From the IMG/VR virus record IMGVR_UViG_3300020215_000097, positions 1-37,775 of that record: 37,775 bases of DNA. One strand, 5' to 3'. The notes beneath the pieces are model-generated. The model had not been told where the DNA came from, ran no database searches, and was given only the letters and a program-made list of their open reading frames with translations. The position numbers were made by a program, and so were the translations under genes. The stretch is from a virus. Positions 1 through 37,775 of the stretch are shown in pieces. Position 1 is the first letter of the stretch, and each line of letters begins with the position of its first letter.

Positions 1-93
1 CCAGCAGAGCTCCCGTATGCCGTGAACGAGGCGCTGGCTCGGCTGGATGAGTTGGAGCATGGACTAAAAAGTAATCCGAAAGGACTAAAATGA
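1..93 (+). CDS. C-terminal end of a small early protein (partial, cut by window start)
   Basis: Codons run from base 1 to the TGA at 91-93 with no start inside the window. The last 30 residues match the C-terminus of the gene at 37333-37722 almost exactly (ending in LKSNPKGLK), so this is the same gene reached across the circular junction. In the first 20 bases there are four differences from the right-hand copy (bases 10, 12, 15 and 20). They give L/V and A/D changes and one silent change, so the reading frame is kept. It overlaps the next start by ATGA. Confidence 0.8.
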   Translation, partial: PAELPYAVNEALARLDELEHGLKSNPKGLK

Positions 94-146
94 AGTCGAT
101 ACTGCCGCAGTTGATTTATCTCGGGCTCGTGGCCATCGGACTTGGC
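21..146 (+). repeat. Left copy of the 126-bp terminal direct repeat
   Basis: Bases 21-146 are identical to 37650-37775. The 20 bases before it match the corresponding right-end bases at 16 of 20 positions. The length fits the overlap left by an assembler that closes a circular genome with a long k-mer. A true short terminal repeat of the virion DNA is the alternative. The mismatched 20 bases suggest two haplotypes in the sample. Confidence 0.85.
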
Positions 147-278
147 GTCCAGCTTGAGCAGCATGGGAAGCCCAAGACCGGCAATCACAACGTCCTGCTC
201 GCGCTCCTCGGCGCGGCTGTTGGTTTGTCCATTCAGTACTGGGGCGGGTTCTATGATGGCCTGCTGGGGCGCCTATGA
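90..278 (+). CDS. Small membrane protein, two predicted transmembrane segments
   Basis: 62 residues. There are two hydrophobic stretches, about residues 4-20 (LPQLIYLGLVAIGLGV) and 35-50 (VLLALLGAAVGLSIQYW), separated by a short polar loop with a HGKPKTG sequence. This fits a small inner-membrane hairpin protein. Small proteins of this shape are frequent in early regions of podoviruses and are usually unassigned; a role in exclusion or membrane modification is possible but not shown. The start overlaps the previous stop (ATGA), and the stop overlaps the next start. The same start is seen again at 37719. Confidence 0.75.
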   Translation: MKSILPQLIYLGLVAIGLGVQLEQHGKPKTGNHNVLLALLGAAVGLSIQYWGGFYDGLLGRL

Positions 279-337
279 AGTCCCTCGCCATCTGGTATTC
301 GGACCCAGCGAAGGCGGCGAAGGGACGGCGCAAATGA
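275..337 (+). pseudogene. 20-codon remnant duplicating the N-terminus of the GH114-like gene
   Basis: A 20-residue ORF starting MKSLAIWYSDPA. Its first residues match the start of the protein at 809-1441 (MKSLAIWYGDPA), and the DNA is also closely similar there. After residue 12 the sequence diverges and ends at TGA 335-337. It overlaps both neighbours by ATGA, so translation would be coupled. The best reading is a truncated copy left by recombination between repeated gene starts; a functional micro-peptide cannot be excluded. Confidence 0.5.
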
Positions 338-564
338 GTGTCGAGTGGTGCGAGCACGGCGTTGACTTCAGGAAGGTCTGTGAGGATTGCGACAGCGTGA
401 GACGCAAACGAGAGGCGGCCCTGGAACTCGTCGCGGAGGCTGCGCGCGGCATCGACAAGTGGTGCGCCGTGGACAGGCTGCCGCCCGAGCACCCGCTTCA
501 GGGCGTCGCCCGAGCGCTGGCTCGGCTGGATGAGTTGGAAACGAGCGAAGGGGAGAGCAAATGA
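334..564 (+). CDS. Small early protein with N-terminal Cys/His cluster
   Basis: 76 residues. The N-terminus carries a WCEHG...CEDCD arrangement (C, H, C, C within residues 5-19) that could bind zinc. The rest is charged and probably helical. The C-terminal ALARLDELE block is shared with the gene that spans the genome junction (26 bp identical at 514-539, 31-56 and 37660-37685), which shows exchange of segments among these small genes. It is joined to both neighbours by ATGA overlaps. No family recognised. Confidence 0.65.
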   Translation: MSVEWCEHGVDFRKVCEDCDSVRRKREAALELVAEAARGIDKWCAVDRLPPEHPLQGVARALARLDELETSEGESK

Positions 565-812
565 GCAAGCAGGTGATTGGCAGCGTTGAGTCGTTCGACT
601 TTGCCGTTGAGGAGCAGCTTGACCAGGTGACGGACGACGAGAATGTGCGAGGAAAAATTCGTTGGCTACTTCTGACAATGACAGAAGAGAACATCCGCGC
701 GCTGGCCCTAGCCAAAGAGGCGGGCTACCGAGCCGGCATAGAACGGGCTATCGAAGTGTTTCTTGATAACGAGTACGACCACGCAATTGGAATTCTGCGA
801 GGCAACGAATGA
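561..812 (+). CDS. Hypothetical acidic early protein
   Basis: 83 residues, mainly acidic and likely helical, with a central segment around residues 33-65 (IRWLLLTMTEENIRALALAK) resembling a helical bundle. No signal peptide, membrane segment or known motif is seen. Start and stop overlap the neighbours by 4 bases, consistent with coupled translation in the early operon. No family recognised. Confidence 0.65.
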   Translation: MSKQVIGSVESFDFAVEEQLDQVTDDENVRGKIRWLLLTMTEENIRALALAKEAGYRAGIERAIEVFLDNEYDHAIGILRGNE

Positions 813-1441
813 AGTCCCTCGCCATTTGGTACGGCGACCCTGCGACGGCGCCGGCTGCCGACGTGCTCGTGCTCGGCGAGGGCGTCGAGCAGTACAACCA
901 CTGGGCCTACAAGACCGCTGCCGTCATGGCGAGCAAACGCAAGGTGTTCGGCTACGTGAGCGTCGGAGATAGGCGCTACGCCGAGGATAAGCGCGGGCCG
1001 CTCTCCACTGCGCGAATGCTCACGGCCATCGAGGAGTGGGAGCAGTTAGGCGCGGAGGGCGTTCTGCTTGATGAGTTTGGCTATGACTACTGGAACGATG
1101 ACGGCGAGATGAACGTGCGCCAGGCGGCGGCACTCGGGATGTGCCACTCGCTCGGGCTCACTCCTGTGATGAATGCGTGGGCGCCGGCCGATTGCCCGTG
1201 GAGCGCGACCGCACCGGGCGACGTATACCTCTTTGAATCGTGGCAGAAGGACATGGGCGAGTCGGACCGGCTGAAGTGGTGGCGCGATAACCACCGTGCG
1301 GGCACGGAGGCGTGGGCTGTCACCACGGCGCCCGTCCCCGGCCGGCTCTGCGTTTCCGGCGAGCGACGGGCGCGCTCCGTCGCAGAACGCTTCGGTATCT
1401 CGGCGTTCCAGTATGGGGTTGATGACCGCTATGGGACGTGA
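809..1441 (+). CDS. GH114-like TIM-barrel glycosidase-type protein
   Basis: 210 residues. The segments FGYVSVGDRRYAED (about residues 47-60) and LGAEGVLLDEFGYDYW (about 81-96) match the layout of the GH114 / endo-alpha-1,4-polygalactosaminidase superfamily, where a strand ending in G-Y-x-S/N-x-G is followed by a strand ending in F/L-L-D-x-x. The aspartate and glutamate in LLDEF are candidate active-site acids. There is no signal peptide, so the product would act in the cytoplasm or be released at lysis. It sits among tiny early genes rather than with the tail genes, which is unusual for a polysaccharide-active enzyme. The assignment is by motif only; a non-catalytic barrel is possible. Confidence 0.55.
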   Translation: MKSLAIWYGDPATAPAADVLVLGEGVEQYNHWAYKTAAVMASKRKVFGYVSVGDRRYAEDKRGPLSTARMLTAIEEWEQLGAEGVLLDEFGYDYWNDDGEMNVRQAAALGMCHSLGLTPVMNAWAPADCPWSATAPGDVYLFESWQKDMGESDRLKWWRDNHRAGTEAWAVTTAPVPGRLCVSGERRARSVAERFGISAFQYGVDDRYGT

Positions 1442-1640
1442 CGATATCGGCTGCGCCCCGCCAGGCACGCGCATGGAGAACCCGTACATGCCCTACGCGT
1501 GGACCTACACTTGCGGCAGCTGCGGCGACACGATTCCAGCGGGCCATTACCACGAGTGCTCGCGTACAGAGACGAGCACGGAGCCCGAGCGGACCGTGGA
1601 ATCAGCCATCGACCGCGCGTTTGAGAAGAGGGATTGGTAA
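1422..1640 (+). CDS. Zinc-ribbon-like small protein
   Basis: 72 residues if started at ATG 1422; ATG 1431 and 1473 are in-frame alternatives. A CGSCG...HYHEC pattern in the middle (two close Cys, then His and Cys) looks like a zinc ribbon. The start lies inside the end of the preceding gene (20-bp overlap), as is common in this operon. The stop TAA overlaps the next ATG (TAATG). Function unknown. Confidence 0.6.
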   Translation: MTAMGRDDIGCAPPGTRMENPYMPYAWTYTCGSCGDTIPAGHYHECSRTETSTEPERTVESAIDRAFEKRDW

Positions 1641-1855
1641 TGGGCTATCGCGCGTATCTGGTTAAGTGCAGCGACAAGAAGCCCGCGTTCGCGCCGGAGC
1701 CCTACCCGAGCGATGAGGCAGCGAAAGCCGCGCTCGGCGAGTTCTACGGCGGCCCAGTCCCTAACTGGCCGGAGTTCGACCTCCCGCCCGAGTTCGACCA
1801 GAAGCCCTACTCCGGGCCGGAGCCGAAGGTTCTTAAACCGAGGATGAAGAGATGA
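1640..1855 (+). CDS. Hypothetical small early protein, proline-rich C-terminus
   Basis: 71 residues starting MGYRAYLVKC. The N-terminal half could form a small beta/alpha fold; the C-terminal half is rich in proline (PVPNWPEFDLPPEFDQKPY). The TAATG start and ATGA stop overlaps place it in the translationally coupled early operon. No family recognised. Confidence 0.65.
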   Translation: MGYRAYLVKCSDKKPAFAPEPYPSDEAAKAALGEFYGGPVPNWPEFDLPPEFDQKPYSGPEPKVLKPRMKR

Positions 1856-2103
1856 ACGCCCGCGAGCTCGTCGAGGCATGGATCAAGAAATGGGGCCTTT
1901 ACCCCTGTCCCGCGACCGAGGACCTCATCCGACGGATCGACGCGCTTCGGAGGGTCGACTCTCTCGTTCTCGACACGGATCGGCACGCAAATAGCACGCC
2001 GCATGGCTATGGACACTACCGGACCGAATTACGAAGAGATCCAGTGGCAGGAGTGGACCCGGCTGACGCTCCTCCTTCTCCTCCAAAACCCCGACCGCTT
2101 TGA
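1852..2103 (+). CDS. Hypothetical early protein, long overlap with the next gene
   Basis: 83 residues. The first 35 residues (MNARELVEAWIKKWGLYPCP...) look like normal coding sequence, and the start overlaps the previous stop by ATGA. The last 33 residues, rich in Pro and Arg, lie in a different frame over the next gene (2003-2179) and look like out-of-frame translation. Either the two genes overlap by 101 bp or a frameshift has extended this one. The N-terminal part is credible, the C-terminal end much less so. Confidence 0.5.
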   Translation: MNARELVEAWIKKWGLYPCPATEDLIRRIDALRRVDSLVLDTDRHANSTPHGYGHYRTELRRDPVAGVDPADAPPSPPKPRPL

Positions 2104-2179
2104 GGGGATGATCGCGGAGCTCGCGCACGCAGCGGACCGCGCGCTCGATGGCCTGCCCGTCGAGATGACGCGCCACTGA
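2003..2179 (+). CDS. Last gene of the rightward operon, small hypothetical protein
   Basis: 58 residues from ATG 2003 (ATG 2009 is two codons further). The sequence NYEEIQWQEWTRLTLLLLLQNPDRF followed by a helical, acidic tail is regular and has good coding character. It is the final rightward gene before the convergent leftward operon ends at 2267. No family recognised. It is just under the usual length cut for gene callers. Confidence 0.6.
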   Translation: MAMDTTGPNYEEIQWQEWTRLTLLLLLQNPDRFEGMIAELAHAADRALDGLPVEMTRH

Positions 2180-2185
2180 CCCTGC

Positions 2186-2199
2186 GTCGAGCCTTCGAC
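2186..2199. terminator. Possible small hairpin between the convergent operons
   Basis: GTCGA, a 4-base loop, then TCGAC form a perfect 5-bp stem in the 87-bp gap between the rightward operon (ends 2179) and the leftward operon (ends 2267). There is no clear T run on either side, so an intrinsic terminator is only a weak call. The position is where a bidirectional terminator is expected. Confidence 0.25.
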
Positions 2200-2266
2200 T
2201 CCCAGTGAGGCTCCAAGGGGCAGCAGGCGGGGGAGAACTCCGAGGGTTCGAGCTCGGCGAAGTCCA

Positions 2267-2554
2267 TCAGGGGAGTCCCTGGAGGCCGAGATACTGATAG
2301 GTCGTCGAGGACGACGACGGCTCCGGCCGCGCGGACGGGAGCGGCACCGGGAGGGTCGGGCGCTTCCCGGTGACCTGGTCGTACTTCACCCAGTCGACGC
2401 AGCCGCAGAGGCCGTTGACGTGCCACCCGTCGTCCCATCCTCCGCGCCTGCACCCGACCGCACATTCCGCGTTTCGGACTGCCGCGACGAGCTCGGGTGA
2501 CGGTGACGCAGACTGGGCCACCGGGAGCAGGAGCGCCAGCCAGAGGACGATCAC
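2267..2554 (-). CDS. Small exported Cys-rich protein
   Basis: 95 residues, read from GTG 2554, whose first bases overlap the TGA of the phosphoesterase gene (GTGA). An N-terminal hydrophobic run (VIVLWLALLLPVAQSAS) is a good signal peptide with a likely cut after the S-A-S region. The mature part has four cysteines in a CAVGCRRGG...LCGC arrangement, consistent with disulfides outside the cytoplasm. The C-terminus is rich in Pro and Ser. It is the last leftward gene. No family recognised; a lysis accessory or superinfection role is only a guess. Confidence 0.65.
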   Translation of the reverse strand: MIVLWLALLLPVAQSASPSPELVAAVRNAECAVGCRRGGWDDGWHVNGLCGCVDWVKYDQVTGKRPTLPVPLPSARPEPSSSSTTYQYLGLQGLP

Positions 2555-3516
2555 AGCATCACCAAGCGCGGGCCGTGACGGTCGATCTCCCCGAGCGCCA
2601 GCGTGCTTTTGGTCATCCGCTGGGACGTGTAGCCCATGACCTTCGAGTCCTCGTCGCCGAGGTATCCGACGTCCATCTCGAATAGGGAAACGCCCCGGAC
2701 CTGGCGATAGTGGAGTCCCGCGCGGTGGGTGTGCCCGTGGACCGTGTTCATGAGGTTGTACGCGAGGTGGTCGCCGAGCTTCCCGTAATGCCCGTGCTGA
2801 AAGCAGACGCCTTGCAGAATGAGTTCCTGGCGGGGGTCGTGGATCGTCGCGACCTCGGGGAACTCGAACCAGGGGTCGATGTTGAAGAAGGGCTCGGCCT
2901 CGGGGCACGCCTCCCGAATCCGCTTCAGGGGGCGAACGTCGTGGTTCCCCTTGATCTGGTGGCACTCGATACCCGGGGACAGCCTTTGGACGTCGGCCCA
3001 GAACTTCAGCGCCATCTCGCGCCCGAGTCGGATCTCCTCGAAGGGATTGTAGAGGTTCAGCGAACGGGCGAACTTGGTCTGCGCGTAGAGATCATATAGG
3101 TCGCCTATTTGGACGGCACGGCTCGGCTTGGTGTCGCCGACGAACTCTAGCGCGCGTCCCAGTGCCCTCTGGTTGACGAACGGGAAGTGAGTGTCCCCGA
3201 AGACCACCGTGCGGGCGAAGTCGTCAGGAAGGGCCAGCGGAGCGATTCCTATGAGGTCCTGGCGTGGTCTCGCGACGGCCTCGCGGACATCCTCGCCGAA
3301 GAGGTCCTCGGCGGTGATCTTGTACTTCTTAGGGGGTTGCTTCGGTTCGAGCCCAGCGCCTTGTAGGGCAACGGCGAAGCCACCGAACGCGCCGCGGATC
3401 GAACGGTCGGATTCTCGCCCGTGCGCGCGGTACTCTTCCCGGGTGGGGACGTGCCCGAGCTCCTGCGCGACCCGCTTGATATCAGATACAATCCGGTGCT
3501 TCGGGTCCGCGTCCAT
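2551..3516 (-). CDS. Metallophosphoesterase with N-terminal homing-endonuclease-type repeat
   Basis: 321 residues. Residues about 13-57 (ELGHVPTREEYRAHG...FGGFAVALQGAGL) match the short repeat associated with homing endonucleases, a small DNA-binding unit. From residue 100 the calcineurin-like phosphoesterase motifs appear in order: GDTH (107-110), GDL (138-140), GNHD (190-193), HGHYG (241-245) and HGHTH (260-264). These supply all the usual metal ligands. The enzyme is therefore probably active on a phosphodiester or phosphomonoester, perhaps at DNA. It lies downstream of the lysis genes. The fold is secure; the substrate is unknown. Confidence 0.85.
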   Translation of the reverse strand: MDADPKHRIVSDIKRVAQELGHVPTREEYRAHGRESDRSIRGAFGGFAVALQGAGLEPKQPPKKYKITAEDLFGEDVREAVARPRQDLIGIAPLALPDDFARTVVFGDTHFPFVNQRALGRALEFVGDTKPSRAVQIGDLYDLYAQTKFARSLNLYNPFEEIRLGREMALKFWADVQRLSPGIECHQIKGNHDVRPLKRIREACPEAEPFFNIDPWFEFPEVATIHDPRQELILQGVCFQHGHYGKLGDHLAYNLMNTVHGHTHRAGLHYRQVRGVSLFEMDVGYLGDEDSKVMGYTSQRMTKSTLALGEIDRHGPRLVML

Positions 3517-3555
3517 GCGGAGTCCTCCCCTCGTCGGGTTACTTCAGTTGTCAGA

Positions 3556-4023
3556 TCACGGGCGAAAGTATCGGGTGCTCCCCGGCCTCTGGGTGTCGAC
3601 GTGAACCCAATTCGACCCCGGGAGGTCTTCCATCCTGACGTCGAGTTCGTTCAACTTCGGTAGGAGCAGGATGCGCGTCTCATTCGGCGGCTCACCCTTC
3701 GCGTGGAAGTCGACCGCCGCGATCAGCCGCCCGTGCTCCATCCGAGCCATGTGCGCGGACTTCTCGGCGCCACCGACGAGCTTGTTGTACAGCTGCGGGC
3801 GAAAGGCGCAGTGGACCACGATGGGGAGCCCGACGAACTCGCGGACCTTATCCATCACCCAGAACATCCCAATCAGCGCCGCTTTGGCATCTTCCCCGAG
3901 CCCGTCCGCGTCGTTCGCGAGCCGTCCCCACGCCGGGAGCCAGATGGCCTCCTTCACGGTGAAGTGCTTGGACAACTTCGTCTTCGGGTTCTTCCAGTCG
4001 ATGCGCTTACTGCCCGTGTTCAC
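3556..4023 (-). CDS. Endolysin, peptidase M15-like (peptidoglycan L,D-/D,D-peptidase type)
   Basis: 155 residues from a GTG start that overlaps the stop of the upstream gene. It carries the M15A hallmarks: HCAFRP (71-76), a SAH...AAVDF segment (89-106) giving a zinc-binding His (H91 or H97) and Asp105, and WVHVD (139-143) giving the second His and Asp. The spacing between the first His and Asp105 is longer than in the textbook S-x-H-x2-G-x-A-x-D. There is no signal peptide, so release needs a holin. It cuts peptide cross-links of the cell wall at the end of infection. Confidence 0.8.
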   Translation of the reverse strand: MNTGSKRIDWKNPKTKLSKHFTVKEAIWLPAWGRLANDADGLGEDAKAALIGMFWVMDKVREFVGLPIVVHCAFRPQLYNKLVGGAEKSAHMARMEHGRLIAAVDFHAKGEPPNETRILLLPKLNELDVRMEDLPGSNWVHVDTQRPGSTRYFRP

Positions 4024-4340
4024 TTCTTAGGTACTGCTTTCTTGCAGTTCGACCCGAGCGCGCGACACGCTTGCTCCAGCTCGGTCTGCATGGCGTTGTA
4101 GTGATCAAAGGAGAGGCAGACGGCGCCAGCCCGAGCCGGCGAGCCGCCGACCGCGTCTTTGGGTTCGAGCCACTCGATGTGATCCACGCTCGACACCTCG
4201 CGGGTGGCGGGCGTCAGGGTCTCAGCGCAGATCGCTCCGTGGAGCACGCTGACGGGGATCGTGCACGCCTCTTTGTTGGAGATCGTTACGCAGCTAGTTC
4301 CCAGCAAAAGAAACAAAGCGGCTGAAGGCAGCTTTCGCAT
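4020..4340 (-). CDS. Lipoprotein of the lysis cassette (spanin candidate)
   Basis: 106 residues. An N-terminal hydrophobic segment ends in LLLGTSC, a plausible lipobox with Cys17 as the lipidated residue. The mature part has further cysteines and a helical C-terminus (YNAMQTELEQACRALG). It lies directly upstream of the endolysin with a 4-bp overlap and partly overlaps the preceding gene (4294-4671) by 47 bp, an arrangement often seen for outer-membrane spanins. It lacks the proline-rich body of classical Rz1, so the spanin role is inferred from position and the lipobox. Confidence 0.6.
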   Translation of the reverse strand: MRKLPSAALFLLLGTSCVTISNKEACTIPVSVLHGAICAETLTPATREVSSVDHIEWLEPKDAVGGSPARAGAVCLSFDHYNAMQTELEQACRALGSNCKKAVPKK

Positions 4341-4671
4341 GCTCGATCTCCTTTCGGTACTCGGGTGACTCGGGCTGGCCAGGAGGTGGGGCGAGCGCGC
4401 GGAGACGAAGCACGGTCGTCGTGAACTCGCGCTGGTCGCGCTTGTTGAGGAACACGATCGCCGTCAGGTCGACCTGGAGCCGAAGGAGGGCGAAGAGTTT
4501 CGCCGAGTAGCGGTGCGCGACGAAGTCGATCAAAAGCTTGAGCACCGGAAACCTCAGCCACGGGACGGCCGTGTAAAGGCTCTGGAGCGCGAGATCCACC
4601 AGGGGGTTCCAGACGTGGCCCTGAACCAAGTCCTCGATCGTGGTCAGCGTCGGGTTCGCCGAGGTCGTCAC
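4294..4671 (-). CDS. Hypothetical lysis-cassette protein with hydrophobic helices
   Basis: 125 residues from GTG 4671, preceded by a GGGGAAGG ribosome site; a longer in-frame extension to 4749 exists but is less credible because it covers the gene at 4668-4805. Two amphipathic to hydrophobic helices (about residues 22-60, including FPVLKLLIDFVAHR) are followed by a basic stretch and a charged C-terminus. It lies between a tiny cationic protein and the lipoprotein/endolysin pair. It could be a holin or membrane-associated lysis protein, but no clear transmembrane span is visible. Confidence 0.55.
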   Translation of the reverse strand: MTTSANPTLTTIEDLVQGHVWNPLVDLALQSLYTAVPWLRFPVLKLLIDFVAHRYSAKLFALLRLQVDLTAIVFLNKRDQREFTTTVLRLRALAPPPGQPESPEYRKEIEHAKAAFSRFVSFAGN

Positions 4672-4805
4672 GCCTTCCCCCGGTCGCGCCAACGGATGAC
4701 AAGTGCGGTGACCCTCCGAAGGAGCCAGGGCAGGAGAACCCACCGCCAAGCCATCTTGGCGAGGCGAAGGGCTCCGGTCCTAAGAAGGGTCACCAGCACC
4801 GGCAT
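4668..4805 (-). CDS. 45-residue cationic hydrophobic peptide (holin-like candidate)
   Basis: ATG 4805 to TGA 4668, 45 residues. It is rich in Leu, Trp, Val and Arg (e.g. MAWRWVLLPWLLRRVTALVI, residues 18-37), giving one short membrane-active helix with many positive charges. Its stop overlaps the GTG of the next gene by 4 bases, and it starts 7 bp after the stop of the gene upstream, so it fits the operon tightly. It could be a pinholin-type or membrane-disrupting peptide; this is inferred from composition and place only. Confidence 0.55.
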   Translation of the reverse strand: MPVLVTLLRTGALRLAKMAWRWVLLPWLLRRVTALVIRWRDRGKA

Positions 4806-4812
4806 GCTCTAC

Positions 4813-5040
4813 CTACCCGACAGAGCCATCGACCTTGTCGACGGCGGCGAGGGCGAGCGCCTTAAGCTGCGGGAGCACGATCAGGGCCATGTCATCGAAC
4901 GGGGTCTTCGAGAGCTTCGCGCTCTCCTCTACCCAGCCGAACGCCTCCTCGATGACGATCTTCCCCGCCTCTTCGGCGAGATCGAGCCCGCGCCCCTTCA
5001 GGCGATCCACCAGGGCCTTTACGTCGTATGCTTTTTCCAT
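4813..5040 (-). CDS. Hypothetical protein upstream of the lysis genes
   Basis: 75 residues, predicted mostly helical, acidic, with a C-terminal segment (ALIVLPQLKALALAAVDKVDG) that is moderately hydrophobic. The ribosome site GGAG lies 9 bases before the ATG, and AAGGA abuts the ATG. A 5-bp stem (5059-5072) lies in the short leader. It heads the lysis cassette. No family recognised. Confidence 0.65.
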   Translation of the reverse strand: MEKAYDVKALVDRLKGRGLDLAEEAGKIVIEEAFGWVEESAKLSKTPFDDMALIVLPQLKALALAAVDKVDGSVG

Positions 5041-5077
5041 TCCTTGGTTCTCCGTTCTTCTGCGCTTGCAGACTTGG

Positions 5078-5677
5078 TTAGGGCTTCGAGAACTCGCCCA
5101 CGCTGAAGCCGTGCCCGACGTCGTTCCCCGACGCTGCCGGGAAGAGGGTCAAGCCCGCGGCGCTGATCGCCGAGTCCCCCTGATGCACGCCGTTGTGGTA
5201 GTAGGAGACGGTCGTGCCGTTGCTCCGCACCTCGAAGACGTCGCCGATGCTCCAGCCGCCGAAGCTGTAGTTCGGGCTTCCGTTCTCGAAGACGAACAGC
5301 GTCCCCGAGCCGTGCGAGTAGAGCGCGTAGCGGATCCCCGTCTGATCGTGGGTGGCGCTGCTCTCCGTGAGCCCGATGAACGCCTGCCCCGAGACGATCG
5401 TCCCGCGCACGCTGCAGGCCTCGCTCACCGCGCAGGTGTTCGTCGTCGAGTACGCGAACGTGTTCGCGCCGCCTAGGTTCGCGGTCACCGTGATCCCGCC
5501 GTTCGCGCCCGTGGTCATGTTGAAGGTCTGATCCCAGACCACGTAGGGCGACGCCGCCACCGCGACGCTGGCCCGTTTCAGGACGGCGACGCGCTGGCCC
5601 GGCAGGAAGCCCGCGCGTCCGACGTGCCCGACGCCGATCAGCAGCCCGATCGCTACGATGGAGTAGAGTCGACTCAT
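5078..5677 (-). CDS. Secreted lectin-like (concanavalin-fold) protein
   Basis: 199 residues with a clear N-terminal signal segment (SIVAIGLLIGVGHVGRAG). The body is beta-rich with repeated G/S/T/N/Y patterns. The C-terminal half (SFGGWSIGDVFEVRSNGTTVSYYHNG) strongly resembles SPRY/concanavalin-A-like jelly rolls, in which G-D-x-F-x-V and V-x-Y-Y-x-N-G strands are typical. A TCAVSEAC pair could form a disulfide. A signal peptide is unusual in a tail-region protein, since virion parts assemble in the cytoplasm; see the neighbouring secreted protein. An alternative is that the N-terminus is a virion-attachment segment. Confidence 0.6.
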   Translation of the reverse strand: MSRLYSIVAIGLLIGVGHVGRAGFLPGQRVAVLKRASVAVAASPYVVWDQTFNMTTGANGGITVTANLGGANTFAYSTTNTCAVSEACSVRGTIVSGQAFIGLTESSATHDQTGIRYALYSHGSGTLFVFENGSPNYSFGGWSIGDVFEVRSNGTTVSYYHNGVHQGDSAISAAGLTLFPAASGNDVGHGFSVGEFSKP

Positions 5678-5682
5678 CTGGG

Positions 5683-6279
5683 TCAGTCCTGGACGAACTT
5701 GAAGCGGAAGACGAGCGACCCAGCGGCGAACGTCGGTGTCCCGCTGCGGACGACCGCGAGCGCGTAGAGATTCTTAGACGTCGAGATCGCTTTCATGATC
5801 TTCGCTGACTGCGCCGGGCTCGCCTCGCAGTTCCCCGCCAGGTTGGTCCAGTCCGTCGTGGCAATGGAGACTCGTCCGAGGAACTTATCGATCATCTGCG
5901 CGTCGGCGATGTCGATCGCCGCGTTGTCAGCGCTCGCCACCGTCGGCGACTCGTCGAAGAACAGGATATCGACGGCCACGCACTGCTTCGCCTGATCCAC
6001 GACCGAGACGTCGAGAAGGGTCGCCGTGCCACCCAGGAGGCGGGCGGCGTCCGTCAGCGTCATGATCGAACCCAAGCGATCGCCCGAGGCGTACGCGTTC
6101 GTGTCGAGCGTCGGCGTGACCTCGACGACCGTGGCAGAGGTCCCGACGTCGAGCGCGTTCTTCTCGTTGTCGTAGACGGCGCGCATAATCTGCGGCTCGG
6201 ATACCGGGTTGCCCTTGGAAGCAAGCGCCTGCACCGGGGCGACGGTGAGGAGCGAGAGCAGGATGAGGAAGTTCTTCAT
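5683..6279 (-). CDS. Secreted beta-rich protein of unknown role
   Basis: 198 residues from ATG 6279, chosen because it gives a good signal peptide (FLILLSLLTVAPVQALA) and has GGAG 10 bases upstream; an in-frame ATG at 6318 would bury the signal. The mature part resembles phage proteins of the gp53/decoration type only vaguely: alternating strands, with the segments IMTLTDAARLLGGTATLLDV and VAVDILFFDESPTVASADN. It lies between the small membrane protein and the lectin-like protein. Export of two adjacent late proteins suggests a periplasmic or envelope task. Confidence 0.6.
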   Translation of the reverse strand: MKNFLILLSLLTVAPVQALASKGNPVSEPQIMRAVYDNEKNALDVGTSATVVEVTPTLDTNAYASGDRLGSIMTLTDAARLLGGTATLLDVSVVDQAKQCVAVDILFFDESPTVASADNAAIDIADAQMIDKFLGRVSIATTDWTNLAGNCEASPAQSAKIMKAISTSKNLYALAVVRSGTPTFAAGSLVFRFKFVQD

Positions 6280-6301
6280 GGTCAGGGTTCTCCTTTTCGG
6301 G

Positions 6302-6538
6302 TCAGGCGGTGTCTTCAAGTCGGGAAATGCGTTTCTCGTGGGAGTCGACGCGCTCTAGGATGACGGCGACCCTCGTGTTGAGCTCCCCGAGGCTTTTGGC
6401 GATGAACACGATCGCGGTGGTCACGATCGGCACTGCGAGCGCGGCTAGAGCGGAAAGGACGTCCCTCAGCGTTACTGCGTCGTGTGGTTGCATCCTTGCG
6501 CTCCTTACTGCTTCCAAGAGGAGGACCGTCCAATCCAT
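6302..6538 (-). CDS. Small membrane protein with C-terminal coiled coil
   Basis: 78 residues. One strong transmembrane segment (about residues 26-47, VLSALAALAVPIVTTAIVFIAK) is followed by a heptad-like coiled coil (LNTRVAVILERVDSHEKRISRLE). AGGAGGG lies 5 bases before the ATG, a strong ribosome site, suggesting high expression. The shape recalls hemolysin XhlA-type and small holin-type proteins, though in those the coiled coil usually comes first. It is placed directly after the tail fibre gene. Holin or accessory lysis protein is a reasonable guess. Confidence 0.6.
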   Translation of the reverse strand: MDWTVLLLEAVRSARMQPHDAVTLRDVLSALAALAVPIVTTAIVFIAKSLGELNTRVAVILERVDSHEKRISRLEDTA

Positions 6539-6569
6539 GAGGCCCTCCTGGGTTAATGCTCTTACTGGC

Positions 6570-7808
6570 TCAGCCTTCCCAGTTCGTGATCGGTACGCGG
6601 AACCAGCCGTAGATCTGGTCGAGGTTGTCGATGACCATCGGCAGGTTGCCCGAGGGATTGATCGTCTGCGCGTTCATCGCGGAGCTCGCGGCACCCGTGA
6701 GCAGGTACTGCCCGACCACCGTGGTCGACGAGTTGTAGGCCCACGACCCGCCGATCAGGTTGTTGCCAGCGGAGTCGTCGCGGACGTCGCACTGCCCGAA
6801 CATCATGCGGCCCGCGGCGGTGGACATGATCTTCGCCGTGTCGATCGTTAGCCCGTGCGGGATCGTGACCTGAACCGACGCCGCCTGAGTGTTCACTCCA
6901 CTGAACTGGATCAGAACCTGAACTTCGAGGCAGTCGCCCACGCGCCGGGTCTTGCCGGTCGCCGAGACGTTCGAAGAGAGATTTATCGCCATCGTAGCCG
7001 TTACCCACTCGCTCGGGATGCGGCGCTCAAGGATGACCCAGTTCGCCCCGTCCGAGGCAAGGAGCAGGGACTCGAACGGAGTCGCGAGCTTCTTGGTTAG
7101 AGCGCCGTTAATCGTCTCGGTCGCGTTCGCGTCGATCGTGACGATCCCCGTGTAGGTCGAGTCGATCTTGATCAGTTGAACGGGCTTCTTGCGGCCCACG
7201 GCGGTAGGGAGGTTGATGGTCATCGAGCCGCTTGCGGCGTTGCAGAGCACGACGTCGACGTCGTCGGCGACCGTGTAGCCTGAGTCCGCGAAGGCCTTGG
7301 TAACGATGATCGGGGTGACGAAGTTCCCGAACGTCATCTTCCGGAGCGCCGTCGCGGAGAGATCGTAGATCATGAGCTCGTCGCCGATCGCGGGAACGGT
7401 CTCAGCCGTCTGCCCATTGATCGCCGAGGCCGCCAGCTTCCCGCCGCCAGCAGCACCAGTGACGGCGCCCGTTGCGAGCTTCGCCGCGGTGACCGCGCCG
7501 TCGGCGATCGAGGCCGTGACCACCGAGTTATTCGAGATGATCCCGACGACGTTATCGATCGTCCATTGGGTGACGTCCGCCGAGTTCTTGAGCACGAACT
7601 TGTAGCTCAGCGTCGGGTCGAGCCACATCGCGGCCTCGCCGTTCGCGTCGAGAACGAGGGGATTGGCGTTCGGCGTCCCACCTCCCGAGTCCGTGTACGT
7701 CGCCTGAGGCGTCGAGGTCCCCGCGGCGTACGAGTAGATTTTCCCGCCGGCGAGAGGGTTGCCGTTCGAGTCCGTGTAGCTCTGCCGGAGAACTGGAGGA
7801 AGATTCAT
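6570..7808 (-). CDS. Tail fibre / receptor-binding protein
   Basis: 412 residues. The first 90 residues (LRQSYTDSNGNPLAGGKIYS ... NANPLVLDANGEAAMW ... YKFVLKNS) are the conserved virion-attachment module found at the start of many podovirus tail spikes and fibres. The middle (about residues 190-270) has the common P-x-Q-L-I-K-I-D ... LLASDGANWVI beta module, and the C-terminus is a separate beta-rich domain likely to bind the receptor. No pectate-lyase-type helix repeats are seen, so it is probably a non-enzymatic fibre. It overlaps the ejection protein gene by 4 bp. Confidence 0.8.
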   Translation of the reverse strand: MNLPPVLRQSYTDSNGNPLAGGKIYSYAAGTSTPQATYTDSGGGTPNANPLVLDANGEAAMWLDPTLSYKFVLKNSADVTQWTIDNVVGIISNNSVVTASIADGAVTAAKLATGAVTGAAGGGKLAASAINGQTAETVPAIGDELMIYDLSATALRKMTFGNFVTPIIVTKAFADSGYTVADDVDVVLCNAASGSMTINLPTAVGRKKPVQLIKIDSTYTGIVTIDANATETINGALTKKLATPFESLLLASDGANWVILERRIPSEWVTATMAINLSSNVSATGKTRRVGDCLEVQVLIQFSGVNTQAASVQVTIPHGLTIDTAKIMSTAAGRMMFGQCDVRDDSAGNNLIGGSWAYNSSTTVVGQYLLTGAASSAMNAQTINPSGNLPMVIDNLDQIYGWFRVPITNWEG

Positions 7809-10096
7809 TTCCTAACTCCCTTTTGGATCTGTTCCTTGATGCGCTGAAGTCTCGGGCTTCCGGGTGAGAGGTCGGACGCCTCAATCAGCAGGCGTCTGAC
7901 GGCGGGGTCGTTCGAGACATCGGAGAGTCCGAGCATCGCGGCGCCTTTCGCGGCCCAGGCGTCTGGGCCCTTGCCCGCGGGCTTGCGGTCGCTCTCGGCC
8001 TCGGCGACTTGCCGGAGCTCACCCCCGCGGAAGGGCTTCGCAGCGGCGACGCCCGCGCGGGCCGTGTTCGCCATCCGGTCGAACGGGAGCTCGGCGAGGA
8101 GCTGTTTCTTGACGTGCTCCGGCACCTGGAGACGGGCGACCCAGTCCTTCGGAGCCATGGTCTTCAGCTTCGCGACCTGATCGAGGATCGCGCGCGCGGA
8201 CTGCGGACCGAACTTATCGACCACGAGGCGACCGAAGAGAGCGCCGGCGCCGCCCCCAAGAACTCCGCCAGCAGCGCCACCGCCCGCAAGGAACCCGATC
8301 GAGCCGGTTACCGCGGCCCAGAAATTGGTGTTCGCGGACCCGCGGGTGAACTCCTTATCGAACGCGGCGATCGTCTTCGCGTCCTCGATCTGCCCCGAGT
8401 AGTTCTTCCCGAACTTCTGATCCATCGACCGCACGAGCTCGCCCTGGTCGAGTCCAGCCGTCTTGGGGCGCAGCTGGTTGCGGATGAGGGCTTCGGCGCC
8501 GCTCTGCCCGAACTCGTTCGGCGCGACGTTACGGAAGGGTGCCAGCTCGCCGATCGCGGCATCGAGCTCGCTCTGCGCCGCCTTGAGCTCCCCGCCCTTC
8601 CGAGCGGCCCGGTAGCGCTGCAGCAGCCCCTTCAGCTTCTGATACTCGGGCAGGGTCGAGCGATCGACCGCCGCGAGGTAGTTCTGCCCGTTCTTCTCGC
8701 CGAGGAGGCGAAGAATCTCCGCACGGTCGGCGCCCGAAGGCTTACCCGCGGCCTGAAGCGCCCTAGCAGCGCCGCCCTCGGTGGCCATCCCCTCGGCGCC
8801 CTTGAGCAACCGGGTATCGGCAGAGACGCCAGCCATCTGCTGCGCATACTCGGGCGACGCCTTCAGGGGCGCGTCGAAGCGCCGGCGGAGGACCCCGAGG
8901 ACCTGGTCGTCCTTGGACAACCGTCCGACGGACCCCGGTGCGAGGTGGTTCATCTCGCGGTCGAGGGACTGGATGAGTCTCTTGGCTTCGCCACCGGAGA
9001 CGTCCTTGCCGAACTTGTCCAGGCGCTCGCGGTAGCGCTTGAGGAGCTCGACGACCGCGACCTGCTCGTCGGTGACGGCCGACGCCTCCAGCGCCTTAAT
9101 CCCCTTGGTGAGATCCCCCTTGATCGGCGAGACCGGGACGCGGACGCCCTCGTCGTCGAGGATCTGGAACGCCTTCTCGGAGCCGGCGGAGACGTCCTTG
9201 TTGAGCCGCTGGACGTCGCCCGACACCCGAGCCGCCGTCTCGCCCAGTCGCTGCTCCTGAGCCAACCGGAGAGACTCCTTGCCCTCGCCCTGAGCATCCC
9301 GGAGACGCGCGAGCTCCTCGGCCCGGCGCTCCTTCGCGGCACCGACCCGTCCCTTCGCCGAGCCCACGCGCTCGCGCAGCGGCTGAAGGGTCGAGTCCAT
9401 GTCATCCTTGATCGTCGAGATCGCCGAGCGGGTGTCGACCACGTCCTTGAGTCGCTCGTGGTTCTGGAGGTAGCGCCGCGCCTGTGCCTCGTCGACGCCG
9501 AAGGCACCGGACAGCGCCTTCATTCCGCCCTTCTCGGCGAGCGCCCCACCCTTGGCGATGACCTTCCCGCCGGCGCGGAGTGCGACGTCAGTAACCCCAA
9601 CGCCGGCCTTGACCGCGCGCTTCGCCATCCCCGCAGCGGGGATCAGGTTAGTGACGTCGGCCGCGGTCTCGATGCCGAACCCCGCGACCTCCGCAGGCGA
9701 GAAGGACTCGACGTCCTTCCCGACGTGCCCCATTCGGCGATGAGAGGCGGCGAGCCCGGGGTTGTTCAACTCGTCGAACCTTCGCTGCTCCTCGGCCGTC
9801 CGGAGCGTCTTCCGCTGGTCGTTGAAGCCCTCGCGGCGCGCGATCTGCTCACCGCTCGGAGCGAGAGACGGGTCCTCGCCCGCCTGGTCCCACGCCTCGC
9901 CGACGGCCGCGCCGAGACCCTTGCCGTCTTGGAGCGCGCCGATGCCCTTGCGAATGGGCGCGCTCGCGTAGGAGTCATAAGCCCGGATCGCGGACTGGAG
10001 CAGGCCAGGCTCTCCGCCCGGAGGCGGCAGGTCGTCGATGCCGCCGGAGGGTGCGCGCTGGCGGATGGGTGGCGGGAGGTCGTTAATCGACGGCAT
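7805..10096 (-). CDS. Large internal virion / DNA ejection protein
   Basis: 763 residues. The N-terminus is rich in Pro and Arg, followed by long charged helical segments (ESLRLAQEQRLGETAARVSG..., AKERRAEELARLRDAQGEG) and a glycine/alanine-rich hydrophobic patch near residue 610 (GSIGFLAGGGAAGGVLGGGA) that could insert in a membrane. It occupies the position of P22 gp16/gp20, proteins injected with the DNA. No lytic transglycosylase motif was recognised. Confidence in an ejection role comes from place, length and the membrane-insertable patch. Confidence 0.65.
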   Translation of the reverse strand: MPSINDLPPPIRQRAPSGGIDDLPPPGGEPGLLQSAIRAYDSYASAPIRKGIGALQDGKGLGAAVGEAWDQAGEDPSLAPSGEQIARREGFNDQRKTLRTAEEQRRFDELNNPGLAASHRRMGHVGKDVESFSPAEVAGFGIETAADVTNLIPAAGMAKRAVKAGVGVTDVALRAGGKVIAKGGALAEKGGMKALSGAFGVDEAQARRYLQNHERLKDVVDTRSAISTIKDDMDSTLQPLRERVGSAKGRVGAAKERRAEELARLRDAQGEGKESLRLAQEQRLGETAARVSGDVQRLNKDVSAGSEKAFQILDDEGVRVPVSPIKGDLTKGIKALEASAVTDEQVAVVELLKRYRERLDKFGKDVSGGEAKRLIQSLDREMNHLAPGSVGRLSKDDQVLGVLRRRFDAPLKASPEYAQQMAGVSADTRLLKGAEGMATEGGAARALQAAGKPSGADRAEILRLLGEKNGQNYLAAVDRSTLPEYQKLKGLLQRYRAARKGGELKAAQSELDAAIGELAPFRNVAPNEFGQSGAEALIRNQLRPKTAGLDQGELVRSMDQKFGKNYSGQIEDAKTIAAFDKEFTRGSANTNFWAAVTGSIGFLAGGGAAGGVLGGGAGALFGRLVVDKFGPQSARAILDQVAKLKTMAPKDWVARLQVPEHVKKQLLAELPFDRMANTARAGVAAAKPFRGGELRQVAEAESDRKPAGKGPDAWAAKGAAMLGLSDVSNDPAVRRLLIEASDLSPGSPRLQRIKEQIQKGVRK

Positions 10097-11354
10097 ACCC
10101 CTGGCCTTTCAGGTACTCGCGGGCGTCTGACTCCTTCATGCCGTGTCTCATCGCGTACTGCGCGACCTCGTCGCGGCTAACCGGGGCGCCAGCCTTCCGG
10201 TATCCGCCCTTCGGCGGTTCGCTCGCGTGCGCCTCATCCGGACCCCATCCGCCGCTGGCACCCGACCCGCCCGGCGCCTGGGCAGTTCGCTTGGCGAGCG
10301 CTCGCGAGGTCGTCCCGCCCTGCTCCGCATACTGCGCGGCTGCGCGTGGGTTCGCCGCCTCAATGTCCTGCATCTTCGCCTGCAGCCCGCGCTTGTAGCG
10401 CTGCATGGCGTTCAGGAGTTCGGACTCGGTGTTAAACCGGCCCTGTGAGTACTCTCGCTTCAGGCGGTCGAGCTCGCTGCTAGAGACGGCCGCGCCGGAC
10501 CGATCGACGAGATCGAGGTTGAATAGCTTCTGCGCCGTATCCGCCAGCGTGCGCGCTTCCCCCGAGTACGCGGAGACGCGGCCGAGGAGCGGGACGGAGA
10601 CGCCGGGGAGATCTACGCCCTTGCCGGCGACTTGGTTCGACTTCGCGTCGTAGTCGTCGAGGTTGAACCCGATCTGCGCCTCGACCTCCTGAAGCGTCCT
10701 TGCCGCGTCCTGGGAGTTCCCGAGCTTCCCGGACATGCGCTCGACCGCCTTCTCGGTGGCGATCTCGGCGCGGTCAGAGTCCTTAACGCCAGCGGCCCTC
10801 GCTTGTGCGTCGTTCTCCCGGATCTGGGACTTGGTCAGCGCGTTCGCGAGGTAGTCTTTGTGCTGGTAGTACTTCGACAGATTCCCCTTGAAGACGATGG
10901 GATCATACTGATCCGGGATCTCGGGGCCGATCACGCCCGCGCCCTTGAGCCGCTGGATCAGCTTCGGGTATTCGATCGCACGCTGCTGCTCGGGGATGCT
11001 CCCGAGAGAGTCGAGCTCGCTGCCGAAGACGTAGGCTTTCTGGAGGTGCGCCTTCTGCGCCCGCTCCTGCGCCTCGGCCTGCGCCCCGTCGAGCTGAGCG
11101 AAGTCCTTCTGATAAGCCATCGCAGTCTCTGGGTCAGCGAGCTGAGACAGGAACCGCTTGCGATCCAGTTGCCCGTCGGCGCCGCGAGACTGAGCGTAGG
11201 CATCGCGCACACCCTGTTCGCGCGCGAGCTTGTCTCGGCTCGCCTTCCCCTGCTGCGCGAGATCGGAGAGGCGCATGTACTGCCCCATCGTTTCCATGGG
11301 GTCAGTCTGTTCGCGCTGCTTCAGAATCCCGAAGTTCGGTGAGTCGTACGCCAT
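10083..11354 (-). CDS. Internal virion / DNA ejection protein
   Basis: 423 residues, highly charged and helical throughout, rich in Gln, Ala, Lys and Asp, with a Gly/Ser/Pro-rich linker near residue 365 and a small C-terminal helical unit (VSRDEVAQYAMRHGM...YLKGQGYAV) that resembles a short DNA- or protein-binding motif. The next leftward gene overlaps it by 14 bp. By order it corresponds to P22 gp20. No catalytic motif is seen. Confidence 0.6.
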   Translation of the reverse strand: MAYDSPNFGILKQREQTDPMETMGQYMRLSDLAQQGKASRDKLAREQGVRDAYAQSRGADGQLDRKRFLSQLADPETAMAYQKDFAQLDGAQAEAQERAQKAHLQKAYVFGSELDSLGSIPEQQRAIEYPKLIQRLKGAGVIGPEIPDQYDPIVFKGNLSKYYQHKDYLANALTKSQIRENDAQARAAGVKDSDRAEIATEKAVERMSGKLGNSQDAARTLQEVEAQIGFNLDDYDAKSNQVAGKGVDLPGVSVPLLGRVSAYSGEARTLADTAQKLFNLDLVDRSGAAVSSSELDRLKREYSQGRFNTESELLNAMQRYKRGLQAKMQDIEAANPRAAAQYAEQGGTTSRALAKRTAQAPGGSGASGGWGPDEAHASEPPKGGYRKAGAPVSRDEVAQYAMRHGMKESDAREYLKGQGYAVD

Positions 11355-11356
11355 AA

Positions 11357-12310
11357 TCAGCTCATGTACTCGTCGGGGTTAGCGCGACCAGGACCGGAGG
11401 GCGAGTTGCGCCACCCGTTCTGCTTCGCGAGGTTGCTCATCATGAGGTAGTTGGTCGGGGCCTGCGCGACCTGCCCCCACGCGTTCGCCTGCGCCATTCC
11501 CGCATCGCCCTGAGCCTTCGCCACGCCCCAGCCGATTTGCCCCGCCTGGTTCGCGTAATTCTGTCCAGCGGCGCCCATCTGAGAGTTCGCCTGCTGCCCG
11601 AGCCCCGCGATCGAGGAGAGGCGGTTGAAGCGCTGCGAGCGGTCGTTGTTGAAGCGGTTGTAGGCGTTCCCGTACTCGTTCGACGCGAAGTCCTGCCCGT
11701 ACTTGGCGATCGCCTTCATCGTCCCACCGCTCTGGAGCCCGCCCCGAGCCGCAGCGGACCTTTCGAGCGCCTTCTGCCCTTCGGCCATCCGGAACTGGTA
11801 CCCGGGATCTTCTTGGAAGTCGGACATCGTGAAGCTGCGGGTGAGTTCGGGGTCGACCTCGTACTCGTCAGCCGACGCACCGAGCGCGGCGGAGGACTCG
11901 GCCATGCCCTGGTTCGCCCACGCGTCTTCACCGATGCGTTCCCAATCCTGGTAGCTCTGACCCTTGCCCCGCATCCGGTCGAAGGGGTTAGCGCTCGCCG
12001 ACTGCTCCGCGCGGAGCTTCTCTAGGTGGCTCTTGATCCAGTTCTCTTTGACGGCGCGGTTCGCTCCGGGACCGGGGCCTGCGCCGCCGTTCTTTCGCCG
12101 GATCATCCCGCCGGAGCCGTAGAGCGCGAGATTCCCCGCGTCCTGCCAGGGGCGCTGATCCATGCGCTGCTGCTGGTACATGTTCCACTGGAGCTGGTTC
12201 GCGTCCCGGCCAGCGGCCGTCGCATTATCGGCAGCAGCGCCCGCGGCGTTGCTCTGAACCACTCCCCCGACGACCGCAGCGCCGGCGACTCCCACGGCAA
12301 CCCACGACAT
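11357..12310 (-). CDS. P22 gp7-like DNA ejection protein candidate
   Basis: 317 residues. It begins with a hydrophobic Ala/Gly/Val segment (VAVGVAGAAVVGGVVQSNAAG) followed by a helical, Gln/Asn/Ala-rich body (WNMYQQQRMDQRPWQDAGN), the usual profile of podovirus ejection and DNA-transfer proteins. The segment EDPGYQFRMAEGQKALERSAAARGG is widely seen in phage structural proteins of this type. It is the first of three ejection-type genes. Confidence 0.7.
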   Translation of the reverse strand: MSWVAVGVAGAAVVGGVVQSNAAGAAADNATAAGRDANQLQWNMYQQQRMDQRPWQDAGNLALYGSGGMIRRKNGGAGPGPGANRAVKENWIKSHLEKLRAEQSASANPFDRMRGKGQSYQDWERIGEDAWANQGMAESSAALGASADEYEVDPELTRSFTMSDFQEDPGYQFRMAEGQKALERSAAARGGLQSGGTMKAIAKYGQDFASNEYGNAYNRFNNDRSQRFNRLSSIAGLGQQANSQMGAAGQNYANQAGQIGWGVAKAQGDAGMAQANAWGQVAQAPTNYLMMSNLAKQNGWRNSPSGPGRANPDEYMS

Positions 12311-12312
12311 AG

Positions 12313-12807
12313 TTACTCCCCTCCCTGGGTGATGGACTTGCGCTCGGCGAACTCGATCGCCTCCGCGAACGTCTTTGCGATTACGCGCTCCTCGATGACC
12401 GCCAAGTCCTGCGAGTCATCGGGGTTGTGATGGACGGTGATCCAAACCGTGTCTTCCAAGGCATGACCCACGCGCTTGGTGCCTGGCTGAGACTTGATGA
12501 CGGTCGACGCGCGCAGCACCTTCATCCCGTCTTCGGTCCACACGGCCAACTCACCTTGGCTCAGGATGTTCATGTGCTCCGTCTTGTGGATCTTCCCCGT
12601 CAGCGTCGCGCCTTTCGGAATGTGCAGCTCGCGCATGTAGACGCCCGGGGCGAAGTGGTGCCGGACCTCGAACTCGATCTGATGCTCCGGCATCGCGAGC
12701 ATCGCCGACTCGATCGCAAGGATGCGCTCGCGCATCTCCGCCTTGCTCGGCGACGGGGCCGTCGGGAGCTCGTCGAAGAGAGGGATCGCCGCGATCTCGC
12801 CGCTCAT
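12313..12807 (-). CDS. Cupin-like small protein within the tail operon
   Basis: 164 residues. An N-terminal helical part is followed by a beta-barrel segment with the cupin pattern: G-x-Y-x-R-E (MRELHIPKGATLTGKIHKTEHMNILSQG), then a second motif (TVWITVHHNPDD). The H-x3-E-H cluster and the later HH are candidate metal ligands. Such cupins occur in tail modules of several podoviruses, with unknown function. It overlaps the next gene by 4 bp. Confidence 0.65.
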   Translation of the reverse strand: MSGEIAAIPLFDELPTAPSPSKAEMRERILAIESAMLAMPEHQIEFEVRHHFAPGVYMRELHIPKGATLTGKIHKTEHMNILSQGELAVWTEDGMKVLRASTVIKSQPGTKRVGHALEDTVWITVHHNPDDSQDLAVIEERVIAKTFAEAIEFAERKSITQGGE

Positions 12808-13346
12808 GGCAGGACCCTCGCCGTCCCGACGCTCTCATCGAGAATCGTCGCCGTCTGCCCCGCCGTCCCCGCGGCGAACTGAAGCTGAAGGTACCCGGGC
12901 GTGCTCCCGTTCGTGACCTTGCCGAAGATCCGGGTCCACGCCGAGCCATTGTAGTTGTTGAACCCGGTCGTGTTCAGCGCGCCGGAGTTGGTCATGACCT
13001 CCAGCTTGATCGTCCCACCCGACGAGTTCGAGCCGTGGGCGATGGCTCGGAACACGGCGCCACTCGGAACCGTCAGCGCGTACTTGATCCCGCCGGTGTT
13101 GTTGCACGTCGTCTGGAGGTCGAAGACGAAATGAACCACCTGGTTCGCGCCGAGCGGGAACTTCATCGCCGTCGCATCAGCCGCCGCGACGACCGTGGAG
13201 ACGAGATCGGCCGCAGGAGTACACGAGTCCAACTCGGCTTTCCGGGTGACGAGCTCGCGGAGCCACGCCGACCAGCGTGCCGTCACCAGGCCGTCGGGAC
13301 CGGAGAGCGGCGCGCTCTGAGGCAGGGGCGGGAAGAGGGCTGGCAT
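12804..13346 (-). CDS. Virion protein at the tail-needle position
   Basis: 180 residues. The start (MPALFPPLPQSAPLSGPDG...WSAWLREL) has the proline-rich opening common in phage tail/needle-type proteins. The body is a beta-rich C-terminal domain (about residues 60-180) resembling a small trimeric knob or jelly roll. In P22 this slot, after gp10, holds the coiled-coil needle gp26. Here no long coiled coil is present, so it may be a different plug or knob. The function is inferred from gene order. Confidence 0.5.
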   Translation of the reverse strand: MPALFPPLPQSAPLSGPDGLVTARWSAWLRELVTRKAELDSCTPAADLVSTVVAAADATAMKFPLGANQVVHFVFDLQTTCNNTGGIKYALTVPSGAVFRAIAHGSNSSGGTIKLEVMTNSGALNTTGFNNYNGSAWTRIFGKVTNGSTPGYLQLQFAAGTAGQTATILDESVGTARVLP

Positions 13347-14782
13347 TAGGCGACCCCCTCTTCGACCGCGAGCTCCGCACCGATGAGCACCGTCTTGACT
13401 GGGTCAGCGATCCGGATGCGGTAAACACGATCGCGGGACGAGCCGAGGCGGTTCCAGATGACCCGGGTCTTGCGCGCGCCGATCGCCCCGCAGCCGGTCC
13501 AGCGCTCGGTGGACCACGAGCTCCCGCCGTCGTCCGAGTACTGGAGCATCACCTGAGGATCGGACCCTTGCCCGCTTCCGTCGATCCCAACCCCGGTCTC
13601 CATGTCGAGCTGAAACCGAGAATGAAAGAGACGGTTCAGGCCTTTCGAGACGTGCGGCGACGTCCTCTCGCGGACGATCGAGGTTCCGCCGTCCGTGTAG
13701 TACTCGGGATCGAGCGCGTAGATCCGCCCGTCCTCGTAGTCCCCGACGACGTTCAACCCATGGGCGACGGCGTGCCAGTCCGCGCGGTCGCGCTCCAGGC
13801 TCCAGAGGTTGTTATACGCGCGCTCGTGCCAGAGATTCGTGGACGCATCAAAACACCAGGTGGATGCGGCACCGGGGATGTTGAGGCAGTAGAAGTGGTG
13901 CCCCCCCTGCTGGTACGCCCACGCGCGCGCATCGGCGATGTCATCCGCGTCCAAGCCCCGGATGACCGCTTCGATAGCGGGAGTGGACACCCTCTGCGCT
14001 TTGTTGCCCTGGGTGCGGTAGACGACGCCGTTCCCCGTGTCATCCCCCCCGAGCCAGAAGAGGCTGTCGAGGAGCTTCGCGACGGAGTGCTCGGCGACGC
14101 ACCCGACGTCGATGACCGCCCCGCTGATGCGTTGGAAGGGGAAGTCCGCGTCACCGGAGTTGTACCAGACTTCGAGCGACTGGCTGCCGAAGAGATAGAG
14201 CTGTTGGTTCAGCGAGGAGACGGACTTGAGGAGATCCGGTGAGCCTTCGGCCGAGGCGATGTCGAGCGCGTCGAACCCGATCCCGTTCAGGTCCGAGATG
14301 AAGAACTGTTGGGTATTGATCTTGTTGAAGATGAAATACCCGTCCTGAAAGGTGACGACGTCCGCACCGGGAAAGTCCGGGTCCGTGATCTGAGCGAAGG
14401 CCGAGGTGTCGATGGTCCAGCTGTAGCCGTACGTGCCATCGACCACGACGACGTGCTCGCCGTTGTCCGCGATCGACACCGGGCCGCTGGAGGTGAGGAG
14501 CGTGCCGAGTTCCGTGGCAACCCAAGCGCTAGAGACGCGATACAGCTTGTCGCCACCGACGACGAAGAACTCGCCGTTGGATGCTCTCCAGCCTCCGCGC
14601 GTGGGCGTTCCGGTCAGGGTGAGCAGCAGGCGCTTCCCAGGGGTCGGGACGAGCGCGGCGACCTCCCCCTCTTTCCCGGTGCCGAGTTCGTTGACCTCGG
14701 GGAAGAGGTTGAGGCTGCGTTGGCAGTCCACGTTCACCGACTGAAGCGTGTAGCTGGGTCCGATGAACCCGGGGAACCTCAC
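13346..14782 (-). CDS. P22 gp10-like packaged-DNA stabilisation / tail hub protein
   Basis: 478 residues. The N-terminal segment (FIGPSYTLQSVNVDCQRSLNLFPE) is the hallmark of the P22 gp10 family, which forms the tail hub that seals the portal. The body is beta-rich with repeated blade-like segments (NGEFFVVGGDKLYRV, GEHVVVVDGTYGYSW). The usual length is about 470 residues, as here. It follows the gp4-like gene with an ATGA-type overlap, as in P22. Confidence 0.85.
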   Translation of the reverse strand: MRFPGFIGPSYTLQSVNVDCQRSLNLFPEVNELGTGKEGEVAALVPTPGKRLLLTLTGTPTRGGWRASNGEFFVVGGDKLYRVSSAWVATELGTLLTSSGPVSIADNGEHVVVVDGTYGYSWTIDTSAFAQITDPDFPGADVVTFQDGYFIFNKINTQQFFISDLNGIGFDALDIASAEGSPDLLKSVSSLNQQLYLFGSQSLEVWYNSGDADFPFQRISGAVIDVGCVAEHSVAKLLDSLFWLGGDDTGNGVVYRTQGNKAQRVSTPAIEAVIRGLDADDIADARAWAYQQGGHHFYCLNIPGAASTWCFDASTNLWHERAYNNLWSLERDRADWHAVAHGLNVVGDYEDGRIYALDPEYYTDGGTSIVRERTSPHVSKGLNRLFHSRFQLDMETGVGIDGSGQGSDPQVMLQYSDDGGSSWSTERWTGCGAIGARKTRVIWNRLGSSRDRVYRIRIADPVKTVLIGAELAVEEGVA

Positions 14783-15492
14783 CGGCTCTCCCCCGTGTCC
14801 ATGTCAAACCCGCCCGAGGGCAGGAGCGCGCTGTCGCAGCGAAGGACGGGCGCCGAGTGGTTCCGGTTCTTGAGGTTCCCCTTGGTCTCCTGCGCGATGA
14901 GGACGACGGAGTCCGGCGGGGTCTTCCCGTACTCGGGCGAAAGGTCGAGCGCGAGGTTATAGACGAGCGCGCGGTCGTACCCGGGAGGGAGAGAGACGCT
15001 CGTGTCGATCGTCGCGAGCTCCGTCAGCGGCTTCCGGGAATGCACCACGAGCTTTTTGGATCCGGTCGGCTCTGGGTGAAGATAGAGCGTCCGGAGGGGA
15101 TAGCCACCGTCATCGTAGAGGTTCCGTGGGATTCCGCCCTCGGACTCCTTCTGGGAGACGCGGGACCACTCTTCGAGCGAGAGCATCTTAAGGGGTGGGT
15201 AGTCGATCGCGGGCGAAACGGACTCGTCCCGGATGAAGGCTTCGAGGATCTCCGTCGGCCGGGTGGAGTTGAGATCGCCGCTAGAGCCGAACGTGTACGA
15301 GCCGTCGCCCGAGGTCAGGGTAAACGAGTCGCGGGTCCGCGCGTGGACCAGGAGCCCCTCGGTGCTCCAGGAACCCAGCAGGCGGTTTAGCGCGGCGAGG
15401 CCGTCCGTGGCCTCCGACGCTTCCAGGCTTTCGCCCGCCGCCTTGACGCCGATCAGTCGCAGGGATGCGGCGACGAGCTCCCGGGCCGTCAC
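14779..15492 (-). CDS. P22 gp4-like head-completion / tail accessory protein
   Basis: 237 residues. The start (TARELVAASLRLIGV...LEASEATDGLAALNRLLGSW) and the LLVHARTRDSFTLTSGDGSYTFG segment are characteristic of the gp4-like head-to-tail adaptor family of P22-type phages. It binds the portal after DNA packaging and provides the base for gp10. P22 gp4 also has a muramidase-type activity, but no catalytic motif was confirmed here. Confidence 0.85.
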   Translation of the reverse strand: MTARELVAASLRLIGVKAAGESLEASEATDGLAALNRLLGSWSTEGLLVHARTRDSFTLTSGDGSYTFGSSGDLNSTRPTEILEAFIRDESVSPAIDYPPLKMLSLEEWSRVSQKESEGGIPRNLYDDGGYPLRTLYLHPEPTGSKKLVVHSRKPLTELATIDTSVSLPPGYDRALVYNLALDLSPEYGKTPPDSVVLIAQETKGNLKNRNHSAPVLRCDSALLPSGGFDMDTGESR

Positions 15493-15683
15493 TTCTCGCT
15501 GCCTCCGTCCTTGGCCTTAAGATTCTTCTTCGAGGCGGGCGCCGACGGGGAGGGTGCGGCAGCCTTCTTCTCGAACTCGGCGGGAGACTCGCCCCAGCCC
15601 TCGCCGAGCGCCTTTTCGGCGGCCTGGTCGGCGACGATCACCGCGGGCTTCGTCGCGTGATACTTCCACTTGGGATAGGCCAT
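15489..15683 (-). CDS. Small basic protein downstream of the coat gene
   Basis: 64 residues starting MAYPKWKYHATKPAVIV; the C-terminal half is a Lys/Ala/Pro/Ser-rich low-complexity tail. Short proteins with an M-x-Y-P-K-W-x-Y-H start are frequent between the coat and adaptor genes of phages. Function not known; a minor capsid or assembly role is possible. It has AGGAGG-like bases upstream of ATG 15683 and overlaps the next gene by 4 bp. Confidence 0.7.
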   Translation of the reverse strand: MAYPKWKYHATKPAVIVADQAAEKALGEGWGESPAEFEKKAAAPSPSAPASKKNLKAKDGGSEK

Positions 15684-15725
15684 CGGGTTCCTCCAGCGCT
15701 TCAGAGATCGGATAAAACGGGGTCA

Positions 15726-15738
15726 GGGCGGGACGCCC
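15726..15738 (-). terminator. Hairpin after the coat gene, possible attenuator
   Basis: On the minus strand, GGGCG, a 3-base loop and CGCCC form a perfect 5-bp GC stem. A TTTT run follows after about 7 bases. It lies in the 97-bp gap after the coat protein gene. A weak terminator here would lower transcription of downstream tail genes relative to coat protein, a known arrangement in phages. The stem is short. Confidence 0.35.
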
Positions 15739-15780
15739 GAGCCATCGGCCCGAGCGCCCCATCCCTTCGTGGCTAGTGGC

Positions 15781-17007
15781 TTAGCCGAGGATCTTGCACG
15801 CCCACTCCGGGCGCAGTTCCTTCCAGCCGTACATGACGTCGAGGCGGCACTTGAACTTGTCCGCGTCGAAGTCGTAATCGCGCACGATGCGGATCGAGAG
15901 GCCCGTCTCCGGGTCGGTCTCGACGGCCGAGAAGTGCACGCCCTCGGGCTTCTCCAGCGGGACGACGGCGAGAGCGAAGGCATCCTTGTGCATCAGGATG
16001 TTGCTCACCGTCAGCGCGGAGGCGCCGATCGAGGAGACCGCGACGAAGGAGATCGCCGCGTTATCCGCCGGAGCGGCATCGACGTTCTGAAGGCTCGTCG
16101 AGGCGTAGATCGCCGGGGAGATCGAGATCGTCGCGTTGCCGGAGCCGTCGGAGTTGGCATCGGCCGTGACGACGAACTGCTGCAGCACGCCCGTGGACGC
16201 CTTGGTGATCGGGTTCACCTTGTAGACGTTCGCGATCGTGAACACGTCACCGGCCTTCACGACGCCCGTGATCGAGTTCGACCAACCGTCCGTGACGAGC
16301 GAGGTCGCGCCAGCGGCGGTAGCGCCGTTCATCAGCGGCGTGCCGCCCCGAGCGCCCGAGGTGTGCGAGTACACGTTCTGGCAGCGGTACCACTCGCCGC
16401 CAGCGGCCACGCCCATGAGGCCGCGCTTGTACTGCTTCTCGATCTCGCCGCCGGAGTGGAACAGGCCCTTCAGCGCGTCGACGATCTTGGTCGAAGCCGC
16501 GGGGTTGATGTGGAACGAGTAGTTCTCGTCCTGCGGCCCAGCGCTTTCCGCGATCTTCTGCTGCGCTTCGAGGTAGGTCAGGAGCGCGGACGGGGTCGTC
16601 GCAGCCGTACCAATCGCATTGTAAACCTGCTTGGCAGCCAGGGTCAGCCCATCGACGTCGACCTTGTTCGCCAGCGCGAGGGCCGCGGGCTTCAGGTAGC
16701 GCTCGGAGAAGTAGTCGACGGACATGGTGAGGTCCTTCGAGAGGAACTCGAACCCGACGTGCTTCTGCGTGTCGATCGTCAGCGTCGCGCTGTCCTCGGT
16801 CACGTCCTGAGCGCTGTACGTCGCGCCGTCGGTGACGGTGAAGCGGTTCGGCTTGCGGATCTTCTCGCTCGTGCCGATCTTCGCGCCCTTCTTGGCGAAG
16901 TCCTTCGAGTACGAAGAATCGACGTTCTTCGAGAACGAGAGGTTGTTCTTGAACTGCATCAGCGCCTCTTTGGCGATGACGGTGGGGGTAAGAAGACTGT
17001 TAGCCAT
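15781..17007 (-). CDS. Major capsid (coat) protein, P22 gp5-like
   Basis: 408 residues, close to P22 gp5 (430). The N-terminal helix (ANSLLTPTVIAKEALMQFKN) is the standard opening of the P22 coat family. It is followed by the HK97-fold core, with an inserted beta domain around residues 215-320 (the I-domain slot), and ends with the strand DYDFDADKFKCRLDVMYGW. The protein lies downstream of the scaffold as expected. The ribosome site GGAG sits 10 bases before the ATG inside a hairpin loop (17011-17030). Confidence 0.9.
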   Translation of the reverse strand: MANSLLTPTVIAKEALMQFKNNLSFSKNVDSSYSKDFAKKGAKIGTSEKIRKPNRFTVTDGATYSAQDVTEDSATLTIDTQKHVGFEFLSKDLTMSVDYFSERYLKPAALALANKVDVDGLTLAAKQVYNAIGTAATTPSALLTYLEAQQKIAESAGPQDENYSFHINPAASTKIVDALKGLFHSGGEIEKQYKRGLMGVAAGGEWYRCQNVYSHTSGARGGTPLMNGATAAGATSLVTDGWSNSITGVVKAGDVFTIANVYKVNPITKASTGVLQQFVVTADANSDGSGNATISISPAIYASTSLQNVDAAPADNAAISFVAVSSIGASALTVSNILMHKDAFALAVVPLEKPEGVHFSAVETDPETGLSIRIVRDYDFDADKFKCRLDVMYGWKELRPEWACKILG

Positions 17008-17010
17008 TTG

Positions 17011-17030
17011 TTCTCTACTCCATTAGAGAA
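17011..17030 (-). promoter_or_regulatory. Hairpin presenting the coat gene ribosome-binding site
   Basis: TTCTCTA (17011-17017) and TAGAGAA (17024-17030) form a perfect 7-bp stem with a 6-base loop. On the minus strand the loop reads ATGGAG, and its GGAG is the Shine-Dalgarno site, 10 bases before the coat ATG at 17007. The hairpin fills half of the 39-bp gap between scaffold and coat genes. It may protect the transcript 5' end or tune coat translation. Confidence 0.55.
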
Positions 17031-17046
17031 GTCGCGTTTCGGGGAC

Positions 17047-18096
17047 TCAGCCCCGTCGGCGCTTCATTTGTTCGCGACGCATCCGCTCGTACTCGGCGAA
17101 CGAGAGGTCGGGGTCGTCCAGCGACTTCTGGACCGTTCCCTTGCTCCCGCCGACGGGCTCGATCGGCTTCGGCGCCTTGGTTGTTTTTGGTTCGGGCTTC
17201 TTCGCGGACGCTTCCGAGGCGCGGGCGGCGATGCGGGTTTCGATCTTCCCGAGCTCGCGAGCGCAAGCGAGCGGAGAGAGCTGAGCGATGCGCTCGTACT
17301 CCTTCCGGTTCTTCGCCAGCTCGTACATGAGCGCGGGCCCCTGGTCGGACGTGACGATGAGCTCCTGAAACGCCGCGGAGACGGGAATGTCGTCCACGTC
17401 GCTTAGGGCCTCTTCGAAGTCGTCGTGCTGCTTGGCGAACGTCTGAACTCGCTCGAAATGCTCGCGTTGCGCGCGCTGCTGCTCGGCTTCGAGCGAACGG
17501 CGCTGCTCCTCGGCGTCCCTGGCTTTCAAACGCTGCTCAAGCTTCCAGTCGGTCAGCGCCTCGACGTACTCCGCGTGTGATTCGAAGTTATCGGCGACGG
17601 GCTTCCCATCCGGCTGCACGGACTTCGAGAGGTCGGCCTTCGGCTCGGGCTTCCGGGAGTCGTCGGCGCCAGACTTCAGCGCCACCGTCTTCCAATGCTC
17701 GATCTCGGCCTGGGCCGCGGAATAGCGCGCGTTCAGCTTGTCGATGCGACGCTGAAACCCGCCCTTCTTCTTCGGCCGCTCCTCTTCGCCTTCCTTCGCT
17801 TCCAGCTCGTCTTTCGACTCGTCTTCCGCGTCGGAATCGTCCTTCTTCCCTTCCTTGCCTTCGGTCTCCTCGGGGTCCGAATCCGTGGATGAATCTTTCT
17901 GCCCGGCGGGCTTGGCGCTCGCGGGCGCGGACTGCTTTGCGACTGCCTCGGTCTTCGTAACGACGGGAGCGGGCGCCTCGCCTCGGCGGATCTTCTCGTA
18001 CTCAGAGAACGGAACTTCGCTGAGTTCGTGCGGAGAGCCTACGGGGTTGAGCGGCTGATCGCCGGCGCTGTCAGAAAGGGGCAGGTGGTTCGTCAT
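17047..18096 (-). CDS. Scaffolding protein, P22 gp8-like position
   Basis: 349 residues from ATG 18096 (MTNHLPLSD), a start 26 bp inside the end of the portal gene. An upstream in-frame extension exists but covers the portal frame. Composition is extremely charged: long acidic stretches (DPEETEGKEGKKDDSDAEDE), a predicted coiled coil (residues about 115-240), and a basic C-terminus (MRREQMKRRRG) like the coat-binding end of P22 scaffold. It directs procapsid assembly and leaves before DNA packaging. Confidence 0.8.
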   Translation of the reverse strand: MTNHLPLSDSAGDQPLNPVGSPHELSEVPFSEYEKIRRGEAPAPVVTKTEAVAKQSAPASAKPAGQKDSSTDSDPEETEGKEGKKDDSDAEDESKDELEAKEGEEERPKKKGGFQRRIDKLNARYSAAQAEIEHWKTVALKSGADDSRKPEPKADLSKSVQPDGKPVADNFESHAEYVEALTDWKLEQRLKARDAEEQRRSLEAEQQRAQREHFERVQTFAKQHDDFEEALSDVDDIPVSAAFQELIVTSDQGPALMYELAKNRKEYERIAQLSPLACARELGKIETRIAARASEASAKKPEPKTTKAPKPIEPVGGSKGTVQKSLDDPDLSFAEYERMRREQMKRRRG

Positions 18097-20287
18097 TGGG
18101 CATTCCCATGGGTGAGCCCGGTGATTCCCCGCCGGTAGGGTCGCCCCCGCCGAGCCCGACATCAGCACCCATGGGCGCCATCGGTTCCGGCTGGGGTTCA
18201 TCTTGGGTGACGTCCGCGATGGGGACGTGGGAGTTCAGGAGCGAGAGGCGCTGCTCGATCGATCCGATCTCCGCGTTGAGGAGCGCGAGCGAGTCCTTCG
18301 CGTCGAGCTGAGCCCGGGCGATTTCCAATTGGACTTCGAGCTTCTTGAACTCGATCCGCTCCTTGGATTCGAGCTCGATCCGCTTCTGCTGGATCGTGTC
18401 GCTCGCCTCGTTGAGCTTGCCCGTGAGCTGCTCGATCATCTGGCTCATCTGCTGCATCTGAGCTTGAGCTTCGGGCGGGAGCGCCTTCCCCTTCTTCTCG
18501 GGGTCGTCGGCCAGGCCCGGAGGGAGGGTCTTCTTCAGGCGGTCCGCGATCTCGGCTGCGCCGGGCCAGTCCATGTTCTTGACCATGAGGTCCCCGGCGA
18601 ACTGAGCGAGCGGGGGATACGCCTTGGTCACTTCCATCATCGACGCCACGGCCTCTTGGCGCTTCGAGGCGAAGGACGGCCCGACGTCGACCGTGACGTC
18701 GTAAACTCCGGCGTCGAGCGCGTAGAGGACGTCCTTCCCCTTCCGCTGGGTCGGAGCGTTGAGCTTGACGACCTCTTCGTCGCCTTCCTCGCCGATGATC
18801 CGCTCCGCCCGAGCCGTGTCGTAAATGTGCGGGATGAGGTCGATCAGCACGCGCCCGGCGTGCTTCAGCGAGCGCGTCAGGTTATCGATGAAATGGAAAT
18901 TCGAGGTCTGCGCCTGCATGTTCCGGCGCTGAATGGCGACGCCCGAGGACTCGTTCGACTTGTTCCCGAGCGCGGCGTCGTAAATGCCCGTGGTGGCTTT
19001 CAGGTCATCCGAGGCCAGCATGCGCGCCTGGGTGATCGCCTGGACCGCGGGCTCGAAGGAATTGCGCTGCGGCGGCGGGACGGCCATCCCGTTCGTCGCG
19101 AGAGGCTTATAGGTCAGGTAGGCATGGTTTCGGCGGTTCGCGGATTTCCACTCCGCCTCGAAGCCCTCGACCTGCCCCGCGGCGATGATAAACGGCGTCC
19201 GGGGGGCGAGCGCGATCGCCTCGGTCTCGGCGGAGGCCCAGTAGTTGTACATCCGCTGCGAGTCCTTCGCGTTTCGGACGACCCCTTCGAGGATGCGCTT
19301 TCCGTCGATGTACCCTTCCGTGCCGTAAACGGGGATGATCGGGATGTACTTCCCGGGCCATTCCCGCTTCTCTAAGATCTCGGTGCCGTTCAGCTTGCAC
19401 CAGCGAACGAAGGGGACCAGCGCCTTCCGCGTACGCACCACTTGCGGGAGGACCCCCGCCGCGGCGCTGGCCTGCATGAGCTCGTCGAGCTCGGAGGCAA
19501 GGACGACCTCACCGCTGTCGAGAAGCGCGAGCTCCTCCTCGCGGGTGTCCTTGTAGAAGTATTCCGCAACGCGCGCGCTGCTCTCCTTGATCCAGTTCGG
19601 CGGCGCGTTCCCGGTCGCCTCCCACTCGGCGTTAGCGAGGTCCGACTTCGGATAGCGCGCCTTGTACTCGTCGCGTGAGAGCTCCTCGATGACGAACGCA
19701 AAGTTGGCGTCCGACCCGTCCGACTCCTGGGAATGGGGGTCGAAGAACACGGAGAAGGGATTGCGGATGCGTTTGATCAGGAGCTTCTGATCGAAGCTCG
19801 TTGGCGAGACGTAGTCGGTGACGATCCGGAAGTACCCGAAGCCACCGGTCGCAGCCGCATCGAAGGCCGTATCATAAGCCGCATCCGCACTGGAATCGTA
19901 CTCGATATGCCGGATCAGGCCCTGGATGACCTTCGCCGTCTCGACGTCCGCGCGATCGTCGACCGGGTGAACCTTGATCGACGGGCGATTCTGCCGCTGA
20001 TCGTTCGTGATCTGCTGGATGAACTGCGGGATGCGGTTGATGACGAGACAGGGCCGGCCGTCGGACTGACGCTCGGAGACGACTGCCTCGGGCCACTGCT
20101 TGCCGAAGCGGAATTCGAGGTCGTCGAGCGCGAGCTTCCGGATCTCGGTCTCGGCCGTCTGGGCCAAGTCAAAGCGCGCGAGCGCCTCAGCGAGAATCTC
20201 GTCGTCGGTCTTCTCGGCCGCAGGTTTCTCGACGTCCGCGGCGGGTTCGCCGTCGGCCGGAGATTCGTTACTGTAGTCGTCTGCCAC
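18071..20287 (-). CDS. Portal protein, P22 gp1-like
   Basis: 738 residues (P22 portal is 725). The segment LEFRFGKQWPEAVVSERQSDGRPCLVINRIPQ and the following NDQRQNRPSIKVHPVDD are signature sequence of the P22-type portal family. The C-terminal third is helical (barrel), with a coiled coil near residues 620-690 (IQQKRIELESKERIEFKKLE). A GTG start at 20287 is used; no strong ribosome site precedes it. It forms the dodecameric DNA channel and lies downstream of a divergent promoter region rather than directly after terminase. Confidence 0.9.
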   Translation of the reverse strand: MADDYSNESPADGEPAADVEKPAAEKTDDEILAEALARFDLAQTAETEIRKLALDDLEFRFGKQWPEAVVSERQSDGRPCLVINRIPQFIQQITNDQRQNRPSIKVHPVDDRADVETAKVIQGLIRHIEYDSSADAAYDTAFDAAATGGFGYFRIVTDYVSPTSFDQKLLIKRIRNPFSVFFDPHSQESDGSDANFAFVIEELSRDEYKARYPKSDLANAEWEATGNAPPNWIKESSARVAEYFYKDTREEELALLDSGEVVLASELDELMQASAAAGVLPQVVRTRKALVPFVRWCKLNGTEILEKREWPGKYIPIIPVYGTEGYIDGKRILEGVVRNAKDSQRMYNYWASAETEAIALAPRTPFIIAAGQVEGFEAEWKSANRRNHAYLTYKPLATNGMAVPPPQRNSFEPAVQAITQARMLASDDLKATTGIYDAALGNKSNESSGVAIQRRNMQAQTSNFHFIDNLTRSLKHAGRVLIDLIPHIYDTARAERIIGEEGDEEVVKLNAPTQRKGKDVLYALDAGVYDVTVDVGPSFASKRQEAVASMMEVTKAYPPLAQFAGDLMVKNMDWPGAAEIADRLKKTLPPGLADDPEKKGKALPPEAQAQMQQMSQMIEQLTGKLNEASDTIQQKRIELESKERIEFKKLEVQLEIARAQLDAKDSLALLNAEIGSIEQRLSLLNSHVPIADVTQDEPQPEPMAPMGADVGLGGGDPTGGESPGSPMGMPNDEPPAPF

Positions 20288-20311
20288 GTTTCAATGCTGA
20301 AGGGCGAGCGA

Positions 20312-20350
20312 CTATAGGCTAGCTATAGGCTAGGTATAGAATAGGAATAG
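20312..20350. promoter_or_regulatory. Array of 11-bp repeats, site 1 (RHH operator candidate)
   Basis: Four units, each 11 bp apart, start at 20312, 20323, 20334 and 20345: CTATAG, CTATAG, GTATAG and GAATAG. The first two 11-mers are identical (CTATAGGCTAG). The array fills the 85-bp gap between the leftward portal gene and the rightward gene at 20373. Read leftward it contains TATAGT at 20316-20311, and read rightward TATAGA, both possible -10 boxes. The 11-bp spacing places each unit on the same face of the helix. A second array of the same motif lies at 23399. Confidence 0.6.
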
Positions 20351-20372
20351 TAACGCGCGAGGAGGTACGTCG

Positions 20373-20804
20373 ATGGACACCAACGATCTGAAACCCGGGC
20401 GAGAGCTCGATGCGCTCGTCGCGGAGAGGGTCATGGGCGCGAAACTCCGTTGGTCGAATCTAGAGATCCCCCCGACCAAGCTCGATGCGTTCCTTCAGGA
20501 GCGCGACGAGTTCCTGGGGCCGCCTAAGACGGGGATCGAGGCATCGAGGCGCGCCGAACAGCGCAGGCGGGATGAGCAGATTCTTCCGCCGTTTAGTACG
20601 GATATCTCGGCGGCGTGGGCCGTCGTTGAGGCGATGGCCGCGCGGGACTGGAGCTTTGCGTTCCGGTTCTCCGAGTCAGACCGCTCGCTGGGGGCGACGT
20701 TTTCGTCTCTCGGCGAGAAGGAGGGCCATCAGGAGTGGTTCGGCCTGGATCACGCCCCGCACGCCATCTGTCTCGCCGCGCTGAAGGCGGTCGGGAGGCG
20801 CTAG
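20373..20804 (+). CDS. Phage ABA-sandwich domain protein, inserted between portal and terminase
   Basis: 143 residues. The opening LKPGRELDALVAERVMG, the central PPFSTDISAAWAVVEAM and the ending HAICLAALKAVG are the standard signature of the phage ABA sandwich domain family, whose function is unknown. A good ribosome site (GAGGAGG) lies 7 bases upstream. It is the only rightward gene within the late operon and has its own promoter region (the 11-bp repeat array), which is the typical layout of a moron, an accessory gene picked up between structural genes. Confidence 0.8.
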   Translation: MDTNDLKPGRELDALVAERVMGAKLRWSNLEIPPTKLDAFLQERDEFLGPPKTGIEASRRAEQRRRDEQILPPFSTDISAAWAVVEAMAARDWSFAFRFSESDRSLGATFSSLGEKEGHQEWFGLDHAPHAICLAALKAVGRR

Positions 20805-20814
20805 AGCTCGGGGC

Positions 20815-22401
20815 TCAGCCCATCCAGGAGTCGGCGCCGCCCGAGTAGGTCGCCCGGGGCGCGGACTTAGGCGCCGGCTTCGGGAAGACGGCTCCGAGGG
20901 TCGGGTCCAGGATGCGGGCGCGGCAGTCGAGCATGTCGTCGTGAACACAGACGGGGAAAGCGAGATACTCGTCCGTATTGAACGCCTGGACGTAATCGCG
21001 CGTATTCCCCTCGGCGTCGACGAACGCGAGCCGGCGAGGGGAGTAGAATCGCCCCTGTTCGTAAACGGGCACCAGCCTCTTGATGCGATCCGTTTTGGCC
21101 ATGGCGCCGCCGAGCTCCGTGATCTCGAAGCGGTAGTTCCGGCGCTCCATCTCCCCACGCACATGCTCAATGTCGGCTTGCATCCCGTAGCGCTCATAAC
21201 CAACGGCTCGGGGCGAGTGTTGGATGACGAGCTCGAATAGCTTGTTCGTCCGCTGGGTCAGGTTCATCCGATCGCGGACGGCGTCGATGAGGTAGTAGTT
21301 TCCATCTGGGGCCAGCCCGACGACCTCCATGACCGTGTAGTCCGAGCTCGCCTTTTTGGCGCTGGCTGGGTCGACGAGGACGTAGACGTTCCACTTCGAG
21401 ACGTCGCCGATCGTCTCGTAATACTTCAGCCACTCTTCGCGGAAGGACATCGCCTTATCCGCGACTGGGTCCTGAAGCATCTGCGAGCCGAAGGTGTACG
21501 GGCCCATGTCCCGGCGTTTCCGGAGCAGGGACTCGTCGGAAAGGAAAACAGACCGTCCTTCCGGGGGAGACAGCCCGTTATCCGTGGCCTTATGGATTCG
21601 GGGCGCGACCGTCCCGCGCTCGATCACGGTCCGGTAGGTGTCGTTTAGGTGATACCTCGTGCCGATGAATCGCCTTCGCCCGCCGTCGGCGCCGAGGTTG
21701 TAGGACATTTCCAGCGCCGCCGTCACCTTCTTGATCTGATCCGGCGTCGAGACGCTCTCTAGGGTGACGACGTCATCGTAGACCAGGAGGGTGAAGTGCT
21801 TCCCCGTCGGCTGGCCATCGACCAGGCCCCAGGCCTCGACACTGGCTTCCTTGGGATTGGTTTTCCTCTTCACTACGATCCCGCTATCGAGCGCCCACTT
21901 CGGCGCTTCCGTCCTAGGATTGGCGTAGAGCACGTCGGGGAAGAGTCCCTTCAGGTACTCGTTCGTTTCGAGCTCGCGCTTGATCTGCTCTAGGAAGCCC
22001 TTGGCGTTGGGGCGCGTGTGACTGAAAATGCCGATCGAGACGTTATCGGGATCGACGAGCAGGTCCTGGATGGATTTCGCGAAAGTGATGATCGTCGACT
22101 TGTAGTGCTCGCGGGCCCAGAGATCGAGATGACCGTCCGGCGAGCCCTGGACCTCCCGACAGCGCGCGTAGAGCCAATCCCGATCGACGTCCTTCCGTTT
22201 AAGCGCAACCGTGAGCAGGAAGAACAGGTCGGTCCGACACAGCCGGCGCTGTGCGGCGGTGTTCTCGTCCGCGATGATCTCGCGGTACGCGTCGTTCGCC
22301 TGCTCCCGGGAGAACGCGGAGCAGTCGATCGTTTCGGCGACGAGCCGGCGCGACTTCTCTTCGAGCAGGGCGACGTGCTCCAGGCGGTCCGTTCGGGTCA
22401 A
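20815..22401 (-). CDS. Terminase large subunit
   Basis: 528 residues from a TTG start that overlaps the previous stop. ATPase: the Walker A-like WAREHYKST (95-103) replaces a classical P-loop, as in many phages, and LLVYDD (205-210) is Walker B. Nuclease: the D344 strand (VLVDPASAKK), and the HDDMLD motif (487-492) near the C-terminus provide the acidic cluster of the RNase-H-like fold. The enzyme cuts and packages concatemeric DNA through the portal. Confidence 0.92.
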   Translation of the reverse strand: MTRTDRLEHVALLEEKSRRLVAETIDCSAFSREQANDAYREIIADENTAAQRRLCRTDLFFLLTVALKRKDVDRDWLYARCREVQGSPDGHLDLWAREHYKSTIITFAKSIQDLLVDPDNVSIGIFSHTRPNAKGFLEQIKRELETNEYLKGLFPDVLYANPRTEAPKWALDSGIVVKRKTNPKEASVEAWGLVDGQPTGKHFTLLVYDDVVTLESVSTPDQIKKVTAALEMSYNLGADGGRRRFIGTRYHLNDTYRTVIERGTVAPRIHKATDNGLSPPEGRSVFLSDESLLRKRRDMGPYTFGSQMLQDPVADKAMSFREEWLKYYETIGDVSKWNVYVLVDPASAKKASSDYTVMEVVGLAPDGNYYLIDAVRDRMNLTQRTNKLFELVIQHSPRAVGYERYGMQADIEHVRGEMERRNYRFEITELGGAMAKTDRIKRLVPVYEQGRFYSPRRLAFVDAEGNTRDYVQAFNTDEYLAFPVCVHDDMLDCRARILDPTLGAVFPKPAPKSAPRATYSGGADSWMG

Positions 22402-22580
22402 TGCGGGACGCCTTTCGGTCCGACTGGTCTCAGTGTGGACGCATACAGGAAAATTCTCTGCGCCAGGCGGACCGCATCCTCGTCGGTCGATCCCTCTTCG
22501 AGGACCGGTTGCCCGTCGTCCATCGAGACCTGCGTCGCGAGATAGACGCGCGCGTCCGCTGGGTCGTTAAGGTCCAACAC
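22398..22580 (-). CDS. Small acidic protein between terminase genes
   Basis: 60 residues from GTG 22580, rich in Asp, Glu and Ala (DDGQPVLEEGSTDEDAVRLAQ). Its start lies 14 bp inside the end of the upstream gene, and its stop overlaps the TTG of terminase large subunit. It is likely helical. No family recognised; conserved placement suggests a packaging or assembly accessory role, unproven. Confidence 0.55.
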   Translation of the reverse strand: MLDLNDPADARVYLATQVSMDDGQPVLEEGSTDEDAVRLAQRIFLYASTLRPVGPKGVPH

Positions 22581-22719
22581 CGGGCGCTCCTTTCGGCGTC
22601 TCGATGGCGGCGCAGAGCCTTTGCAGTGATTGCTCGACGCTCCCGCGCGGCAGACATGCGGAGAGGACGACGAGCATCGCGATAAAGAGAGCCTGCTTGA
22701 GGAATGCCTCGATCAGCAT
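22567..22719 (-). CDS. Tiny lipoprotein between terminase subunits
   Basis: 50 residues from ATG 22719; an in-frame GTG at 22740 would add 7 residues and overlap terminase small subunit by 8 bp. A hydrophobic helix (ALFIAMLVVLSAC) ends in the lipobox LSAC. The mature part is only about 28 residues. A lipoprotein inside the packaging module is unusual. Superinfection exclusion and outer-membrane spanin-like roles are both possible. Confidence 0.5.
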   Translation of the reverse strand: MLIEAFLKQALFIAMLVVLSACLPRGSVEQSLQRLCAAIETPKGAPGVGP

Positions 22720-22732
22720 GTCCCTTACGCGC

Positions 22733-23161
22733 TCACGCACTCGTCTCCCCCTTGGGGCTGGCCAACCTTGCTTGAAGAACTCGGATTCTCTCGTCGAGCT
22801 CGGCGTCGGAGAGCTCCGAGGGAGAGCCCTTGGTCTCGATCGGCCTGCCATCGGGGCCCGAGAGCTCGGTGGAGTTCTTATCGCGCTGGTCGAGGTACTG
22901 TTTTCCGAGCCAGATGAGCATGGTCACGTTCCCGCCCATCGCCACGCTGTACTGCTTTGCCATCAACGAGAAGCGAAGAGACGCTCTCTTTTGGTCCAAG
23001 TACTCCGCACAAGTGACCCCAAACCACTCGGATATTCTCCGTGAGAGGGTGTCGACTGAGACGCCGAGCACGCTGGCGATGTCAGTTGCGCGCAAAGGAA
23101 GCGCAGCCAGCTTCTCAAGCTGCTCGCGGCTGATCTCCTTCGCCGGGCGCCCCTTGCTCAC
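22733..23161 (-). CDS. Terminase small subunit
   Basis: 142 residues from GTG 23161. An N-terminal helix-turn-helix (EKLAALPLRATDIASVLGVSVDTLSRRISEW, residues about 16-46) is followed by a long oligomerisation helix region (RFSLMAKQYSVAMGGNVTMLIWLGKQYLDQRD), the standard layout of small terminases. It recognises the packaging site on phage DNA. It lies just upstream of two tiny genes and the large subunit. Confidence 0.8.
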   Translation of the reverse strand: MSKGRPAKEISREQLEKLAALPLRATDIASVLGVSVDTLSRRISEWFGVTCAEYLDQKRASLRFSLMAKQYSVAMGGNVTMLIWLGKQYLDQRDKNSTELSGPDGRPIETKGSPSELSDAELDERIRVLQARLASPKGETSA

Positions 23162-23382
23162 AGCCCCTCCAAATCAGAGAGGTCGGGCTCCAGCCCGTCG
23201 ATCGCTACGATGCCAAGCTGCAGGAGCGCGCCACGCAGAGCGGACAACTGGAGCACCGCCCGTCCCTCGTCAGCTGAGACGTCAAAGGTGATGCGCCACC
23301 CACCGTCGATCGTGGTCGCTGCCTTAACCAGCACCCCTTGGAGTGCGATGCCTGGAGAGCCTGGGGTACCCATACGATCCAC
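23158..23382 (-). CDS. First gene of the late operon, hypothetical protein
   Basis: 74 residues from GTG 23382 (ATG 23373 is an alternative three codons later). The middle (GWRITFDVSADEGRAVLQLSALRG) looks like a small beta/alpha unit. It overlaps terminase small subunit by GTGA. As the first leftward gene after the divergent promoter it will be expressed with the packaging genes. No family recognised. Confidence 0.65.
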   Translation of the reverse strand: MDRMGTPGSPGIALQGVLVKAATTIDGGWRITFDVSADEGRAVLQLSALRGALLQLGIVAIDGLEPDLSDLEGL

Positions 23383-23398
23383 GTTACGCGTCGACCGA

Positions 23399-23454
23399 CT
23401 ATAGGAAAGGAATAGCGACGGTATAGCTTTCCTCGGATTAAACGCTCGCTATAG
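23399..23454. promoter_or_regulatory. Array of 11-bp repeats, site 2, in the late-operon / RHH divergent promoter
   Basis: Three units start exactly 11 bp apart at 23399 (CTATAG), 23410 (GAATAG) and 23421 (GTATAG); a fourth CTATAG is at 23449. Read leftward, TATAGT at 23403-23398 could be the -10 box for the late operon, about 20 bp before its first gene. Read rightward, TATAGT at 23450-23455 lies 7 bp before the ATG of the RHH gene, which fits a leaderless transcript. The gap of 79 bp is thus a shared, bidirectional control site. Confidence 0.6.
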
Positions 23455-23461
23455 TAAAAGG

Positions 23462-23680
23462 ATGAGAGAGATATCGCTGGATGCGATGGTGGACGACTTT
23501 GACCTTTCGGCGCCGCCGCCGACCCCGTGCCTCAAGGCTGGGACCGTGACGACGTGGCTGAACGAGGACGATAAGGCTCGGTACGATCGGCTTCAGGACG
23601 TCAGCGGAGGGAAGTTCGGGCGACAGCTCCGGGAACTCATCCGCGCGGCGATCCGCCGGGCCGAGGCGAAGAGGGCGTAA
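23462..23680 (+). CDS. Ribbon-helix-helix (CopG/Arc-type) DNA-binding regulator
   Basis: 72 residues. Residues about 26-68 follow the RHH plan: a short strand (TVTTWLN), helix 1 (EDDKARYDRLQDVSG), a turn (GGKFG) and helix 2 (RQLRELIRAAIRRAE). The first 25 residues form an acidic arm with a PPPTP linker. The ATG lies 7 bp after a TATAGT box, so the message may have no leader. Beside it, and at 20312, sit helically phased repeats that suit RHH proteins, which bind as dimers along repeated short sites. It likely controls its own promoter and the late genes. Confidence 0.7.
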   Translation: MREISLDAMVDDFDLSAPPPTPCLKAGTVTTWLNEDDKARYDRLQDVSGGKFGRQLRELIRAAIRRAEAKRA

Positions 23681-23855
23681 CCCGATCGGACTCGGGCCTC
23701 GGGGCGACACCCGGGGGCGTCCAGGTCAGCCAGATCGGGCGGAGGTAGGCGTCGCACTCCATGCACTGGAAAACGACGTGCGCGCCGAGCCCCGAGTAGC
23801 GCTGGAACTCCCGAACGAAGTTGTGGTTACACGATGTGGGTAGCTGCGACTCCAT
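23637..23855 (-). CDS. Zinc-knuckle-like small protein
   Basis: 72 residues. The cysteines and histidine in SCNHNFV (residues 8-14) and FQCMECDAY (about 29-37) form a likely zinc site. The C-terminal third is a Pro/Arg/Ser-rich tail that overlaps the end of the RHH gene on the other strand by 44 bp. GGGAG lies very close to the ATG. No family recognised. Confidence 0.6.
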   Translation of the reverse strand: MESQLPTSCNHNFVREFQRYSGLGAHVVFQCMECDAYLRPIWLTWTPPGVAPRPESDRVTPSSPRPGGSPRG

Positions 23856-23898
23856 GCTCCCAGATGCCGGGCCGGGGTGGAATTTGGCGCGCGCCCGA

Positions 23899-24174
23899 CT
23901 ACTTCGTGAGCCCGATCATCCGCAGCGCCTGTTCCTTCCATCCGGCGATCTTTGGGGCCGCCTCTGGCGAGGGCTGGATGCATTGGTAGGTGTAGCGGTC
24001 GTTATCCATCACGCCGCCGGCTGCGTTCTTAAACGGGAAATGAAGCCCGATGACCTCGGCGCGCTCGCAAGCGAGGTCTTGCCACGCGCAGAGCTGATTG
24101 CAGCTGAGCCGGGTCGGGCCGTGAGAACAGCCAGCTGCGGCCACAAGGGCGAGCAAGATCAGTAACTTTTTCAT
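23899..24174 (-). CDS. Lipoprotein, lysogenic-conversion candidate
   Basis: 91 residues. The start (MKKLLILLALVAAAGCSHG) is a textbook lipoprotein signal with lipobox AAGC and Cys16 as the lipid site. Three further cysteines (CNQLCAW..C) may form disulfides in the periplasm. It lies in the immunity region, not with lysis genes, so expression from the prophage is plausible, as for superinfection-exclusion lipoproteins. No ribosome site is clear, and the 15-bp repeat at 24179 begins just upstream. Confidence 0.65.
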   Translation of the reverse strand: MKKLLILLALVAAAGCSHGPTRLSCNQLCAWQDLACERAEVIGLHFPFKNAAGGVMDNDRYTYQCIQPSPEAAPKIAGWKEQALRMIGLTK

Positions 24175-24178
24175 GCAC

Positions 24179-24193
24179 GTCTAGTCGGATTCG
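24179..24193. repeat. 15-bp direct repeat, left copy
   Basis: GTCTAGTCGGATTCG, repeated with one mismatch at 25231-25245 (GTCTAGTCGGAATCG). The two copies bracket the 24371 gene and the toxin-antitoxin pair. They could be cargo boundaries, or similar promoter-upstream elements of leftward genes. Confidence 0.5.
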
Positions 24194-24370
24194 CCGCATC
24201 CAAACTGAAGCTGTTTCATCCTGTGAATCGTCTTCAGAATAGATTTGTTGCTCGCTCGCGGGCGATTCGCTACTCAGCGGGCAGGCGAAGGGAACTCCCT
24301 AAGCAAGTGGCCAGAGGGCCGCGAGACAACATGACGACGCACCCCAACCGAGACGGTGGGGCACTGGAGA

Positions 24371-24586
24371 ATGACCGTGACGTACACCGATCCCCAATTC
24401 CTTCAATCCTCCCGGGAGCTGCTGCTGGAGCTCGGCGCTGAGTTCGTCGATGCTGCGATTGAGACGGAGATCTCGTTGGCCAAGGCGCGCGAGGTGGACA
24501 GCCTGCGCCGGCGCGCGGCGCTGCGGTTGGTGCCCGTCGCCAAGCTTGGGTTTGAGCACCTTCACCCGGCGCCCGTTGCCGACTAA
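24371..24586 (+). CDS. Small rightward protein facing the toxin gene
   Basis: 71 residues from ATG 24371 (GTG 24356 is an in-frame alternative, and neither has a well-spaced ribosome site). Helical, acidic N-terminal half (QSSRELLLELGAEFVDAAIE) and a basic C-terminal half. It overlaps the toxin stop by 4 bp in a tail-to-tail layout. It is the only rightward gene of the cargo segment. No family recognised. Confidence 0.5.
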   Translation: MTVTYTDPQFLQSSRELLLELGAEFVDAAIETEISLAKAREVDSLRRRAALRLVPVAKLGFEHLHPAPVAD

Positions 24587-24945
24587 ATGCGGAAGAACTC
24601 GCGGAGAGCGGTCTTCACCTTGTCCTGCTCCGCAAGCGAGAGCGATCCGACGAGCGCGCTGGGCGAGAGCGTCGCAATGGGAAACGTGAAGACCTGGTGA
24701 CAGATGATCTTGCTGTCTTTGGTGATGAATCGCCCGTAGCCGTTCACCAGATCCACCTCGGTCAGGCGAATGGATCCGCCGGCGTTGTTCTGAATCGGAC
24801 AGCAGGTAGCCTCTCTTCGGTGCATGGGCGGAGCGACTACCACGTACATGCGGCGGTCCTTCGATGGGTCGAGCGGCTGTTTAGGGTCCGAGTTCGCGCG
24901 CTCGCGCGCTTGGTTCACCCAGTAGACGCCCCAGAGGTTGGCCAC
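24583..24945 (-). CDS. MazF/PemK-like toxin
   Basis: 120 residues from GTG 24945, three bases after the antitoxin stop. The opening GVYWVNQ, the central strand (DRRMYVVVAP) and the later SKIICHQVFTFPIATL...VGSLSLAEQDKVKTALREFF follow the MazF/PemK plan: first strand with a W/Y-V motif, second V-V-V strand, then an S-x-I-x-C/x-Q-x-x-T-x strand and a final G-x-L helix. Members of the family are sequence-specific mRNA interferases that halt growth when the antitoxin is lost. The catalytic residues are not certain here. It is probably plasmid- or prophage-stabilising or defensive. Confidence 0.6.
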   Translation of the reverse strand: MANLWGVYWVNQARERANSDPKQPLDPSKDRRMYVVVAPPMHRREATCCPIQNNAGGSIRLTEVDLVNGYGRFITKDSKIICHQVFTFPIATLSPSALVGSLSLAEQDKVKTALREFFRI

Positions 24946-24948
24946 GAA

Positions 24949-25155
24949 TCAGTCGCCCTGCGCCGCGAGCTGAAGGTCGACGACAGAGGCCGGGATCTCC
25001 TCGCTCTCCTCGCGGGACTCATCTTCCATTCGGCGTTCGAGCAGCAGTTCCAGGGCGGCGGTGATCGCCTCGCCCTTGGTGCGGTAAATCCCGCGGGAGA
25101 TGAACTGCTCCAGGATGTCCTCGGTTCGGCCTTGGAGATTGGGACGGTAACTCAT
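24949..25155 (-). CDS. RHH-type antitoxin
   Basis: 68 residues from ATG 25155 (a longer start at 25200 would run through the operator). The segment TEDILEQFISRGIYRTKGEAITAALELLLERR (about residues 11-42) is typical of a ribbon-helix-helix antitoxin, and the acidic tail (EDESREESEEIP) is the disordered part that neutralises a toxin. The gene pair has the usual antitoxin-first order. A perfect palindrome at 25180-25198 lies 25 bp upstream and should be its autoregulatory operator. Confidence 0.65.
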   Translation of the reverse strand: MSYRPNLQGRTEDILEQFISRGIYRTKGEAITAALELLLERRMEDESREESEEIPASVVDLQLAAQGD

Positions 25156-25179
25156 GGTTGCCTCGCTGTACTTCCTATC

Positions 25180-25198
25180 GGTACCAACAATTGGTACC
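25180..25198. promoter_or_regulatory. Palindromic operator of the toxin-antitoxin genes
   Basis: GGTACCAA (25180-25187), a 3-base spacer, then TTGGTACC (25191-25198): a perfect 8-bp inverted repeat. It sits 25 bp upstream of the antitoxin start, in the leftward promoter region. An RHH antitoxin would be expected to bind here and repress the operon. Confidence 0.6.
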
Positions 25199-25230
25199 AA
25201 AAGGATGGCTGCGAAATATGTACCACGAGA

Positions 25231-25245
25231 GTCTAGTCGGAATCG
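25231..25245. repeat. 15-bp direct repeat, right copy
   Basis: Matches 24179-24193 at 14 of 15 positions. It lies between the toxin-antitoxin operator and the end of the repressor gene, in an otherwise gene-free stretch (25201-25312). Confidence 0.5.
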
Positions 25246-25312
25246 TTAAGTTTTCCGATCGGAGGAGGCGCAGCAACCGGCAATAATTTGGCCAGGGGTG
25301 ACAAAAATTGCC

Positions 25313-25954
25313 CTACCCCGCGTCCTCGGCGCCGCCCTTCTTCCTCGCTGCGCGTTTTGCGACGAGCTTGCGCAGGAAGTCCGCGACGACCGCGCGTTCC
25401 GCGGGATCGGTGAGCTGGGCGAGGAGGGAGGGGGCGGGGTCGGTCCGCTTGGTGGCGGCAACGATCGAGTCCTCGCCCCGCGCCTCCAGGGTGCCGGCAA
25501 TCCGCTCAGCGAGGTACCGCTCGTACACCGACTCAAGTTCCTTCACGCGCTCCCGCGCCTCGGGGATGCGGCGGTCCAGGTAGTCCCGCTCGGCCCGCAG
25601 CTCGGCATGTTTTTCGGTCTCTCGATCAACCTTCGAGCAAACCCACATTTCGTCGTCCATGGCATTGAGGACGTCGAGTCGCTCGGCTTCGAGTTCCAAC
25701 ACCTTCTCGCGGGCTTTGCGGACCCTCGCTTGGATCTCACTTTCGGCGTCGGAGAATAAGTCCGTCTCCTCGCAATCGAGCGCCGCCGCCAGCGCGCTGA
25801 TGGTCTTGAAGTCCACGCCCTTCACGGCGTTCTCGATGTTGGAAATCGTCTGGATGGTCACGCCGATCGCCTCGGCGAGCATCTTTTGGCTCAGACCCTT
25901 CCGTCCTCGGCGCCATTGGACGTTTTTTGCCAATGTCTTTAGCGCGTTAGCCAT
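25313..25954 (-). CDS. CI-like repressor with coiled-coil C-terminus
   Basis: 213 residues. Residues about 5-66 form an XRE/HTH_3 domain (GLSQKMLAEAIGVTIQTISNIENAVKG). Residues 68-160 are a long charged coiled coil (KAREKVLELEAERLDVLN...). There is no S24/LexA-type self-cleaving domain, so RecA-driven cleavage is not expected. The ATG at 25954 directly abuts the operator ATATAACCA and has no ribosome site, suggesting a leaderless message as for lambda cI. By place and divergence from the Cro-like gene it is the lysogeny repressor. Confidence 0.75.
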   Translation of the reverse strand: MANALKTLAKNVQWRRGRKGLSQKMLAEAIGVTIQTISNIENAVKGVDFKTISALAAALDCEETDLFSDAESEIQARVRKAREKVLELEAERLDVLNAMDDEMWVCSKVDRETEKHAELRAERDYLDRRIPEARERVKELESVYERYLAERIAGTLEARGEDSIVAATKRTDPAPSLLAQLTDPAERAVVADFLRKLVAKRAARKKGGAEDAG

Positions 25955-25963
25955 ATATAACCA
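25955..25963. promoter_or_regulatory. Left operator half of the CI/Cro switch
   Basis: ATATAACCA, the exact reverse complement of TGGTTATAT at 25997-26005. The copy touches the start codon of the repressor gene. The symmetric pair flanks the 43-bp divergent promoter and is the natural binding site for repressor and Cro. Confidence 0.6.
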
Positions 25964-25977
25964 TTGATAGAATTAAG

Positions 25978-26006
25978 TTGCAGCAAGTTCCACTATTGGT
26001 TATATT
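25978..26006 (+). promoter_or_regulatory. Rightward early promoter (PR-type) with overlapping operator
   Basis: TTGCAG (25978-25983), a 17-bp spacer and TATATT (26001-26006) are a good sigma-70-type pair. The expected +1 is only a few bases before the ATG of the Cro-like gene at 26017, so its message has almost no leader. The right operator copy TGGTTATAT (25997-26005) covers the -10 box, so binding there would block transcription. Confidence 0.65.
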
Positions 26007-26016
26007 CGTCTCAGCC

Positions 26017-26253
26017 ATGAATGGAACCCGAGCGCGACTCAGACTGAACGGAACCAAGGTGCGGCGGCGGCTCCTGGAGCTCGACATGAGCAAGGAGCGG
26101 TTCGCCGCGGCCTCGGACTTCTCGATGAGCACGGTCGCCAACATCCTCGCCAGCCGGCGGATTGATGAGCGCAACGCCTTCCGGGCCGCCGACGTTCTCG
26201 GGCTGCCCCTGGAGTCGCTCATCGCCGAGGAAGTCGCCTCAGCTACCGGCTGA
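26017..26253 (+). CDS. Cro-like regulator
   Basis: 78 residues from ATG 26017; the ORF extends upstream in frame but only through promoter DNA. A helix-turn-helix (MSKERFAAASDFSMSTVANILASRR, about residues 25-49) with the following ALGLPLES-type helix gives an XRE-like fold. It is the first rightward gene, divergent from the repressor, with a shared operator pair. It lacks a normal ribosome site, consistent with near-leaderless translation. It should promote lytic growth by shutting repressor synthesis. Confidence 0.7.
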   Translation: MNGTRARLRLNGTKVRRRLLELDMSKERFAAASDFSMSTVANILASRRIDERNAFRAADVLGLPLESLIAEEVASATG

Positions 26254-26330
26254 CCGCGCTCTTTAGCATGCGATGCATTACCGCGCAATTTTAGCGCTCG
26301 CACCCGTGCGCCCTTAACTCAGGAGGTCGA

Positions 26331-26621
26331 ATGTTCAAGAAGTCGTTGAATATCGCAAAGTTAGACGGGGAGGTCACCTTCCCGACGGCGCTCGACCGCT
26401 CCTATAGCGCGGCCGTCGCCTGGGAAGCTCGGTTCGGCCGGGAGTGCGGAATGTGCCTTCAACGCCTCGCCGGCGTCAGGGACGGCCTCTGCGGGGACTG
26501 CCGCGAACGGGAGCGCGAGCTCCTCGGGCTGTATGGGACGCCGACTTGGGAAAACACCCCGACGTGGGTCGGCCCTCGGCTCGCGCGTCGATTCGAGCTG
26601 CGGAGAGGGGGTCGGCGATGA
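26331..26621 (+). CDS. Zinc-finger-like early protein
   Basis: 96 residues. CGMCLQR...GLCGDC (Cys at about residues 39, 42, 53 and 56) is a four-cysteine zinc motif, followed by a charged helix (RERERELLGLYG). AGGAGG lies 5 bases before the ATG, one of the best ribosome sites in the window. It leads the translationally coupled series of early genes. No family recognised. Confidence 0.65.
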   Translation: MFKKSLNIAKLDGEVTFPTALDRSYSAAVAWEARFGRECGMCLQRLAGVRDGLCGDCRERERELLGLYGTPTWENTPTWVGPRLARRFELRRGGRR

Positions 26622-26803
26622 GTATCGGCGATTGGTCTTACTGGACGTGTCCTCATTGCTCCGACCGCCTGGCTGTCGAACTGTCTCACGACGAAGGCGA
26701 GTGTTCCGAGTGCGGTTCCATCTGCTCGCACTGCGTGGAGTACGGCGATCCCTGCGAGAGCGTTGTCATCGAGCCTGCGTCGGCGGCGGGAGGTGGGGCG
26801 TGA
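26618..26803 (+). CDS. Zinc-ribbon protein
   Basis: 61 residues with six cysteines as C-x2-C, C-x2-C and C-x2-C (CPHC, CSEC, CSHC), giving one or two zinc sites. Joined by ATGA to the gene before and by GTGA to the one after. It could be a nucleic-acid or protein-binding adaptor. No family recognised. Confidence 0.65.
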   Translation: MSIGDWSYWTCPHCSDRLAVELSHDEGECSECGSICSHCVEYGDPCESVVIEPASAAGGGA

Positions 26804-27474
26804 GCGCGCCGAAACCGCTCCCCTCCTTTTCTGTCGCTGACAGGGACCGATTTCTCGCAAAGTTCGAGGCCGCCGAAAACGGATGTTGGGAGTGGCGCGG
26901 CAACCGCACGCAGAAGGGCTACGGATTCTTCAAGGCCCGTGAGCGCAACCTACTCGCGCCGCGGGTTGCGTGGGCGCTTCTGGTTGGCAACGACCCGGGC
27001 GACATGCTGGTTTGCCATCACTGCGACAACCCGCCGTGCGTGCGCCCCAGCCACCTCTTCCTCGGCACCGCGACCGACAACAGCCGCGACATGTTTCGAA
27101 AGGGCCGCGCGAACCCGAAGGCCCCGAAAGGGGAACTGAACGGCCTTTCCAAGCTGACGGATGAGAAGGTGATGGAAATCCGCCTCATGTGGGCGAGGGG
27201 CGAACATACGCAGCGCGAGCTGGCCGAGCTGGCCGAGGTTTCTCAGTCGCTTATCCACCTCGTCGTTTCGGGACAGAAGTGGACGCATCTCCCGGTGTTG
27301 CTCGCCACCCACAACCACTCACGCAAACTCTCCGCCGAGCAGGTTCGCGAAGTCAGAAAGATGCTCGCGGCCGGGATTCCACAGGGACATATCGCCGGCG
27401 AGTTCTCCGTAGACCGCTCGCTCATCAGCAAGATCGCCCATGGCTATCGCTCGGAAGCAAACGCATGCGCATAA
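26800..27474 (+). CDS. HNH endonuclease with two C-terminal helix-turn-helix units
   Basis: 224 residues from GTG 26800. The HNH core is CHHCDNPPCVRPSHLFLGT (72-90) with the following N94, after the usual GCWEW opening (28-32). Two HTH segments follow, at about 119-160 (LTDEKVMEIRLMWARGEHTQ) and 176-215 (LSAEQVREVRKMLAAGIPQG); the two resemble each other and are typical DNA-reading parts of homing endonucleases. It is free-standing, not in an intron, and overlaps its neighbours, so it may be a domesticated homing enzyme. Confidence 0.8.
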   Translation: MSAPKPLPSFSVADRDRFLAKFEAAENGCWEWRGNRTQKGYGFFKARERNLLAPRVAWALLVGNDPGDMLVCHHCDNPPCVRPSHLFLGTATDNSRDMFRKGRANPKAPKGELNGLSKLTDEKVMEIRLMWARGEHTQRELAELAEVSQSLIHLVVSGQKWTHLPVLLATHNHSRKLSAEQVREVRKMLAAGIPQGHIAGEFSVDRSLISKIAHGYRSEANACA

Positions 27475-28358
27475 GCAATAAATCCAACTACCCCGAAGCC
27501 CTGATGCGCGCGATGGAGAGCGACCCGTACACCAAGGGCGACTCCGATTTCTCGGTGACGGAGCTCATCTCGCCGGCGCAGCTCAGGGCTCTGGCCCTGA
27601 AACACGCGGACGAGATCGAGGAGGACGTGGAAGACGGTTTGTGGCGCCTCATGGGTCAGGCCATCCACGTCGTGCTGGAGCGCGCGAACGAGCGCGTGCG
27701 CGTGAACACACTGGCTGAGAAAAGATACGTCGCCGTATTCGACGGCGTGCGCGTCTCGGGGCAGATGGACACGCTCGAACTGCGCAGCGGCGTACTAAGC
27801 GACTTTAAGCTGACTACTGCTTGGGGCTTCATCGCGGGGCGCGAACCCAAGCCCGAGTGGGTTAGCCAGCTCAACATCCTTCGCGAGATTCTGATTCAGA
27901 ACGGGCTCGCCGTGAACCAGCTGGAGATCGTCGGCATCCTCCGAGATCACGGGAAGAAGTACGCGCGCGAGTCGCTGGACTACCCGAAGAAGCCGATCGC
28001 GAAGCACATCATCCCGATCTGGCCGCGGGAGAAAACCCAAGCCTACATTCGCGCCCGCATCGCAGCTCATCAGGCAGCGCGCCGAGGTGAGCGGGTCGAT
28101 TGCTCGCCGGAGGAGCGTTGGGAGCGCCCGACCAAGTACGCGGTCATGGCGAAGGGGAAGAAGCGCGCCGTGCGGCTCTACGACACCGAGAACGAGGCGC
28201 GCGTCCACGCGCAGTCGGACAAGACCCTGAGGGTCGAGAAGCGCCCGGGCGAGTCCCAACGATGTTCCGAGTACTGCCCTGTCTCCGAGGTCTGCCCTCA
28301 GCGGCGGGCGATGTTGAACCAGGATGAAACCGTCGAAACGGCGGAGGAAGCGAGCTGA
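27465..28358 (+). CDS. RecB/Cas4-like PD-(D/E)XK nuclease
   Basis: 297 residues. Conserved features: G64-x2-H68...E72 (GQAIHVVLE), SGQMD (98-102), DFKLTTAW (113-120) with D102, D113 and K115 as the catalytic triad, and the Q-x2-L motif at about 135. The C-terminus has a CSEYCPVSEVC cluster like the iron-sulfur Cys of Cas4/AddB-type nucleases. It lies next to the SSB gene and likely processes DNA ends during phage recombination or replication. Confidence 0.8.
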   Translation: MRISNKSNYPEALMRAMESDPYTKGDSDFSVTELISPAQLRALALKHADEIEEDVEDGLWRLMGQAIHVVLERANERVRVNTLAEKRYVAVFDGVRVSGQMDTLELRSGVLSDFKLTTAWGFIAGREPKPEWVSQLNILREILIQNGLAVNQLEIVGILRDHGKKYARESLDYPKKPIAKHIIPIWPREKTQAYIRARIAAHQAARRGERVDCSPEERWERPTKYAVMAKGKKRAVRLYDTENEARVHAQSDKTLRVEKRPGESQRCSEYCPVSEVCPQRRAMLNQDETVETAEEAS

Positions 28359-28360
28359 GT

Positions 28361-28867
28361 ATGGGACGTTTTCCAGAGATGGATGTGGCGCAGTCGAGCG
28401 AAGGCGGGCTGTTTGCCAAGTTTGATAATGGGACGCTCCTCGGGGTCTTCCGCGGTGACCCCGTGGTGTTCAAGCAGCATGGGTTCGGAAAGACCATGAA
28501 GCTCTGCGCGGGCCCGTCGTGCGACGTCTGCGAGGCGGGCGAGAGACCGAAACAGCGCTTCCGCATGAACATCATCGTTCAGGAGGGCGCGAGCTGGACG
28601 GCGAAGATCTTCGAGGGTGGCAGCAGCATCTATCAGCCGCTGAAGGAACTCCACGCGGAGGGGTACGACCTCGACTCGACGCTGATCAAGTTGACCAAGA
28701 AGGGCAGTGGCATGGAGACCGAGTACAGCCTGATGCCCGCGGCGAAGCAGTTGACGCCCGAGCAGATCAAGGCGGTCTCCGAGGTTCCGTTGCGCGACAT
28801 CCGTCCGCGCGAGCGCGCCGTAAACCTGTCTGACGTTGCGACCGGCGCCGAGCAGGCGCCGTTCTAG
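28361..28867 (+). CDS. Single-stranded DNA-binding protein
   Basis: 168 residues. It has a beta-rich OB-like body (VFRGDPVVFKQH, RFRMNIIVQEGASWTAKIFEGGSS), with a Cys cluster CAGPSCDVC (about residues 49-57) that may bind zinc, a feature found in gp32-like phage SSBs. The C-terminal tail is weakly acidic with a final PF. It is placed directly after the RecB-like nuclease. SSB is the best match by pattern, but distant. Confidence 0.65.
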   Translation: MGRFPEMDVAQSSEGGLFAKFDNGTLLGVFRGDPVVFKQHGFGKTMKLCAGPSCDVCEAGERPKQRFRMNIIVQEGASWTAKIFEGGSSIYQPLKELHAEGYDLDSTLIKLTKKGSGMETEYSLMPAAKQLTPEQIKAVSEVPLRDIRPRERAVNLSDVATGAEQAPF

Positions 28868-28879
28868 TCGGGTGTTGCC

Positions 28880-29110
28880 ATGGATGAACTAAGGCACGTC
28901 ACCAATGAAGCAGCGACGAGAGCCAAGGATGGCGACCTTTCTGAGCGCGAGCGCCAGTACGCGGCCGGACTCTATGAGTCGGCGCAGCTGGCGCAGGCGT
29001 ACAAGGACCGCGTGATGACCTACATGCTCCTCGACGACATCGAAGGCGCGAGGGCGGCAACCGAGGGCTATCGCCGCGTGCTTGGGCTCACGGCGCGAAA
29101 CAAGTTTTAG
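28880..29110 (+). CDS. Hypothetical helical protein
   Basis: 76 residues starting MDELRHVTNEAATRA, wholly helical and charged, with tyrosines in the second half (ERQYAAGLYESAQLAQAYKD). It is 12 bp after the SSB stop. It resembles small tetratricopeptide-like helix pairs but no family is certain. Confidence 0.6.
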   Translation: MDELRHVTNEAATRAKDGDLSERERQYAAGLYESAQLAQAYKDRVMTYMLLDDIEGARAATEGYRRVLGLTARNKF

Positions 29111-29167
29111 CAGTACGGCGCCGGTGCCGATCGCCGGCAACGTAGTACCAACCGAAGGCAGACACCC

Positions 29168-29395
29168 ATGACCCTGAATGACTCCTCGACAGCGACCGAC
29201 GTGATCCCGAACGCCGTCGTGACGATCAACAACACGATCGGCAGCCTCCGCGCGTCGACGCAGACGACCGCCGTTATCCTGGCGATCGGCTCGCTGGAGA
29301 CGGCGCTGAAGATGCTGAACCTGAACGAGGCCCTCTCCCGCGTCCCGACCTCTGTCGTGACCGGCGCGGGGACGACGGCGTCGAAGGCGGGCTGA
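29168..29395 (+). CDS. Hypothetical protein before the excision/integration genes
   Basis: 75 residues, rich in Thr, Ser, Ala and Asn, with a moderately hydrophobic middle (TTAVILAIGSLETALKMLNL). The 57-bp gap before it is one of the few in the operon. No family recognised. Confidence 0.5.
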   Translation: MTLNDSSTATDVIPNAVVTINNTIGSLRASTQTTAVILAIGSLETALKMLNLNEALSRVPTSVVTGAGTTASKAG

Positions 29396-29400
29396 GACCG

Positions 29401-29508
29401 ATGAACCACGGGGCGAGCCTAAACGTCACTTACCTCGCCCTTCGGGGGGCGCGCGCGGGGACTCCGAACCTCTGCGCGCGTCTTTCCCATGGGAGGGGGC
29501 TGCGATGA
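29401..29508 (+). CDS. Possible 35-residue ORF upstream of xis
   Basis: ATG 29401 to TGA 29508, overlapping the excisionase start by ATGA. The composition (Arg, Gly, Leu) is not clearly coding. It has no good ribosome site. It may be only a leader region. Confidence 0.25.
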   Translation: MNHGASLNVTYLALRGARAGTPNLCARLSHGRGLR

Positions 29509-29729
29509 CGCCGAAGTATCGTCTCTTCTCCGAGATCGAGGTCGCGGAGTGGTTCGGGCTGTCCGTGAGCACGCTGCAGAAGATGCGCTCCTCAACCCAT
29601 CGCGATCCGCTCCCCTTTACCAAGGTCGGCGGCGCCGTACGATACCGCGAGGACCTGCTCCTGAAGTGGTTGGAGCGCAACACGTTCCTCGACTCGGATC
29701 AGTACTGGTCGAAGAAGGCGACGGGATGA
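29505..29729 (+). CDS. Excisionase-like HTH protein
   Basis: 74 residues with a MerR/AlpA-type winged helix-turn-helix: SEIEVAEWFGLSVSTLQKMR, then the wing TKVGGAVRYREDLLLKWLE. GGGAGGGGG lies upstream. Its stop overlaps the integrase ATG. It is therefore translated with the integrase and probably directs excision at attP. Confidence 0.75.
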   Translation: MTPKYRLFSEIEVAEWFGLSVSTLQKMRSSTHRDPLPFTKVGGAVRYREDLLLKWLERNTFLDSDQYWSKKATG

Positions 29730-30760
29730 AGTCGAAGCGCTATCCCGAGCTCCACAATCTCGACTGGTCGCCGAACTGGGTATTCCGGAAATACTCGTCA
29801 GCGAAGCGCGGGGAGTTCACCAAGAGCACGGGCATCCCGGCGACCGAGGCAAACGCGGCGAGGGCCTACGCCATCGGATTGGAGGCGTTCAACACCTGGC
29901 TCGGCGGGCACCTCCCCTCGGGGCGCCGAATCCTGATCCGCGACCTCGCGCGCGCCATCCTCTCGCTGAAGGAAGGAAAGCGCGCGAACACCTACCGCAG
30001 CGCCCGGCACCAGCTCGAAAATCATGTAGTGCCGGCATTCGGGCACCTGCACCCGAGCCAGATCACGCCGAGCGTTTGGCAGGAGTATGACCAAGCTGAG
30101 CGGAAGAAGGGCGCGCGCACGAAGCTCTACAACACCCGGAAGGCGCTCCTGGAGTGCCTGCACCGCGCGCACTCCGAGGGGATGATCCGGACGGTCCCCG
30201 AGCTCGGATCGTTCGACGCGCCTGCCGCGCCTCCGCGCTACCTCACCGCGAAGGATTTCGCTCGGCTCCAGGGGGAGCTCAGCGGGAACGTGAAGCTGCT
30301 CGCGTTCATCATGTACCACCAGGGGCCCAGACCCTCGGAGGCGTGTCAGTACCGATTCTCCATGATCGACTGGCGCGAGAACACGATCGCGATCCCGGGA
30401 GAGATCACCAAGACCGGGCGAGCCAGAACCATCCCCATGAACTCGAAGGTCGCCCTAGCGTTGGCTAGTCTCATGCGGAAGCGCCGGACGCCCGAGTACG
30501 TGGACGGCGGCCCGATATTCCCCTCGGCGCACAACCCCTCGGAGCCGATGCGGCATTACAACGCGCAGTGGAACCGGGCGATGGCGAACCTCGGTGAGAC
30601 GTGGACGATCTACAACCTCCGGGACACGTTCATCACCAACCGCCTCAAGGCCGGCCTCGCGTCCACCTTCATCGGGAAGTACTGCGACACGTCCGCGGAG
30701 ATGATTGAGAAGAAGTACGCGGTCGCCGAGGCGAGCGTCATGCGAAAGGTGGCCGGCTGA
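29726..30760 (+). CDS. int: Tyrosine-family integrase with unusual active-site residues
   Basis: 344 residues from ATG 29726. A SAM-like N-terminal core-binding domain (about 60-160) is followed by the catalytic domain. Arg202 (GPRPSEA), Lys229 (ITKTGRARTIP), Arg299 (YNLRD) and Tyr331 (MIEKKYA) are at the expected places. The H of the H-x-x-R motif is replaced by Tyr296, and the H/W before the nucleophile is replaced by Lys318 (IGKYC). The family is certain; the active-site set is not the classical R-K-H-R-H/W-Y. It integrates the phage at the tRNA-Arg(UCU) site. Confidence 0.88.
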   Translation: MKSKRYPELHNLDWSPNWVFRKYSSAKRGEFTKSTGIPATEANAARAYAIGLEAFNTWLGGHLPSGRRILIRDLARAILSLKEGKRANTYRSARHQLENHVVPAFGHLHPSQITPSVWQEYDQAERKKGARTKLYNTRKALLECLHRAHSEGMIRTVPELGSFDAPAAPPRYLTAKDFARLQGELSGNVKLLAFIMYHQGPRPSEACQYRFSMIDWRENTIAIPGEITKTGRARTIPMNSKVALALASLMRKRRTPEYVDGGPIFPSAHNPSEPMRHYNAQWNRAMANLGETWTIYNLRDTFITNRLKAGLASTFIGKYCDTSAEMIEKKYAVAEASVMRKVAG

Positions 30761-30784
30761 TGGGCGCCTCTAACGCGGCCTCGA

Positions 30785-30807
30785 TTCGTAGGCGACTTGT
30801 AGGCTGG
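30785..30807. promoter_or_regulatory. P-arm integrase binding sites (candidate)
   Basis: TTCGTAGG (30785-30792) and TTGTAGGCTGG (30797-30807) lie upstream of the tRNA core. A matching pair lies on the other side of the core (31009 and 31019). Direct repeats on both sides of the core are the standard layout of arm-type sites. Confidence 0.55.
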
Positions 30808-30819
30808 AATTTTTCAATA

Positions 30820-30832
30820 GCGGAATTTCCGC
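30820..30832. repeat. Palindrome GCGGAATTTCCGC left of attP core
   Basis: GCGGAA, central T, TTCCGC. A nearly matching GCGGAATTTCGCC lies at 30979-30991 on the other side. These may be accessory (host factor or excisionase) sites. Confidence 0.45.
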
Positions 30833-30855
30833 ATATTCGAGAGAGTCTCAGTTTT

Positions 30856-30900
30856 CTTCTAAGCATCAGGTCGGGGGTTCGATTCCCTCCGGGGTCGCCA
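30856..30900 (+). other. attP core: 3' half of a tRNA-Arg(UCU)
   Basis: It reads CTTCTAA (anticodon loop with TCT at 30858-30860), GCATC (3' side of the anticodon stem), AGGTC (variable loop), GGGGG-TTCGATT-CCCTC (T stem and loop), CGGGGTC (3' acceptor strand), G73 and CCA. The T stem pairs fully (one G-U). The bases before the loop do not pair with GCATC, so the tRNA identity starts at the loop. Integration here would rebuild an intact host tRNA-Arg gene. Confidence 0.85.
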
Positions 30901-31008
30901 CGGTTTTCCCGCGCGATTCTCACTAATTCACTCACCAAGACAGGGTTTTTACACAGGCTCGGCGCTCCGCGAGTTTTTGCGGAATTTCGCCGATTCCCCG
31001 CACCCTCG

Positions 31009-31029
31009 TTCGTAGGTTTTCGTAGGCTG
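31009..31029. promoter_or_regulatory. P'-arm integrase binding sites (candidate)
   Basis: TTCGTAGG at 31009-31016 and again at 31019-31026, followed by CTG, exactly 10 bp apart. They match the pair on the left of the core (30785 and 30797). The rest of the 339-bp gene-free stretch 30761-31099 has only the tRNA core, the GCGGAATTT repeats and AT-rich DNA. Confidence 0.55.
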
Positions 31030-31099
31030 CCTGGATACCCCGGGACGGTATCCGTGTGCGCGCCGAGTCAACGCAGTATCGCAACCGGGGGCGTGATGG

Positions 31100-31825
31100 G
31101 TGTCGAAGGTTAAACAGGGAACGATCGCGGTCCGCCTCCTGAACTTCCGCAACTTCAACCCGCGCAAGGACGTCAAGGCGTCGAGCTGGTTCCGCCTGGA
31201 CCACGGGCTGCTGGACGACCCCCAGTTCCTCGACTTCTCGCACGCCGAGATGGTCGCGTTCCTCTACATCCTTTGCCTCGCGTCGAAGAAATACAGCGAC
31301 GATGTAGTCGTCTATTTGGAGCATGCGGAGCGAATCCGTCGACTGAAACCTAACGAGGTGCGTTCGGCGATCGAAAAACTGGCAGAACTCCAGATACTTC
31401 AAATACTTCCCGCGCACGTTACGTCCACGGCCGCGCCCGGTACGCACACGGGCCCTACAGACAGACAGACAGACAGACAGACAAGCACAGATTCCGAAGA
31501 GGCTAGCGAGGAGAGGAGACCAACGGAGTCGGAGATAGAGGCGGCGTACAAGCAGTATCCCCGCAAGGAGGGGAAGACGCGGGGGATGGCAATTCTCCGC
31601 AAGGAGATCCGAACCCCCGAAGACCTCTCACTCCTCCTCGAAGCGATTTCAAACTACTCGCGCAGCAAGACCGTCGCGAACGGGTTCGTCAAACTCTTCT
31701 CGACCTTCGCGGGCGAGTGGCGCGATTGGGCCGACCCCGAAACGGGTGGCGTGGCGGCGGCGCATGTCGCGCTCCACTCGGACCTGAAGCGCAGCTCGGA
31801 CGGAGGCCCCGATGCCGCCGCGTGA
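31100..31825 (+). CDS. Replication initiator (lambda O / DnaD-type)
   Basis: 241 residues from GTG 31100. The N-terminal domain (about 20-110, with SWFRLDHGLLDDPQFLDFSH) is a winged-helix origin-binding type; a linker of TDRQTDRQTS repeats follows. The C-terminal domain (KQYPRKEGKTRGMAILRKEI...NGFVKLFSTFAGEWRDW) is the helicase-loading domain of phage replication proteins. It lies next to a DnaB-like helicase, which it should load at the origin. The origin itself was not found; it may lie inside this gene or in attP. Confidence 0.8.
   Translation: MSKVKQGTIAVRLLNFRNFNPRKDVKASSWFRLDHGLLDDPQFLDFSHAEMVAFLYILCLASKKYSDDVVVYLEHAERIRRLKPNEVRSAIEKLAELQILQILPAHVTSTAAPGTHTGPTDRQTDRQTSTDSEEASEERRPTESEIEAAYKQYPRKEGKTRGMAILRKEIRTPEDLSLLLEAISNYSRSKTVANGFVKLFSTFAGEWRDWADPETGGVAAAHVALHSDLKRSSDGGPDAAA
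31457..31480 (+). repeat. (ACAG)6 tetranucleotide repeat in the replication initiator
   Basis: Six ACAG units in a row, encoding TDRQTDRQ between the two domains of the initiator. Because the unit is 4 bp, loss or gain of one unit would shift the frame. Confidence 0.9.
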
Positions 31826-32705
31826 CCCTCGCCGCCCTCCGGCGGAGCTCCAGGAGCCGCGCCTGCTCAACATGAGCCAGGTGCTGGCTGACGCGTACTC
31901 CGAGCTCGCCACCGAGATGCCCTCGATGAAGCTCCCGGAGTGGAAAGAGTGGAACCGGATGACCGGAGGGTTCCGCGTCCGGGAGTACACGATCTTCTGC
32001 GGGCCGACGGGCACAGGCAAGACGACGTTCCTCGCGAACATGAGCGCGCAGCTCCTGCGCGGCGGGATCAAACACTTCGTGATGAGCGTCGAGACCGGGC
32101 ACACCGACTACATGAAACGCGTCTTCTCGGTGTTCGCCGGGTACGACGTCAACACCGGCGAGCCGACCCACCCCGACGTCCTCGCCCGCCTGCACATGCG
32201 CGCCGACCGATTCCTGGAGAGCGGGCTGATTGAGTTCTCTCTGTACGAGAACCGCATCCCCGTCGAGCAGCTGATTCACGATCTCAGGACCGTGGTGGAG
32301 CTCCACGGCTGCAAGATCGCGTTCATCGATAACCTGAACTTCTTCATGGAGGTCACGCGCAACGAAGACTCCGTCATCGAGATGGACCGCGTCACCCACG
32401 AGCTCGTCATGCTCTGCAAGCAGCTGGATGTTCACATCGTCATGGTGATGCACGCGAACAAGCGTAACCAGAGCGGTCGCGTGGAAAGCGAGTGGGATAT
32501 CAAGGGTTCATCGACGGCCGTCCAGGAAGCGCACAACATTTTTCTGTTCAACCGCCCGCGCAAGGAAGACGTCGACTCCGGGAAACGCGGGAAGTTCGAT
32601 CGCGAGCTGACGCTGAACAAGATGCGACGCCGTGGGCGGTACGTCGGGAGCACGATCGTCTTCAACGTGAACGAGACGGTTTATGCCGAGGCGGGGTTCG
32701 TATGA
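31812..32705 (+). CDS. DnaB-like replicative helicase (RecA-fold core only)
   Basis: 297 residues. Walker A GPTGTGKTT (64-72), catalytic Glu94 (SVETG), Walker B IAFIDN (169-174) and the H-x-N-K-R motif (214-218), followed by the DIKGSSTAVQEAHNI and LNKMRRRGRYVG stretches. All are DnaB C-terminal-domain motifs. The DnaB N-terminal domain is missing, so loading probably depends on the initiator. It overlaps the previous gene by 14 bp. Confidence 0.85.
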   Translation: MPPRDPRRPPAELQEPRLLNMSQVLADAYSELATEMPSMKLPEWKEWNRMTGGFRVREYTIFCGPTGTGKTTFLANMSAQLLRGGIKHFVMSVETGHTDYMKRVFSVFAGYDVNTGEPTHPDVLARLHMRADRFLESGLIEFSLYENRIPVEQLIHDLRTVVELHGCKIAFIDNLNFFMEVTRNEDSVIEMDRVTHELVMLCKQLDVHIVMVMHANKRNQSGRVESEWDIKGSSTAVQEAHNIFLFNRPRKEDVDSGKRGKFDRELTLNKMRRRGRYVGSTIVFNVNETVYAEAGFV

Positions 32706-32986
32706 GCGCTTCGCTCATCCTGGATCGTGTCGAGAAGATGCTGACGGCGCTCGGCGTGCGCGACCGCTTCGGCGACCCCTGCGAAGGGCTTGAGGCCGGC
32801 GCGTTCGTTGCTCAGCGAGCCGATCCCGGGCGCTGGGCTCTCGCCTGGAAGCGGTGGGGTGATCGCGAGCTCTCTGACGAGGAATTCGTCGCCGAGGTCG
32901 CCGCGTGCATCGAACAAGCTCGGCGCGTGAAGTCCCGGGCAACGATCGAGCGTGCGCTTGCGAACGCGAAACGGGGCGCCGGATGA
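32702..32986 (+). CDS. Hypothetical replication-module protein
   Basis: 94 residues from ATG 32702, joined to the helicase stop by overlap and to the resolvase start by ATGA. It is helical, with RWGDRELSDEEFVAEVAACIEQ in the middle. No family recognised. Confidence 0.65.
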   Translation: MSASLILDRVEKMLTALGVRDRFGDPCEGLEAGAFVAQRADPGRWALAWKRWGDRELSDEEFVAEVAACIEQARRVKSRATIERALANAKRGAG

Positions 32987-33375
32987 CCTACCGCCTCGAA
33001 TTCACCTACCACGGCGTCCTCCGCAGCCTGAACGACTACATGCGGGATCACTACAAACCGAGGAACGCGTACTTCAAGAGCGTGAAGCTGAATGTGTTCA
33101 CCTCAACGATCGGACGCCGCCCCCCAGTGCCGCTGACGTGCGCCGACATCAAGCTCACGCGCTTCCATTGGCGCTTCCTGGATTGGGACGGCGCCGTCGG
33201 GTCGATGAAGCCGCTCGTCGACGGGCTCGTCGAGTGCGGCGTCCTCGCTGACGATGATCATAAAGTTCTGGAGAGATGGGATGTTACACAGATGAAGTGT
33301 AAAAAAGGCGAGTCACGCGTCGAGGTCGTCGTCACCGAGCGGGTGCGGACGGCGGAGAGGGGGGAATCGTGTTGA
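32983..33375 (+). CDS. RusA-like Holliday junction resolvase
   Basis: 130 residues. The core DWDGAVGSMKPLVDGLVECG (67-86) followed by VLADDDHK (87-94) matches RusA: Asp67 and Asp69 (in place of D-x-D-N), Lys76, Asp80 and Asp90-92 as metal ligands and helper residues. It resolves branched DNA from recombination or replication before packaging. The length is normal for the family (about 120). Confidence 0.8.
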   Translation: MTYRLEFTYHGVLRSLNDYMRDHYKPRNAYFKSVKLNVFTSTIGRRPPVPLTCADIKLTRFHWRFLDWDGAVGSMKPLVDGLVECGVLADDDHKVLERWDVTQMKCKKGESRVEVVVTERVRTAERGESC

Positions 33376-33653
33376 GTCTGGATAGAACCACGTTTCGGGA
33401 AACGCCCGAGTCCGATCGCGAGCGCGAGCTGAGGGCCGAGTCCGCGTATCTCAGGCGCCTGGTGGAGCTCTACGGGTCGAAGGCGAAGAGGTTCGAGCAG
33501 GAACTGGCTGACGTCAGGCGCGAGAACAGCATCCTGCGCAAACGGATGGCGTTCGCTGAGCCCAACGAGCCAGCAGCGACGGGAGCCTGCACCTGCCCGG
33601 GGCCGCACCCGTGCGTGTATCGGGATGAGGCGAAAAGGTGGGTTGGGGCATGA
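33369..33653 (+). CDS. Coiled-coil protein with C-terminal Cys cluster
   Basis: 94 residues from GTG 33369. Residues about 15-62 form a coiled coil (RELRAESAYLRRLVELYG...EQELADVRRENSILRKR). A CTCPGPHPCVYRD segment near the end could bind zinc. No family recognised. Confidence 0.6.
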   Translation: MLSLDRTTFRETPESDRERELRAESAYLRRLVELYGSKAKRFEQELADVRRENSILRKRMAFAEPNEPAATGACTCPGPHPCVYRDEAKRWVGA

Positions 33654-34249
33654 CCGAGCGGCCAATCCTATTCAGCGGCGAGATGGTCCGCGCGATCCTA
33701 GCGGGGACGAAGACGCAGACGCGGCGGCCGGTGAAGCCGCAGCCGGATGTCTACCAGGGTTACGAGGCAACGGGCGACGGCGATCCCGGCTGGTGCCTGG
33801 AGTGGCCGAAGATGCCGGAGGACGGACTCTTCCCGGGCCCCGCGGGTCCTGCATTCGCGCTCGCGAACTACTGCCCCTTCGGCGCGCCCGGCGACCGGCT
33901 CTGGGTCCGCGAGACGTTCAAGGACCACAGCGAGATCGCCCCCGAGGAGCGACCGGTGTTGTACCGAGCCGACGACCCGCAGCCCCAGGACATCACATGG
34001 CAGCCCTCGATTCACATGCCCCGCTGGGCCTCGCGCCTTACCCTCGAAGTCACCGGCGTCCGCGTGGAGCGACTGCAGGAGATCAGCGAGGAGGACGCGC
34101 GCGCCGAGGGTTGCGGGATCGACACGGAGTTCTGCAAGTCACCTCCGCGCGTGGACTTCGCCAGCACCTGGGAGCGGCTCTACGGCCTTCAGTCGTGGAT
34201 CGACAACCCCTGGGTATGGGTCGTCGAGTTCCGGAGGGCACGCCCATGA
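33650..34249 (+). CDS. ASCH/PUA-like phage protein (often annotated morphogenetic)
   Basis: 199 residues from ATG 33650. The opening ILFSGEMVRAILAGTKTQTRR, the central GAPGDRLWVRETF, and MPRWASRLTLEVTGVRVERLQEIS are the signature of a widespread phage family with an ASCH-like beta barrel. Related domains bind RNA or modified bases. The name morphogenetic protein used in some phages is not backed by the sequence. Confidence 0.7.
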   Translation: MTERPILFSGEMVRAILAGTKTQTRRPVKPQPDVYQGYEATGDGDPGWCLEWPKMPEDGLFPGPAGPAFALANYCPFGAPGDRLWVRETFKDHSEIAPEERPVLYRADDPQPQDITWQPSIHMPRWASRLTLEVTGVRVERLQEISEEDARAEGCGIDTEFCKSPPRVDFASTWERLYGLQSWIDNPWVWVVEFRRARP

Positions 34250-34617
34250 CCCCCTCGCCGAAGCGCCCGCTCCGGGCTTGCGATATCGCGCATGCCTATG
34301 GTTACGCTCATCGAGACAGTGCCGTGCGCCTGATGGAAGGCGACCGGGTCACAGTGTTCGGGCTCCTCGGTAACGACATGTTCGTCGTGAGTGACGCGAA
34401 GGGTTTGCAGTGGCGGCTGCATCGGCGCCAGCTCCGTCGCCTCCGGCCCAAGGCGAAGCCCGTCGCGCGCGAGTGGATGCTGGCGCGTTCACCGCGCACG
34501 GGCGGGTGGCTTGTTATGCCACGAGACTACAGACCCAGTTTGGACGAGCCGCCGGCAGAGGCCGTTCGAGTTCGCGAAGTGCTGGCCGATGATGTGAAGA
34601 AAGAGAAGGCGAAATGA
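34246..34617 (+). CDS. Hypothetical basic protein
   Basis: 123 residues from ATG 34246, overlapping the previous stop. Rich in Arg and Pro; the middle (VTVFGLLGNDMFVVSDAKGLQWRLHRRQL) suggests a small beta-barrel with a basic patch. A start residue pattern of PLRACDIAHAYG may form a helix. No family recognised. Confidence 0.6.
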   Translation: MTPSPKRPLRACDIAHAYGYAHRDSAVRLMEGDRVTVFGLLGNDMFVVSDAKGLQWRLHRRQLRRLRPKAKPVAREWMLARSPRTGGWLVMPRDYRPSLDEPPAEAVRVREVLADDVKKEKAK

Positions 34618-34808
34618 AACAGGCATTCAAGTGGGTTGGGCAGGATGTGGATGGAAACGTTCAGGAGGTTGAGATTGGCGTGCGCATGAAGACCGTGAGC
34701 TATCTGCGACGACAAGAGGCGAAGAAGCATCGTGACGAGCTAGAGAGCGAGGTCCATCGGCTCCTTATGCGCTACTTCAAGCTGCGGCAGATTCGAGAGC
34801 GCAAATGA
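34614..34808 (+). CDS. Small hypothetical protein
   Basis: 64 residues: a beta-rich start (KWVGQDVDGNVQEVEIGVRM), then a long basic helix (LRRQEAKKHRDELESEVHRLL). ATGA overlaps on both ends. No family recognised. Confidence 0.65.
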   Translation: MKQAFKWVGQDVDGNVQEVEIGVRMKTVSYLRRQEAKKHRDELESEVHRLLMRYFKLRQIRERK

Positions 34809-34891
34809 GCGCGCTCGACCGCTACCTCGGCGAGTGCCGCGCTCGCACTGAGTTGGCGAGCCCGGGCAAGGGCGAAGGAGATGGCAAGTGA
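34805..34891 (+). CDS. 28-residue micro-protein
   Basis: ATG 34805 to TGA 34891. MSALDRYLGECRARTE resembles the start of the protein at 35097 (LDQFLHECRRRADAE), which suggests a shortened duplicate. It overlaps both neighbours by 4 bp, so it fits the coupled operon. Confidence 0.5.
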   Translation: MSALDRYLGECRARTELASPGKGEGDGK

Positions 34892-35100
34892 AACACATCG
34901 AGCTGAAGGGCGCTCGTGACAAGGCCGTCCTCTACTTGGGCAACTGGCCCCGCGGCGACCGAAAACGATTCGCACCACCGTTTATCCATGGCGACATCTG
35001 CATCGGGGACGCCCGCGTTTGGCTGGGTGAGGTGCCGTACAAGGACATCCGGCGGCTCAAACGCTGGTGCGAAATCATCCTGAAGGAGCGCAACAAATGA
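34888..35100 (+). CDS. Small hypothetical protein
   Basis: 70 residues from GTG 34888. Basic, with a beta-rich first half (VLYLGNWPRGDRKRF...GDICIGDARVWLG) and a C-terminal helix (RRLKRWCEIILKERNK). GTGA/ATGA overlaps. No family recognised. Confidence 0.65.
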   Translation: MKHIELKGARDKAVLYLGNWPRGDRKRFAPPFIHGDICIGDARVWLGEVPYKDIRRLKRWCEIILKERNK

Positions 35101-35372
35101 CTCAGCTCGACCAATTCTTGCACGAGTGCCGCCGTCGCGCCGACGCCGAGTACATGCCGTATCCGTTTGCCGAGTCGGTTGAGTGGCCCGCGGCTATTGC
35201 AGACGTGCGGCGCCTGCTCGCGCTCGTCGATGAGATGAGGACGACTCTTGTGAGCGGATGCGTGTGCGACGAGTGGATGTCTGAGGACCGGCCCTGCGAC
35301 CTGTGCTCGGCGCTCGCCCGATGCGAGACGATGATTGGCAACGAACCGAAGGGTGGCACCGATGGAGCATGA
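35097..35372 (+). CDS. Small protein with C-terminal Cys cluster
   Basis: 91 residues. Cysteines in GCVCDEW and CDLCSALARC near residues 54-80 suggest a zinc site. The opening helix resembles the micro-protein at 34805. It ends with the next start overlapping by 11 bp. No family recognised. Confidence 0.65.
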   Translation: MTQLDQFLHECRRRADAEYMPYPFAESVEWPAAIADVRRLLALVDEMRTTLVSGCVCDEWMSEDRPCDLCSALARCETMIGNEPKGGTDGA

Positions 35373-35583
35373 AGTGCTGACACCAACTCAGCGATGGGAG
35401 CAGGGCATATCGCATCATCCACGTTCGGTGGCGCTCATGAAGAAGCTGGATGCGTACGACTGGAAGTATCTCAACGGGTTCTTCGACTGGAAGACCGGGG
35501 GTGACGGGGACAATGGCGAGACGCTGATGTACCTGCTCGACATGATTTTCACCGAGGACGACGCCAAGGAGCCGAGCCGATGA
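35362..35583 (+). CDS. Small hypothetical protein
   Basis: 73 residues from ATG 35362; a longer TTG start at 35335 would run 38 bp into the previous gene. It has acidic stretches and an aromatic core (DAYDWKYLNGFFDWKTGG). No family recognised. Confidence 0.65.
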   Translation: MEHEVLTPTQRWEQGISHHPRSVALMKKLDAYDWKYLNGFFDWKTGGDGDNGETLMYLLDMIFTEDDAKEPSR

Positions 35584-35843
35584 GTTCGCATCGGGAGACG
35601 GCCGTCGCGCTCGGCAAGTACTTTGGCTGGGGTGACCTGTCCGAACAGGTTGAGGCCATCACGACGGCGCTCGCGCAAGCGGTTGCCGATGCCGAACGGT
35701 CGCTGTGGCGGGAGATTCGCTCAAGCTACGTGGGCGCGCACCTATGTCCAGACTGGGATTTTATGTTCATCGGCAAGCGCGACCCCGAGTGGTCGTCCTG
35801 CAACTGTGAGACGGCGCGAATCCGCGCGAGAGGTGAAGGATGA
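35580..35843 (+). CDS. Small mosaic protein (ends in the TARIRARGEG block)
   Basis: 87 residues. The last ten residues and 34 bp of DNA (35810-35843) are identical to the end of the gene at 36025-36348, and the segment ALAQAV (18 bp at 35666) is shared with it as well. The rest, with a SYVGAHLCPDW segment, is unique. This marks exchange of segments between neighbours. Confidence 0.65.
   Translation: MSSHRETAVALGKYFGWGDLSEQVEAITTALAQAVADAERSLWREIRSSYVGAHLCPDWDFMFIGKRDPEWSSCNCETARIRARGEG
35810..35843 (+). repeat. 34-bp direct repeat, left copy
   Basis: Identical to 36315-36348. Both copies end at the TGA of their gene and encode the same C-terminus, TARIRARGEG. Confidence 0.9.
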
Positions 35844-36028
35844 GTGATTCCGTTCTGAACGTCAGACTGCTCTATTGGCACCTCAAAGTACGCCGCGACG
35901 GCGAGGTATCGCTCAACCTCAACAAGTGGATTTGGCAAGAGCATGCCATGTGGGGTTTCCTGCCTCCGGTGGCGCTATGTGAGTGGCGTTGGCGTGACCG
36001 CGAGTTCTGGCGACGGGTGCGCGCGTGA
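35840..36028 (+). CDS. Small Trp-rich hypothetical protein
   Basis: 62 residues with eight Trp-rich positions (LYWHLK, NKWIWQEHAMWGF, EWRWRDREFWRR). It could be a compact aromatic-core fold or membrane-surface peptide. ATGA/GTGA overlaps. No family recognised. Confidence 0.6.
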   Translation: MSDSVLNVRLLYWHLKVRRDGEVSLNLNKWIWQEHAMWGFLPPVALCEWRWRDREFWRRVRA

Positions 36029-36348
36029 CTCGTCGGGAACGGGCCGAGCTAGCAACGAATGAGGACTCACGGGCGCACGAGTACGCCGCCACATCGCCTG
36101 AGTGGGGCGCGCACTGGCGGGGATGGCTCGCTGGGTACGAGGCGGCGCTCGCGCAAGCGGTCGAGCCAGGCGACAGGCTCCACGCTGCGCTGCTGGCGCG
36201 AGTGGAAGAATTGGTCCAGGGAGACCCCCCGGCTGACTCACCAGACGGGCGGCACCTCAAGTGGCTGGCTCAGCTTGTGGAGGAGTACGAGAAGGCCCGG
36301 TGGCCCATTGGCACGACGGCGCGAATCCGCGCGAGAGGTGAAGGATGA
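36025..36348 (+). CDS. Mosaic protein with shared N- and C-terminal blocks
   Basis: 107 residues from GTG 36025. The N-terminal block (LATNEDS..HEY..SPEWGAHWRGWLAGYE) is shared with the protein at 36560, the C-terminal block (TARIRARGEG) with the protein at 35580. The middle is helical and unique. Thus it looks like a hybrid of its neighbours. Confidence 0.65.
   Translation: MTRRERAELATNEDSRAHEYAATSPEWGAHWRGWLAGYEAALAQAVEPGDRLHAALLARVEELVQGDPPADSPDGRHLKWLAQLVEEYEKARWPIGTTARIRARGEG
36100..36131 (+). repeat. 32-bp direct repeat, left copy
   Basis: Identical to 36647-36678 and within a longer block of weaker identity. Encodes EWGAHWRGWLA in both genes. Confidence 0.9.
36315..36348 (+). repeat. 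34-bp direct repeat, right copy
   Basis: Identical to 35810-35843 and ends at the same stop codon type. Confidence 0.9.
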
Positions 36349-36563
36349 CGGACCCGAAACTAGAGGCACTATCGGACGAGTTCCAATCCACGTTTACACG
36401 CTACCCGGACGGCACCTTGGCCAACCTGTTTCACGAGGACGAGCGTCCGCGCGTGGAGGAGTTGGTCAAGAAGCACTTGGGCGCGCGGGAAGTGGAGTTC
36501 GTCAAGACTGGCCGCATGGGCGATGGCCCGTATGACATTTGGCTCGTGCGGGTGCGCGCGTGA
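36345..36563 (+). CDS. Small hypothetical protein
   Basis: 72 residues, acidic, with a helix-strand plan (RPRVEELVKKHLGAREVEFVK...YDIWLVRVRA). ATGA/GTGA overlaps at both ends. No family recognised. Confidence 0.65.
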   Translation: MTDPKLEALSDEFQSTFTRYPDGTLANLFHEDERPRVEELVKKHLGAREVEFVKTGRMGDGPYDIWLVRVRA

Positions 36564-36793
36564 CTCGACCGACGCGCAAGATGAAGCTGGCTGAGTTGGC
36601 AACGAACGAAGACTCAAAGACTCACGAGTACGGCGCGTCCTCGCCCGAGTGGGGCGCGCACTGGCGGGGATGGCTCGCGGGGTACGAGCAGGCGCGGGCG
36701 GATGCCGTCGCGAACTTTGAGCAGTACGGCATGCTTGCCAGGGCGAACGAGATGCGCCGACTCGGTGATGAGGAGGTCGGCGATGAGTCCTGA
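36560..36793 (+). CDS. Mosaic protein sharing the N-terminal block
   Basis: 77 residues from GTG 36560, overlapping the previous stop. The N-terminal block is the paralogue of that in 36025-36348; the C-terminus is unique (ANFEQYGMLARANEMRRLGD). Confidence 0.65.
   Translation: MTRPTRKMKLAELATNEDSKTHEYGASSPEWGAHWRGWLAGYEQARADAVANFEQYGMLARANEMRRLGDEEVGDES
36647..36678 (+). repeat. 32-bp direct repeat, right copy
   Basis: Identical to 36100-36131. Confidence 0.9.
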
Positions 36794-37127
36794 CAAGACG
36801 TTGCGCGAACTCGCCGCCAAATGGGTGCAGGACTATGACGAGGGTTGCGAGATGCTTCCCGGAGAAGCGAAGCGCGACCATTTCCTTGGGATGGGCCGTG
36901 GCGCCATTACGATGGCTAGGGACTTCGCCCAGGAGCTGCTGCGCGCGCTCGATGAGTTGGAGCTGTTTCGGCGCGAGGACGAGAGCAGGCTGTCCTGCTG
37001 CTGGGAGTTTGAGAAGACGCTCCGGCGCATAGCTGACGCCGGCCCAGCAAGTCCTGGCGACAAGAAACACGAGTGGGCCGATGAGGTGCTGCGCAGGATT
37101 TGCGCGGACGAGCGAGAGGAGGGGTGA
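36783..37127 (+). CDS. Hypothetical helical protein
   Basis: 114 residues from ATG 36783, 11 bp before the previous stop. Charged and helical throughout (RELAAKWVQDYDEGCEM..., AQELLRALDELELFRRED). An SCCWEF segment has two adjacent Cys. No family recognised. Confidence 0.65.
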   Translation: MSPDKTLRELAAKWVQDYDEGCEMLPGEAKRDHFLGMGRGAITMARDFAQELLRALDELELFRREDESRLSCCWEFEKTLRRIADAGPASPGDKKHEWADEVLRRICADEREEG

Positions 37128-37336
37128 TGCCGCGGAAGCTGAATGAGATTACGCTCGCATGGAACGCCAAGCAGGGCCGGTGGGACGTGCTTGGCTGGGA
37201 CAAGGAGGGGCGCGACGGGCGGTGGGTGCGCTTCCAGGAGATGCGCGAGCAGCCAGAGTGCCAAATCTGCAAGGTGAGCGAGCCTGTGCGACGGCGCAAG
37301 GCGAAGGCGGCGAAGGGCTCGGGTAAGCGCAAATGA
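37127..37336 (+). CDS. Small basic protein
   Basis: 69 residues from ATG 37127 (TGATG overlap). An aromatic, beta-rich start (ITLAWNAKQGRWDVLGWD), a CQIC pair near residue 46, and a very basic Lys-rich C-terminus. It could bind nucleic acid. No family recognised. Confidence 0.65.
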   Translation: MPRKLNEITLAWNAKQGRWDVLGWDKEGRDGRWVRFQEMREQPECQICKVSEPVRRRKAKAAKGSGKRK

Positions 37337-37722
37337 GTGACGAGATACCCGAGCACATCCAGAAGCGACTCATCTACTGCGCGGTATGCGCGCCGAACGG
37401 ATGGCACCTGCTCGACCAGGACGAGGTAGTCCGCAAGTTTTTCCGCGACAAGGAAACTGCAGAGTGCCCGGTGGGGGCGCCCCTGGACTGGAGCAAGGTC
37501 ACCCTATGCGAGCAACACAGCGACTACGTAGGGTATGGGCGCCCGTGCAGCCTTTGCGCGCATGAGGAACGCCTAGCTCGTCTCGAAGCCGTGGCGGTGG
37601 CCGCGCGCGAGTGGGCTAGGTGGGCGGACCCAGCAGAGGTGCCCTATGACGTGAACGAGGCGCTGGCTCGGCTGGATGAGTTGGAGCATGGACTAAAAAG
37701 TAATCCGAAAGGACTAAAATGA
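37333..37722 (+). CDS. Zinc-finger-like small protein (continues into the left end)
   Basis: 129 residues with several Cys/His pairs (YCAVCAPNGWH, CEQHSDY, CSLCAHEERL) that suggest one or two zinc sites. The end matches the partial gene at 1-93. The C-terminal ALARLDELE block is shared with the gene at 334. Confidence 0.7.
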   Translation: MSDEIPEHIQKRLIYCAVCAPNGWHLLDQDEVVRKFFRDKETAECPVGAPLDWSKVTLCEQHSDYVGYGRPCSLCAHEERLARLEAVAVAAREWARWADPAEVPYDVNEALARLDELEHGLKSNPKGLK

Positions 37723-37775
37723 AGTCGATACTGCCGCAGTTGATTTATCTCGGGCTCGTGGCCATCGGACTTGGC
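37650..37775 (+). repeat. Right copy of the 126-bp terminal direct repeat
   Basis: Identical to 21-146. It ends the window and marks the circular junction. Confidence 0.85.
37719..37775 (+). CDS. 5' end of the small membrane protein (partial)
   Basis: The first 19 codons of the gene annotated at 90-278, cut by the window end. Identical in the overlap. Confidence 0.85.
   Translation, partial: MKSILPQLIYLGLVAIGLG

Follow-up and report, generated by a model that had tools for sequence, protein, structure and literature searches.

How late genes are switched on in uncultivated temperate phages is mostly unknown. In the viral contig analyzed here (IMG/VR record IMGVR_UViG_3300020215_000097, 37,775 nucleotides, in its entirety referred to as the window), this question is raised by two arrays of hexamers repeated every 11 bp next to late genes. 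Array P (positions 20312 to 20350, minus strand) lies upstream of the portal gene and comprises four units at exact 11-bp spacing (CTATAG at 20312, CTATAG at 20323, GTATAG at 20334, and GAATAG at 20345), which read CTATTC, CTATAC, CTATAG, and CTATAG in the portal sense. Array R (23399 to 23426, minus strand) is common to two divergent promoters and comprises three units, also at 11-bp spacing (CTATAG at 23399, GAATAG at 23410, and GTATAG at 23421; in the late sense CTATAC, CTATTC, and CTATAG). The units are positioned as claimed by an earlier sequence-only reading of the window, which had linked both arrays to a nearby gene for a ribbon-helix-helix (RHH) protein. Both divergent gaps are also as described there, but the gap between portal and ABA-domain gene is particular to the window phage, the ABA gene being absent in its closest relative, L011.

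The whole 37.8-kb window (64% GC) was scanned for three STATAS units at fixed spacing. The 11-bp spacing scored 18/18 and 17/18 exactly at arrays P and R, compared with best scores of 13 to 15 elsewhere or at other spacings, and every score of 14 or 15 derived from arrays P and R themselves. These two are the sole such arrays in the window and far above chance.

The RHH family was sampled as 12 full members and one cut by a contig end. A strict array precedes the portal gene in 9 of 13 RHH-positive genomes, versus 0 of 33 RHH-negative relatives. Paired, phased arrays are kept in relatives that encode the RHH protein: L011, L014, L025, and L003 have them at both places, with the geometry of array R repeated in all four, and the portal array of L011 is located at 9930 to 9967, between terminase and portal. 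The refuting case named by the sequence-only reading, a relative with the RHH protein but no repeats, was looked for as well. Besides the nine strict cases, L017, L012, and L135 carry weaker but correctly placed arrays; L028 contains the RHH protein without a clear array, which counts against the link. Chains of at least three units in RHH-positive loci (234 kb) numbered 15 at 11 bp versus 0 to 2 at any other spacing, whereas the 4 chains at 11 bp in RHH-negative loci (1,016 kb) were not above other spacings. The combined periodicity Z at 11 bp was 5.7 for RHH-side gaps and 5.9 for portal gaps of RHH-positive genomes versus −0.5 in the 33 RHH-negative controls. An 11-bp chain in L036, sitting in repeat-rich noncoding DNA, was set aside. 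A single portal clade accounts for most occurrences of the RHH gene and the arrays, and their co-occurrence therefore represents few independent events; a tree-based test of their joint change gave three supported independent pairs and no significance.

We consider it very improbable that the repeats are packaging (pac-like) or purely structural elements near the terminase genes, or a product of chance. One array does adjoin the terminase operon, and helically spaced A/T cores would bend the DNA, but each genome has two to three copies, all of them at set distances from a −10 box and a start codon, and no arrays occur in relatives whose portal genes are homologous; chance is excluded by the window scan, the chain counts, and the 11-bp periodicity.

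The fixed distances outline a probable promoter. With array calls made blind, 21 of 26 arrays had the motif xAxxxT downstream of their last unit at a distance of exactly 12 nt, a number reached in 0 of 20,000 shuffles (best shuffle, 11). In the window, this arrangement is found before the portal gene and before the terminase operon. The proposed −10 box of the former, CAGCAT (20294 to 20299, minus strand), lies 12 nt downstream of the last array P unit, with 6 nt separating it from the GTG start codon (20287) of the portal gene (18071 to 20287, minus strand; P22_portal, E = 1.9e-198), the first gene of the structural operon. The proposed −10 box of the latter, TAACGT (23381 to 23386, minus strand), lies 12 nt downstream of the last array R unit and 7 nt before the ATG at 23373 of the first operon gene (23158 to 23373, minus strand; MGTP...); this ATG, which also serves as a start in L025, is more likely than the GTG at 23382. 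Late −10 boxes are followed within 6 to 8 nt by a start codon, and late mRNAs therefore look leaderless, apparently including the portal transcript. Among 25 window genes checked, TANNNT occurs 4 to 9 nt before the start in only two, the first gene of the terminase operon and the RHH gene, and many of the others carry Shine-Dalgarno sequences. The resulting layout consists of three to four AT-core hexamers at 11 bp, exactly 12 nt, a weak xAxxxT −10 box, 6 to 8 nt, and the start codon. No recognizable −35 box was found in the late promoters, whose profile lacks a TTGACA-like hexamer at 16 to 18 nt and conserves only CT(A/T)T there, and there was no sigma-70 promoter match in the window between 18 and 28 kb. 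Since the arrays sit upstream of a separate −10 box at a fixed distance, they occupy the −35 region.

Two earlier assignments gave way to this layout. TATAGT within the arrays had been suggested as the leftward −10 box, but relatives do not consistently have a T right after the last unit, whereas a separate xAxxxT recurs at offset 12 (20299 to 20294 and 23386 to 23381 in the window). The ABA gene had been named as an array target; array P was assigned to the portal gene instead, because L011, L003, and L004 have an array but no ABA gene between terminase and portal. Moreover, an AGGAGG of its own is present at the ABA gene. Promoters of the T7-like polymerase kind, with CGACTATAGG at both arrays, were also rejected: this string is not conserved in relatives, and the window proteins checked included no RNA polymerase.

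A 46-column promoter profile, built leaving out each tested genome, gave its two top ranks to the portal and terminase promoters in the window, L011, L014, L022, L025, L135, and L017, the last with none of its own promoters in the training set. Late operons of related phages are predicted by it directly from sequence. In L010 and L018, it added a third promoter, before orthologous fiber-like genes and 24 to 25 nt from the start. The proposed late-gene circuit acting at two points is supported and extends to three points in some relatives. Promoter-pattern scans of viral_contigs returned 27 matches, only L011 being a true relative; the TAAAS version of the pattern was not found there.

On its other side, array R faces the RHH gene (23462 to 23680, plus strand; 72 amino acids). 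A separate CTATAG at 23449, previously counted as a fourth array unit, is present but lies 28 bp from the nearest array R unit, out of 11-bp phase, and coincides with the gene's own −10 box (TATAGT-N6-ATG, 23450 to 23455, plus strand). In L011, L014, and L025, the element at the same 28-bp offset is a −10 box located six bases upstream of the start codon of the RHH gene; TATAGT, TATACT, or TATAAT is found at the corresponding place in L011, L014, L025, and L017. The array-to-−10 distance is 12 nt for late genes and 23 nt, i.e., 12 + 11, for the RHH gene. The latter spacing is exact in four genomes; in L022 it is 12 nt.

The AlphaFold2 model of the RHH protein (pLDDT of 86, reaching 94 to 96 over residues 31 to 60) features an extended segment at residues 27 to 33 followed by helices at 35 to 48 and 51 to 71, the strand plus two helices within about 45 residues that characterize the RHH layout. 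The best match among solved structures was a CopG-family protein, at a weak E value of 0.42 but with the strand and both helices in register, and the L011 family member matched the Arc-like repressor phrog_3431 with E = 0.014. Thr30 and Trp32 are invariant in the 12 family members, at positions predicted to face the DNA. The score for the Pfam Arc family (PF03869) was below the curated cut-off, setting the window protein apart from Arc; neither Pfam nor PHROGs gave a match for it, nor did 50,697 phage records, and Foldseek with the monomer model gave meaningless hits only. Predicted structure and weak profile match suggest that the protein belongs to the ribbon-helix-helix (MetJ/Arc/CopG) superfamily, within which its family appears to be previously undescribed. 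The family alignment is diverse and lacks conserved stretches. The idea that strand residue 31 covaries with the unit type was dropped, as L010 has Thr31 yet TAAAC units.

As the arrays track the RHH gene in relatives, its product remains the best candidate binder, and on sequence grounds we regard its binding to the arrays as highly probable. A host response regulator of the OmpR/PhoP family or another phage protein might read the arrays instead, the RHH gene being merely a target; PhoP boxes, too, are hexamers with 5 nt between them located 12 nt upstream of the −10 box, and the PhoP core (T/G)GTTTA is close to TAAAC on the opposite strand. Such a reader is improbable: the units differ between phages but agree within a genome, those of both arrays being more alike within one genome than between genomes (P = 0.001); both orientations within one array, as in L003 and L025, suit a symmetric dimer better than a head-to-tail factor; and it is the RHH gene that the arrays follow. 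CI- and TerS-like genes are not common to all array carriers, and a protein of either type is disfavored as common reader, neither having been detected in L011, whose arrays are best kept.

The sign of control had been left unstated. Site geometry favors activation: as in class II promoters of the PhoP or CII kind, direct repeats cover the −35 region at a fixed −10 distance, and the −35 box is weak or absent. Counting against an activator, most studied RHH regulators are repressors, the window portal −10 box CAGCAT is poor, and an activator made from a fairly good promoter in the lysogen would require some hold-off. Alternatively, the same protein on the same arrays could act as a repressor that covers the −35 region and blocks the late promoters, so that capsid and packaging genes stay silent in the lysogen or at an early stage of infection, and that adjusts its own promoter. 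Arc, CopG, MetJ, F55, and SvtR all repress (PMC5569661), the phage is temperate, with integrase and CI/Cro-like genes, and the window's last units (TATAGT) resemble a −10 box open to covering. Yet the late promoters, without a −35 box and with weak −10 boxes, look unable to fire alone, the arrays keep 12 nt from the −10 box as in activator promoters, and the last unit retains the unit sequence rather than drifting toward TATAAT. PhoP boxes (hexamer-N5-hexamer) located 12 or 23 nt upstream of the −10 box were measured to activate transcription (PMC3335776), and the window arrays occupy these two registers. Repression, the main alternative, appears fairly unlikely, and the protein, if it binds, is more likely than not to activate.

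The interpretation given by the sequence-only reading is thus partly supported, the paired phased arrays and the RHH candidate standing and the in-array −10 box, the ABA target, and the unit at 23449 falling. That the arrays are RHH binding sites and the upstream halves of an activator-type late promoter class seems to us marginally better than an even proposition. An RHH dimer would sit on each near-palindromic unit, side by side on one DNA face across the −35 region, and the bound dimers would recruit RNA polymerase. Packaging and structural genes would thereby be switched on, with transcripts beginning at or adjoining the start codon, and in some relatives the same promoter class would serve a tail-fiber-like gene. 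The RHH promoter would use array R from the opposite side, so that recruitment reinforces RHH synthesis in a positive feedback. More tentatively, and at somewhat less than even probability, an undescribed RHH family of temperate phages may be the master late activator, replacing a Q, Ogr, or C type regulator, with dimer strings on 11-bp arrays taking the place of the −35 box at leaderless packaging, capsid, and fiber promoters and driving their own divergent promoter.

The analysis provides a concrete late-promoter class in which operator spacing and −10 position are exact, starts look leaderless, and there is one small candidate regulator. An RHH late activator on PhoP- or CII-like promoters would be unusual, RHH proteins being known chiefly for repression or partition. 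P22 Arc and Mnt are likewise phage RHH proteins whose tandem dimers occupy half-sites spaced by roughly one turn (11 bp for Arc), but Arc acts on ant within the immunity region rather than on late genes, through two half-sites without arrays. PhoP/PhoB-type class II promoters share hexamer direct repeats, 5-nt spacers, and a box in place of the −35 element (PMC3335776); they differ in using a winged helix response regulator and two hexamers per box, compared with three to four near-palindromic units before leaderless phage genes. At lambda CII promoters, a phage-encoded activator binds direct repeats that straddle the −35 box at a spacing of roughly one turn, with activator and sigma on opposite DNA faces (PMC7419079), but the protein is unrelated and acts on establishment promoters rather than late genes. 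In the promoter of RptR itself, a 6-bp palindrome (TAGCTA) occurs as a series of three direct repeats (PMC12255303); these are 9-bp repeats, however, and RptR represses a defense island and is not an RHH protein. SvtR and AvtR of archaeal viruses are RHH regulators that polymerize along DNA; SvtR represses itself and a structural (tail-fiber) gene, and AvtR can stimulate or repress (PMC5569661), although both use degenerate inverted-repeat sites and archaeal transcription machinery. The small RHH protein F55 of the temperate archaeal virus SSV1 holds lysogeny through tandem 11-bp, ATAG-containing ATAGATAGAGT repeats, which are present at its own promoter and at further viral ones (PMC5569661), a site layout that the window arrays match as layout, judged from sequence. 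F55, however, represses early genes in an archaeal TATA/BRE system, whereas the window arrays precede late genes with a bacterial-type −10 box at a fixed 12 nt and probably serve activation.

Every 11-bp-spaced unit noted in the sequence-only reading was found exactly at its position, in an array before the portal gene (20312-20350, minus strand) and one between the terminase operon and the divergent ribbon-helix-helix (RHH) gene (23399-23426, minus strand; RHH gene, 23462-23680, plus strand). A whole-window scan for three STATAS units at spacings of 7 to 18 bp reached 18/18 and 17/18 at these two arrays, at 11 bp only. The window (IMG/VR virus record, 37,775 bases) represents a temperate podovirus-like phage encoding a P22-type portal and coat, an integrase (29489-30757), and CI-like (25316-25954) and Cro-like (25978-26250) genes; at 24583-24945, on the minus strand, there is weak similarity to a family of MazF-like growth inhibitors (phrog_1936, E=0.022). 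A phage ABA-sandwich gene (PF18066, 3e-10; 20373-20804, plus strand), preceded by a strong Shine-Dalgarno sequence, is inserted between the terminase and portal genes and runs in the opposite direction.

The portal search for relatives yielded 80 loci. Closest to the window was L011, with a portal about 70% identical. Both array places are occupied there, the pairing that the earlier reading had suggested looking for in related phages: four perfect CTATAG units with 11-bp spacing (9930-9967) directly precede the portal gene, and three units, with a CTATAG-like hexamer 28 bp off, an offset found again in L014 and L025, occupy the intergenic region separating the terminase operon from a divergent gene whose 73-residue product is 53% identical to the window RHH protein. 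The 34-kb contig of L011 contains no further arrays of this kind. Since the ABA-sandwich gene is missing from the corresponding place in L011, the first array was assigned to the portal gene. The contigs of two portal relatives (L083 and L086) were assigned to a Bathyarchaeota MAG; contamination of the bin is a likelier cause than an archaeal host.

Searches of Pfam, PHROGs, and 50,697 phage records returned no match for the window RHH protein, and a second family member gave only weak partial matches to the phage records. AlphaFold2 predicted a strand-helix-helix fold (pLDDT, 86); based on this predicted fold and weak similarity, the family likely belongs to the RHH superfamily. A profile search identified 12 full members in 98 non-redundant loci, well separated from the next match (74 versus 9.5 bits), and a further member cut by the contig end in L003. 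Thr30 and Trp32, which lie in the strand predicted to read the DNA, are invariant.

In loci with an RHH homologue (234 kb), 11 bp was the sole enriched spacing (15 chains versus 0 to 2 at each other spacing), whereas it was unremarkable in loci lacking one (1,016 kb). Autocorrelation within the gaps peaked at 11 and 22 bp, and at the half-steps of 6, 17, and 28, in the former loci only. Strict portal arrays occurred in 9/13 loci with and 0/33 without the RHH gene (Fisher p=6e-7, a value that overstates independence because the RHH-positive rows fall mostly within one clade of the tree), array calls being less certain in AT-rich genomes. The co-occurrence thus represents few independent evolutionary events. 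The expectation that relatives keeping the protein also keep the repeats held for these nine; in L028, which has the protein, no array is clear. Independently of this test, portal-array and RHH-side units resemble each other more closely within than between genomes (p=0.001), both arrays sharing TATAG in the window and L011, TAAAC in L014, and TAAAG in L025. Other regularly spaced repeats were also seen: L043, a relative without the RHH gene, has five CTATAG units at 9-bp spacing (7685-7725), and seven unrelated viral contigs (L173, L177, L182, L186, L188, L191, and L192) have GTATAC units 11 bp apart with a GGATACxCAGxxTAGxTTAG-like sequence after them, possibly helically phased sites of another regulator.

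Arrays were called automatically with the downstream sequence unseen, and the sequences were aligned on the last unit. A hexamer with A at position 2 and T at position 6 lay exactly 12 nt past this unit in 21 of 26 sequences; other offsets mostly gave 0 to 4 (runner-up, 8), and in 20,000 shuffles the count never rose above 11. The hexamer, mostly TAxxxT and followed 6 to 8 nt further on by ATG or GTG, is the predicted -10 element, so that mRNAs of such genes would begin at the start codon. The putative -10 elements are CAGCAT for the portal gene (20299-20294, minus strand) and TAACGT for the first terminase-operon gene (23386-23381, minus strand), the latter pointing to ATG 23373 as the true start. 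The presumed fourth unit of the second array is instead the predicted -10 of the RHH gene (TATAGT-N6-ATG; 23450-23455, plus strand), 23 nt (12+11) from the nearest unit, as also in L011, L014, and L025; in L022 this distance is 12 nt on either side. A check of 25 window genes found TANNNT 4 to 9 nt before the start in just two, the RHH gene and the first terminase-operon gene; many of the rest are preceded by Shine-Dalgarno sequences.

A 46-column promoter profile, trained with the tested genome excluded and with the anchors of a few arrays corrected by hand, gave the portal and terminase-operon promoters the top two ranks across the complete contigs of the window, L011, L014, L017, L022, L025, and L135, L017 having supplied no promoter for training. 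It also found a third promoter, 24 to 25 nt from the start codon, in L010 and L018, where arrays with the 12-nt and 24-25-nt spacings (L163, about 15926-15970, L010 contig; L168, 4387-4437, L018 contig 20285) precede orthologous fibre-like genes beginning with a signal-like peptide. The third array of L025 (5502-5529) is located just behind the RHH gene, at a longer distance from a start codon with a Shine-Dalgarno sequence. Downstream are genes for a 75-residue hydrophobic protein, a 115-residue membrane-like protein, and a lipoprotein-like protein, which have no family match and together look like a lysis cassette.

We infer that the RHH protein binds the arrays. These cover the -35 region of promoters that have weak -10s and no -35 consensus; the CT(A/T)T at the -35 position, in the spacer between the last two units, is more conserved than other spacers, with one invariant T, and may represent the remnant of a -35 contact at the opposite face. 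The main rival is repression via the very same sites: RHH proteins repress in most cases, and the closest biological precedents are the virus repressors F55, which has tandem ATAGATAGAGT sites, and SvtR, which acts on its own gene and a tail-fibre gene (PMC5569661). We consider this reading rather unlikely and lean, by a cautious preference, towards activation, in which the protein would bind over the -35 region, switch on the late genes, and positively autoregulate its own promoter. This choice is based on the promoter layout and on known RHH activators, AmrZ (PMC3325190) and AvtR (PMC5569661) both being able to activate. Lambda CII repeats straddle the -35 region, where the protein binds one face and sigma the other (PMC7419079, PMC3335776), and PhoP boxes, which activate from 12 nt upstream of the -10 and from 23 nt as well (PMC3335776), have the hexamer-N5 layout seen in the phage arrays.
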